Part shown: positions 1-64,000 of the stretch, in pieces
Position numbering within the stretch: the stretch's first letter is position 1
Layout: the number at the start of each line of letters is the position of its first letter
Source of the DNA: Polychytrium aggregatum
Lineage: Eukaryota > Chytridiomycota > Chytridiomycetes > Polychytriales
DNA: 64,000 nucleotides
Reading direction: 5' to 3'
Assembly: GCF_025602895.1 (NCBI RefSeq)
Contig: NW_026516220.1
Span: 620,001 to 684,000, forward strand
Made by a program: the position numbers and the translations under genes
Notes under the pieces: generated by a model
Database searches by the model: none
What the model was told of the DNA's origin: nothing
Seen by the model: only the letters and a program-made list of their open reading frames with translations

Positions 1-1955
1 CAGGTGCGATTGCCGCTCTGAAGCCGCGTTGACGACGATGCGCTTTTCGTTGGTTTGGAAAAGCATCAGGAGCGACTGCTTGGCGGGCAAGTATTGTTCT
101 TTGGCGAGCAGGCTGAAGGTGTAGTGATACACGGCAGGGATGAGTCGGTTGGTGTAGAATGAGATGATGGCAAGTTGATTGTGATAGAGACCTGTGGGGC
201 GCGCAGTACAGACAGATGAGGCAGAGGGTGCAAAGGCTCGGTCAGACCATCGACAGCCATCCTCGACAGATTGCACACAGCCATGCCAAGATGTGCATCG
301 AGAGCACACCCGAACATTCTCGATGCAATCCGCTTCAGTAACCTAGGCACCATCACGCCTCCACCATATGCGAACCGAGCGACTTGTTGATGTCTCCCTG
401 ACAGCTAGCGGATATCCCAGAGCATTTGCGAGCCACAGCTATCGTATCAGGAGCAAGGCGATCGGCTCATACCGAGCTGGGGTGCAGAGAAGCGGGCTTC
501 TAGATAGCGCTGATACGCAGCAGCCCAACATCGCTTGCTGACGGGCGTCGCTTGATCGCCAGTATACATTTCTTTGTATCTCAGTAGATCGCCGAGATAG
601 TTGAGCGTCCGTCCCCACGACATCACGAACGAGCTCTGGATCGTGAGAGGCCCAAAGTGAGCATCCAGGCGATCGAGAAAAGTGGTGTAGACATCGATGG
701 CGTCGTTGAGGAAGGCCTCCCAGCGCTTGATCCATGTTGCCCGCTGCGCCAAAGAGTAAGGGTCAACTTCGGCCTCGCCGCTCTTGCGCCTCTGCTCGAT
801 CTCGGGATAGACCCCGGTCATCCAGGCTTTTCTTTCCATGTCGCGCTGAACGCTGCCGTCAAAGTCCAGCAGCACATATGCGATCGACGCTCGAACGTAT
901 CTATGCCGCCACCATCGCGGACGAGCAGTTTGCGGTTGACAAGGGCGTCAGCGATTTGGTCGGTGTTCCGATCACGGTGATGAGTGTCCGCGGGAACAAG
1001 TTGACGGCAGGGGCCATGGAGGGCCGAAAAAGACGTTAAATCCAAGCTACAGAGGATGCTCGCCTTCAAAAGCGACACGATTCAGCAGCATCAAAGGGAC
1101 GGTATCAGGTTGATACCCTCCGTTCGTCCGTCCCGTTCGCATCGAGCAGGCCGGTCGGGCAGGCCAAAGAACCTCCTTCCCGCTGGCCATTCGAAACAGC
1201 GTACACGAAGCGACTTACTTGAGGCGCATTTCAAAGACCCGAGGATGCTCCTCAGAGCCGTAGGTGGGGCTCTGGAACTCGGCCAACAACGTTTCCATCT
1301 TGTCGATCTGGGCGAGGAGGGTGGTTGCATCATGGCGTGCCCCACGGGCACTGCGGTCGCCAGCGCTGTCATGTTCCTCTGGATTGCTGTCGGTGGAGGC
1401 GCTGCGACGATAGCGCCTGGATCGCCGCTTGCTTTTCTTTTTGGACTCGGTGTCGATATCGGCATCGGCGGCGTTGGTGTCGGGATCGCTGGATTCCAGG
1501 TGGGCGGTGGCGGGCGCCAGGCACGTCCCAGCCGACCTTGAATTGGTGCTGTAGAAAATCGTCTTGGTCCCAGTTTCGTGATCAAAAAGAACACGCTGCG
1601 ACGGCTCGTTCCTTCGATATTTGCCGTCATCGTCGGGCTCGTCCAGCGGGGCGGGCGACTCTCCTCGAGGCCTGTGCCGCGAGGAAGCAGACTTGGCGAA
1701 GCCTGGGTTCGATCCTCCTCGGCGACTTGCAGACGAATCGCCGCGGCGATTGGGCGTCGAGCCCGAAGAACGGAGAGTAGAGGAGGCACCGGCGGCGGGT
1801 GCGGCCTTGTTCTTTCGGGAAGACGGAGCCGAGAGCGACCGGGCTGGAGACGGGCCGCTGGGGGCCTTGGCCGATGCTGGCGCAGGGTTGCGCTTCCGCG
1901 ATTTGCTGTCGGTCGTGTTGGTGCTTTTCGAGGGATCGGTGCTGGTTCTGTCCAT
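1..1955 (-). CDS. EST1/SMG7-like protein, 5' three exons, C-terminus beyond the left edge
   Basis: Exons are complement(join(<1..191, 473..900, 1219..1955)), giving at least 452 residues. Exon 1 (from ATG at 1955) encodes about 245 residues of Ser/Arg/Pro-rich, probably disordered sequence. Exons 2 and 3 carry the 14-3-3-like TPR core of the EST1/SMG5-7 family: LLDFDGSVQRDMERKAW matches the first helix of SMG7, YLGDLLRYKEMY matches the family CL.HLGD..RY motif, and LYHNQLAIISFYTNRLIPA matches the PYNQLA.LA repeat. Both introns have good donors (GTAAGT, GTATGAG) and keep frame; the exon 1-2 junction completes a Lys codon and the exon 2-3 junction a Gly codon. In the family these proteins bind phosphorylated UPF1 in nonsense-mediated decay or telomerase RNA at telomeres; which role applies here is not visible. 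Its start is divergent from the UBA/ZZ gene. Confidence 0.8.
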
Positions 1956-2830
1956 GGGGGTAATAGTAGGGCAGTGGTGCGCAAGTGGGCTGGAGGGAAT
2001 GGCGGTGCCTCGGCGACGGTGGGATGAGACGAAGGAGAGTCGGAATGAAGGATGCAGAAGAACAACCATGCGACGGGAGCATTTCCAATGCATGGTGGGC
2101 TGTGGCTGGATGACTAGGGCTAGGGCTGTGGCACAGTCGCACAGCCACAGGGCACTGCATCGCCACGAGTGGCGCTGAGGCGCGGCAGGTCTGCGGAACA
2201 GTGGTGGCGCCGATGAGAAGAGATCGTCGATGAGCGAATGCCGACGAGCGAATGCCGATGAGGTTGTCGGCGGGGAGTTGTGGCTATGGCGACTCTGCCT
2301 GGCGCATCCGTCGCAGATGCTGCATTGCCGTATGCACTGTGAGTGCGGCGTTGCTGCGGATGTATCAAACGGCGCAGACATTTCCTTCGATACCCGTTTC
2401 CCATGGGCCGTGTTTCAGAGACATGTCTATGCGTCGCCGGCTTGCAAGTCAAGTCCACTCTAATCCACCACCATCGCACCAATACCAGCGCCAGTCAACC
2501 ATCCACCACAACCGCACCCCGTCCACCAGCGACGACACCAACCGCCTGCTGGGAGCAACATCAACCTCCCGCCACAACGAAGCGATTGTTGTGGAGACCC
2601 GCGGCGCCGTTGTGGCCGAAACGACAAGGCCGCAACAGGCCTTCGAAGCAGCACAAGCATCCCCTCGTGGCAAACAGGCTCAGCTCGGCGCCGCTGCTTT
2701 CCTGGTCTCGGCCCAGCACCGCCTTTCTTCTTTTCCCGTCATCGTCCTCGGCTGCCGAGTCTGCATCTGCCTGCTGCAAACCTTGCCGGTGCCTGCTTCG
2801 GCCCTCCGTCCCACATCTTCCTCCGGCCCG
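1956..2830. promoter_or_regulatory. Divergent intergenic region between the EST1/SMG7-like and UBA/ZZ genes
   Basis: These 875 bases separate two oppositely oriented start codons and must contain both promoters and both 5' leaders. I see no convincing ORF, RNA gene or core-promoter motif. Open frames here are low-complexity, overlap on both strands and resemble no family. Confidence 0.5.
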
Positions 2831-5445
2831 ATGGACTCTCTGCTCCTCAGCGACAGTGCCCGTAAGTACCATCGGCATGACCAGAGCCGCAGCGGCATTT
2901 CATGTGCCCTCGGTAGCCGGCAGAATCTGGGCATATCGCCGTGGCCGTTACTGCATCGCACCCCTCAATCGTCTCGGGCTGTGCGGCTCTAACCCCACCC
3001 GCCATGTCTGCCTTTCCGCTCTTGCCTTTCCACCCTTTTGCTCTGTTCTGGCCGACTCTGTCCTGCCTCGCCCTGGTCCTGCTATTCCCACTCCAATCCA
3101 GTCCACCAGGCCGAAGCCGCCTGGGCTCTGAAAGACCTCGTCGAGATGGGCTTCCCCTATGCACAGGTCAAAAATGCGATGAACCAGACCAAGAACGACC
3201 CCGATAAGGCGCTGGACCTCCTTGTGCAAGTAAGCCCATGCTGCAAGCTGTTTGGCAAAATCTTGATATTGCTTGCTGCCGCCCTCGCCAAAGCTTCCAC
3301 GCCGCTAATATCGGTTCCGTCGATGCCGCCTCTGGCTTTCCTCATGTCGGTGCTGTTGCCAACATCTCCGATGTGTCCGTGCAGTGGATGCCTCCTGGCT
3401 GGGAGCCTGGAGATCCAGATCCCGACGAGGCCCACTCGCTGACATCGCCGACAGGCCCTCCCGCTCCCGCTGTCCAGCGACCGGCCCTCAGTGCTCGCCT
3501 CGGCAGTCTCTTGGCCGGCAGTCTTCAGAGACGTCCTGGCTCGGCTGCTTCTCATCCTGTCCCTGCTAGTGCCCCTTTCCCTGACGGCGCACCTCATCCC
3601 ACATCCGCTCCCGATGCCAGAGTCGCTGTCGGGTCCGGCCTGCGAGCTGGCGCGGCGATGGATTCCTCCGATGATGCTCTCTCGTCTGCATCGGTCGCGG
3701 ACAGGTCCGGACCCAACTCGGCGTCTGCTGGCCATCCACTCCCCGTCTCTGTTGGTGCAGGCCCGCCATCGTCCTACCCACTTATCCCTTCAAGGTCGGC
3801 CAGCTCGCACTCGCACTCGCATACCGTGTCCGATCCAAATACCATTCAGGATCTTCTGCGGCAGTATCGCTCGATGGCACCTGCCGCACCAGCGTCTGCA
3901 TCTCAGCCTCAAACTCTGCCCCAGGCCCAGCCTCAGCCATCCAGCAGCACCAGTGTGTCCGAGACCTCCAATCCACCCAAGCAAGACCTGGCTGCGACAA
4001 CCGATATACCCGTGCCGCTGGTGCCGCCTGCTCGAGCATTGAGCTACAAGATCCCAGAAGAGCTGATGCGACAGATATCGGTTTCAAATCAGCTCATAGC
4101 GCCCCACTCCCTCCCAGATCACCACGCTGTGTCCGATCCATCCGCAAGCGCCGCTCTTGAGCCTACAGCCGGAGCCGGCAGCGTTCAGCACGCTGTGCAT
4201 GGGAATGCGGATCAAGCACCACTTCCAACTTCTGGATCCTTGCCGCATCAGCCCGCAGGAGCAGCAGCGGCAGCATCCCAAGCGTCGTTGCTGGTTCCAC
4301 CCCCGCGCACGGAGCGGTCCCGGGCGCCTGTAGGCTGGATCTCGGTTCAGGACAAGACCATGGGTGCTTGGACGGGGGACGCCGAGAGACCGCACACCCG
4401 GCCGCCTGTGGAGCCGATTCACACGCTCAATCTCTCGGCACCCGACTCCTCGATGGCATTTGCTCCTGAAACCATGTCTGCCTCTGCTCTCAGCGCTGCA
4501 GTTACTGCGAGCACATCGGCCACCACCCCGGGTGCCCCCTCCGTCGTCTCCCCAGACACATCCAATGCCGAGACTGCTCCAACGGCCGCCGGCAACACCG
4601 TGCCTGCAGGCGACACCAAGCTCAAGCCCAAAGTCAAAACCGTTACTTTCCAGAAGGTGGTCAGCCCCACCTCGACCAGCCTCCCACGGAGCAACAAGGA
4701 CGAGGTGCCCTGCGCAGAATGCAGTCGACCGCCAAGCGATGACGAGGAGCGTTGGCGGTGCTCCACCTGTTCTCCCGGCACCATCTTGTGTTCCTCCTGC
4801 CATGCCCAGCAGCAGCAACAGCAGTCGCTGCCACATCACGGCCACCGCTTTATCCAATGCAAAAAGGTCACCGTGCTCCCGTCAAAGCGAAGCATGGTCA
4901 AGATCGAGAAACTCGTGTCGCCACGGAGCAGCAAGCCGCTGGCGGAAGGGTCCAAGCTCGAGCCTGTGTCGGTGCGCTCGGTGACATCCACACTCACGCC
5001 TCGCCAGGAACTCCTTCCGCACGCGCAGGTCGCTCCAGGACCGCTCTCGTCCCAGGCACAGACGGTTCTCCATTCTCAGCAGCCGCAGCCGTATCTACAC
5101 TCACACTCACAACCGCAACTGCAGCCGCAACTGCAGCCGCATGGCTTCATGCACCCACAAGCCCACCAGCAGTCGCAGCCTTTCAACGCGCAAGCCCCAA
5201 GGCTGTTCCCTGCCCGGTCGCAGGCTTCGCTGGAATCGCAGGTGCACATTCCACAACACATGCTGGCGCAGCTGCCGCCACCGATGCAATCTCAGCAGCT
5301 ATCCACGCCGATGCAGTCCCAGCTGCCAGCGTCGAGCAAGCTCGACGGCACCCCGACTCCAGCGACGCTCTCCGACATCCATGGGTTCTTGGCGCTTCCC
5401 GTGAGCATTCCCCCACGCCAAAGCTCCCGCACCATCGCGTTGTAG
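2831..5445 (+). CDS. UBA and ZZ-type zinc finger protein with long low-complexity tail
   Basis: Exons are join(2831..2861, 3102..3229, 3385..5445), 739 residues. A 31-nt first exon gives MDSLLLSDSA and splices in phase into a UBA domain at about residues 11-53 (key stretch ALKDLVEMGFPYAQVKNAM), the fold that binds ubiquitin. About 440 Ser/Pro/Ala-rich residues follow. A ZZ-type zinc finger lies at about residues 496-545: paired cysteines in CAEC, CSTC and CSSC, then a His pair in HHGHRF. The C-terminus is rich in Gln, Pro and His. UBA plus ZZ recalls autophagy or ubiquitin adaptors such as NBR1/p62, but I see no PB1 domain or FW (NBR1-like) domain, so that role is only a possibility. Exon 1 rests on splice-phase logic and is less certain than the rest. 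Confidence 0.75.
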
Positions 5446-6258
5446 AAGCTTTGGATGGCGCTCTTGCTCTCAGCCGCCTCCCCCCCCTCTAACCACCTTT
5501 ACCCTACTCTTCAATGACCTTGTCTACGAAACATTGAAATGAGTCGACCTCGTTACATTTCTATAGCTTTGCGCAAGAGTATCTTGCTCGATAACTCTGG
5601 CGACCGGTTCCTCCCCTCCTCTCTCGCCCTCCTCCCTCGCCTGTGTGTATCTCCTCATGAGCGTGTCTCGCTTCGACCGTTCTCCTAATATAGTCCTTTT
5701 AACCGGGACACCCGATAGTGTATTTGAGAAAGAAAGCCGAGATGTGGTTTCGTCGAGCCACTGCAGCGCCGCTGCTGGGATCAGCTATCATGGCTCAAGT
5801 GCATATCGCTTGTCTTGCTTCTGCGAAGCGGGTCTCTTGGCCGGTCGCCACAGTCTAGGCCAAACCCCACATGCATGATCCATCCGAGCGGCATCGGACG
5901 GACTCCATCGTTCACAGAGCATATCTATTCAGGCCGTTGGCAAGGGGTGTGAGGGGCAGATTTGTACGGGAGGTGAGAGGGAGATGTGGAGGAAGGAGTT
6001 GGGGAGGGGGACGGAAGGCCGGCTGCTGCAAGGCCCACTCGCTTTCTTTCCCACAGCATTCAAAAGCCCAGCCGCTTTGACCATGTCAGCCGGATGAATT
6101 GTTGCTCGCTGAATCTGTCTGCAGCACACACAAAATCAGTTCTTCATTGTTCTGACTGGAGAGTCGCCGCCGATCCGACAGGAATCGAGCAAAGCAAACG
6201 GGACCAAAGCACCGAGGGACTGTTCCTCCCCTTCTCTCGGTCTCTCCGCCATCGTGGT
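5446..6258. other. Convergent 3' intergenic region
   Basis: This lies between the 3' ends of the UBA/ZZ gene (+) and the aminotransferase (-). It holds two 3' UTRs and possibly terminators. I see no coding signal or repeat family in it. Confidence 0.5.
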
Positions 6259-8846
<2,588 letters not shown>

Positions 8847-9415
8847 GGATGCGAGTGGACAGGCAGGGAGATTCGGTGGAAGAAGAGAGGTCGGGACGCT
8901 GGGCGAATGGACAGCAGGCCGAGCTATATGAGTTTCTGGGACGATGGCGCGAGCCAGGGCAACAAGACGGATGTGCAAGCCGGCCGAGGCCGACGACGAC
9001 TTTTCACGCGGAAGCGCAGCAGCGCTGGCGGTTGCGCACGGCCAATCGCAGGGCCGCGGGGACGGCCCAATCACCAGCAGGACACAGCCACGCGCCTGCG
9101 CACGACACCCAGCGCTGTGCAAGTCGGTCTTCATTGGGGAGCAAAAACAGAGAACAGGGGGGACAGCGGCTGGGGAGCGGGAGTCAGAGCAGAGCGAAGC
9201 TGCGCGCACCGAGGTCGTTATGACACAGAGTCGATGGCTGGATAGGGAGATACGAGTGGGGGGGGGCAGGCATGCATGTTGATTCAAGGGCGGGGAGGGA
9301 GATGCAGCAGCAGATAACCGAGCCAGGCGCACGACACCATAGCCCGCACCGAGATATGTCCATCGCCGATATGTAAACTGACAACAACCATCGCCCGGCA
9401 CAGCCACAAAGTCGC
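8847..9415. other. Intergenic region upstream of aspartate aminotransferase
   Basis: This runs between the aminotransferase start and the 3' end of the first A-T-R gene, both on the minus strand. It should hold the aminotransferase promoter and the A-T-R 3' UTR. There is a short G-run near 9260 and nothing else I recognise. Confidence 0.45.
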
Positions 9416-12400
9416 TCAGGCGCGGTCGGTGCGGCCAAAGGCCTCCATCTCGGGATACTCGATGCTGCGGGTGCGGGTCGGCAGCCCGCCCTCGGGCTCG
9501 GGCAGGTATCCCACAAGCGCGAGATACTCGAGGCACTTTGTCACCACCTTGGTCGGGTCCGGGGCCGCCTGCGGGACAAGTGTGTGGAAGTGCTCGTTGT
9601 CGAGGTCGAAGGACATGCTGGTGATAAAGTCCATCAGCGGATAGAGCACGTTGGTCTTTGGGTTGTTGAGTTGGACGATCTGGTTGCGGAACTGGTCGCG
9701 CGTCTGGAAGAAGAGCTTCCAGCCGAGCTTCTGCACGAGGTCAAAGAGATCGTGCTCCGCAAAGCTGCGTGGTGGTGATGTGGTGATGTGGTGTTGGTAG
9801 TGAGCATCACAATCACTGAGAGTGCACAAGTGCCAGCCAAGTACCAACCAAGTACCAGCCAAGTACCAACCAAGTACCAGCCAAGTACCAACCAAGTGGC
9901 CAGTGGACAACCAGAGCAAATCGATGCACAGGAACAGACCGATGCACAGTGTCCCAGCCCATACCCGCACTCGCACCCTGGCCGGATACTCACTTGCTGA
10001 TGTCGTCGAGGTGGAAGACAAACAGGTCGAGGGCCTCCTTCGAGGCCGCCACCGTCGCAATGGCTTTGGCCACATAGTCGACAGGACACAGGTTCATGTG
10101 CACATGGCTGGCGTGGGACGGGTTGGCCCCGACCTGGATGCATCCGCGGACGTAGCGCCAGATGTAGTCATCGGTGTTGGAGACTGCGGATCGGCGGCGT
10201 GGGAGTGCGGATGGAGTGTGAGGGAGTGAGTGTGGATGGAGTGCGAGGGAGTGAGTGTTGGGCACCGAAATCACCGTCGCTCATCCAGGTCGAGACAGGG
10301 CATCGCCGTGGCCGAGTTGCTGTCTCGCTGCGATCATTCCACGGCACTGCCAATACCAAGTCGCAGCACTGCCAATACCATTTCATGACCATTTCATGAC
10401 CAAGCCATGACCATTCCATGACCAAGTCACTCACCCACCCGCGCTCACTCACCTCCAAAGATGCTGTCGCCAATGATCACTGTCGGACGCAGGATCGTCG
10501 CCGGCACTCCGCGGGCGTGCGCCTTGTCGATCAGCTGCTCGGCGACCCACTTGGTCTGGCCGTAGCCGCCAGAGACCGTCCACTCCTCGTAGATCCGCTC
10601 CTTGAGCCGCTCGCCACGATATGCTTGCAGCGGGATCGCCCCGACCGTCGACACATAGTGCACCGGCTTGAGATGGTGCGTCGTGGCCAGCCTGAGGGCC
10701 GTCGCCGTGCCGAGGACGTTGGTGTTGCGGAGCCGCTCGTACGAGTACATCCAGTGCACCTCGCTGCCGTTGTGCACAATCACATCAGTGTCGCGCGCCA
10801 GTTGATCCCAGGCCTCGTCGCTGAGGCCCCAGCGAGAGCGTCCGAGGTCGCCGCTGCAGACTCGGACCCGGTCCCAGATGCGGTATCGGTCGTTGCCGAG
10901 CTGCTGTCGGGCGCCGAGCACCCGGTCGTGCACAGCGTCCTTCAGTCGCTTGAGCGCCTCCTCGTCGCTGGCCGCTCGCACCAGGCACACGATCGTGGCC
11001 GACGGGAACTGGTTGGCCAGCTCGAACAGCAGGAACGATCCGAGGAATCCCGTTGCGCCCGTCAGCAGCACCGACCGCGGCGCCGCCTGGAACTCGAACG
11101 GCGCCAGGCCCTCGGCCGTCACCGTCGGGTCGTCGAGCTTGGCGGCCTCCTCGGCCAGGTTGACGACGGGCGGGTCGAACGGCCGCTTGAGCCGGTGCTC
11201 GGTGATGATCCGGGCCACGCCCACGGGGTTCATGCCGTGCGACAGCAGGATCAGCGGCGAGATCTCAATGTCAAACTCGGCCCGCAGCGCAATCGACAGC
11301 TGCACGACCGACAGCGAGTTGAAGCCCGCACCCGAGATGTAGTAGTTGCGGCCGTTGAAGGCCTCGATCTCGAGGATCTCGGCGCCGAGGGCCGACACCT
11401 TGATGGCGATGCGCGACTCGGACGAGTCGTTGGCCGGGATCGGCGGGTATGTGATGGCGAGGCCGTAGTAGTCGGCCTGCTCGGCGATGCGCTTGAGCCG
11501 CTTGAGGTCGCGCTTGGCCGAGTCGTTGAGCGGCATCTCGTACAGGTCCAGGCAGTTGTTGATCGGGATGCTGACAATGTTCTCGAGGGCAAAGATCCGC
11601 TGGGCCATGTCGAGGATCTGGCGCGAGTCGAACTCGGGGCCCGATGCCGAGCGGCGGACAGGCACGTACAGCAGCACAATCTTTTCGTCCGAGGTCTGGA
11701 CGATGCAGCACTCTTTGATGGCCTTGTCGAGGTGGGTGAGCAGCAGGTTCTCGAGGACCTCGAGGTCGGCGTAGACGCCGTTGATCTTGACCTTGCGGCC
11801 GGTTCTGAGGCGGGCGATGGGGCGATGGGGCGATGGGGCGATGGGGCGATGGGGGTGGTTGTGCATTTGGACCGTGCAGGGTGCAGTGCAAGAGGCGAGA
11901 GTGAGATTGACAGCTCGAGACAGAGGGCACAGGACATGTCAACGCCTCGCACACACCACACCACACCACACCACACCACACCACACCACACCACACCACA
12001 CCACACCACACCACACCACACCCCGACTGGCCGTACCTGCCAAAGATGGTAAACTGGTTGCTGCTGTTCAGCAGCTCGGCCTCGTCCATGGTGCAGACTC
12101 GAGGAGAGCCGTCGGGGAAGTGTCCGAACGACGCAAGCTTGTTGCCGCGCGGGGCATACACAAAGTTGGGGTGCTTGGCGAGCGGATCGTCCTTGCTGAT
12201 GACATAGCACAGGATTCCTCGTCGCGGGTACGGCGTGGTGATCTCGTCGCCGTTTTCGTCCACAACCGTACATCGGACTCCGGGCTTGTTCAGCAGGTAG
12301 ACGAGCGATGGTGGACTGGGCACACGCGGCGGAATCGTGCAGTACGCCACCGCGGATATGGTCCCCGACTGTGGAGATGGTGCTGGTCAATTCACTGTCG

Positions 12401-14635
12401 AAGTGCTCATCCGCTGAAGTGCGGACATGACGAGAATCGTGTATCAAGTCGCGTCGCTGTTTATGCCACCAGGGCATGAGCGTCCAGGTTCCCGCCAGTA
12501 TGAACGCACATGCGCTCGACCACTTTGACTTACTTCGCTGGACCCATAAACGGCAATGACGACAGCGTTCTGGAATGTCTTGCGTATATCGGTCACCAAG
12601 TTGGCGACGACTCTTTCTCCAGCCAAGACGACCATCCGAACAGTCGGCCAGTTGACGTTCGAGTCTCGTGACGTCGCTGACTGGAGAGTTGCCTTCAAAA
12701 AAGATGGAGACTACAAAGTGCTTCGTGTGAGCGCCTCGGGTTCAGATTCATCTCGACTGAAGCACCCGAAACGATCGCCCGTAACATACCATGGAAATGG
12801 TGTCCACTCCGGCATTCAGCATGAGTACTACTTGTCTTGACTTTTCGATCGCGTTGGGCGATGATTTGGGGAACCACAGCGAGCAGCCGCGCATGCAAAA
12901 CGACAGAATCTGAATGACAGTAGCTGTGAACGAAGGCGACTGAAGAACGGCGCGAGATTGATGGTCCCACTTGCTCACGGTGGATGCACCCATTCGGTGG
13001 GAAACAGGCATGCTGCCAAGTCAACGGCAGAGGCAATCGTTAGTACGAAGCTGGTACACAGCGAAGCGAGAACGGGCTGTCCACACATAAAACACTGGAA
13101 TACTCACGTTTTGGGTATGCCTTGTTGCAGGTCACAGTTTGATATGCATATGATCGTAGAGTGAAGATGAGTACTCTGCTGTTTGTCCCAGATGCCTCAA
13201 AAACACCGAGGTCGGTTTCATGGCCATCTTCCACTCAAGCACGACAGAGACTCACCCGTCGTCCCAGAGGTACAGATCACCGTTGTCAGTTCAGGCAAAG
13301 GGCCGAACAAGTCCATGGATGGAGCCGGAATGGACGCAGCGTCGAGGACAGGGAAGGACTCGACCGAGTGGGCCGTGACGCCGGCGATGGGCCCAGGCCG
13401 CACTTTGGAATAGAGGATGAACTTGATGTTGAGGCTGGGAGTTGATGGTGGTGGGATGGTATGTGAGCGAGTGAGTGAGTGAGTGAGTGAGTGAGTGAGT
13501 GAGTGAGTGAGTGAGTGAGTGAGTGAGTGAGTGAGTGAGTGAGTGAGTGAGTGAGTGAGTGAGTGAGTGGGTGAGTGAGCGGCGACAGTGCATGGCAATC
13601 AGTCTCTGTTTGATGGCTTCCCAACTCGACTGGACCACTCTGTCGATGAACATGAGTCTGGACTGTCGATCGATTCCCGCTCCCCAACCCGACGCCGACA
13701 CTCACCTCTCCGCGATGGCGTTGCGGATGGCAGCAGACCATCCCAAGGCAAAATTGACGACTTTTCTGTGCGGCGATGATACAGAGCCAGGAAGTGTGAG
13801 ATGCACAAGCGACGGATACGGGTCGCATGGACCGCATGGACCACATGGACCGCATGGACCACATGGACGACAGCAAGTGTGCGATGCAGGATCAACAGGA
13901 GGAAGCCGGAGCAAGCGATGGCGGCACTCACTTGCCGGACATCCACACGGCGTAGGTGTAGACGACCCAGTACAGCTCAGGCTCGACATGGAGCGCCACG
14001 ACGTCGTTGGCGGGATCGTCCCAGCCAGGCAGGCTCTTGAGGACCTGGAGAACCGAGTAAGCACGCTGCCAGACGTCCTGGTACGAGTGTCGCTCCTGGG
14101 CGTCGTTCTCGTTGGTCCACACACACAGACACTCGGGCTGTCGAATCGTGATGTCAATGAAGGCTTCGACCGGATGCACCCAGAGCAGCGGCGGCTCCGA
14201 AGTGCCAGTATCCAGTGCCGACAACGGCGATGTGGCATGGGTTGGCGACGCGACGGACTGAGTCTGAGTCTGAGTCTGAGGCTGAGGCTGGATATGGGGG
14301 GAAGTGGCCACGACGGGGGTAATGGCAGTGACGGGCGCTGTCGTTGTGACCGGCGTCGTCGGGATCGAAGGAAGCGATGCAGTCGAGCCGACCGACGGAG
14401 TTGCCGTTGTGGCGATCTGGCCGAAGGCGGCCGGGGTGTTTGCGCTTGGCCCGGGCACGCTGATTGTCAGTGCTCGCTCGAGAGTTGCGAGCCGCCCGCC
14501 GTCCCCGATCCGCCCCAGCACAGGGGTTGGAATGCGGGGGCTTTCGAGCGGGACGATGCTGGTGGTCGCCCGCCGAGGCGGATCCTCAGACGGACGTGCG
14601 GCGAGGCCACCGAAGCAGCCGAAACAGTTGAGCAT
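9416..14635 (-). CDS. NRPS-like adenylation / carrier / terminal reductase (A-T-R) enzyme, copy 1
   Basis: Ten exons: complement(join(9416..9764, 9994..10183, 10453..11804, 12037..12368, 12534..12710, 12790..13012, 13108..13120, 13256..13434, 13706..13765, 13932..14635)), 1192 residues; all phases close. Enzymes of this layout activate a carboxylic acid as an adenylate, load it on a phosphopantetheine arm and release it reductively as an aldehyde. Seen here: adenylation motif A3 (TSGTTG followed by IPKT), an A5-like YGSSE, and KVKING near A8. A carrier domain has its attachment serine at about 726 in GFNSLS. A Rossmann reductase has TGATGFLG at about 811 and the YxxxK pair Y977/K981. There is no condensation domain. 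The first 150 residues are low-complexity. The adenylation part is shorter than usual between A2 and A3. The substrate is unknown; it is not clearly LYS2. Copy 2 lies at 48809-53388. Confidence 0.88.
9827..9898. repeat. 11-bp tandem repeat in last intron of A-T-R copy 1
   Basis: The unit aagtaccaacc alternates with aagtaccagcc, giving a 22-bp higher-order period. It lies wholly inside the intron 9765-9993, just upstream of the final exon on the minus strand. Confidence 0.85.
11814..11854. repeat. 8-bp tandem repeat in A-T-R copy 1 intron
   Basis: About five copies of cgatgggg lie in intron 11805-12036, close to its acceptor on the minus strand. Confidence 0.85.
11950..12023. repeat. 5-bp tandem repeat (ccaca) in A-T-R copy 1 intron
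   Basis: About fourteen near-perfect copies of ccaca lie in the same intron as the 8-bp repeat, near its donor on the minus strand. It is long enough to create open frames on both strands that are not genes. Confidence 0.9.
13108..13120 (-). other. 13-nt microexon of A-T-R copy 1 (adenylation A3 core)
   Basis: GCATACCCAAAAC lies between an AAG acceptor and a GTGAGT donor. Phase 1 in and phase 2 out complete Gly-Ile-Pro-Lys-Thr directly after TSGTTG, the canonical A3 phosphate-binding loop. Copy 2 has a 13-nt exon at the same position and phase (49971-49983). Confidence 0.85.
13463..13580. repeat. Tetranucleotide (gtga) microsatellite in A-T-R copy 1 intron
   Basis: More than 25 copies of gtga, nearly perfect, fill part of intron 13435-13705. 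Read on the minus strand they give Leu-Thr-His-Ser frames that mimic coding sequence. Confidence 0.95.
13825..13869. repeat. 9-bp tandem repeat in first-but-one intron of A-T-R copy 1
   Basis: About five copies of gcatggacc/acatggacc sit within intron 13766-13931. Confidence 0.85.
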
Positions 14636-15473
14636 TGGCTTGTCGAGGATTGTTGCGGGCGAGGGTAATCTGCCATGCGAGAGACCGTTACGTTGCTGGG
14701 TTCAGTCGGGGCCATGTCGCCGCTTGCGATTCAGCATCGCTGCCCAACGCAGACCGGCGGCAGAGCACTTACCTTCTCGCACTGGGACAAGCCTGGGTCT
14801 GCCGCCCTCGCCCGCTCCCCCCCCCCAGCGATTTATACTCGTGCCGGTGCGTGCACACGCCTGCGGGACTGGCCGAGGCGGGTCTGTGTTGAGCAGTGCC
14901 GTGCGACATGTTGCGCGACGTGCATGGTGCCCATCGCATGTACGCCCCGGGTCCTTGGACGCCCGCTTGTCCAGCGAGGCGTCTGGTTTCACAGCCGGCC
15001 CTCAAGGACCTCTCTGATCGCCGATGTCGGCCGTGGTTGGCCGTGGATCGCTGTGGCCCTTGGGGCAGGCCCATTCAGGCCGCCCTGTGACCAAACCCGA
15101 GCAAGGCCGTCTCGCCAGCGCGCCCGGATCTGTCGTGTCTGTGCTTGGGATGGACGCCGCACGCGTGGGCTCGTCCCCCTGTCGCTTCTGTTCCAGTGGT
15201 CTCGAGCAGGCCAGCCTCCGCGATCGTCCTCCAGTTTCGTCAGCAAACCTTTGGCAGTCCTTCGTGGCAAGGGTGGGCTCCCCTGCGCCCATTGCCCCCA
15301 ACCTTGCTCGCCTCCTGCCCAGTCGCGGCAGGTGTATGGATCAGGCGAGTGGCCCCACAAGCAGCGGATCCTCGACCACATCGCGGACGACGTCGGCTCA
15401 ACGGAGGACCACCATGTCAGTACTGTATTCCGCTCGACCAAGGCATATTCCCAACCATCCGCGCTGCCCCGAC
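14636..15473. promoter_or_regulatory. Upstream region of A-T-R copy 1
   Basis: These 838 bases lie between the A-T-R start and the stop of the dioxygenase gene, both on the minus strand. They should carry the A-T-R promoter. I see no gene; the long plus-strand frame that crosses this area is antisense to the dioxygenase. Confidence 0.45.
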
Positions 15474-16517
15474 TCACTCATCGAAGCCAACGAGCCGTCT
15501 GCCCTGTGTTGTGAGGCGTGGCTGCGGGACTGGATTCAAGCTCCTGTGGTTGGATGGGGCACCAAAGCTGCGAACAGGTACCGGATAGTGCGAGGTTGTC
15601 TGCAGATTCCTGAAAGCCTCGATGCGCTCCTGGAGATCCGTTTGCGAGGCCCGCTCGCGCGGCACCATGCAGACATAGAAGACCATGCGAGGGTTGCTGG
15701 GGATCGCTCGCAGGCTCTGGGGCAGCACCGAGCCGCCCTCGTGGACGAGCCTGGAATCCCACAGGACCAGCGAGCCGGCAGCGGCCTGGACAAAAGTCTC
15801 GCGGCAGCCGCGGTTGAAGAAGAACCTGGGGTGGCTGACGAAAACAAAGTCGTCGTCGCTGTCGAACGGGTACTGCTTGAAGTAGTCGTCGTAGTGGAGA
15901 TGCGAGCTCTCGATGAGATGCAGCGACGAGTCGCCGTGGTGCACATCATACAGGGTGACCAGACCCTGGATGCACTGAAAGCCTGTTTTGGTGCGTCCCT
16001 GGTCGACATGGAGCCCATCAAGCCGCCCGGCCGAGGCCCGAGGACTCAACTCGCGGGCATCCGTCGGGAGCGGCAGGTGCACCGACAGTCCATCGAACGA
16101 ACAGATGAGATCGGCCGGGGGCGTGGACCACAGGCGGGAGAAGGCCTGGACGACGTTGGGGTGCTGGCGGACGTCCCACAGCGACTGCAGGTGGCCGATA
16201 TCGCCTCGATGCAGCAGCATGTCGTTGAGGGGCTCGAATTTGCTGCGATACTGCGGCCAAGTGCTGGCATTTTCATGGTCGAACTCGTCGCGAGTGATGT
16301 GCTTGAGTCCATCCCAGGTCTGGGCCCGCAGCGATTCGCATTCTTCGGGACTGAGGACGTTGGGGATGACGGCGATGCCAATGTCGGAGAGCTGCCTCAT
16401 GGCGCCCTCGAGATCGACATCGTAATTCTGGTAGATGCGACCGCCAGGGCCGGGTGCGGTGGTGGTAGCTTTGGGCTGATCAGCAGCAGATGCGGAATCG
16501 GTGTCGAGAGAGATCAT
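15474..16517 (-). CDS. Phytanoyl-CoA dioxygenase (PhyH)-like Fe(II)/2-oxoglutarate oxygenase
   Basis: Intronless, 347 residues from ATG at 16517; the frame is open upstream but offers no earlier ATG close by. The PhyH-type jelly-roll metal centre is visible: His170 and Asp172 in LHVDQG, the distal His259 in LVLWDSRLVHEGG, and Arg270 placed to bind 2-oxoglutarate. Other family-like segments are GLVTLYDVHHGDSSLHLIE followed by SSHLHYDDYF. Members hydroxylate varied small molecules or proteins; the substrate cannot be read from sequence. There is no organelle signal or membrane segment. The stretch DSDDDF is an acidic surface loop. Confidence 0.8.
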   Translation of the reverse strand: MISLDTDSASAADQPKATTTAPGPGGRIYQNYDVDLEGAMRQLSDIGIAVIPNVLSPEECESLRAQTWDGLKHITRDEFDHENASTWPQYRSKFEPLNDMLLHRGDIGHLQSLWDVRQHPNVVQAFSRLWSTPPADLICSFDGLSVHLPLPTDARELSPRASAGRLDGLHVDQGRTKTGFQCIQGLVTLYDVHHGDSSLHLIESSHLHYDDYFKQYPFDSDDDFVFVSHPRFFFNRGCRETFVQAAAGSLVLWDSRLVHEGGSVLPQSLRAIPSNPRMVFYVCMVPRERASQTDLQERIEAFRNLQTTSHYPVPVRSFGAPSNHRSLNPVPQPRLTTQGRRLVGFDE

Positions 16518-16781
16518 TTTGCAGGGCGGGCCGAGGGACAATGGCGAGTGAGCGGGCAAATGCTTGGCATCCCGGCAGCATCAGCAGACTCCAAGAGTCA
16601 CGCGCTGGTGGAGATCGACTTGATGGGTTCAAGGCTCTGGTCTGGCCCAGCCAAAGACGCCTGGCTGCAATCTCTGGTGAGATGGAGCAGCATCCTGCTT
16701 GCGTTTGAATGGGATGTATTTGACTTGCATTACACACGCACACAGGTTATCGCTGTCCGGGCTCAAGCGGACATGGGTCAG

Positions 16782-19184
16782 CTAGCGACCAAGGGCCCTG
16801 AGCTTCGTCTTGGCGTCTGCGTCTCCCTGATCGGCTGCTTTGCGATACCAGAGCACAGCTGCCTCAATGCTCTGGGCAACCCCAACGCCATGCTTGTAGC
16901 AACTGCCAAGAGCATACTGGGCAGCCGAGTTGCCCTGCTCGGCCGATTTGGTGTACCATGCGGCTGCCTTGAAGTAGTCCCGGGACACCCCGTTTCCAGT
17001 GCAGTAGCATAGACCAAGGTTGTTTTGGCCAGAGGCATTGCCTTGCTCGGCCGATCTGCTATACCACTGGACCGCCGTAAGGCTGTCCTTTGGGACGCCG
17101 ATGCCTTTCTCGTAGCAGTCGCCGAGGTTGTTTTGGCCAGAGGGGTTTCCTTGCTCGGCTGCTTTACGATACCACTCGACAGCCTTGCAGCGGTCGACAG
17201 TAACTCCCCAGCCTTCCTCGTAGCATCTCCCAACCATGTTTTGTGCATATGAATTGTCCTGGTTGGCTGCGCGGGTATACCATTTGATCGAGGAGGCGTG
17301 GTTGATCGGCCTTCCCCATCCGTTCTTGTGGCAGTGCCCAAGCCAGTGTTGGCTCGGGTCGTAGTCCTGGTTGGCGAGCTCCTCGAATATGGCTACGGCT
17401 TTGGTCTGATCCTTGGCAGTCCCCAGCCCACCGACAAAACATACAGCGGCGAGATGCTTACACAGCCAGTCCCGATCCGAGCCCAGCTGGCACAGCTCAA
17501 AGAATCGCCTCGCTGCAGGTGAATCAGATCCGACGGGGCTGCTTGTGTCCATGCACTCTTCGCCCAATGGAAACCCGTCCGCCTTGCTTTGGCGGATAAG
17601 CTCGATGCCGGCTTGCTTATCGAGTGATGTTCCGCGGCCGAGATAGCACAGCCAGCCCATCATGAAGGTGGCGATCGATTTGAGTATCGGATCAGCGGCC
17701 CTGCTCGTTTCTTGCCAGCAAACAAGGGCATCGATGTCATTTTGACCAAGCCCGATGCCGGCAAAGTAAAGCCAGCCGAGGTGAAAACAGGCCTCAGGAT
17801 GCTTCTGGTTTGCAGCAGTCTGGAGGAATTGGGCGGCTTGGATCCAGAGAGGATCGGTGGCGAGCTTGTTGTTCGAGATGATTGTGGCAACATTCACGCA
17901 GGAATCCGGGTCGCCCTTTCGAGCCTGTTGCAGCAGACGACGAGAGACGTCAGGAAGCGACTCCACTTCTTTGGATGTTGGGGTCGATGGCGGTGGCGCG
18001 AACGAACTGACTCGTGGGATGTTTTGGGATGCTGGGTCTTTCCACCAAGATTGCAGCAGGACAGGACGAGAGACATCAGGGAGCGAATCTGCTTTGGATG
18101 TTGGAGACGGTGGTGGCGGCGCGAACGAACTGACTCGTGGGATGTTTTGGGATGATGGATCTGGCTCTGGCACTAGTTTTGAACTTGACACTGAGACCGG
18201 TGGGGAGGCTGATTCTGACACTGATTCGTTCGTCGATGCAGGAAGCGGGTCTGAGGGACCTGATGGGTATGATGGGCTTGGCAACTGGTACGGCTCCAGG
18301 AGGGCGAGGATCTTGGGGAAGGCTGGGCGTTGATCAGGCTCTTGGTGCCAGCAGCATTCGATAAGCGACCAAACATCATCGGGGATGCCGTCGAGTCGTT
18401 TCGGACGGTTTCCGATACGGACCTGTCTCTCGATGACTCGTTCGTGCATCGGCTGGTCGTTGTCTGTGACCCAGATCGGGTCAGCGTCGTTGAGGACCTC
18501 GTATACGGTGATGGCAAAGGCAAAGACGTCGGTCTTCATGGTGGTGCCGCTGGGTCGATCGTCATCAAGCATCTCGGGAGCCATGAATCCATCGGTCCCG
18601 ACGACGAACGAATTGGCCTTGCTTCGATTCAGCGAAGCCGATGTGTTTTTGGTGCGGGAGAGGCCAAAGTCCGAAATCACGGCGCCATAGTGCTCGTCCA
18701 GGAGGACGTTGGCCGCCTTGAGATCGCCGTGGATGATGCCGCAGTCATGCAGATATGTCATTCCCGAGGCTATCTGGTGAAGCAGCCGGAGTTTCTCCTC
18801 GAGCGGGACAGGGCTGTCCGGGTCAGCGACGTAGTTGCGGAGAGTGCCGTTGGGCATGAACGGCGACACCATGAAAGGCACGATCGATTTGCCATCGACA
18901 TCCCGGTCGCAAGCACCAACGAGGGGCAGGATGTGTGGGTGCTTGAGCTTCTGCCAGATTTCGATCTCGCGGTGATAATCGGCGAGCTCCTTCTTGGTGC
19001 AGGTGCCGAAGAGCTGCTTGATGGCGACTGGGGAGCCAAAATAGTCGCCGGTGAAGACCTCGCCAAAGCCACCGCGGCCGATGGGGTTGGCTGAGCGATC
19101 GGTGATATCACTGGGCGAGATGAACCACGAGGGCCTGTTGCTGGCTGCAGAGCTGGCGGGCGCTGGCACGGCCTGGTTGGCCAT
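16782..19184 (-). CDS. TKL-like protein kinase fused to C-terminal Sel1 repeats, copy 1
   Basis: Single exon, 800 residues from ATG at 19184. The kinase domain spans about residues 28-290: glycine loop IGRGGFGEVF (35-44), Lys56 in VAIKQL, catalytic HGDLKAANVLL (Asp154, Asn159), DFGLSR (Asp172) and APE as MAPEML. All catalytic residues are present, and HGDLKAAN fits the TKL group. A Ser/Pro-rich linker follows (about 310-410) containing a duplicated block around NIPRVSSFAPPP. The rest is Sel1-type repeats (CY..G.GV..D...A..WY.KAAEQG), a superhelical protein-binding fold. A non-canonical mid-block, MMGWLCYLGRGT through GFPLGE to FFELCQLGSDRDW, recurs in the related genes at 54711, 56744 and 59602. 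No signal peptide or membrane segment is seen. The biological target is unknown. Confidence 0.88.
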   Translation of the reverse strand: MANQAVPAPASSAASNRPSWFISPSDITDRSANPIGRGGFGEVFTGDYFGSPVAIKQLFGTCTKKELADYHREIEIWQKLKHPHILPLVGACDRDVDGKSIVPFMVSPFMPNGTLRNYVADPDSPVPLEEKLRLLHQIASGMTYLHDCGIIHGDLKAANVLLDEHYGAVISDFGLSRTKNTSASLNRSKANSFVVGTDGFMAPEMLDDDRPSGTTMKTDVFAFAITVYEVLNDADPIWVTDNDQPMHERVIERQVRIGNRPKRLDGIPDDVWSLIECCWHQEPDQRPAFPKILALLEPYQLPSPSYPSGPSDPLPASTNESVSESASPPVSVSSSKLVPEPDPSSQNIPRVSSFAPPPPSPTSKADSLPDVSRPVLLQSWWKDPASQNIPRVSSFAPPPSTPTSKEVESLPDVSRRLLQQARKGDPDSCVNVATIISNNKLATDPLWIQAAQFLQTAANQKHPEACFHLGWLYFAGIGLGQNDIDALVCWQETSRAADPILKSIATFMMGWLCYLGRGTSLDKQAGIELIRQSKADGFPLGEECMDTSSPVGSDSPAARRFFELCQLGSDRDWLCKHLAAVCFVGGLGTAKDQTKAVAIFEELANQDYDPSQHWLGHCHKNGWGRPINHASSIKWYTRAANQDNSYAQNMVGRCYEEGWGVTVDRCKAVEWYRKAAEQGNPSGQNNLGDCYEKGIGVPKDSLTAVQWYSRSAEQGNASGQNNLGLCYCTGNGVSRDYFKAAAWYTKSAEQGNSAAQYALGSCYKHGVGVAQSIEAAVLWYRKAADQGDADAKTKLRALGR

Positions 19185-20193
19185 TCTCGACGGAGGGTTG
19201 GAGGAGGCGGGTGCTCGGATAAGATACCAAGAGAACGGAGGGAATGTGCGGCGGAGGCGGTTTGGAGCGGGGGATGCCATCCAGCCACAAAGCGGTCTCT
19301 TGCCTGAATGCGTGCTTGACGAGCACAGCCAACCCGGCTCGCCGTTTGGACAGAGGGGTGGTCGGTGAAAGAAAGGACACTGGCTGCCCCCGACTCTCCG
19401 TTGATCCGGCCGTGGTGACTTTGATTGTGGTTGGGATCGCGACGAACATGTGTATTCAAAGACAGAACAAAGTGGCGATTGGGCCCAAAAACGGAGGCCC
19501 CTGTTCGGTTTTTGCAAGAGAGAACTGGATATGGCGATGCAAAAGCAAGTACAATGCGAAGAGAAAGGGGGAAAAAGAGCAACAAAATGCGCTGAACAGG
19601 ACAGAGCTGGACAGGACAGAAGAAGTATATACGAGAGTAGGGGCTGCAATGCAGAGAGATGCAAGACGGTCTATGTGCACGCAGAGATCCTGGCGGAAGT
19701 ACCCAGGAGCGGGGGAGAAAGGGCCGGGGCCGACATTGGAGGGAATAGTACATGGCGCAGCATTTTCACAACGAAACGGGGGGAAGTGCATCCAGGACCC
19801 AGTTAACAGCGGGCCCTGGCTCGAACAGGAGATGTCCCATTTCGTTTCGGATGCGTTGTAAATGTGCTCATCGCAGCGGCGAAGGACCGGTAAACGACTA
19901 GAACGACTAGAACGACTAGAACGACTAGAACGACTAGAACGACTAGAACGACTAGAACGACGTGCAAGAATGATGTGGCAGCGTGGGGACAGCCTTGGAG
20001 GGCGGGCCGGGGTGATTAGGTGAGGTGGTCTATCGAACATGTGCAGCCACGGCTGGGAGAGCGCGGCAGAGAGCGAATGCAATGGGCAATATAGAGATTG
20101 AGTGGTGGCACGGCTGCGACAAGCGCAAGCAGGCATTTGCGGCGATAGCGAGAAGGGAGTCATAGAGGCATCGGCGTGAACAGAGAGAGGGCC
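19185..20193. other. Intergenic region upstream of kinase-Sel1 copy 1
   Basis: These 1009 bases separate the kinase start from the stop of the W2-domain gene, both on the minus strand. It contains a 9-bp minisatellite and no gene I can support. Confidence 0.45.
19894..19961. repeat. 9-bp minisatellite (cgactagaa)
   Basis: About seven and a half perfect copies lie in the intergenic region between the W2-domain and kinase-Sel1 genes. Confidence 0.95.
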
Positions 20194-22761
20194 TCAGTCG
20201 TCGCTTTGGTCATCGTCGGCATCGTCGTCGGCATCGTCGTCAGCATCGTCGTCGTCGGCATCATCTGACTGGGGATCAAGGTCGCTATCCTCAAACAGCT
20301 CCTCCAAGTCATCGTCACCTCGGAACGAGACTCGCTTTACGGTTGCTCGTGAGTTTGCTGACGCCTGGCGCTCACCGCCGGATGCAAGGGACTTGGAGCC
20401 GGCCTTGGATGCCGAGTTGGGCTGGGGGGGCTTGGTTCTTGGGGCGGGCACAAAGGCAACGTCATCGTCGTCCTCATCCTCGTCGTCGTCGTCGTCGTCA
20501 TCGGCATCCTCTTCCTCTTCCTCAGCATCATCCTCGTCGTCGTCATCCTCATCGTCGTCATCATCGTGGTCATCGTCGTCAGCTCGCTCGGATTCAGAGT
20601 CGTCGTCGTCTGTCTCTTCATTTGCTTCGGAATTCTCCAAAATGTCCGACTCAGATTCGATCTCGATCTGTCCGATCAGCCACTCGCAGAACCGCCCGGC
20701 ATTCTTGCGGAATCTGGAGGCTTCTTCCTGCGAGTGCTTCCAAAGCCAGGACCCGGCTTCATTGGCCGCGCTGTGTTGCTGCTCGCAGTACGCGGGGCTG
20801 TAAAGGCTCATCGACTCGGGATGCTCGAACCACTCGACAATACTGAGCGGCTGGACAAGATCGAGGTCGTACAGAATCTTGAGCAGCGAGTTCATTTTCT
20901 GGTCGCCGGCGATAACCTTGGTCTTGAAGCTCTGCAGGAACCTCTGTGGGGTTGATTGATACGAGATCGATGGCAGTGTTAGAGCCGCGGTTTGTTTGGC
21001 AAGGTGGTGTCTGGGGGGTGAGGCACAGCAGGCACACGAACCTCCACATCAAAGAGCAGCTGGACCTCGTCGCGCTCGGCTTCGACGTAGTGTTTGATAA
21101 CGGCCTTGTAGTTTGAAAAGTACTGTGGCGGGGGAGCGATGGCGTGGTATCAAACAGCCGAATTAGTGCAAGAGAATCGGATTGCAGCCCAGGCGGAAAC
21201 AGAGAAAGGGTGTAGAAGCTGTGGGCCAACTGTGCCAGCAAGGCTCCGTGGGCAACGAAGGACAATCAGAGTGTCGAAGCAATGGCGCCAGATGCCTGGT
21301 CGGGACCCAGAGCGAGCTGCAAAGCAGCAGACAGCTTACCGTGTAAGCCACGGACTCGAAGCACTTTCCGTTCGAGCTCTTGTTGTGCGGATTCGACAGG
21401 ATCGAGACCACGCCGCAAGAGGTCTGCGGTGAGTAATTCGATTCGGTCAGATTGAGGAGCACCGACACAATCGCATCGACGCAGTCGGAGCGCGACACCG
21501 CACTGCGTTCGTGGAAGAGATCGTCCAGGGCGACAATCACATCGAGGTACTTGAGGCGCGAGATAATCAGCTGGGAGAGCATAACCGTGGCGTCCTCGTG
21601 GAACTCGAGTGACTTTTGTTGGAACGAGTCCGAGGGGTTCTCGAACGAGATGGAGACGTCGTTGTCCTGTTCACTGTCGCTGGCATCGTTTTCGTGGTCA
21701 TCGTCTTTGTCGTCGTCATCGTCGTCGCGCGACTCGGTACGGCGGGTGACGGGACAGGGAGGAGCAATCAGGTACGAGTCGTCGTCCATGCAATACGTCG
21801 CGGTACGGTCAAGGCGGCGCTGCTGGTCCTTGAGCTTCTCAATCTCCTCGTCCTTGAGGTCGAGCTCGAGCTCCATGCGCTCGAGGTGCTCGCTGTGGCA
21901 CTTTTCGACCATCATGCGAGCCTGACGCTCCTCCTGGATGTCGTTCTTGAGGGTGGAGACCAGGTCCTTGAGGATCTTGCGCTTTTCGCTGTTGACCTTG
22001 ACGCAGTATTCGTACCGCTTGAGCTCGCGCTTGGCGATTTCGAGCTGCTGATGGAGGTACATATTCTCGGCCTCAAGCGACTCAAAGACACGCTGGGGGA
22101 TACCTGATATGGGCGAGACTGGGCGGGGATAGTTGATGCTGTGGTGTTGGGGATTGGCCGACTCGATGAAACCAGCGTGCTGGCGGCACGACGAGGTCGA
22201 GGACACAAATGACGACGATAGCACTGAAGCATCAAGAACGGAAGGGCGGATGCAGCGCGGAACAGGCGCCTCGGGCTGGTCTTCCTCCGGAGAGGAGCCA
22301 ACCGAGCCGTCTGACGAAAAGTCCAGAGAGGGCTCGGATTGCTGCGATGCCTGGTCAGCAGCGACAGCCAGCAACGGGTCAGGCATGTCGTCGGTCTGGG
22401 TGCCAGCGGAGATGACGGTAGGCGGCGTCCGCACGGACCCTGAGGCCGGCGGAAAGACAGGATCCCGAGGGTGCTCCAGGGACGAGTCGGCGTGCACAGC
22501 ACGGGTGTGTGAGCGGGCCGGTCGATCCAGTTCCGCAGCGAATTCGACTGTCAAGGCGATCGGCGAGCCCGCAGACTTGATGTGCTTCATGGACTTTGAT
22601 GCTTCGTTCATGGAAATGTAAAAGGCGACACAAGCAGCGGCCCCGAGAGCAGTAGCGGCCGTGGCAACCAGAGCGGGATTGGGCGAGCCCTTGTTTTTCG
22701 AGAACACGGTGACAGCCAGTCGAACGATGGAGTCGGTTGCTTGGAGATAGCCAGAGGACAT
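20194..22761 (-). CDS. Membrane-anchored coiled-coil protein with W2 (eIF5/eIF2B-epsilon-type) C-terminal domain
   Basis: Exons are complement(join(20194..20943, 21042..21122, 21340..22761)), 750 residues with all phases 0. A single hydrophobic segment at about residues 30-51 (ALVATAATALGAAACVAFYI) could anchor the protein. About residues 226-322 form a coiled coil (SLEAENMYLHQQLEIAKREL onward). The segment from about 400 to 593 resembles the HEAT-type W2 domain at the C-termini of eIF5 and eIF2B-epsilon: YFSNYKAVIKHYVEAE, LLKILYDLDLVQPLSIVEWF and the closing FCEWLIG. A very acidic Asp/Glu tail (about 594-750) follows. The nucleotidyltransferase and zinc domains of the true translation factors are absent. 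W2 domains bind eIF2-beta and other partners, so a membrane-linked translation role is conceivable, but this is inference. Confidence 0.7.
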
Positions 22762-23937
22762 AATTTGGCTGGTCTGGACGGGCAGCAGGGGGCGGGAGAA
22801 AGGAGAGCGAGCGAGATGTCGAGGGTGAGTGACATGAGAGTGACATGTCGAGAGTCACCCAGTGCAGACCAGCCGGTTTCACGGCGGCACAGAAAGCCAA
22901 GGCGAGAACCGAGGCATCCACCGCAATGCATCGATGGCGAGGGCACACTTACAGTTGGTGATCAGTGGATGACGGGAAGAAGACCAGACCCAGGGCAAGG
23001 CGGAAAGCAACGATGGCTGGGAGATGCGGGGGTGCTGATGGAGGCGATCGGGACGGAAGCGGTGCCGATGGGGCTGGGAGAAGCGGTGCAATAAATAGTG
23101 GTGACGGGGAGAAGCTGGAGACCCTGAACGAAAGCGACTTGAGTGGAAATAACAATCTTGCAGGCAATGGCTTTGTCGGCTTCGTCCAGCATAAACATAA
23201 TGAAGGGAGGGTGCGATGAGAGTGCGTTTGTCGGAGCGCTTTAAAAGACCTTCGATAGGAGCGCCGTGTGGGAAGCAGGCGTGGAGGTCGACAAAAAAAG
23301 CAAGTAGGGCAGGAACGAGTGTGGAGGCAACGGATCCGACGGACTCTGAAGGTTATAGGGCTTGGGAAGCAGGAGATGGATGCAATTCGACCCGCGAGCG
23401 AGGAGGGGAGTGGGCGGCCGGACAGAATTAGAAATGCGACGGGGTCAATGAAACCAGAAGAGTCTCGGAGAACGCAGAAGAGCCAGGGAAGGGGCTGGTG
23501 TCGAAAAAGTCAGCAAGAGCAGACGGGGAGAGAGGGGGCGAAGGCTCAGCGAGAGGGCGGCGAGAGCGCGGCGAGACACAAGCGAGACGCCAGCGAGAAG
23601 GGCCTCTCCCTCGCTCTCGGCTGGCGCATCGCCGCCCTCTCGGACGAGATAGGGCGGCCTCGCTGCCCAGAGCAGCCAAGCCCCGCGTGACTCACGCCGG
23701 ACGCATGCGCAGCAGCTTCCATCGAGCGCAGCCAGGTGGCCATGCTGCTCTGCCACCGTCCCATGAAGCGCCGTCGGCCAGATCAAATCACAATTACAAT
23801 CACAATCACAATTACAATCACAATTACAATCACAATCGCAATCACAATCACAATCACAATCACAATCACAATCACAATCACAATCACAATCACAATCGTT
23901 CTATTCACATGCATGCTGCCGCCCGTAACAACCCTGC
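22762..23937. other. Intergenic region between W2-domain gene and ArsB-like permease
   Basis: This holds the promoter of the W2-domain gene and the 3' UTR of the permease, both on the minus strand. Apart from a hexamer array at its right end I see no feature. Confidence 0.45.
23786..23899. repeat. Hexamer repeat (cacaat/tacaat) just 3' of the ArsB-like gene
   Basis: About nineteen 6-bp units, mixing cacaat, tacaat and one gcaat variant, start about 40 bases past the permease stop codon and so probably lie in its 3' UTR. Confidence 0.9.
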
Positions 23938-26088
23938 TCAGCGGTTCATGATCGCCATCTCGGCCAAGAGCACCCCGCATGCGCCCGCCAGCACAGGCGG
24001 CGTGATGCCTAGGCACCACAGCATGAACCGCCGGTGAGTGACCTCGCGAATCCCCGATTGGTCCAGAAGCTCGGACCACATCAGTCCCGCCAGGCTTCCG
24101 ATAAACAGCAGGTTGGCACCGAGATTGCTGCCGATAATCAACGCAAAGAGGCTTCCGCGCTGGATCCACTGGGCGTCTTGCAGGGTCTTGTTCTGTCCCA
24201 TCGTCAGCGACTGAAGAAAGAGCGGGTGCTGCAATGCCCGCGTGAACAGGATCGCCATCGGCAGATTGTTGAGCAGATTGCAGGCGATCGTCGTTACAAG
24301 CCCAATCGCAAACACGGCTGCGGCCAGGCTCGGGGCGAGCATCGCCAGGAACTGTGCCAGCAGCGGCGTAAACCCGCGGAACGAGAGCGCTTCCACCAGG
24401 ACGAACATCCCGACCAGAAACGGGCCAAGCTTCCACGGCATCCGGGCTAGGATCTGCATCGTCACGAACCGATGTCGGCGAGCAGCGTCGCCAGAAAGCT
24501 CGTGCTGGTCGTCGGCGCCGCTATCAGTCTTGTCGTTGCCGTTGTCGTCGTCGTTGCCGTTGTCGTTGTCGTTGTCGAGCGAGTCCGTGCTGCCGACCTT
24601 TCGAGCCGGATCCGACGACGGATCGTGCTGCAGCCGCTTGTTCGCAGCAGCAGCATCTCCGGATACGGCTGCGGTTGGCAGATTGACGTCGGAGAGGTCC
24701 ACCTCGGTACCCCGCTGAGTATCGACCTGCTGATAGACGGGCTCTGCCGTTGCGCTCGCTCGATTCCCGGCTTTGGCTCGTCGCCAGCCAAGCTCCAGGG
24801 GCCGCGTGTCGCCAGAGTGAGCCGAAGATGTCCCACGAGCCCACAAGTAGTCCGAGACAACATCCTTGATCAGCATCAACGCCGCAAACGGGAGCGTCAG
24901 GTACGCCACGTTGACGTTGGCAAACAGCGACGTCATCATCAAGGTCACCAGGCACACCAGCAAGACGGTCACTCCAAAAACAGCGCCGAACTTGTCGCGA
25001 ATCGCATGATGTGTGCGCTCGTCCTCGGTCGTTTCAAACTGGCTCTCGGTCGGCGCCGGAAGCTCGGCCGGGATGAGCGATCGAAACCAGAAGAGCGAGA
25101 GACCATAGGCGATGGCAATCGACACCAGCGTCGGCAGCAGCATCCAGGCCGAGTACTGGAGAAAGTTGATTTGATAGGCCTGAGCGACGATGACGTTCGT
25201 GGGATTGCCGATGTAAAGTGCCATGCTGGCGATGTTGCACACAATGAAGGACGACATCAAAAACGACGACGGATTGACCTGGGTCGGAGGAGATGGCCGG
25301 TCGACAGGCCACACGCCGGTCGATGGGCCGCATATTAGACAGTGCAGGCAGGGTTTGCGCTTAGCCGACGGCAGTGGAGGACCAACGCTCACAGCCGCCG
25401 ACAAAGTGGACAAAGGCTGTCGAACAGCCACCCGCCGCAGAATTCATAGGTCTCATACCTTGGACATCTTGGAAAAGTGGCACAGAATCGGGGTGACGGT
25501 GAGCACCACAACGTCGTTGGAAGTGAAGATGGTCATGAGGGTGCTGAGCACAAACATGTTTCGGAACAGCCCCATCCCAGAGCGGCCGCCTCGTCGGGTG
25601 ACTTGATGAGCAATGAAGGCAAAGAGTCCGGACACATCAATCGAGATGCAAATATAGGCTGTGAGAGAGGACGAGAAGCAGCCGTCGACGTGTCAGCGGA
25701 TCAGCAGCTGCAAACCAAGCACCTCTGAGAGCGTGCGAGTCTGCGGCCCCGGTCAAACCGACTTACCAAGAGCCAAGACCAGCAGGAGAATCGAATAGGG
25801 CTCGATGCCGTCTCCGCCGAGAAACCCATTCTTGAGCTGCTCGAGCCCGATGGTGCCGCATGCCAGCAGAACCACGATCGCCAGAATCGGGGTCGTGGCG
25901 AGATCAAAGTGGATGCGGATACGGGGCGGTACGAATCGGAGCCAGCTCAGTGCCGGCCGCCTGAACGAGCAGACGACGGGATGGACACAAAACACGATCA
26001 CAGCTGCAAAGACGACCAGGACGAGGCTGAAGTGGCCCCAGGCGATGGTCTCGGGGGTGAAGCTGGCGCTCGTTGAGGGCGGGTCCAT
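23938..26088 (-). CDS. ArsB/NhaD-family permease (arsenite pump-like)
   Basis: Exons are complement(join(23938..25278, 25459..25658, 25767..26088)), 620 residues, phases closing. It is a polytopic membrane protein of the ion-transporter superfamily that includes ArsB arsenite pumps. Diagnostic segments are a first hydrophobic helix after MDPPSTS, YICISIDVSGLFAFIA, FTSNDVVVLTVTPI, NPSSFLMSSFIVCNIAS, a re-entrant-type NNLPMAILF, and SNLGANLLFIGSLAGLMW. A long cytosolic insertion at about residues 325-450 carries an Asn/Asp run. Known members export arsenite or antimonite, or act as anion or Na+/H+ transporters; the exact ion is not determined by these motifs. No arsenic-resistance partner gene (ATPase, reductase, methylase) is next to it in this window. 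Confidence 0.8.
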
Positions 26089-28012
26089 GACTGCTCCGTC
26101 GTTCCTGCGAGGCGCTGTGCCAGAAGTGAGGGCTGAAATGTGTTGGAGGGGGCAGGATGTTCGGGCGAACGCTGCTGCTCAAGCACGGTCGTTCAGGAAC
26201 GACAGCAGACGAGCCGAATGGCGAGTGACAGAGCGGGCTTGCTGCTGGACAGGCGCTGCGGATGGTCTGGGCATGAGGGCGAAAGCTGATTTTGAACCGG
26301 TCCTCTGCGACAATGGCGAGGACCGAAAAAATCTCCGCGTGCGATCGGGCGACACCAATCATATTGCTGGGCTCGCAACAGAGTTTTTGGTCCAGCGAGA
26401 GACCGAGACAACCAAGACGGTGGGTCGATGTACAGGCAGGGCGGGCTTTGACCTGGGGCGCCGTTCGAGCCTGACTATTAGCAGAGTTGTAGTTGTCCGT
26501 GATGGACACTGGGGCGATAGAGCTGGGAGTGAGCATCGGCATCGGTTCGTGGATGGGTGGCACTTGACTATCGAGATCATCGACTTATGGTCAGTTCACG
26601 GGAGCGAATTCGAATGGCTCTCCACATCCCCACATCACCGCTGGGTCTGGCCATGTTCCCCAAGGCAGTGGATATTGCTTCCCCGAGTTGTTGGACGGGC
26701 TCTTGCCACTCGGGATGGCGCCAATGTTTGAGATGCAGCTCAACACCTCGAGGACATGCGATTCAGGGCCGTCAGCTCAACGCGATTCAGAGCCGTCAGA
26801 CTCGCATCATCGGGCTTGCACCGGTCAGGAGAGCCTCGTCGAGTTCCGGGCTGCCGGGGAGCGGAAGCCCAGCCACGTTCTCGAGGGGCAAAGCGACTCC
26901 TGGCCATCCGGGACACAGCTCCTGGCGCGGGAATCCTTTTGCGGACAAATGCCACCCCCTCCGTCTTCTTCTTGGGAATCCGGGCGAGGGCTCAGCCGGG
27001 GGCGATGCCCATACTTTCGCTGGCCGTGAACGTCCATATCGACGCGGATGCGCAAATCAGGCTGCATCGGGCGATGGTATCAGGCTGTCTCGGGCGGCCA
27101 CTCGTTCGCACAGGGCCAGGAGAGCCCGTCTCCGCCCGCTGCCTGGCCGTCCATCCTTGTGCCCGCCCCCTCTCCTGTCTGGCACGTTGTCCCTCAAATG
27201 CAGCCGAAAGCGGAAAGGACAGCCACCCGCGGTGTGTCGGTCGCACAGCAACAGCAAATTTGGCATGTGCCTGGGCCATGGGCAAAGCCCAAAGCGTTCG
27301 TGCCGTGCACGCATCTTGGGAAAGAGTGCTGAGCGGCTGCCTGTCGTGCGCCTGCAACCCGCTGGAGAGGGGGTTGGCTGCGGGCCGACAGCACAAACAC
27401 CATTTGTCTCGGCGGCGGTGCTCGCTGGGACATTGGTCCAAGCAAGACAAGAGCCATCGCGGTGTCTGCATGAGCGGCCCCATGAGAGATTTGACGGATA
27501 CCCTGGGGTATTTGACGGATACCCTGGGGTACTTGACGGATACCCAGCACAGGTTGGGAGCGATTGCATTGCATTGCATTGCATCGCACATGGCACTGCG
27601 CCATGGCTGTCCTTTGCGCCGGGGCGGCAAGCGACCAGGCACACTGTCCACAGAAGCCGTAACAGTCACGCATCTGTTCTCGTTTGCGCCGAGCGTGTTC
27701 CCCCTCTCGCAGTCCACCTGAGCTACCACCCGTCCTGCCACTGAGCACATTCGAGCCCAGCAGACCGGTTTACATTTCGGCAATTCCGTCCGCCACCCAC
27801 CACCCCCTTCGCAATGGCGGCGGTCCACCCAGATCTGGTCGCGCCTGTGTTCTTGTCGGCGGCTTCCACGCCGGCCGCTCGGCAAGCTCAAAACCCCCCT
27901 GTTCGGCCTCGAGCCCCTCCTGTCATTTCCACATCACCGAACCTCATCGCCCATCACTCCCCCTGCCCCCCCGCCTCTGCCCACCTCTGTCCACCCCGTC
28001 CCCCTGGCTAAC
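26089..28012. promoter_or_regulatory. Long divergent intergenic region, permease / F-box-LRR gene
   Basis: These 1.9 kb separate divergent starts. Many overlapping frames are open on both strands because of high GC, but none shows family similarity or a consistent exon structure. A 21-bp repeat sits at 27490. A small unrecognised gene cannot be ruled out. Confidence 0.4.
27490..27546. repeat. 21-bp tandem repeat
   Basis: About 2.7 copies of a 21-bp unit beginning tttgacggataccctggggt lie in the long intergenic region. A run of gcatt pentamers follows at about 27565. Confidence 0.85.
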
Positions 28013-29398
28013 ATGTCTCCGTCCTTGACCGATGTATTCCCCATCCTGATCTCCAGCGACGTCTTTATCGCTGCCCTGGATCTGCCGACCTTTGCCAGAC
28101 TTGTCCGGCTCTCCAGATATGCCCGCGCCTTCCTGGACTGCGACTTTTACTGGAAGCGGATGCTGCTCCCGCATCTCGGAGCCAACGCCTCGGTCCTCGA
28201 CAACCTCGACGGCAACCTGGACGTCAAGGCAGCCTTGCAGGGCCTCTTCTGTCTCGCGATGCGCCAGCGCCCCGACCAGCCCGACTCGCCGCCTTCCTTT
28301 CAGAAGGAGATTGGCTTCTGGTGGCAGGTCTATCACCACCAGGGACTGATGACCCGGCTGCAGCAGATTCCATGGCAGAAGCGGACCCCTCAGACCCCGC
28401 CGCTCTTCGCATCGCACCCGATGCACAACCCCATTGGGCAGCTGGGTGGGTCCGAGGACGAGGGCATGGCAAAGTTCCGATGGCTCGATGGCCGTCGGCT
28501 GATCGAGACCAACCCGAACTGGGACCAGAACCTGGTCGTGGGCCGGTACTCGACCCCGCCCATCTTCTCGGTCGTGCGGGTCGAGGCCCTGCGCTCGCTG
28601 CTGCCCCAGGAGCGGTTCATTCTCGAGCAGGCCGCCCACATCTCGACCCTGAGCCTCGTCAACTGCAGCTTCTCGACGCTCTCGGGCTGGCCAGACGAGC
28701 TGTCCAATGTCGAGGCGCTGGACATTGTCTTTTGTCTCTCGGCCTCGTTCGATCCGCTCTGTTTCTCGCCCTGGGTCACCGTCGACAACATGACCAGCTG
28801 TCGCGGACTCACGATACCCGCCCCCGATCTCCGTGGGATGCCCTCGACCATGGACATTCTCAAGGAGTTGGATCTGTCGCGCTGCGAACACATCCAGAGC
28901 CTCGCTGGACTGCCTGCCTCGCTGCCGTCCCTCGAGACGCTGATCCTGCCGCCGACCCTGACGACCCTCGAGGGCCTGCCGCCGGTCCTGGACTCGCTGC
29001 GGGAGCTGAACATGCTCCAGTGCGATCTCCTGGCCGACCTGCGGGGCATGCCGCAGCGACTGCCCGCGTTGACTGATCTCGATCTCCCGCCGGCCCTGCG
29101 ATCCCTTGCCGGCATCTCGCAGCACCTCGACGCCTTCGACGACCCCAACATGCTGTTCAAGCTCGAGCAGCTGACGGACCTCAGCGGCTTCCCGAGCCGC
29201 ATGCCCGCCATGAGGTCGCTTCTGATCCCCTTTCACGAGCGCTTCGACATTGGCTCGCTGCTCGTCCTGGCACAGACACACATCCCGTACCTGTCGAAGC
29301 TGCACGTTCCCGCCCGTTTCGCCAGCAACAGATCGTTCCAGTCGATCGCAACGACGCTCGGACGAGCACAGCCGCAGACAGCCATCATCCTGTACTAA
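28013..29398 (+). CDS. F-box-like leucine-rich repeat protein
   Basis: Intronless, 461 residues from ATG at 28013. The first 55 residues (LDLPTFARLVRLSRYARAFL then FYWKRMLL) look like a degenerate F-box, the motif that links substrates to SCF ubiquitin ligases. From about residue 230 on there are irregular leucine-rich repeats of the type LRGMP..L..L..LDLP, e.g. LKELDLSRCEHIQSLAGLP and LETLILPPTLTTLEGLPP. No transmembrane segment or signal peptide is seen. An SCF substrate-receptor role is an inference from the layout; the F-box match is weak. Confidence 0.7.
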   Translation: MSPSLTDVFPILISSDVFIAALDLPTFARLVRLSRYARAFLDCDFYWKRMLLPHLGANASVLDNLDGNLDVKAALQGLFCLAMRQRPDQPDSPPSFQKEIGFWWQVYHHQGLMTRLQQIPWQKRTPQTPPLFASHPMHNPIGQLGGSEDEGMAKFRWLDGRRLIETNPNWDQNLVVGRYSTPPIFSVVRVEALRSLLPQERFILEQAAHISTLSLVNCSFSTLSGWPDELSNVEALDIVFCLSASFDPLCFSPWVTVDNMTSCRGLTIPAPDLRGMPSTMDILKELDLSRCEHIQSLAGLPASLPSLETLILPPTLTTLEGLPPVLDSLRELNMLQCDLLADLRGMPQRLPALTDLDLPPALRSLAGISQHLDAFDDPNMLFKLEQLTDLSGFPSRMPAMRSLLIPFHERFDIGSLLVLAQTHIPYLSKLHVPARFASNRSFQSIATTLGRAQPQTAIILY

Positions 29399-30372
29399 GC
29401 TCGCCGTGTCCAGGGATGGGTGGCAGCGCGAGACCCGCCTGCTCTCTCCGGCGACGGACCTGAAAATATGCCCAACATCACTGCTCCGTATTGCTCGCGA
29501 ATCTATACGCACGTGCTTAGGCCCTGACCACAGCCGCCATGCACGGCACTTCGAGTGTGTTGATGTTTATTTGTTTTTACAGTGTTTTTCTTGGATCTTT
29601 TTTTCTTTGCTCATCTGGCAAATCCCACCTCGCGGCCGTACCATCCTCATCGCCGAACTGCCGTCAAATACAGACAATTCAATAAATAGCAGGTTTTGGT
29701 CGTTGAACAAGTATTCTGTTGCCTCAAACATCGCGCGCTGGCCATGACCATTCAGTGATGCGTTTCTGGACCTGAATCAAGGACGCTTTCTCACTCAGAT
29801 GGTTCCCCGCAAGCGAAAGACACCACCCAGGCGACGGCGATTCAAGCGGCTCGATCTCTAGGCGTGCTCGCAGTGCCGGGAAGCCAAGCGACTCGAGAAC
29901 GCAGAGTATCTTGATATCTATACGCCATGGAACTGTCTAGAGGGTCGAGTGAGTGCACCACACTCACACATCGCCACAGGAGACCGACCGAGTGTAAGGA
30001 CGGGGACAATCGCATGGCTTGCTCACTGGGGCCTACGGATCAGCAGTCCTGTGTCGCTGATGCCAGAAGTGACTGCCCCGTTTCTTTCTGGATCGACTAT
30101 ATTCGTGGCTTTCTCGCATGGCCACGCGATCCCCATCACTGGCCCAGAACCCTGGCACTCGGAATGCTCATTCAATCCGGCTGCAGCCAGGTCATCTTGC
30201 CTTTTTTGGGCAGGCGTGGCACTGCCCATAACAGGAAGGTGTGTGGGTTCGGGGTGTTGCCTTCTTGGGTCGCCGCTGCTTTGCGCCGCCAGCAGCATGT
30301 CCCGCAGCTTCTTGCTGGCCTTGATCCGCCTGGTTCCTGGCCTCGATCTTGCGCTCACTTCCATCGCTCATC
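29399..30372. promoter_or_regulatory. Intergenic region upstream of RPA32
   Basis: These 974 bases lie between the F-box/LRR stop and the RPA32 start, same strand. A T-rich stretch near 29560-29620 is the AT-richest part and may belong to the upstream 3' end. I see no gene. Confidence 0.45.
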
Positions 30373-32251
30373 ATGCCAGGTTCGTGATCTGCGGTCGTTT
30401 GCCGTCTCTGTCCCGCAGCGATTTCGTCCAGGGCAGCCGGTGCTGGCTGCTTTCAGGATCCAGCCTACCGCCGCGGCGCTCTCTGGTCGCCGAGCCACTC
30501 AGATCTCTGCCACATTGCCCTCTGCAGGCTACAACGACTTTAGCTCCTTCAACAACAACAATGGCGGCTATGACGGAAACCAGATGCGTGGCGGCATGGG
30601 CAACTTTAACAATAATGACCGATTCGGCAGCATGAGCGGCGGCGGCTTTGGCGAGCCACATGCTCAGTTTGCTGGCGGCCATATGTCTCCGTCGCAGTCC
30701 CAGGGCCTCGGTTCTCCATCAAAGGGCAAGGTACACCACCACCACCTCCTCCACTGTCGTCAATGCTGGTGATCGGCTGCTTGCGCCTCCATCGTCGGTG
30801 TCTTCCAAGCTATCGCTGCATCTGGCATGCTGACTGATCATGCGTCGCTTTGCCTGTTCGTGTGTTTCGGTCCCCTGGCCTTCACAGATTCGCAACAACT
30901 CCCTGCGATCTGTTACGATCCGTCAGATGCTGAACAACATCCCTGGAATCGAACAGCCTCTCAGGATCGACGATACCGAGGCCGGCAGCGTGAGTGACAC
31001 CGTGTGCTGCCGCCTGCCCAGCGATCGTCTTGGCGATGGCTTCGGTGGCCGCCTTCCCTCTTCGACTCGAGCTGCGATGTGAAGCAGGCTTCAACAGGCA
31101 GCGTACGCTCAACAATAGCGATTCTCCATTGCGCAGGTCACCTTTGTCGGACGCATCAATAGCATTTCCCCCATGTCAGCTTACACTGATATAGTCATCG
31201 GTGACGGCACCGGCACGATTGAAGTCAAGAAGTGGAACGACAAACCGGCCGGCGATCTGATGGATGGCTCCGACTTTGACGATGTAGATCCCGCTATCGC
31301 GTAAGCGTGCATGACAGCGCTTTGCTCTGCCCGGCTGTGAGCGATAGCGATAGAACGACTGTGGCCGCATCCATCGTGACCGTGGTACCATTGAACAACA
31401 CTGCTCGGCGATCGAGGCTCTGACGATGGCATCTCGTAACGGCCGTTTTCTGTCAAATCCCGACACAGGGAGGGAGCATATGTCCGTGTCTATGGAGGAC
31501 TGAAGGTCAGCGCCAAGGGCTACTTTGTCAACGTGTTCCAGATCCGAGCAATCACGGATTTCAACGAAGTGACCTTCCATATGCTGGATGTGATTTCCAC
31601 ACACCTCGCACTGACCAAGGCGCCCGCGGTAGGCCTGCCGATAGCGCGTCTTGCTCTGTGTGGAAGGGGAGATGCTCTGCGAGTTGACTTGCTGAGCTGT
31701 TGAGCACAGCTCCGCGGCGATGCGTGCCGTCGTATCAATCTGGTTTATCGCCTGTCTGATCACGGTTCGTCCTATGACTCTTAGAAAGCAATCGATGCGG
31801 CCAATGCAGCCGGTGCCATCGGTCACTCTGAAGCGCATGTTGGGAACTACGGGTTCGATAGCTATTCCGCCTCAAACATCGGGCCAGGCAATCCCGAATT
31901 TTCGAGGCTTCATTCGATGATCTTGAATGCCATGTCCACAACCTCCAGTCCTGCCGGAACTCATATACAGTCGATCATTCGGGCAATGCAAACGTATGCA
32001 AACGAAGCAACGGTCAGGTAAGAGCCTCAGCCAACAGGATCTATCCTTTGGGTGATGACGCATTCGGCTATGGGCAGTCCGGAGCCCCCGTCACGGCATC
32101 GGTCGTAGTTGTTCCGGCAAAATCTGGACCATCGCAACAGACTCTGACTCTCACTGCTCCTCGCAACAGAAACACGCTTATGCAGCTGGTTAATGAAGGA
32201 TACGCCTACACCGGTGCTGACGACGAGCACTTCATAGCCTCCAACATATGA
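30373..32251 (+). CDS. RFA2: Replication protein A 32-kDa subunit (RPA2/RFA2)
   Basis: Seven exons: join(30373..30379, 30528..30730, 30888..30989, 31137..31300, 31469..31628, 31785..32017, 32170..32251), 316 residues. RPA binds single-stranded DNA in replication and repair; this is the middle subunit. A Gly/Asn/Ser-rich N-terminus (YNDFSSFNNNNGGYDGN), the usual phosphorylated region, is followed by the OB fold: VTIRQMLNN, VTFVGRINSISPMSAYTDIV, DGTGTIEVKKWND, YVRVYGGLK and FHMLDVISTHLAL. The C-terminal winged helix ends LMQLVNEGYAYTGADDEHF, matching the family's end. The 7-nt first exon (ATGCCAG, donor GTTCGT) is inferred from phase; the other exons are firm. The last acceptor at 32169 was chosen because it restores the winged-helix alignment. 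Confidence 0.88.
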
Positions 32252-33431
32252 GCCTGGAGCGATGGTGCGACTACTGCCTTGCGACTGAGCCCAGCGAACT
32301 GCCCAATCGCTGCACAAGCATCTGTTCACAGCTGGCACCCGACGCCAGACGGTAGCCAGGCTACCGACTGTTCAACAGAACAGGACACCCTGCATAAATG
32401 CGCAATATGGCTATCTCTGGAATGAAATACACATGTGTCCAGTCGAAGTGTTACGTCGTTGTTGCGACCAGGCTCAGAGTCATTAGCGTCTGAGTCTCGC
32501 CATCCTGGGTGCAGAGATGATGATGCTGGAGCCCCAGAGCACCCCAGCACCCCGATCACGTCGAGGTTCGTTGATGCGTCGACCGCAGCCTCTGCATGTG
32601 TCTTTGCGAGGATGCATGTTCCTTGGAGCAGCGGACCGGCTCCGCCCGCGAGCATCCAGTCCGAACATTGCCGGACAGCTGCTCGGACCAGTCCGGAGTT
32701 TGGACAGAGCAGGGATGCATGATCGTGAGTGCAAGCCGGTGCACTCAATCCAGACAGAGATATCCCTCGATCGGCGTGATGGCTGCCTGGTGGTCGCCTG
32801 GATGGTCGCCTGCTGATCCTCTGTCGTCTGGACGGGCAGTTCCCTGAGCGCCAGCAGCAGTAGCAGCAGTAGCAGCAGCAGCAAGCTTGTCACCAGACAC
32901 TGCAATCACCGTCGCAATCACCCGGCTGCTGCTTTCCCAAGCCCCTCCCGCTGGCGGTCGCTTCATTCGGACATCCTGCGCCGTCCGCCCTCTTGATTCC
33001 TCTTGATTCCTCTCAGCCGCCCAGCTTGTCTGCCCTCCTCCGGGTGCTGGCTCGGTCCGTTGCCCCAGTCCACCGACTCGGTCTACTGACTCATCGTCCC
33101 GACTCTGGCCATTACCGTCCCTCGCTTTCGTCGTCTTGATCTCCGCCCGTCCACCCGAGCCGATAAAACCCCGCTCGCGCCTTGCCCTCGGCCCTCCGAT
33201 TCCCCTTTGGCTTTGCTCTGCTCTGATTTGATCTGGTCTGATCTGATCTCGCCATCCAGTCGTCCCAAAGCCTCCGGAGTGCTACTTGGCGGGTCGCACA
33301 CTTCTCAACTCGACCCAATCCAAACGTCTCGACAGCCGCTCTCTGATCCCACGCGTTCGAATGCTCCTCTGATCGACCCAACAACGCCTCGACAACGTCC
33401 TGCTCGGCCTACAATCACCATAGTCACATCT
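32252..33431. promoter_or_regulatory. Intergenic region upstream of the BTB gene
   Basis: These 1.18 kb follow RPA32 and precede the BTB gene on the same strand. A short CAG/TAG trinucleotide run lies at 32852-32886, and pyrimidine-rich sequence leads up to the start. No gene is visible. Confidence 0.45.
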
Positions 33432-36400
33432 ATGCCGTCCAACCAGGTTGCCAGCCACTGCCCCGACATGGATAGCACTCCCTCTCGGGCCTCGTCCTCT
33501 GGTACCGCGGCCGACGATGATCAACCCGCGCATCGACACACTCCATTTTTCATGACCGGCCGTTTTGCAGACGCCAGCCTCTTTGTCCAGTCCACAAGCA
33601 CCAGCGGTTCTGCCCATGCCGCATCCCGCGGCTTCCATGTCCCTGTCCACCGGGTTCTGCTGGCCGCCCAGTCGCCATACTTTGACCGCCTTTTCGACAC
33701 TCCTCCCGTCGCAACCGACGCATCCCCATCGGCGTCATCCAACTCCTCCGCCAAACCCTTGGACTCCCTTCCCGAGTCTCCGCACGGCCTCCCCACCTGG
33801 ACTCTGGCCCTGGACGACCACAGCGGTCTGCGCCATGTCCTCGAGTTCATCTACTTTGACAAGCTGTCCTTTGCCAGCCCGCTGAAGGAGGCATGGTCGG
33901 TCCTGCACCTGGCGCGCCTGTTCGAGTGCCCGCCCCTTTATGAATCGGCCCAGGATCTCGTGCACTCGGCCCTCAACAACTTTGCTCGCCCATCCGCTCA
34001 AGATCTGCGTGACGCTTTGGTGGGAGCCCTTCGATCCGAGATCCACAAAAAGATCATCGAGCAGATTCTGGTCATCATGGTCAGTTTGGATCCACCAGCC
34101 TTGTCGGCGCGGCTGCCATTCCGCAAGTACTTTTATCTGCGAGAGGCCCTTCGCACCCTCGAGGCCACGATCGAGGAGCGCACCCGCTGGTTCGTGGAGC
34201 TGGTTGCCTTTGACAAGTTCTCGGAGGACGAGCTCGAACAAGCTTGTGATGATGAGTACCTCCCGCGCGAGCTGATCGCCAATGCTCTCCGAGAATATTG
34301 GAGAAAGTCTGACTCGGGCTTCCGCAGCAGCCGAGCGCTGCTCCACAAGCCACCATCAGTCCCCGAGGATTCAGGCTGCGATATCCTGGGCGACCATGAA
34401 TGGACTCAGTGGTCGCAGCCCGCCAGGCAAGGCTGGTCGTCGCCTCCCAACGCCCAGCCCAATGGTCTGTCGTCGTCCCAGCAACCCGTCCGTCCTGACG
34501 AGACTCTTTCGGCGCTGCCCGGTCGTCTTGCCCAACCGGAGCTTACCACCAGCCGAGACACCTTCGTGACGGCCTCGGAAGAGCCCGCTCGGGCAGACGA
34601 GGACTACATCCTGCCAGAGCCCAAGCGTATCGTCGACAGCGTTCGGATCGTCAAGGCCAGAAAGGGCGTGCTCGTGCCGAGTACCGGCCGCCGCAAGGGC
34701 ACGGCCAACCGGGTGACTTGGGCCAAGTCGCCCACAAGAACCAAGCGGCGCGACGTCCGAGAGGCATTTGCATCGCTGGAGGACGAACAGGGTCACAGCG
34801 CCGATAAGCAGAAGCAGAAGCAGACTTTCGTCCAAGGCCGAGACTCTAATAAGGAGCTGGAGCACCGCCGCCGCGACAGCAGCGACGACGAGCACCTGGT
34901 CCCTGACGAGCACATCGCGCATGATGATGATGACGATGACGACGACGACGAAAGCGACCATGAGGAGCATGGCAGCGGCGCCAACGATGATCATAGCCTC
35001 AGTCAGCACGAAGAGCATCCAGATGATCGATATGGATTTGGCTCTCGCCATGCCAGAGTCCAAAGCAGCTTCAACCCGAATGGAGACTACCAAGCAAAGC
35101 AAGACCGCATGCAGGCAAATGATGATGACGCCGGCGATGACGATGACGATGAAGCCAACTCTGTTCATATCGCTATCAACTCTCGATCCAGCCCGCGCGT
35201 TGGGCGAGGGCCCAAGGCCAGCTTGCACCTTGTGGCAGCTCCCAAGGACGCTGAGCAGAGTGAGGAGGCCCAAGAAGACGTTATCTTTCATGTTCGCAGC
35301 AAGAGCGATCCACTCTTCCGGTCGGCAACAGGTCGTCAAGCGATTCGACAACGAGGTCGTCTGAATAATCTCGGGGAAGAGTTGAGGGAAACCAGAACAA
35401 CGCATGGTGCCGGCAGCGACAGCGACGATTACAAAGTTGTCTCCATCAAGCACAGGTATATGGGCATTGACGACAACATTCATGACAACGACGACAATGA
35501 CGACAACGGCGACATGCAGACCGAGCTTTATCACCCGTCGTCCAAGCTGCCCATCCGAGGCGTCGATATGTATTTGGACGACACACCTATTAAGGAACCG
35601 CTGAGCTTTGTCGAGGCCCAAGTCCTCCGGATCGAGGGCCGCGCGATCCCAACACGCAAGATTCCAACACCGGAGCTCATGCTGAATGTTGCCCGGCGTC
35701 TATCGATTGTCCAACAGGAGGCCACAGACACCAGCGAAGTAAGTAGCGGCTGCAGTCTTGGGGCCTGAGGGGTGAGATTACTGATATCGATTGAGGTTGT
35801 GCACGCCCTTGCTTTGCTAACCAGCCAGACTGGCCGACTCCACAGACACCAAGTTTCTCGGATGCCGAGGGAACGACAAACTCTGTGTTTGCCCCAGGAT
35901 ACACTCTGGTCAGGCCTGGAGCTAATGCAACCTCGTTAGAAAAGCTATCGGCCTCCCAGACTGCGACACCCACGAGCAAACTCGGACACAACTACATCGT
36001 TGGCGAGGACGGAGTGACTGTCCATAGAGTCGACTCTGTGGTCGCCAAGGGCCATGTGGGCAGCAAGGGATCCAAGGCCTCGTCGCAAACGACTCGCTCG
36101 TCGCTGGCCGAACAGGAAGGATCGGCAACCGGCAGCGCAAGTCCCGGGCAGAACACTAGCCACACACCCGAGAAGCAGACCTACAGCCTGCTGGAGCGGA
36201 TTCAGTTGGCCATGGCCGAGGACTCTGCTGGATCGTCCGGCAGCTCTGCTGTCCTTCAAGCGCCTTCGAGCCAGGCACAGAGCCACGGCGCTCGGGTGCG
36301 TCAGAACTTGTCTGGTACCGGAAGCCGCCCCAGCGACAGCTCCGAAACCCACCCGACAAGCACCGCCGAGAGTGAGAATCTGCCGAGCCGGACCCGCGGC

Positions 36401-36814
36401 GTTGAGACCACCGCTCTTGGGGCCAGCAGATTCACCCGATACACCGACACACCCGAGGGAATGAAGTCCATGGGCCCGCGGTCTGCTCCCTTCCTGCAGT
36501 ACTCTCCACAAGGGTCGGACACTCGTCTGGGCTCTCGAGGTCGGAGCGACGCCGAGGTCGGAGCGACTGTCCCAACCACAGGGCTTCCTGACCCAAACCG
36601 GTCTCTGCGGAGGCCGCGCAGCGGCACAGGCTCCATCCGACCGTTTTCAATCGCCGAGGACCTGACCGATGTGCGTCTCTGGCAGAACGTTGGCAGTTCG
36701 ATTGCAACTTCGACCGTTCGCGGCGCCCAGCGGCTCCGAAAGGGCACCAAGAGGATGGAGAAGTGGGTCAAGTCACTGATCGAGCCAGACCAAGAGAATG
36801 ATGCGGGAAGGTGA
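33432..36814 (+). CDS. BTB/POZ domain protein with long disordered tail
   Basis: Exons are join(33432..35738, 35846..36814), 1091 residues; one phase-0 intron with GTAAGT donor. The ATG at 33432 opens the only long frame. A BTB/POZ domain lies at about residues 44-190: GRFADASLFV, FHVPVHRVLLAAQSPYFDRL (start of the canonical LA..S.YF helix), then VLEFIYFD and LHLARLFECPPLYESAQDLV. A BACK-like helical part follows to about 320. The rest is charged and low-complexity, including an Asp run near residue 497 and a basic segment. Such proteins often serve as CUL3 adaptors or transcriptional scaffolds; no Kelch repeats or zinc fingers are present to say which. Confidence 0.8.
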
Positions 36815-37750
36815 AAACTCGGCCCCGCGAGGCCCGCCGGCCCAGAACTCCCCTCCCTCTCCAAGACACACGATCCGGCGTATCCATGACGTTTTCTCTG
36901 CCTTCCAAACATATCCGACCATGGCGCCCGATTCTGCCGCCAAATGCACCTCGGCTTGCTGCTGCCCTGCGCAATCGAGTGCACCTCCTCTATCAAGTCC
37001 CATCCACCATGTCAGGTTTACCAAGCCCAATATCCTGGGCACAGATTACTGCGTTCAATATATCTTGTTTGTTTTACTGGACGGAAGCAGGCTCGCCTGG
37101 TTCATCGCAGGCCATGTGTGGGATTGGGCTCCAGTCTTGGTTGGCAATCGGGGTAATTATGGCTGCTTTCGGAGCGCAATCTTGAAGACATCTGGACAAT
37201 CTCCTTGGACAGGTAGTTTGATTATGGTGGATTGCTGTGTTTCCAGGACACGGAAAACATCGACCGCCCGCCGCGCTCTCACGGCATGACGGTAATCAAC
37301 AATCACAGCTTTACATGTGGTCCCGATCGACCGTCGATTTCTATGGGCACGAGTTCATATTGATATCTGATGTAAGCCACAACACAAACATGGGCTGTCC
37401 CTCAAGCGCAGTGCTGAGGGAGTGTGGGGCCGGGGGGCGATATAGTACAAGGGGGGGGGTGACGGAGGGCGAGAGTTGGGGGCGGGGCGATTGCGGCCCT
37501 TGGGTGGCCGCAGCCTCAACTTGTAGCGAATTACACATATGGGCTCTGTGAAATAGGACAGGGATTTTGGGTGAAGGACGAAATAGAAAAGGGACGTAAA
37601 GACAGCTCTGATGTAGAATCAATAATTGGACAATGGAGAGATCGAGGGTCGCATGCAACAAACACAGCAGGAAGGCGTCCTGGCAAGGAAGAGGAGGAGG
37701 AGGAGAAGGGAAGGGCTGAGGGACAGGCGGCGTTTCGGTGGCAGCAAGGA
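36815..37750. other. Convergent 3' intergenic region
   Basis: This lies between the 3' ends of the BTB gene (+) and the LEU5-like carrier (-). It contains both 3' UTRs, a G-run near 37450 and a purine-rich run near 37690. I see no gene. Confidence 0.45.
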
Positions 37751-39297
37751 CTATAGCTCAAGCTGGTACTTCATCCACTCGTACACCAAGAAGGAGACTG
37801 CGTGCATCGGAGCCACCTTGACAAAGCCAATGCTGAGGCCGACAAAGAAGCCGCGAATGCCGCGCTTGCGGTAGATCTCGCGAGCGGTATCGAGCGTGGT
37901 GCTGAATCGCTTGCTGCGGTGTTTGACCGTGGTCTCTTCGACCTTGGGATCTGGGACAGGGACACCCACCACGGGAGCGAGACCGCCGCCGAGGCTGCTG
38001 GTCAAGGTGCCGGCCACTTGCATGTGCCTCCGAATGACTTCGAACGGGTAGCTGGCAGCCTGGCCGATGCCACCCGAGATGGCGCCACAGCACAGGTACA
38101 CCCACGACTGAAGCTTGGGCTTGAAGGACGCATCAAAGCCTGTTGCTTCCCACTCGTGGTAATTCTTGATCGTCCAGGGCGACCGGTGCCCCTGGACAAA
38201 GAACCGCTTGATGTTCTCGTACACCGCAAAGGACACGCCGGCGTACGGAATCATGCCCCAGAGTGTTGGGAAGAAGCCTCGATAAAAGTTGGTGATGCCG
38301 GCGATGGGTTTTAGAGCGCCGTGCGGGTTGTATATGAATACGCTGGGCTCGCGGTAAATATCGCGACAGATCGACAGAATGCCCCACGACTTTTTCTGTG
38401 TAGTTGTCCGGACTTCGTATGCCAGACGGACTCGGATCAGATCGAGGGGATAGGTGAACAGGACGGTGGTGATGCCTGGAGTGGGGGGGGGGTGGAATAT
38501 CAGACCAACAGAGTCAATGCGGGGTTAGGGGGAGGGAAGCACAGGAGCGGGAACGAATGTGGCTGTTGTGGTTGCGTACCTGCCGCCGATCCAGCCAGCG
38601 TGTGCTTCCACCAAACCTCGTCGGCCTTGGATGGCATCAGCAGATGCTTGTACTGCTCATACGACATGAACTTGATGGCCGCATACGGGAAGATCCGCAG
38701 GACCGTGGCCGAATGCCCTTGAAACAGCCCTCGGATACCGTCCGTGGCCAGGATGTCGCGCGTGGCTGTGAACATCCCCAGAAACGAGCCTGGATGGCGA
38801 GGGCGACACCAAATGCATGTGCACAGGCAGAAAGGACGAGAGGGTGTGAGATGGGGTTGCAGCGATCGGCATCAGGTCGCCAGACCGAGGTTCGATGCCA
38901 TTCTCGAGCAAGGCGCAGGTGATGGCAGGATCGAATCGAGCCAGTCGACGAGCGGGTATAGAGGATGTTGGTCCTCGATGCGGGACAGATAGACAAACTG
39001 GCTTGGTGGCAGGAGTAGAGCACATCTGTGCTTCCGCGACATGAGCCAGACGAATTGACCCTGGAACGGACCTGCATGGCGAGCATAGTGCGGATTCGAA
39101 GTCTGGAAGAGGATCTTGACACGATCCAGCGGCGCAATGACTGATTTTGCGGCTGCACCGGCCACACCGCCGGCGATCAGTGACTTGACGATGTAGTCCA
39201 GAGTCTGCTTGTCGCGCGAGGCAGGGCTGGATCCATCAGAGGACGGATGCGGCGGGTGGGTAGAGGTGCCGCCTTCAGCGGGTTGCGGTGGGCTCAT
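37751..39297 (-). CDS. Mitochondrial carrier, LEU5/SLC25A16-like (coenzyme A transport)
   Basis: Exons are complement(join(37751..38475, 38580..38789, 39072..39297)), 386 residues, phases closing. This is an inner-membrane carrier of six helices in three repeats, each with the PX[DE]XX[KR] signature: APLDRVKILFQ, YPLDLIRVRL and YPFEVIRRHM. The segments GLFQGHSATVLRIFPYAAIK and GFFPTLWGMIPYAGVSFAVYE fit the LEU5/Graves-disease carrier subgroup, needed for CoA accumulation in the matrix. An insertion between repeats 2 and 3 (WTIKNYHEWEATGFD onward) is also typical of LEU5. The start at 39297 gives a short hydrophilic N-terminus; an ATG at 39390 in the same frame would add 31 residues. Confidence 0.85.
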
Positions 39298-40274
39298 TGC
39301 TGGCCGAGGAGCTGAGATGGCGGAAAAGAATGCGGGGATCGATATGCTGAGCGACCTGGGCTGGGATGGAGAAGTTGTTGCGAAAGCCATGAAGCGTCAG
39401 TGATGGCAGCGGCAGCCGCAGGCGTCGGACAGGCAGCGGCATTAGATCGCAGCCTAGTTTGCCCAGTTTGCCCAGTTTGCCCAGTTTGCCCAGTTGACTC
39501 AGTTTGTTCGGTCGAGACGATGGGGACATTGCGACGAATCGCAGCGAGGTGCACTCGCTCACCTTGGGATGCTGCGACGGTCGAGCGGAGAGCAACGCCG
39601 TTGGAAATCGGGTATCTTGGAGAGACCGAGAATAGGAGCCAAACAGAGGCGGCGGCGTTGGGCTGGGCCGGGCAGAGATCCGAAGGCAGGAAAGCGCAGG
39701 CTTGCCGGAGCACGGGGTCGGCGAGAGACAGACAGACAGAGACGCAGCAGCCGAGGGTGTGCCCGCAGGAACAGTCGCAGGAACGGTCGCAGGAACGGTC
39801 GCAGGAACGGTCGCGGATGAAGGCGACACTGACTTGGCCGGTCTGTCGGTCGGAGCGTCGGTTTTCTCCAACGAAACTTTTTCGGGATCGGCTGTGGCGA
39901 CGCAGGCGTGTGTGTGTGGCCGCGGGTGTGTGCGACGCTGTCCGCGCTGCGCACACACAGAGTGTGGCCGTGGCTCGCGCGCGCCGCTTGGCCGCCTGCG
40001 CCGCCCGGAAGCGATCCCGGCGCTGCTGATTGGGCGGCGGCCGCTCTCCGATCGAGCGAGACGCGGCGAGACGCGGGCGAGAGCCCTCCCCCACACACAG
40101 CCGCCACTGTCGCTGCTGCTGCTGCTGGCGCGCCTCGCTCCTCGCCCGGCGGGTCGTTCACGTGCCAATTCCGCTCGCGTGTCAAATTTGTCCTTGTTGC
40201 GCGTCAAGTCAACACACGTGACCGTCGCCGTCGCGATTCTCCGCTCGTCCTCCGCCCGCCCACCCGCCGTTGCC
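39298..40274. promoter_or_regulatory. GC-rich intergenic region upstream of the LEU5-like gene
   Basis: These 977 bases lie between the LEU5-like start and the GPATCH1 stop, both on the minus strand. It contains two minisatellites: a 9-bp unit cagtttgcc at about 39457-39504 and a 12-bp unit around cgcaggaacggt at about 39769-39818. No gene is supported. Confidence 0.5.
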
Positions 40275-43200
40275 TCACATGAAGTCGGCAGCCGAGGGCC
40301 GGTTCACCCGCGCATACTTTGGCGTCGGGGCCGCTTCGGATTGCGGTCGGTCCGCCTCGCGCTCCCGCTTGCTGCTCTGCGAGCTCTCTGGGGCGACTGT
40401 GCGTCCCAGCGACTCGGCAAACCGGCGATAATCTTCCTCCTCGCTCTCGTCGTTGCTGTCGGCGTGTCGGCCATATCGCTGCGATCGGTGCTTGCTTTTC
40501 TTTGAGCTGCTGTCGCGCTCCCGGTCGCGGTCACGGTGTCGGCTTTTACTGGGTGACCTCTTCTCGTCCTTCTTCTTATCCTTCTTATCCTTCTTCTTCT
40601 TGCTCTTCTCTTTCTTGGACGATGATCGCTTCCGTTTCTTTGCATCGCCGTCATTCCGGCCACCGCTCTCGGATTCGCTCGACCCCGAGTCGTCGCTTGC
40701 GCCATCAGACGCGACCTTGCCGTGTCGAGCTCTGCTGCCAGCGGAGGCTTCGTCGGGCTGTGTCTGAGTCGCGGCCTGTTCTCCGGACAGACTATGTGGC
40801 TTGTCGGGCACATCGCCGGGCGCCCGTCGGGAGGCAGCGTGGGGTACAACCTGGGGCTTTCCGGACGTTTCCTGGATCGTCTCGACTGCCTGGTGGGCTG
40901 CTGCAGTGGTTTGTGGCATGGTTGGGATCGACTGAACCGTCGGTGGCTCTGGGGTGGTATCGGGTGCGGGGGCACTTGCCGACGATCCTGAGGCGTGCCC
41001 AGAGCCGGAGAAATGGAGCTTGAGCTTCTTCTTGTCGACAACGGGCTCCTCATCCCACTCGGCAATCGAGGCGATCCTGAGCGATCCCTTGGCCGTGCTC
41101 GACAGCCTCTTCTTGGCATCGGCGGATTTGCCCAGGGCAGGCTCGCCTCCACTATCCGTTTTTTTCTTTGTAAACAGAGGGCGGAATGTCGGAGGGGGGA
41201 GAGGCACGGTCTCCTCCTCTCTTGCTTTGTCGGCCGTGGTGGATTGTACAGACGGTCGAGGAGCAGGCAATTGCAGTTCTGCTGAACGGGTAGTCTGGAG
41301 ATGTTGGTTGAGTTTGGATAGGGAGTCGCAGGTGTTGTGCGGAGTTGTGGTGCCAATGCAAATGGATAAAAAAGCAACTGCATTAGCGAGATGTGAATGC
41401 AGCGCCTCGGCATGCTCATCTGTCTTCCAGGTGCAAACATGGCCGTCGAGTAAGCAGTGCTCTGCATCCAAGCAGACGAGCGCTTGTACGGTGCTCATCG
41501 GTCGGTGCGGAGTCGACGCAGAATATCCACACTCACCGGTCCTGTTTCGTCGTCCGAGTTATCGCTGTCGCTATCGTCAAATATGGCCTTGAAAATGTCC
41601 ATCGGCGGCCGCTCCACATTCAGGTCGTTCATGACACCCTGTTCCGGAGTGACAGCCTCTGCTGGCGGACTCGAGAGCGATGGACGGGCGGTGTCTGTGT
41701 GCGACTCGAGCTTGCTGATGCGGGCTTCGGATCGGCTCTTGTCCGCGGCCTGGAGCAGCTTCTCCATTGTCTTTTTGTTGAGGATGCTCTTGTCCTCGTC
41801 GGGTCTGCCCGATTCGTCCTGATCAGCCCGATCCGGGTGGGGCGCTGCAACATTGAACCGTTTGCACAGCAGCCGCTTTGGATACCAGGTGGCTTTGCTG
41901 CGGGTTTCGGCACCGTAGTTGCGAGTTTTCGTTGGCTGCATAGATCCAGTGTCGCCCAAACGAGTAGCCATGGTGTTCGCACAGAGGTTTGGCTCAGTGG
42001 CTGATGATGCAGAGTCATGATGCTTGTGCTCATGTGCCAACCCTCCGACGCAAGCAACGACATACCTTCGAGTCGCTTGCACCAGAACCCAGTCCTCCGT
42101 CGCTGCTCGAGACAAACCTCGAGGACATCATTGACGACATGGGCTTGTAAATCAACGCCGCCTTGCTGAACTCTCGAATCTCGTGCTCAGCTTCGTTTCG
42201 GGTAAAGCTCTGTGGAACCAACAGCCATCGCACGAGTTAGGTGCTGGGTCAAGAGTGCTGGGTCAAGAGTGCTGGGTCAAGAGTGCTGGGTCAAGAGTGC
42301 TGGGTCAAGAGTGCTGGGTCAAGAGTGCTGGGTCAAGAGTGCTGGGTCAAGAGTGCTGGGTCAAGAGTGCTGGGTCAAGAGTGTTGGAGGATCCGAGGGC
42401 TCTCTCCTCTGTGCTCGATATGACTATCTCGGCATTCGCCACGAGCTTCACGGCCGACGTTTGGATACCGCCGACTCGGGAGCAGCCCAAGATGGGCTCA
42501 TCCAGATACCCACCGCGGGACAGGGTATGATCTCTGTCTGCAGTCCAGCCTTGAATTCCAGGAAGCGCTTGTACCGTGCCTGCTTTTCCGGCTCGTTTGC
42601 AAAGGGAATGAACCCCTTCAGCGCCATCAGCGCCACATCCTTTTCGACCTTGGGGGCTCCAGAAACCTCCTCGACCGACCCATCCTTTGTCCGGGAGACT
42701 TGGCTGAGGAAGTCTGTCAGCTTGTCCTGCTGCTGGATGGACATGTACGAGAATACGGACCGCGATGGACCCTTGAGGGCTTCTTCACCGAGAATGTCCC
42801 GCCGATCATCGGCTGAGAGCTGCTTGGGCCTGCGATCGTCGTCAGGAACCCGCGGTCGGTCCGAGTCTTTGTCTGCAGCAAAGATATGCTGTTCGTTGAA
42901 GTCGTCTGGCACCGACGGCGGTGAGAACCTGAGAGTTTGATGGTCGAAGGGAACCATACCATACCGTCAGGGTGGATGTGAATACGACGTACGGTCCGTC
43001 CAGACAGTCTCGGAGGGACATGCTGCCAACAGAAACGACTGGCTATCGATCGTCGCTGTGCACTCACCACTCCTCGTCCAGGTCACCATCGGCTCCAAGG
43101 ACGAAGCCGTCGGGTGGAACGCGGCCGTCTCGGCAATGCGTGCGTCCAAACGCACCTCCAATCTTGGCAGATACATGCTGCGTTATCCTGGTCCGTGGCT

Positions 43201-44732
43201 GAGGCACCTCAGTCGTCTCTTGGTCGTGAAACCTTGCCACAAGGTCATGGTCCCCCAAGTCGGCATGGTATTCGCTTTTGGATCGCACTCCATAGACGTC
43301 TTCATCATCGCCATCGTCGTCAAGGACACCGACTCCCATACTTCCTGTGTCCGGCGGAGCGGTGCCGATAGATAGGGCCGATACCCATGGTCAATCGGGC
43401 ATCAAGCAAGTGTTGATATTCGTGCATCGTGTCCCCTCCTCCATTCCACCCGATTCCGCCCCCTGTGGTAAGGACAGCGCCTACCTTTGATTCCCATGAA
43501 TCGCTTCCCGTCGTCTTGAGGCCCTGATGCGCCTGGGCGTCCTGAGCCATGTGAACGACTGAACTCGGGAGCATTTTTGAGAGGATCAAACCCGATTCCA
43601 AACACATCCGTTTTCTGCTTCACGACAAGCAATGCTGTGTCGGTTGGCGCGAACGAATGCCCCGTCGCATGGATGTCGTCCTCATATGTGTCTGTGAAAG
43701 TGGCAGCGCCGGCGGATCAGCAATCCCAGATACCATCGGCAACCTCAGACACCATCGGCAACCTCAGACACCATCGGCAACCTCAGACATCACCACAACC
43801 TCAGACACAGCTGGGCTTCCAATGTCTCTGCCATCCATTGGGTCGGCCGGGCCTACAGAGCAGACGAGCACTCACCTCGGCTTCCATGGGCCTTGCGCTT
43901 GAACGAAACCCGTGCTCCGATACCCTGGCCTTCGCGCCAGCCCATTTGTCGCAGTAACTTGATGCCGATCGGGTCTGCCGTTGGCCCGATGAGATCCTCG
44001 ACCACGCTCGACGACAGAGCTAGAGTGCCGCCCTCGCTCTCGGACACAATCCCGGCTGTTATGGCCTTTCGTTTGAGGGCCTCGCGTTCTGCTGATCCGT
44101 ACTGTTCTGACAGGGCCAGGTTGCCTCTGCCGCCAGTGAACTCCTATTGTTCCAAGGGCAAAGAGACATGGAGTGGGGGTGAGGGGGAGGGATTCTCCCG
44201 GCGATTGCCCAGCGGCATTCAAAAACCAACCTCCAGATCTTCCTCGTCCATAAAGTCCTCCTTCGACTGACGGCCGACATTCGTGCGGCTGCTTCGCGAG
44301 GTCACGAACTGTTTGGGCTGCCATCCTTCCTTGGATCCAACGGTATTGAAGTGGCCGGCAGAGAATCCGCCAGTGAAGGCTCCATGAAATCTCTTGCGGC
44401 CCTGTTCGTCTCGTACCTGGATATGGTAGGTTGCGAGAGCGATTGCGGGTCAGATCCGGTGTCGCCGCTCGACGGATCCTTGAGCGGCCGCAGTGCCATC
44501 CAAGTCAACGTGAACTCGGTTTCATTATCCTGCACCCATGGCAACGCTCGCCCGAGCCCAATATGGAACCAGTGTCGCTGGGTACCTCCTGCTTCCACAG
44601 AGGCTGGTATGAATTGCGATCTTTTGCGCGGACTTGCGAGAGATCCTGAGGCTGTGGCGTGCCGATGGAGACATATGAGGGCTGCTCCAGGACGGAGGAC
44701 GGCGCTGGAGTGCGTTCTGAGCGGCGGGACAT
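40275..44732 (-). CDS. GPATCH1: G-patch domain protein GPATCH1 (spliceosome-associated)
   Basis: Nine exons: complement(join(40275..41294, 41537..42028, 42066..42209, 42514..42928, 43068..43344, 43485..43691, 43876..44143, 44231..44416, 44586..44732)), about 1040-1051 residues. Family landmarks in order: N-terminal [12 protein letters not shown] and VRDEQG + [23 protein letters not shown]-patch core [55 protein letters not shown]-like [30 protein letters not shown] and LLCKRFNV. The C-terminus is a Lys/Ser/Arg-rich, nuclear-type tail. GPATCH1 associates with catalytic spliceosomes. The acceptor at 42028 leaves a 37-nt intron; a downstream in-frame acceptor at 41992 (73-nt intron) is an equal candidate. 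All other junctions close in phase. Confidence 0.9.
42241..42380. repeat. 14-bp minisatellite in a GPATCH1 intron
   Basis: Ten essentially perfect copies of gtgctgggtcaaga lie inside intron 42210-42513. Confidence 0.95.
43732..43788. repeat. 19-bp tandem repeat in a GPATCH1 intron
   Basis: About three copies of accatcggcaacctcagac lie inside intron 43692-43875. Confidence 0.9.
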
Positions 44733-45132
44733 GCTGGACAGCGACGCTTCTTGCGGTGTGCGGGTTGTGATGGTGTCTGAGCAGACAGGCGGCGGTCGAG
44801 AGGGAAAGGGACGCATGGATGATCCCACACGCGACTCTCGCCGAGAACGCTCTCGCTCCGATGACCAACTCGATGCTGGTGGTATATCTGGGGAGCCAGT
44901 CGATCGATGACAACGGATGTCGACGGGGCGTGCTCGAGAATGCATTCCCGAGACGGGAAACGATCGCATGGCCGGTGCTGCCGATTATCGGGGCATCAGG
45001 GCTGGTTTGCTTTCCGCTGTGGCTGTATTCATGGCGATTTCCCAAAGAGCACCAAGCACCGTCGCCAAGAATGGCCTCGAATGCACATCGCCGATTCAAA
45101 CGAAGCGCACCGCACGATCATCTGTCTCTGCT
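44733..45132. promoter_or_regulatory. Upstream region of GPATCH1
   Basis: These 400 bases run from the GPATCH1 start to the LYS4 stop, both on the minus strand. It should hold the GPATCH1 promoter and LYS4 3' UTR. Nothing else is recognisable. Confidence 0.45.
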
Positions 45133-47838
45133 TCAGATGCGCTTGCGCACCCAGGCCTCCAGACCGCCCTCGACGACGAGCTCCTGGGCAGCCTTGCCCA
45201 CGGCAGGAGCTTGGTACACTCGTTTGCTGTCGGCAACCTTGACCTCGCCGCCGACAAGATCCCAGTCGACCTTCCAACCGGTTCGGCGAGTCAGCACGGC
45301 TGACTGCCCGCTGAAGGTCTTTCGCAAGTCCCCGACCAACACGGGGTGCTCCAGCACTGCCAGGCCGTTGTTGATGGCGTTGCGCTTGAAGGTCTCGCTG
45401 AAGGATCCAGCAACAACCAACTTGATGCCCGCAGCGAGGAGCGCCGTGGCGGCCTGCTCACGAGAGGAGCCCGTGCCAAAGTTGAATCCGGCAACGAGGA
45501 TATCGTTCTATCGAGCAGATCAGATGCCCGGGTATGAGCCTCCGCGGCAACGACGACCGCAGCCAAGAGAGGGCGAGCAGCGCATCCGACAGGGCAACAC
45601 TCACCTGCTTCACCAGCCCAGAGAAGGCGGGATCGTAGTTCTCCATCACCACCTTCTTCATCGTGTCGAGCGTAATGTCGTCCTGGTAAGTGTACTTGCC
45701 AGGGTAGATTCCGTCGGTGTTGAGGTTGTCGGCATCGACAAAGATCAACTCGCCCTTGAGATGGCGCTCGAATCCGGCCACAGTCTCGGGCTCAGCAGCG
45801 CTGGCACCGCTGGCGGCAGCCTGGGTCGGGGGCTTGTTGACTGTGATGGTTGACACAGGCTTGCTCCAGTACTTGATCGGGATATCCGTAATGGTCGAGA
45901 CAGGGTTCAGAGGCGGCAGAGATTGCGGCGATGCGATTCTGCCGAGGACAGCCGAGGCGGCCACAACGGCTGTGGGAAAGGCAAGGCGAAATGAACGATT
46001 AGCCCCACCATCTTGGCCGTGCGACTGCGTGGTCCTCTCTGGATCCTGGCGGTTGCCATCCCGATTCGTGGCTTACCTGGCGACGAGAGGTAGGCTTGTG
46101 CCAGCGGTGATCCCATGCGGCCCTTGAAATTGCGGTTGGTGGCCGAGATGCCAACTTCGTTGTCCTTCAGCAAACCCGTACCAAGACCTGTATGGCAAAG
46201 TCATTAGCACAGCGCATTGCCGCCGCATGCGTCCTCGCTTCCCCGTCCAACAAGCCCCAGGAGAATCGAACATACCGATGCAGGGACCACAGCCCGCCGG
46301 CAGAGGCCGTGCCCCGGCCTCCAGCAGAATGTGCCAGTCGCCAGATGCCTCGACTTCAGCCTGCACCTCCGTGCTCGCCGCCGCGATATAGAACTCGACG
46401 CCTTCGGCAATCTTTCTGCCCTTGAGGATCTTGGCGGCCGCGCGCAAGTCGCTGGCGCGCGAGTTGGTGCACGAGACGAGATAGGCTTTGTGGATGCGAA
46501 TGCTTTGCTTCTCGAGGTCGGCCAGGGACTGGGAGGCCTTGACCGAGTTGGGCCCCGAGATCCAAGGCGAGACGGTCGAAAGATCGAGCGAAAGCTCCTT
46601 TGCGTAGTAGGCATCGCGGTGGGCCTCGACGGGGTTCTGCTCGAGATGCTGGATGCGCTCGGGGTTGATGCGAGGGTGGGGCTTGCCGCCGAGGCGCTGC
46701 GAGAGCTGGGTGGCTCGGAACTTGTACCAGTCGAGCAGGCGCTTGTCGATCGGGAAGACACCGGCAAGGGCACCCCACTCGGTTGTCATGTTCGCGATGG
46801 TGAGGCGCTCGTCGACCGAGATGTTGGCGACACCAGGCCCGGTGAACTCGATGGCCGAGTTCAGGACCTCATCCTTGTTGAAGGTGCCGCAGAGGGTGGT
46901 GATGACGTCCTTGCCGGTGACGCCTTCGGGCAGCGAGTTGAGCAGATTGACTTTGACGACAGGCGGGATCTGCCACCAAGTGCGTCCCGTCGCCCAAATG
47001 GCGGCAGCATCCGTCCGGACGATGGGCGTGCCGAGGGCGCCGATACCGCCGTACATGTTGGAGTGTGAGTCCGAGGCAACGACCATGGTGCTTGGGAAAG
47101 CATAGCCCTCCTCGATCATGATTTGGTGGCCGATGCCACGGCCTGCGGGATAAAAGTCGACGCCGTGCTGAGCGGCAAATGCTTCAATCGAGGCATACTT
47201 GGCCAGGTTCTGTTTGGAGAAACAAAGTCCAGGCATTAGAATGAGCAGCACAGTTGCGATTTTGTCCTCTGCCCCGGCCGATACAGCACCTTTTCGGTTT
47301 TGTTCTGGACATCGTGGTCCAGTGTGAACACGGGCTGTCGCGGGTTGTTGAACTTGCCCGCACCGATACTCTTGAACCTAGACAGACAGTCAGGGCAGGT
47401 CAGGTTAGGGCAGGGCAGGGCAGGGAAGAAAAGCCTGAAAGGAACCAGCGGACGTGCAGTTCGATTTCAAAAGCACCATTGGATTGAAGCCGCTGACCAT
47501 CCGGGGCATGATTTCTGTGCGAGACAACCGTGGTGCGGATGCGACCCGAAGGTACTCAGGGTACTTGCTTCGAGACGGTGACTGGGAACTCACTTGCTCA
47601 TCACGGCACCGGTATTATCGTGGGTCATGACGTGCTCGGGCTGGATCGAAACAAAATCGCCCTGCTTGACAGATCCCTGAGCATCGACCGTGTAGGTCTG
47701 GACGATCTTCTCGACGAGGGTCTGAGGATGGGCGGCGCCATATCGCTGGGAGGTCGAGAAGCGTGCGAGACGCAGGCTGCGGGGATGCGGCTGGCGACGG
47801 GCGAGCACTGTTTGGATCTGGACAGAGACGAGCGACAT
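45133..47838 (-). CDS. LYS4: Homoaconitase (homoaconitate hydratase), lysine biosynthesis
   Basis: Six exons: complement(join(45133..45507, 45605..45969, 46077..46187, 46276..47209, 47290..47377, 47594..47838)), 705 residues, phases closing. This 4Fe-4S hydro-lyase interconverts homocitrate, homoaconitate and homoisocitrate in the fungal alpha-aminoadipate pathway, in mitochondria. The N-terminus ([20 protein letters not shown]) is basic and Ser-rich like a mitochondrial presequence. Aconitase-fold signatures: [50 protein letters not shown], and cluster cysteines C358 (LVSCTNSR), C418 and C421 (CGPCIG). The swivel domain carries [15 protein letters not shown]4 rather than aconitase is indicated by length and by segments such as [10 protein letters not shown]. 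Its start is head to head with A-T-R copy 2. Confidence 0.93.
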
Positions 47839-48808
47839 TGTTCTTGCGGCGGGGACGGGAATGCTGGACCAGCAGGCAAAGAGCAGGACGGGCGGAGGAA
47901 GAGGGATCGCGGCAGACGATCTGGCGGAGACAAACGAGATGAGATAGCGATACGATGCGCAGCACCAGCCAAATCGGAAACATCAGCCGACCGGCCTTGG
48001 CCGGGTCTGCATGTCGTGGTTGTGCGGTCGGCAGGGGCAGCAGCCAAGTGGAACTCTGCAGATCAGCTGGACGACGGCAAAGGACCTGTGTGCTGATCTG
48101 GAACAGATGGTGCGGGACTCGATGTGGATTCTCGCTGGATGGAGACCAGACCTGGCGACTCGAGTACGATGTATGAGGCACTCGAGTATCTCGACAGAGA
48201 GAGCGAGGTGCCAGGGTCCCTGGGGTTTTGATGGCCAGTGTCTGGCCGTGAAGACGAACGCACAATTGAACAGGAGCCGGGCATCGGAAGCAGCAATCAG
48301 GCCACTGGTTCGGGAGCGCCGAGGCACTCAGCATCCGCATCAACAATTGTCAACAGCGGAGCCAGATGGACTGGCAAGGCTGGAGACCGATCAGGGCTTG
48401 ACCAGCAGAACGAGGCCAGAGCACGAGGAGGCGGTCGACTTGTGGGATGGCGTGCATATCTGCAGCCAGACACAAACAAAGATATAAGAGTGTCGAACTT
48501 GCACATGTGTTCCCACTGAGTGAGCTGATCGCTGAACGAACAGTGGATTTGCAAGCAGCTTGCTGGGCGAGGCAACAGCACAGCATCGAGGGCAGCCGAG
48601 AGGAAGCAAGAGCACTCATTCAATGCAATTTGGCAAGCAGCCAGGCCAAAGGCGCTTTCCCTGGCTGCCCAGACGACAAAAGGCACTCCCTCACCCTTTC
48701 CCCTCGTCGTCGTTGTCTCGTTTTGCCCTTTCGGCTCCCTCCTCGCTCTCCTGCCCTCATCTGGCTTTGGCATCAACACCTTCGTCGCCCTCACCCCGCC
48801 TCTCCGCC
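47839..48808. promoter_or_regulatory. Shared divergent upstream region of LYS4 and A-T-R copy 2
   Basis: These 970 bases separate the two divergent start codons and must carry both promoters. I see no ORF with family similarity. A pyrimidine-rich run (about 48670-48800) leads to the A-T-R start. I did not find a clear palindromic operator, nor a repeated tgactc-type (Gcn4-like) site that I would stand behind. Confidence 0.5.
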
Positions 48809-51800
48809 ATGCTCAGGGCCATCTCCTGTTGTTTTGGAGGGTTCACAGACCCGGTCGACGACCGAGATGTCTCCCAGCAGACCCCTATCTCCCTCTACCA
48901 GCAGACCCACCCACCAGCAGCCCAACAGAGCCAGCCTCCTGTCTCCGAGCAGACCCAGGATGTCGTCGCCCAATCTGCTGACACTCAAACCCAGACCCAG
49001 ACCCCTGTTTCCCAGCAGCCAAAGTTCCCTCCTCCGCCCGATCCGTTTGGCCCTTGGCTCCATCCCGTCGAGTGTCTCATCAACACTGCTCGCGACGAGC
49101 CCGATGCCCTCTTGATCAACACTTACGAGAACGGTACCTCGGAGCGACTCAGCTATCTCCAGGTGTGGAAGCAAGCCTATTCCATCGCCCAGGCCCTCAA
49201 GGCTCTCCCTGGCTGGAACGATGACGGCCACGAGGCCATCGGCACCTTCTGTGAGGCCGAATCCAGCTGGGCGATTGGCTCGCTCGCTGTGTGGATGCTT
49301 GGCAAGTGAGTATCTCTGGTCTGTTGCAGCGATGTGATGTTGGGATGTGGAGCTATGAACATCGATTCAAGCAAGGGACATGTTCAACCCTTGTTCCGCG
49401 CCATGTCAAGGGTCGAGTCTCACCTGTCCTTTGAACTCCATCCAGGAAAACACTCAACCTTGCCCTCAACCTGCCACCTGCAGCCCGCGGGGCCCTGTGC
49501 GAGAGGTTTGTGCTGGTTGCTATCGTTAGGATGAGCAGGCTGGTCCGGGGGGTTGAATCGAGCCAGCTATGTCCGATCCCGATCTGGCACTCACATCACC
49601 AACCGACAGACATGCAATCAAGTACATCCTCCACCACTACACCAAGCCCGGCCGCACCGAAGGCGTGACTCTGATCGATGCTGCCACCTTCCCGGTGTTG
49701 GACAGCATTCCATCCCCGTCTCTCGATGTCTGTGAGCCGCTTGATGAGTTTGTTGCCTATTTGGGAACATCTGGAACAACTGGTATGTGAGTGGAGTATG
49801 AGAGTGCCTGGGATTGCTGACAAAGTAAGCCCCAGCCACAAAGGTCGAGCATGGGCAGTCGAGCGCGGGATGGTGGCTGCGATAGTTACGGTAGATAGCG
49901 AATTACCTGTTAGAAATGTGTTTGACCTGTGCCTCAATCCTCGATGCTGCTCCCTGATCAACCAAAACAGGCATTCCGAAGACGTAGGTGGCCTCGCCTT
50001 GATATCATTTCACTATGCACAGTATCAGCCCAATACTAACCCTGATGGCATGTCCATGATGAACATAGGTATGCCTATTCTCATAAGAGCACGAGAATGG
50101 CACGAACACTCATCGGAATACCGTGCTGTAGTAGTGCAATCTGTCAGGTATGGTTGATATATGACGTCGATCGGGATGAACGAAGGATGGCCGATCGCTT
50201 AACAGTATATTTTGCCAGTCGCCATCGTTTTCAGCCACTCTTGGAAGTCTGCTGTGCAATTTAAATCTCAAAGGATCCGTTTGGTTTCCCGAGCCCATAC
50301 CCAACACTGTCGACAAAGTCAAGAGTATTATCAAAATGTTCGATGATGGTGTATGGAACGTATATATGGTAGGTTATAAACACTATCGTATAGATTCCTT
50401 TATTCCCGGGCTGACAGATTGTACTTTGATACACTCTTCATAGACGCCATCGTTCATGAAGATGGTCATCAGTGTCGCTCAGACTCAGAACCCGAAAGTC
50501 AAGTGGAATGAGATGAGAAAAATAGGTTTGGGGTCAGAGCTCGTTCCGCCGAGTATCGTCCAAAACGTGAGGCGAGTGTTTCCAAAGGCCGATATCCAGA
50601 TCTTCTACGCATCCAGTGAGGTAAGAAGCCACAAATGGAGAATGCAGTCGACAATAGTAGGATGCACCTGTGTCACATTCTCACACTTCTCCTTCCAATG
50701 CCAGTCCGTTCTCCTTGGAGCAGCTTCTTTTCTCAACTATCCGGCCAGCGTCACCATGATTCCAGACAAGCTGGTTTACAGACTCGCGAAACCCGGTGTG
50801 CGCTGTATTCTCTTTGACGAGGAAGGTAACATTGTCGACCAGAAGGTCTCCAAGAGCGGTGTGCTTGGCTTTGCCGTCGACAAGGACCATCCCATCAAGG
50901 ATCACCCGAGCTTTGTCAGTGCAAATCCGAATGACAAGCTCGCCTCGTTCGGCTTCCTCGAGGATGGCTCGCCCCGTGTCTGCACCATGGACTGGGTCGA
51001 GATGGTTGGCGAGAAAGAGTTTACCGTCGTTGGAAGGTGAGGTCAATGGCTGGGTGTTGCATCTCTTATCGATGGCGAGTGTATATCTGGTATGCTGAGG
51101 ACCTCACGCCATCCTGTATCTGGGTATCTGGAGTACTCATGTCGTCCCGTATATGGGTATCTGGAGTACTCATGCCATCCATTCCCTCACTCCCTCGCTC
51201 TACACCATCACTCCAGATTCGACCAGAAGATCAAGGTCAACGGCGTCTATGTCGACCTCAACGCCCTCGAGGAGCTGGTTTACAAGCACATGCCTGATAC
51301 CATCAAAGACTGCACCTTTGTCCAAACCTCCGAGAAGGAGATCGTGATGCTCTACGTCGTTCGAAAGGGATCGGGCTTCAAAGTAACCCCCAGCGAGATG
51401 ATCCGCCGCACCGAGGAGCTATTTACCCTCGAGAACGTCGCCAAGTTCCCGATCCACAACGTCTTCGAACTTTACCAGTTCCCCTTCAATGACTCGGGCA
51501 AGCGCGACCTCAAGAAGCTCAGGCGTTTCGCCGAGCATGCCAAGTACTTTGGCGAGTCGGTTATCTATCCAACCCTTGACATCGTCAACACTCCCCTGTC
51601 CCGCACTGCCGCCAAGATCTCCACACTTGGCAGCCAGATCATCGACAATCCCGCCCTCGACGGCCGCAACTACTACATCGGCGGTGTCGGCTTTGACTCG
51701 CTGAGTGTCGGCCGTCTGGCTCTCGCCATCAAGGACGAGCTGGATGTTGAGATCTCACCGATGATCTTGCTGTCGAACGGAATGACGCCGCTCGATGTCG

Positions 51801-53388
51801 CCCAGTTGGTCGTCGACATCCTCGACGACAAACCGATGATTCCCCCGACCGTCCATCTGGCTGCCGAGGCCGCCAAGCTCGACGATGCGAGTGTGACGAC
51901 CGAGGGTCTTCCTCCGTTTGTCTATCCCAAGGACCCTCGCGGCATCGTCCTGACCGGTGCCACTGGCTTCCTCGGTGCCTTCCTGGTCTTTGAGCTGGCC
52001 CACAAGTTCCCTCGGGCCAAGATCTACTGCCTGGTCCGAGCCAAGGACGAGCAGGAGGCTGTCGAGCGCATCATCAGCACGGCTCAGAAGCTGGTCCTCG
52101 ATCCGAGCCAGAGAGCCTTCCTTGACCACAACCTCAAGTCTCGACTCGTTGGACTGTGCGGCAACCTGTCGAAGAACAAGTGGGGACTCTCGGACGAGCG
52201 ATGGAAGGAGATCAGCGAGGAGACCGACATGATTGTCCACAACGGCGCCGAGGTCCACTGGCTGTTTGACTATGACAGACTCAAGGGACCCAATGTCCTC
52301 GGCACTGCGACGGCCCTGAGACTGGCCACAACCCACCACCTGAAGCCGCTGCACTACATCTCGACCATCGGCACGATCCCGATGGCCAAGAAGGCAGACA
52401 AGCCGCTCGAGGAGAAGATCTACTCGGCCTGGAACATCTCTGGCGGGTATGGCCAGACCAAGTGGGTCTCTGAGCAGCTGGTCAACAAGGCACGATCCAG
52501 GGGAGTGCCGGTGACGATCATCCGCCCGGCCGTCATTGCCGGCGACAGCCAGTACGGAGGTGAGTCGAATGTGGTGTGGTGTGGTGGAGATGTGATGTGG
52601 TGGAGATGTCTCATTCATTCCCACGGACTGGCCATGAATCGATGGTCTCGATTGTCAAGTGGCACTCATCCACCAACTGACACCAACTGACACCTTCACA
52701 CCTCCATTGCTCCAGTGTCCAACTCTGATGACTACATCTGGCGATATGTCAAGGGATGCATCCAGCTTGGTGTTGCTCCGTCGTATGCCACTCTCGTCAC
52801 GATGACCATGGATCCCGTCGACCATGTTGCCAAGGTGGTTGCCGAGATTGCCGGCTCGGAGGAGTCCTTGTCCAAGTTTGTGTTCCACATCAGCGACTCG
52901 GAGCACAGGTGAGGAGTGTGTGATGTGGTGTGCGATGTGGTGTGATATGGTGTGGATGGTGTATTCTGACTCTGACGACTGACTCACTCACTCACTCACT
53001 CACTCACTCACCCAACCACTCAACCACCCAACCACAAAGTGTCCTCTCCGAGACCAAGCTGTTTGAGATTGTCAATGCCTTTGGCTGGCCCGTCCTCTTT
53101 GAAACTCGTGAAAAGTTCAAGTATATTCTTTCCACCAACCCCTTGTTTGACCAAAATGCCCTGTCCCCGCTCATGCACATGATGATGGACATGTCCTTCA
53201 AGCTCGACAACGCCAACACCCGCTCGATCTACCCGACTCCCTGTCCCTCGACTGTGCTGATCGCCAAGAAGTGTCTCAGCTACTTGAACCACGCCCACTT
53301 CCTTCCCAACCCCATCCAGCCGTCGAGCGAGCTGAAGGACGACGAGTATCCCGAAGTCAGCATCTTCACCCGCACCGGCCGCAACTGA
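48809..53388 (+). CDS. NRPS-like adenylation / carrier / terminal reductase (A-T-R) enzyme, copy 2
   Basis: Eleven exons: join(48809..49305, 49446..49505, 49610..49782, 49971..49983, 50069..50147, 50219..50368, 50444..50620, 50705..51036, 51217..52559, 52716..52908, 53040..53388), 1121 residues. It has the same chemistry and layout as copy 1: A3 TSGTTG plus IPKT from a 13-nt microexon, YASSE at the A5 position, FDQKIKVNG near A8, carrier serine S655 in GFDSLS, Rossmann TGATGFLG at about 740 and Y905xxxK909 in YGQTK. Six exons match copy 1 in length exactly or within 6 nt (60, 13, 177, 332, 193, 349). One extra intron (50148-50218) splits the exon that is single in copy 1. A TACTAAC branch point precedes the 50069 acceptor. 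The N-terminus MLRAISCCFGGF resembles that of copy 1. The substrate is unknown; the LYS4 neighbour makes a lysine-pathway acid a hypothesis only. Confidence 0.88.
49971..49983 (+). other. 13-nt microexon of A-T-R copy 2 (adenylation A3 core)
   Basis: GCATTCCGAAGAC lies between an ACAG acceptor and a GTAGGT donor. It completes Gly-Ile-Pro-Lys-Thr after TSGTTG, in the same position, length and phase as the microexon at 13108-13120. Without it the frame meets a stop at once. Confidence 0.85.
52977..53013. repeat. Tetranucleotide (actc) repeat in last intron of A-T-R copy 2
   Basis: About eight copies of actc lie in intron 52909-53039, preceded by imperfect gtgtgatgtg-type repeats from the donor side. 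Confidence 0.85.
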
Positions 53389-53973
53389 TCAGCGGAGGTG
53401 ATTCAGCAATAGATTGATCAGGTTGTTTCGTTCCTCTTGTGCTCCGTACGAGTCTCTTCTTTCATTTCCTTTCTTTTCATCTATAAACGGCGGATCACTC
53501 GATTGATCCGCTCCCTTCGCTTCCATGATGTTGGTCTTTGGTCAAGTCCTGTCTAAGTCTTGTGATGTGAACACGATTGATATGGTGAGACTGACCGTGA
53601 CAGGACAGCGAACTTCCCGGACCGCACTGGTATTGCCTTCTGCAGCCCATTGTGGTCATATCGACGATGGGACTCGATCCTCGGATGATGGTTGTCGCAT
53701 CTGTGGTTCGGGCACACCTATCCATTCCAGTGACTGTCATCTTCCCAGACGATTTGGAAAGTGATCGCCACAGGTCGTCACGGACGGCGCACAGACACGA
53801 GTGAGTGAACGATCAGGAGAGAAGCAAGGACACAATGCAGGCCGAGAGGGAGAGCGACAGAGATGAGTGGGAGTGCCCGTTCTCATGTCTCTCCTGTTGC
53901 TTGATCAAGGATTGATTCCTTTGTCGTCCATTGGCAGCCAGGGTATCCATCATCTGGCGACAGGATCCCAATC
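53389..53973. other. Intergenic region 3' of A-T-R copy 2
   Basis: This is the 3' flank of the A-T-R gene up to the LINE remnant. I see T-rich sequence just after the stop (53420-53480) that probably belongs to the 3' UTR, and no gene. Confidence 0.45.
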
Positions 53974-54422
53974 CACGGGTGCTGTTCGGTGAACATCATC
54001 TCGCACTTCGGGGGCGAGAACTGGTATCGGTTCTCGATGCTGCGGGCCTCGCAGATGTCGAGGAGGCGCTGGGTCTGGTTGGGGCGGCAGATGAGCACCC
54101 CATCGTCGGCAAACCACAGCGAGTTGACCTGGACGGGTCGTCCTCGGGTGGTGGTTAGGGTCGTTCCACCGTCTGCCCGGAGTTTCCCAGGGAGGTCGTC
54201 GATGAACACGCTGAACATCAGCGGGCTCAGGACCGATCCTTGGATCAGTCCCTTCTGCAGCCAGACCGGATTGGACCGACGACTCTTGCTAACGACTTGA
54301 ATCTTCACATCGTCGAACATGGCCTTCAAGAGCCTGAGGGTGATCGTACACGGGGTGCGCTCTTCAATCTTGTCCCAGAACTTCTCCCTCCAGACAGTGT
54401 CGTAGGCGCCTTGATGTCGAGG
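53974..54422 (-). mobile_element. Degenerate LINE reverse transcriptase fragment
   Basis: About 450 bases are nearly identical to about 62712-63158 of the longer LINE ORF at the right edge. They encode the central RT part: YDTVWREKFWDKIEERTP, GLIQGSVLSPLMFSVFIDDL and the catalytic FADDGVL. Both ends are cut off abruptly, and one base is missing in the stretch gtcgtaggcgcc compared with the longer copy (gtcgtaggccgcc), which breaks the frame at the 5' side. There is no endonuclease, no poly-A and no obvious target duplication. It is a dead remnant, not a gene. Confidence 0.88.
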
Positions 54423-54710
54423 GGATGAGTGTAACCGAGGGGTCAAGAATGGACAAAGATTGGATCGCCTATAGTGAGGTGCGTCTGGCCTTGGACGACG
54501 AGAATGGAGAATCTGATTCCATGTTCAATATCTGTGGCAGTGCGTGTGGCAGTGCAGGAGCAACAACGAGTCCAGCCATCAAACCATCGGATCGAGCCAG
54601 GCTTGTGTGTGTGTGTTCGATGGCCAGTGTTTGGTTTGCTTCGACACAAATTCCCTCACTGTCTCCTGTCCAGCTCCGTCACCACTTGTCTCCATCCAGT
54701 CTCCGTCAAC

Positions 54711-56288
54711 ATGGCCAGCATGAACGAGCCTGCTTCAACTACAGCATCTACCACCCACCAAAGCCAAACTGAAGCCAGAACAACCTCGTCGATGCCCAAT
54801 ATCACCCAGCACTCGCTCGACCACAACCCAGACATCTTCACCATCATATGCTGCAACGACAGCTTCCAGATCGCCCTCGATCACAGCACCATCGCAACCC
54901 TCCTTCGAGTGTGCAAACGAGTCCGCCCTCTCCTGAGCTCCAAGGTGCCTCGCTTCCACAGCTGGTGGCGGAATGTGGGGCTGTGGCGTCCAAATGGATC
55001 GCTGCGGTTCGCACTCACACCGAGCGAGCAGATTGCCCTCTCGCTGCATTGCGAATATGAAGGCATAGCCGACCGATCCTGGCTTGATAATCAAGCCGAT
55101 CAGGGAAATGCAACTGCATTGTTCTTCTTGGCATGGATCCACCAAATCGATCTCGACAGCCAGCAGTCTGTGAACAAGCCCAAGCGGGAGGCCATCTGCC
55201 AGCAAATCATCTTCTATCTGGAGAAGGCAGCCCAAGCTGATCATCCAATGGCCCAGTACGACCTAGCTGGGTGTTATCGCAACGGACTCGGTGTCGATCA
55301 AGATCCCACCAAGGCTGTCGATATGTTTCGCAGTCTTGCAGAATGTGGAATCCCACAAGCTCAAGTCGCCCTCGGCGGTTGCTATGAGAATGGTGAAGGT
55401 GTCGATCAAGACTACGACACAGCCATCGAGTGGTATTCCAAGGCTGCCGACCAGGGAAGCGAAGACGGCCGTCTACATATTGTGTTTCTCCGTGGCTGGT
55501 TCTCGTTCATCGGCCACGGTGTCGAACAGAGCGATGCTGATGCCTTCAACCGCTGGCATGAAGTCAGCACCAACTCCACCAACCCAGTTCTCAAGCCCAT
55601 CGCCACTCACATGGTTGGATGGATGCACTATCTTGGCCGGGGCACCGTCCAGGACAAGCCGAAGGGTGTCAATATCATCCGAGAGAATCGATCGGATGAG
55701 TTCCCACTCGGGGAGTCCGAAAGTCTGGCAGCGAATTGGGCCGATATCAACTCTGACTCGCCCGCACTACGCAAGTTCCTCGGCATGTGTCAGTTTGGAT
55801 CGGATCATGAATGGTTGTGCAAGCACCTGGTCGCTGTGTGTCTCATCCATGGATTTGGAACCAGACAGGACCAGGAGAAGGCCGCAGGTATCTTTGAACA
55901 GCTCGCCAACGAAGGCCATAGCGTTAGCCAGCTTTGGATCGGAAGGTGTTACAGCTTTGGTAAAGGAGTCTCGAAGAACGACGAGAAGGCATTCGAGTGG
56001 TGGAGCAAGTCGGCCAACCAAGGCAATTCGTATGGACAGTGGATGGTTGGCTGTTGCTACTACAGTGAATACGGAGTTACCCGGGACCACACAGAAGCAA
56101 CCGAGTGGTTCCGCAAGTCGGCCGAGCTGGGAAATCGGTACGGGCAGAATATGCTCGGCGACTGCTACAAAAATGGCTGTGGTGTGACCAAGGACATCGA
56201 CACTGCCGTTTTCTGGCTTCGCAAGGCCGCCGAACAAGGTTTCGAAAATGCCATCTACAAACTCAGGCAACTCGACCAGTGGCTCTGA
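54711..56288 (+). CDS. Sel1-repeat protein with unrecognised N-terminal module, copy A
   Basis: Intronless, 525 residues from ATG at 54711. After a Ser/Thr-rich leader, about residues 28-110 form a module shared with the gene at 59602: PDIFTIICCNDSFQIALDH, then LLRVCKRVRPLLSSKVPRFH. I do not recognise it; its length and place recall F-box-like heads, without a convincing match. Sel1-type repeats (A..DLAGCYRNGLGVDQDPTKA and others) fill the rest. They include the special mid-block HMVGWMHYLGRGT to EFPLGE and FLGMCQFGSDHEWLCKHL, which also occurs in the kinase-Sel1 proteins. Sel1 superhelices act as protein-binding scaffolds. No signal peptide or membrane helix. It neighbours kinase-Sel1 copy 2, convergently. 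Confidence 0.85.
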   Translation: MASMNEPASTTASTTHQSQTEARTTSSMPNITQHSLDHNPDIFTIICCNDSFQIALDHSTIATLLRVCKRVRPLLSSKVPRFHSWWRNVGLWRPNGSLRFALTPSEQIALSLHCEYEGIADRSWLDNQADQGNATALFFLAWIHQIDLDSQQSVNKPKREAICQQIIFYLEKAAQADHPMAQYDLAGCYRNGLGVDQDPTKAVDMFRSLAECGIPQAQVALGGCYENGEGVDQDYDTAIEWYSKAADQGSEDGRLHIVFLRGWFSFIGHGVEQSDADAFNRWHEVSTNSTNPVLKPIATHMVGWMHYLGRGTVQDKPKGVNIIRENRSDEFPLGESESLAANWADINSDSPALRKFLGMCQFGSDHEWLCKHLVAVCLIHGFGTRQDQEKAAGIFEQLANEGHSVSQLWIGRCYSFGKGVSKNDEKAFEWWSKSANQGNSYGQWMVGCCYYSEYGVTRDHTEATEWFRKSAELGNRYGQNMLGDCYKNGCGVTKDIDTAVFWLRKAAEQGFENAIYKLRQLDQWL

Positions 56289-56743
56289 TTCTCGAGTTCC
56301 TTTGGGCTCCCCCTCCAGTCATCCTTGTCGCGACACTGAACATCCAACCAGAGCAACCAAGAAACCTGTCCTGGCGCGATGATGCCAAACAGGGGTCTTG
56401 CGATGTAGCACGGATGAAGCGCCAGTGGCATGGTTGCGTTGTATTTGACATTCTACGAGTTCAATACATCCAATTTTCATAGCAGCGCTGCCTCAAAACA
56501 GTCGCTGGTGTCGATCGACCGAGTTAATCATCGCATGACTTGTCAATGACAGCAACCTAGATACTCTCCAACACAGGGCCCAAAGGGTCGGGCAAAGCCA
56601 AAAACAGGGGTGGGCACCCATTGCAGAGAACTTGGTGGAGTTGATATCTGCTTGTCTTGAATTCGTTAAAGTTGGCCGAGTACCACTTGACGGAGTCGCC
56701 GATACGTCGGCGGGAATTTGTACTGGATCCAGTGTCTTCTCCT
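56289..56743. other. Convergent 3' flank between Sel1 copy A and kinase-Sel1 copy 2
   Basis: This is non-coding. Its first 250 bases resemble the region after Sel1 copy B (61120-61380): both contain a ttgtatttgacattc stretch followed by repeated attcaatacatcc-like sequence and then gatcgaccgag. The duplication therefore extends past the stop codons. Confidence 0.6.
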
Positions 56744-59074
56744 TCAGCGATTTCTCAATAAAGCCAGTTGTTTTATTGAGTTTGGATCCCCTTGAGCAGC
56801 TGCTTGTTCATGCCAGTAGATTGCTGTATTGATATTTTTGGCCACCCCATAGCCATACTCGTAGCACCAGCCGAGGTAACACTGAGAATATATGTGACCT
56901 TGATTCGCGGCCTTCGTGTACAACTCTACCGCCTTGGAGTAATCTTGGGGAACACCTCGTCCACCGTAATACATGTTTCCTAGGCAACATAGGGCATCAA
57001 TATCCCCGAGATCAATCGATTTGGTAAACCACTCGACAGCTTTCTCATAGCTCCGGGGGACTCCTTCAGCATTGTGGTATCGTTGACCGAGTTGATTCTG
57101 AGCATAGGCATTTCCCTGAGTCGCGGCCTTGGAGTACCACTGGGCAGCCTGAGTGTAGTCTTTCGCTATACCGTTGCCGTCACGAAAACAGTCTCCGAGA
57201 ATATACTGAGCTTCCGCCATTCCCCTCTCGGCAGCCCGGCGATACCACTCGACAGCCTGGGTCATGTCCTTCGGAACGCCTTGACTGTTCGCATAGCGGA
57301 GCCCGACATTCAGAATCGACCACAAGTGGCCTTGAGCTGCACCTCGGCGGTATAGCTGGAGGCATTTCCCATAATCCAGGGGAACGCCAAGACCCCCCAG
57401 GTAGCAATCAGCAAGTGCATACTGGCTGATGGCATGACCTTGGTCCGCGAGCTCTTGCAGCAACCGCACGGCGAGTTGCGGGTCTTTGTCGGCTCCAAAG
57501 CCGCCGATCAAGCAACGTGCAACCAGATGCTTGCAGAACCAGTCGTGCTCCGTTCCGAGTTGGCACAAGCCGAAGAATCGAGCGGCAGTCGAGGAGGAAC
57601 ATTGCGTTTCCAGTCCATGGATTGAGCTCTCGCCATATGGAAACTCGGCAGTCTTGCTCTCGCGCAGGAGTTGGTTGGCCCTGGGTTCGTCTTGGCGAGT
57701 TCCACGGCCCAGGTAGCAGCACCAGCCCATCATGAACGAGGAGATGGGTTTCATGGTGGCGTCCTTCGTCTTGTCATGAACAACTTGCCAGTAGGCGAAG
57801 GCCTCAGTGTCGCTCTTGGTGATGCCGATGCCCGTGAAATGCAGCCATGCAAGCTTGGAGGCGGCCTCGACACTCCCCTTGTCGGCGGCTGCCTGATACA
57901 GCTCGGCGGCAGTTGTCCAGGCAGGGTCATTGGCCGGCTTGCCGTCCGACATCGTGTGGGCGGCAGTGATATGGGCGTCGGCGTCACCACGCTGGATACC
58001 CATGATCACTGCCCGGGGGAGGCCATAGCCGGTGGTGAGTCTCTGGGCCAGAGTCGGGAACTCGAGTCGACGTGGCGACGAAGAACCGGAGGAGGGAAAA
58101 CCTGGGCGGTCCATATTTAAACCCCGCATCTGTTGGGAGAGGTCAGATACAGCGCGGGGGCTGTCGATTGAATCTTGTGGATGATTTATACCCCTGAGAG
58201 CAGCGAGAAACAAAACTATGTCCTCGAAGGCGGGACGTATGGCGGGGTCTTGGTGCCAGCACTGCTCAATGAGTGACCAGATCTGGTCGGGGATGCCATC
58301 GAATCGGGCAGGTCGACGGCCATTGCAGACTATTCGTTCGATTGTTCGGCTCCTCAGCGCTTGACCATCGGCAGAAACCCAGACAGGATCGGCGTTATTC
58401 AGGACCTCGTACATGGTGATGGCGAAGGCATAGACATCCGTCTTGATCGTGGTGCCAGTCGGATTCTCATCGTCGAGCATCTCGGGAGCCATATATCCCT
58501 CGGTTCCTCCGGTGGGGCCGTTGCTTCGATTGGGGTTCATCGAGGCCGAGGTGTGCTTGGTTCTGGACAAGCCAAAGTCAGTGACGATGGCCTGGAAGGA
58601 TCTGTCCAAGAGGACGTTCGCTGCCTTGAGGTCGCCGTGGATGATTCTTCTGGCGTGCAGATAGGCCAGGGCCGACGCAACCTGGTACAGAAGACTGAGT
58701 TTCTCCTCGAGGGTGACGTTGTTGTTGGCCACATAGTCACGAAGCGTGCCGTTTGGCATGAACGGAGAGACCATGAAAGGAACGATCTTTTCGCCGGCAT
58801 CGCCCTTGTTGCAGGCTCCGAGGAGGGGGAGGACGTGTGGGTGGCTGAGATTCTGCCAAACCCCAATCTCATGGTGGTAGCTGGCCAGTTCGCGGTCGTT
58901 TGGAGCGCCGAGGAGTTGCTTGATGGCGACTTGGGTGCCAAAGTAGCTGCCAGTGAATACCTCACCAAACCCGCCACGGCCGATGGGGCTGGCTGAGCGG
59001 TCGGTGATGTCGCTGGGCGAGATGTACCAGGACGGTCTGTCCTGGGGCTGGTGGACAAAGGGTTTGCTGGTCAT
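56744..59074 (-). CDS. TKL-like protein kinase fused to C-terminal Sel1 repeats, copy 2
   Basis: Intronless, 776 residues from ATG at 59074. The kinase domain has the glycine loop IGRGGFGEVF (31-40), Lys52 in VAIKQLLG, HGDLKAANVLLD with Asp148 and Asn153, DFGLSR with Asp166, and MAPEML. All catalytic residues are kept. It starts with the same DRPSWYISPSDITDRS-type lead-in as copy 1 (RPSWFISPSDITDRS). A shorter linker (about 290-360) precedes the Sel1 repeats, which here number about eleven or twelve and include the family mid-block MMGWCCYLGRGT to EFPYGE to FFGLCQLGTEHDWFCKHL. The last repeats (CCLGNMYYGGRGVPQDYSKA and following) are canonical. Substrate and upstream signal are unknown. Confidence 0.88.
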   Translation of the reverse strand: MTSKPFVHQPQDRPSWYISPSDITDRSASPIGRGGFGEVFTGSYFGTQVAIKQLLGAPNDRELASYHHEIGVWQNLSHPHVLPLLGACNKGDAGEKIVPFMVSPFMPNGTLRDYVANNNVTLEEKLSLLYQVASALAYLHARRIIHGDLKAANVLLDRSFQAIVTDFGLSRTKHTSASMNPNRSNGPTGGTEGYMAPEMLDDENPTGTTIKTDVYAFAITMYEVLNNADPVWVSADGQALRSRTIERIVCNGRRPARFDGIPDQIWSLIEQCWHQDPAIRPAFEDIVLFLAALRGINHPQDSIDSPRAVSDLSQQMRGLNMDRPGFPSSGSSSPRRLEFPTLAQRLTTGYGLPRAVIMGIQRGDADAHITAAHTMSDGKPANDPAWTTAAELYQAAADKGSVEAASKLAWLHFTGIGITKSDTEAFAYWQVVHDKTKDATMKPISSFMMGWCCYLGRGTRQDEPRANQLLRESKTAEFPYGESSIHGLETQCSSSTAARFFGLCQLGTEHDWFCKHLVARCLIGGFGADKDPQLAVRLLQELADQGHAISQYALADCYLGGLGVPLDYGKCLQLYRRGAAQGHLWSILNVGLRYANSQGVPKDMTQAVEWYRRAAERGMAEAQYILGDCFRDGNGIAKDYTQAAQWYSKAATQGNAYAQNQLGQRYHNAEGVPRSYEKAVEWFTKSIDLGDIDALCCLGNMYYGGRGVPQDYSKAVELYTKAANQGHIYSQCYLGWCYEYGYGVAKNINTAIYWHEQAAAQGDPNSIKQLALLRNR

Positions 59075-59601
59075 CTGGAAGGAGATGGGTGGATGTGGAG
59101 TGCAGGGAGGAGCGGTAGAAGGCGGGCATTTTCGGCTTCTTGGTCAGGAAACCCTTGTCAGAGTGACTCCTGCGGCACAGGCAGCACGGCCAGGACACAA
59201 GCGCGCACAAGAGCGTGTGGTTTGTGCTGCGCAATTAACACGTGAACATTGCGCAGCAGCTCGATCGGGACAGCACTTGAACCATCCCGAATGACAGGCG
59301 GGGGGAAACAGTGCTTGATAGACACTCGGGGATATCATATCTCCCGGACATAGTCCATGATGCCAGTTCATATCAAACACTCGGCTAACAACGGCTGAGT
59401 GGATCAGATCATCCCCTTGGGTATCCGCCCTCTGAAGTCAGTCGAAGATTCCATTACCTTTGCGGCTGGGTCCAACGCTGGATCCAGCCAAGTTCCTGGT
59501 TTGGTGACTGTGCCACTCCCATTCCATTCCACCCATCCCGCCTCCTGGACATCATCACTGCACTCTCCTCACATCCTAGTCTGTTGCATCATTCAGCCAA
59601 C
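59075..59601. promoter_or_regulatory. Divergent region between kinase-Sel1 copy 2 and Sel1 copy B
   Basis: These 527 bases separate the two divergent starts and so contain both promoters. No gene or clear motif is seen. Confidence 0.5.
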
Positions 59602-61119
59602 ATGGCTCGATTGGCCATAGACGACTACAATCCTGACATCGTCACCATCATATGTTGCAACGACAGCTTCCAGCGTGCCCTCGACCACAACACCATCAAG
59701 ATCCTGCTCAGAGTATGCAAACGAGCCCGACCCCTCCTGAGCTCCAAGGTGCCTCGCTTCCACCGTTGGTATCAGAGCATGGAGCTACTCAATCCAGATG
59801 GACAGATGCGGGTCGGACTCACACCAAGCGACGAGATTGCCATTTCACTTCACTGCGACGATCCAGTCACCGCCGACCGATCCTGGCTTGAAGATAATGC
59901 CACAGACGACCGATCCTGGCTCGTTGCCCAAGCAGACCATGGCAATACTGCCGCGTCGTATTTCCTGGCTCGGGTGTTGCAATCTGAGATCGGTGTACAG
60001 CGATATCTGACTTGGTTTGAGCTGAATCCCACCCCGCCGCGAATCTTTTACCATCTGAAGAATGCAGCTGAGGGCCAACATTCAATGGCGCAGTTCCACC
60101 TCGCCCAGTGTTATCGCAACGGAATTGGAGTCGAACAATCCCCGGCCAAGGCTGTCGAGCTGTATCGCAGTCTTGCAGATCGCGGAATGGCCCAGGCCCA
60201 AGTTGCCCTCGGCGGTTGCTTTGAGGGCGGCGAAGGTGTCGAACAAGATTACACTACGGCCATCGGGTGGTATTCCAAGGCTGCCGACCAGGGCAACGAA
60301 GACGGCCGTCTCCACATCATGTTTCTCCGTGGATGGCTCTCGTTCATCGGCCACGGTGTCGAACAGAGCGACAAAGATGCTTTCCAAAGCTGGCAGGAAA
60401 CTAGCACCCAATCCACCAACCCAGTTGTCAAGCCCATCGCCACTCACATGGTCGGATGGATGCACTACCTTGGCCGGGGCACCATGCGAGACGAAAAGAA
60501 GGGAATCAAGATGATCCGAGAGAACAGGTCGAATGAATTCCCGCTAGGGGAGGGCGAGTGCCTTACACCCTCTTACTGGGGTGCTATGTCTAACTCACCC
60601 GCACCCCGCAAGTTCTTCAATCTCTGCCAGCTGGGATCGGACCGTGACTGGCTGTGCAGGCATCTCATGGCTTTGTGTATGTTATTTGGATTTGGAACCA
60701 CCCCGGAAGTGGAGAAAGCCGCTGGCATCTTTGAGCACCTTGCCAACCAAGGTCACAGCGACAGCCAGTTGTGGATTGGAGATTGCTACTATCATGGTCT
60801 GGGAGTAACGCATGACAAAGAGAGGGGCTTCCAGTGGTACAGCAACTCTGCCAACCAAGGAAACTCGTATGGACAGTGGATGGTCGGTCATTGTTACTAT
60901 CACGGATCCGGAGTTCCTAAAGACTACGCCAAGGCAGTCGAGTGGTTTCGCAAGTCGGCCGAACAGGATAATCGATACGCACAAGGTGATCTGGGCGAAT
61001 GCTACAAACATGGCCGTGGTGTCCCACAGAACATCGACAGTGCCGTCTTCTGGTATCGCAAGTCCGCCGACCAGGGTTTCGATTTTGCCATCGCCAAACT
61101 CAATGAACTCGGACTGTGA
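59602..61119 (+). CDS. Sel1-repeat protein with unrecognised N-terminal module, copy B
   Basis: Intronless, 505 residues from ATG at 59602. It is a close paralogue of the gene at 54711: the N-terminal module (YNPDIVTIICCNDSFQRAL, LLRVCKRARPLLSSKVPRFH) starts almost at once, without the Ser/Thr leader. The segment after it has a short internal duplication (TADRSWLEDNATDDRSWL). Sel1 repeats follow, with the mid-block HMVGWMHYLGRGTMRDEKKG to EFPLGE to FFNLCQLGSDRDWLCRHL. It ends YKHGRGVPQNIDSAVFWYRK and a final half repeat. Head to head with kinase-Sel1 copy 2, and immediately before the LINE ORF. A cytosolic scaffold role is inferred from the fold only. Confidence 0.87.
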   Translation: MARLAIDDYNPDIVTIICCNDSFQRALDHNTIKILLRVCKRARPLLSSKVPRFHRWYQSMELLNPDGQMRVGLTPSDEIAISLHCDDPVTADRSWLEDNATDDRSWLVAQADHGNTAASYFLARVLQSEIGVQRYLTWFELNPTPPRIFYHLKNAAEGQHSMAQFHLAQCYRNGIGVEQSPAKAVELYRSLADRGMAQAQVALGGCFEGGEGVEQDYTTAIGWYSKAADQGNEDGRLHIMFLRGWLSFIGHGVEQSDKDAFQSWQETSTQSTNPVVKPIATHMVGWMHYLGRGTMRDEKKGIKMIRENRSNEFPLGEGECLTPSYWGAMSNSPAPRKFFNLCQLGSDRDWLCRHLMALCMLFGFGTTPEVEKAAGIFEHLANQGHSDSQLWIGDCYYHGLGVTHDKERGFQWYSNSANQGNSYGQWMVGHCYYHGSGVPKDYAKAVEWFRKSAEQDNRYAQGDLGECYKHGRGVPQNIDSAVFWYRKSADQGFDFAIAKLNELGL

Positions 61120-61768
61120 CCCTGATCCCCGAGTCCCACTCCCAAACAACCAAGTCGCGACACTAAACATGCAAGCAACCAAGCAACCCACCAACAACCA
61201 TCCCGGACACCGTGATACCGAAGAGTGGATTATCAAGGTGTACTTGATGAAGCGGCAATGGCCGAGTGATGTTGTATTTGACATTCAATACATTCAATAC
61301 ATCCAATAAATCCAATATACAAGAGTGCTGTCCCATGACAATCGCTGATGTTGATCGACCGAGAGAACCATCTGATGACTCGATAATTACAATTCGACAT
61401 TCGAAATCGATACCCGTTCTGCAACCATAGATGGCGAGCACGATCCAGACCATCCCTCGCCACAGGATACCGAAGAAAGAGGCAGCAAGCCTCCAGCCTT
61501 CCCCGGCACCAAGACCATCCTCCCTCGATCCGACACCAGGCAGCGTGCCCTGATCAGCATCGATGAACCGACAAAAGAGTGGCAAAGGCGACTAATGGCC
61601 TGTATCCAAACGGGCAGAGGCTCGCCTCTCCAGCCGCCAAAAGAAAGAAAATGGCTACACTGCAGCTTTCTGGTCACCCTCGATCCGACCCAGGGACGCC
61701 AGGGCACGCCGGCGTATGTGGTAGGACCATGCGAGGATGAAACCAGTCCACTGCAGTAAAGCCTGGAC
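61120..61768. other. Region between Sel1 copy B and the LINE reverse transcriptase ORF
   Basis: The left part is the Sel1 copy B 3' flank, related to 56289-56530. The right part (from about 61430) is probably the LINE 3' untranslated region, since the LINE ORF stops at 61769 on the minus strand. I see no poly-A tract that would mark the element's end. Confidence 0.45.
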
Positions 61769-64000
61769 TCATGGGGGCAATATCCGTTGACACGAGCGGC
61801 CTCTTCCGACGCAGCTCTGGGTGTGGGTCCGGCACATCGCGACGAACTCTCCTCGGCTCTTCGTGCAGGAGACACACAGCCGATAGTGGCCATACGGGTG
61901 TCCGGGGAAGGCACCGAGGGTCCATCTTACCATCATGTTGTGATAGTATCGATCTCTCTTGGGCCCTCGCTCGGCCCACAGTCCCGACATGGTCGTCATC
62001 ATGGTGCGGGCCGAAGTCAGTTCCTTTGACCTGTCGAAGCCTTGCGCGTCATCGATGTGAATCTGCAGCTTGACTGGTGGCCCTGGGAGCTGGTAGTAGC
62101 CGTTCCTGAACAGCTCCTTCATCGGGTAGTCCGGCTGGCACTGCTCTTTCAGCACGATCAGCTGCCGCCAGTACTCGTCGAGGTAGAACTGGGAGCCGAG
62201 GGATGCATCCATCAGGCTGGGCTGGATGCGGGAATATCTCAACACCATCGAGACCATCTTGTCGTTGTGGTCCAGACGGTCTTCCCAGACGGCTCGGTTC
62301 TGGAGGGCCAGCTGCTTGAGGCGGTTGGGCAGGGTGATGAGTCCGCATCCGAGGTGCATCGCTCCGTAGGATGTGTTCCGCACCACTCTGAAGAGTCGGG
62401 TCGGACAGTGCATCTGTGCTCGTCTGAGTATCACGGCTTGCTGCTTCGTGAGCACTTCGAGGGTCAGTCCATACTCGAGCATGGGCCGAACGAAGGTCTT
62501 GAACACCCTCGTCACTGTCTTGGCCGAGTATCGACCCAGACTCATTCCGTGCTTCACCAGCTTGTCGGCGGCGCCTTGGGCCTTGTGGGTGAGGTTCTGG
62601 ATCTGGCGATCCATCCTGAAGCCGTTGGTGTCGACGATGGCTCCGAGGTACCGGAACTCCTTGGCGACTGGCAGCTCCTTGCCGTACAGGTACACCTTGG
62701 CATCCTTCTCTGGGTGCTGTTCGGTGAACATCACCTCGCACTTTGGGGGCGAGAACTGGTATCGATTCTCGATGCTGTGGGCCTCGCAGATGTCGAGGAG
62801 GCGCTGGGTCTGGTTGGGGCGGCAGATGAGCACCCCATCGTCGGCAAACCACAGTGAGTTGACCTGGACGGCTCGTCCTCGGGTGGTGGTTAGGGTCGTT
62901 CCACCGTCTGCCCGGAGTTTCCCAGGGAGGTCGTCGATGAACACGCTGAACATCAGCGGGCTCAGCACCGATCCTTGGATCAGTCCCTTCTGCAGCCAGA
63001 CCGGATTGGACCGACGGCTCTTGCTAACGACTTGAATCTTCACATCGTCGAACATGGCCTTCAAGAGCCTGAGGGTGATCGTACATGGGGTGCGCTCTTC
63101 AATCTTGTCCCAGAGCTTCTCCCTCCAGACAGTGTCGTAGGCCGCCTTGATGTCGAGGAACACCAGGGAGTACTCCTCGCCCGCCAGCTGGCGGTCCTTG
63201 ATGAGCGTGTCCAGGCCAAAGATCTGGTCGAGGGTGCCTCGCTCGGCCCGGAATCCACCTTGGGCAATGTCCATCAGTCCGAGCTTTCGGTTGAGCAACG
63301 GCAGCAGTGCTCGCTCGACAACCTTTCGGCAGACCTGGGTCAGTCCAATCGGCCTGTACATTGCGGGGTCGAGGGGCGATCCCTTGTTCTTGTAGACGGG
63401 ATGGATTAGCACTGTACTCCACTCAGTTGGGACCACGGACGCCTTGATGGCTGCTCCCATGAGGAAGTAGAGCCATATCGAGACTCTATATGCGTTGGGC
63501 TGGAGCAGTTCGATCTTGATCCTGTCCGACCCTGGGGCCTTCCTTCGTGGTGTTGTAATGATCGCCTCCTTGATTGCCCGTGGGCTGATTATGGGGAGCT
63601 CGTAGCTGGGGGGGAGTCGTCTACGCTCTTGGCTCGGTGTAGGGGGCTCGAGTGTTCGATCGAACCCGTTCGCCGTGGCCGTTGAGTCCGCCGAGACTCT
63701 GCCGAAGTGGCAGACGAGTCTCTCCAGCGCTTCGTCAGAGTTGTCGAATCGGTGGGCACCTTCCCGGGCCTTTCGCTTCTGCATGGCCCCGAGCGTCTTG
63801 GAGAGCTCAGTGCTGTTCATGCGGTTGATTTTCTCGGCCAGTTTCTCGTTGCTCGCTTTTCGGCACTTTCGGATGGCCCGGTTGAGGTTTCGTCTGACCA
63901 CCCTGATTTTGTCTCGAAGGTTCTCCTTCATGACAGGGTCCGTGTGGTGCCTCTTGAGCTGCTTCTGGAGCTTCTTCCTCTCCTTGGTCAGATGACGGAT
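61769..64000 (-). mobile_element. Non-LTR (LINE) retrotransposon reverse transcriptase ORF, 5' part beyond the right edge
   Basis: An uninterrupted frame of more than 740 residues runs from the right edge to a stop at 61769. It is still open at base 64000, so the start and any endonuclease domain lie outside. After a basic helical linker come RT motifs in order: APGSDRIKIELLQ, PVYKNKGSPLDPAMYRPIGL, GGFRAERGTLDQIF, FLDIKAAYDTVW, GLIQGSVLSPLMFSVFIDD, catalytic FADDGVLIC, and YLGAIVDTNGFRMDRQI. A C-terminal Cys/His cluster (RLCVSCTKSR, CRTHTQSC) could be a zinc knuckle. The layout fits non-LTR elements, and the catalytic Asp pair is intact. A broken copy of its middle lies at 53974. Confidence 0.9.

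Follow-up and report, generated by a model that had tools for sequence, protein, structure and literature searches.

The window, that is, the whole stretch of 64,000 nucleotides that was analysed, contained four genes that the initial annotation had described as Sel1 proteins with exchanged N-terminal heads, and all four open frames were indeed present (Table 1). They shared a Sel1 body (Pfam Sel1, E 2.1e-59 to 3.5e-73; 196-240 bits, with a cut-off of 30.7), which identified them as Sel1-repeat proteins. Complete kinase domains were found by Pfam in only two of the four, and the other two started with a short head of about 88 residues without a Pfam family, in agreement with the two kinds of head originally proposed. 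The kinase-headed gene 56744-59074(-) was convergent to the module-headed gene 54711-56288(+) and divergent from the module-headed gene 59602-61119(+).

Table 1. Genes and other features of the window discussed in the text.
Feature	Position	Strand	Remarks
Second kinase-headed Sel1 gene of the window	16782..19184	-	Kinase motifs present
LRR protein (Pfam LRR_4)	28013..29398	+	N-terminus matches the head weakly (TDVFPILISSDVFIAALDLPTFARLVRLSRYARAFL)
Module-headed Sel1 gene of class B, with a long leader rich in Ser/Thr	54711..56288	+	Head at about residues 37 to 125, then Sel1 body
Kinase-headed Sel1 gene	56744..59074	-	Motifs GRGGFGEV, VAIK, HGDLKAAN, DFG, APE; locus label L009
Intergenic region between divergent kinase gene and module-headed gene	59075..59601	.	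527 bases
Element of about 66 bases	59479..59544	+	Upstream of the module head of 59602-61119
Module-headed Sel1 gene of class A, with a short leader	59602..61119	+	Head at about residues 8-97

The kinase heads of the window, labelled "TKL-like" in the initial annotation, matched PF07714 at 174 and 176 bits as complete domains with catalytic motifs, and that of 56744-59074 gave tyrosine-kinase matches in the PDB. Among the 13 kinase domains read, VA(I/V)K, HGDLK and DFG were kept in all and the GGFG core in 12; the glycine before this core was replaced by alanine in three. One kinase, divergent to a module-headed gene, carried a WD40 body.

In the alignment of the four window genes, the columns GW..YLGRGT, FP.GE and CQ.G....W.C.HL of the central part of the body (mid-block) were invariant. 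The unusual block pointed out before is therefore shared, but it does not read as a separate domain: alignment, entropy and the structure model spoke against a non-Sel1 domain and for a run of degenerate Sel1 repeats, broken up by around 30 residues of variable inserted sequence (seen in the entropy and as a low-confidence stretch of the model, 310-347). When the mid-block was searched in the same genome and the best 150 of 705 candidates were scored, 130 followed a listed head and one a listed kinase, and 19 had neither in front of them; three of these 19 were later given a head, and 16 remain without head assignment, so that further head types may exist on mid-block bodies.

Searches of the same genome with the short head gave 271 candidates; since the best 150 scored all matched at E 2e-35 or better, the head is not a product of chance. 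The family comprised at least 175 head places and at least 134 kinase genes in the 64.7-Mb genome, together with at least 64 places for a related LRR-type head, these counts being lower bounds that include haplotype copies. High-copy Sel1 and kinase genes are thus present in this fungal genome. With pooled dN/dS values of 0.35 for the head, 0.30 for the N-terminal Sel1 part, 0.29 for the mid-block and 0.49 for the C-terminal Sel1 part (130 of 1275 pairs with dS 0.05-0.6, the pairs being non-independent), the module-headed genes look constrained.

The core of the head also opened the proteins of a second family, and those examined had LRR bodies. Single head matches in LRR-type proteins reached E 2.8e-15 (L036), 2.7e-04 (L008) and, for the LRR gene 28013-29398 of the window, an i-Evalue of 4.8e-05 among 2983 open frames, and 51 columns of module heads and LRR-type heads were aligned with an hhalign probability of 96.8. 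Pfam searches up to E 10 returned no family for one module head and for the heads of L036 and L008, and gave LRR families only for the window LRR gene. The core of the LRR-type head, compared with 20 F-box domains of the same genome, scored 25.8 (probability 73.5; maximum of 13.8 in 150 column shuffles; 23.6 and 31.5, respectively, in a first, untrimmed run) and the combined heads 24.7 (maximum of 14.4 in 100 shuffles), as against 7.4-14.1 for 14 Sel1 and kinase slices; this comparison covered one domain family, picked by eye. The Sel1-type head alone scored 13.8, a value reached in 7 of 150 shuffles and not significant. The likeness of the head to F-boxes is thus one that rests on the LRR-type heads, by profile comparison, and the head is a possible divergent F-box-like adaptor domain. 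Curated F-box models did not recognise it in the three heads searched (one of the module type, two of the LRR type), none of the PF12937 (F-box-like) places listed coincided with a listed head place when compared by eye, and no F-box was returned when profiles of LRR-type heads were searched against the PDB. Both head models were helical and of low confidence (pLDDT blocks of about 31-48 and 60-69), and 33 Foldseek matches spoke neither for nor against a three-helix F-box fold. Skp1-family matches at four places indicated that Skp1 is encoded in the genome.

The proposal that domain shuffling had placed different heads on a common body was supported by the mid-block tree, in which 6 of 12 sampled kinase bodies fell among module-headed bodies. 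The kinase label needed four changes on this tree, at least two of them forced by well-supported branches; bodies nevertheless grouped by head far beyond chance (four changes vs. a shuffled mean of 11.1). The idea of a matched set of kinases and kinase-less partners was not supported, as the bodies of neighbours were not specially alike: the mid-block of the partner was 40% identical in the window pair and ranked 23rd of 50 module-headed bodies, and partner bodies ranked from 2 to 40 in the eight rankable pairs. Given these ranks, we reject matched bodies within pairs, and gene conversion from one neighbour to the other, as the general pattern, L072 being a possible exception. Divergence of kinases and of their partners was weakly correlated in 11 pairs (Mantel r 0.38, p 0.026).

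The recurrent trait of kinase/module neighbours is their gene layout, mostly divergent. At distances up to 3.1 kb, 13 of the 21 loci left after collapsing were divergent, the pair 56744-59074(-)/59602-61119(+) among them (P 4e-4 against a 1:1:2 expectation), whereas all other family neighbours within that distance (n = 18) comprised 5 divergent, 9 convergent and 4 tandem pairs. The difference in divergent share was borderline (p 0.054), and p was 0.24 when only the module-module and kinase-kinase pairs (3 of 9 divergent) served for comparison; as other family neighbours also often lie on opposite strands, part of the bias reflects a general opposite-strand layout. Distances between 5' ends favour divergent pairs by geometry and estimated gene edges were therefore used, with 3' edges taken from open-frame lengths and haplotype copies collapsed by hand. 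Only 19 of the 134 kinase genes had a listed module gene in divergent orientation within 3.1 kb, so that a statement that all kinases are paired would be too strong. The element upstream of 59602-61119 recurred in 15 others of 56 distinct module-headed upstreams, some of them near-copies, with 91-97% identity over 38-66 bases and at a similar distance from the head.

Taken together, the domain architectures, the number of copies, the exchanged heads, the counts of gene layout, the retained kinase motifs and the profile links between head, LRR-type head and F-box lead us to favour, tentatively and at somewhat less than even probability, a lineage-specific intracellular signalling or recognition family in which two kinds of effector head were shuffled onto repeat bodies. 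The N-terminal effector would be a tyrosine-kinase-like kinase in some members and an adaptor domain, divergent and F-box-like, in others; the bodies would be Sel1 repeats, but also LRR behind the F-box-like head and WD40 behind a kinase. A target would be bound by the Sel1 body, which target the kinase-headed protein may phosphorylate, or else it may signal; the module-headed protein would most likely bind Skp1 and recruit a Skp1-cullin ubiquitin ligase to targets held by a body of that kind. Where kinase and module genes stand head to head, as some do, their regulation could be shared.

It is rather doubtful that the short head is instead a small helical docking or oligomerisation module, the module-headed proteins being kinase-less partners or competitors on the same targets, or tethers of the kinase-headed ones. 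The missing Pfam match, the non-significant direct comparison with F-boxes and the common body with invariant residues would suit such a module, but the head core opens LRR-body proteins too, the wider family resembles F-boxes and neighbours' bodies are not specially alike. A role of the kinase-less forms as competitors or adaptors, as initially suggested, is possible; a head that acts as an F-box-like adaptor seems to us somewhat more probable. The family might also be mostly the outcome of a birth-and-death, retrotransposon-rich expansion, its divergent layout a relic left when an ancestral kinase/module block was duplicated, and the neighbours without a joint function today. In keeping with this, all 12 short-leader module genes tested that had no visible kinase neighbour matched the DNA upstream in the pairs at least in part (three only in the stretch nearest the head), and L041 (C68:634.6k) retained a 59-base match lying inside the kinase gene, 3' of the kinase domain, about 1.1 kb including that domain being missing relative to L069. 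Reverse-transcriptase matches upstream of 5 of the 56 module-headed genes, broken copies (L070 and L073 with altered frames, and copies carrying stop codons on C361, C241, C235 and C372) and the minority of paired kinases point the same way. We nonetheless hold this account to be unlikely: the constraint in module-headed genes and the kept kinase motifs show that many copies are maintained, and long-leader module genes are also divergent to kinases without the shared upstream element.

An extension of the signalling or recognition family, which we regard as quite improbable, would be two-armed recognition: divergent kinase-headed and F-box-like-headed proteins would read the same class of target through their Sel1 bodies, one phosphorylating and the other ubiquitylating it, and exchange of heads and bodies (Sel1, LRR, WD40) would yield a large repertoire for innate-immune-like defence or self-recognition.

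In plants, NLR immune genes occur in head-to-head pairs. By analogy, the divergently transcribed genes of the present pairs would likewise encode related proteins of recognition whose effector parts differ; they are unlike the NLR pairs in that Pfam reported neither an NB-ARC nor a NACHT domain for the four genes of the window and in that only a minority of kinases is paired. The eEF2 kinase likewise combines a kinase with helical repeats, and three of its entries appeared far down the list of fold matches of the Sel1 body model, but it belongs to a different kinase class and is a single conserved gene, not a shuffled family. F-box proteins with LRR, WD40 or Sel1 bodies, the combination with Sel1 being listed for poplar and soybean (PMC9505895, PMC5412402), similarly set one adaptor head on various repeat bodies; the present head differs in being missed by curated F-box models, its likeness being by profile through LRR-type heads. 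In Glomeromycotina (Rhizophagus irregularis), large families of Sel1-like proteins and serine/threonine/tyrosine kinases were proposed to help the fungus perceive its environment and interact with it (PMC8647823). These arbuscular mycorrhizal fungi are alike in having high-copy Sel1-like and kinase families, but the passages considered mention neither a second head type on the same body nor divergent pairs (PMC8647823), and the present genome looks like that of a flagellated fungus, judging from the presence of both Chitin_synth_1N and IFT46.

Expanded fungal Sel1 and kinase families have been proposed to serve perception, with no mechanism named in the portions of that literature considered. 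The same body, headed by a kinase in some genes and by a possible adaptor of ubiquitin ligases in others, with some of these genes head to head, offers natural head swaps and testable pairs, and what such families recognise and do becomes directly testable in this genome.

Exchange of N-terminal heads on a common Sel1 body was supported by a tree built from 64 distinct mid-blocks (50 from module-headed genes, 12 from kinase-headed genes, and two from frame-broken genes; midpoint root, bootstrap not settled, labels of five rows assigned by hand). The kinase label changed four times on this tree, at least two of these changes being forced (mean of 11.1 changes with shuffled labels), and the domain shuffling suspected in the initial annotation was thus borne out. 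All 50 module-headed bodies belonged to a set of 58 rows (support 89/96), which also included six kinase bodies, the other six, among them both kinases of the window, falling outside; this half share should not be taken as the genome-wide one because several kinase loci were picked for being paired. Inside the set, the kinase bodies of loci L069, L070, L071, and L076 formed a group (96/91), that of L074 adjoined two module-headed bodies (97/92), and that of L072 adjoined, weakly (95/50), the body of its own divergent neighbor.

Open frames and Pfam confirmed that four genes of the window have a common Sel1 body, with a kinase in two of them; no Pfam family matched the head of the two kinase-less genes. 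The columns GW..YLGRGT, FP.GE, and CQ.G....W.C.HL were common to the four bodies in the alignment. The mid-block is shared, as had been proposed, and looks like degenerate Sel1 repeats interrupted by an insert of variable sequence. Genes 54711-56288(+) and 56744-59074(-) are convergent, and 56744-59074(-) and 59602-61119(+) are divergent, with 527 bases between them. Just downstream of this cluster lies a reverse-transcriptase-like frame, 61769-63931(-), which on visual inspection resembles a non-LTR retrotransposon, and a related piece occurs near 53886-54524(-); of 56 module-headed genes, 5 had reverse-transcriptase matches in their upstream DNA.

Genes with the head and body types considered here (positions in the window unless a locus is named)
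Feature	Location	Strand	Remarks
Kinase-headed Sel1 gene	16782-19184	-	Real open frame; Pfam Sel1 and complete kinase domain
LRR protein with head related to the module	28013-29398	+	LRR body by Pfam
Module-headed Sel1 gene	54711-56288	+	Real open frame; Pfam Sel1
Kinase-headed Sel1 gene	56744-59074	-	Real open frame; Pfam Sel1 and complete kinase domain
Module-headed Sel1 gene	59602-61119	+	Real open frame; Pfam Sel1
Kinase with WD40 body instead of Sel1	L077 458-4171, contig C32	-	Divergent to a module-headed Sel1 gene

The genome comprises 64.7 Mb in 418 contigs, the window spanning bases 620001-684000 of contig C90 (GC 55-63% per 4-kb block), and the presence of both Chitin_synth_1N and IFT46 domains points to a flagellated (zoosporic) fungus. 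Many family places have near-identical copies on separate contigs, as in an assembly retaining both haplotypes, and presumed haplotype copies are included in the counts unless stated otherwise. Three head queries (best 150 of 271, 266, and 269 candidates) gave at least 175 head places, three of them added by the last query, and a kinase query (best 139 of 313 candidates) gave at least 134 genes once several domains in the same gene had been merged; both figures are lower bounds. Among the best 150 of 705 mid-block candidates, 130 followed a head and one followed a kinase; the remaining 19 followed neither, and the last head query found a head for three of these. A single open frame of 1201 aa at C123:30767-33337 contained three consecutive kinase matches.

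Across the genome, kinase and module genes lying within 3.1 kb of each other formed 21 loci after collapsing copies by hand: 13 divergent, 6 convergent, and 2 tandem (divergent excess P 4e-4, tandem deficit P 1e-4, against a 1:1:2 expectation). Counting once the two C279 loci with near-identical pairs left 12 of 19 divergent (P 5e-4). All other family neighbors within this distance (n = 18) were 5 divergent, 9 convergent, and 4 tandem, so that within the family the excess is borderline (13/21 vs. 5/18, p 0.054; vs. 3/9 for module-module and kinase-kinase pairs alone, p 0.24). Only 19 of the 134 kinase genes had a divergent module gene among those listed within 3.1 kb. The suggestion of a matched set of kinases and kinase-less partners was not upheld, as neighbors' bodies were not specially alike (ranks 23, 40, 27, 3, 2, 16, 30, and 4 among 50 for the 8 rankable pairs); divergence of kinase and partner correlated weakly (r 0.38, p 0.026, 11 pairs). 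The 25-kb contig C266 resembles a large inverted repeat, with the same kinase/module pair twice in mirror image; this arrangement could be genuine or could stem from the assembly. In both genes of each near-identical C279 pair (L070, L073) head and body are in different frames, which could be due to frameshifts or short introns.

A simple leader rule divided 56 distinct module-headed upstreams into 21 short-leader and 35 others, nearly all of the latter with a long Ser/Thr-rich leader. Counting the window copy, 16 of the 56 carried, at similar distance, the element located at 59479-59544 of the window. Leaving out C223 and C66, divergent pairs on C90 (the contig of the window), C266, C365, C279 (two), and C68 were all short-leader, with 347-601 bases between head domains, and those on C32, C1, C80, C35, and C97 all long-leader, with 1057-2037 bases. 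All 12 unpaired short-leader genes tested matched at least part of the pairs' upstream DNA, three of them only in the stretch nearest the head; the DNA upstream of the module-headed L041 (C68:634.6k) still matches part of the kinase gene over 59 bases, on the far side of a gap in which about 1.1 kb, kinase domain included, is missing relative to L069. Divergent pairing was therefore probably ancestral for the short-leader class, with later losses.

The motifs VA(I/V)K, HGDLK, and DFG were retained in all 13 kinase domains read; the L072 kinase had lost both its glycine loop and its APE motif, and alanine replaced the first glycine of the loop in L075, L077, and L078. Pooled dN/dS of module-headed genes (130 of 1275 pairs, dS 0.05-0.6) ranged by region from 0.29 to 0.54; the insert of the mid-block (0.54) had the highest value, followed by the C-terminal Sel1 repeats (0.49), and the head had 0.35. 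These values are consistent with a head that is maintained and a repeat body whose end changes faster, and are no proof of diversifying selection.

The head core, of about 45-50 residues, also starts other proteins. Its matches among 2983 open frames included L036 (E 2.8e-15; LRR body recognized by eye), the LRR protein of the window (4.8e-05), and, at locus L008, one further gene (2.7e-04). At L036 (C24:687-688k) a module-headed Sel1 gene is divergent to the head-LRR gene, with about 620 bases between head domains. With a cut-off of E 10, the L036 head matched 111 genomic places, and the 64 below 1e-4 were used further as LRR-type heads, which is a name only beyond these two LRR proteins. Module and LRR-type heads matched over 51 columns (profile comparison, probability 96.8). 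Against 20 F-box domains from the same genome, LRR-type heads (23 rows) scored 23.6 untrimmed (probability 31.5) and, trimmed, 25.1 (48.8) and 25.8 (73.5), the maxima of 150 shuffles each being 18.7 and 13.8, respectively; combined heads scored 24.7, higher than all 100 shuffles, and 14 slices taken from Sel1 and kinase sequence as controls scored 7.4-14.1. The match spans helices 2-3 of the F-box and the Trp region after them, without helix 1. The Sel1-type head alone scored 13.8, with 7 of 150 shuffles scoring at least as high. Since the F-box, the sole domain family compared in this way, was picked because the sequence suggested it, and unbiased Pfam and PDB searches with the heads gave no F-box, "F-box-like" is a reasoned lead from profile likeness and not membership in the family. 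Models of the head were helical and of poor quality.

Earlier papers describe expanded Sel1-like and kinase families in mycorrhizal fungi (PMC8647823, PMC9453076), as in the present genome, MLKL-family homologs with Sel1 that are reported from Glomeromycotina only (PMC8778642), and plant proteins joining F-box and Sel1 (PMC9505895, PMC5412402), which the F-box-like head on a Sel1 body would resemble. With the WD40-bodied kinase of C32 taken into account, the two kinds of head (kinase, F-box-like) and three kinds of body (Sel1, LRR, WD40) are combined in at least four ways in this genome. We infer a mechanism in which the Sel1 body would select the target and the type of head would decide between its phosphorylation and its ubiquitylation.
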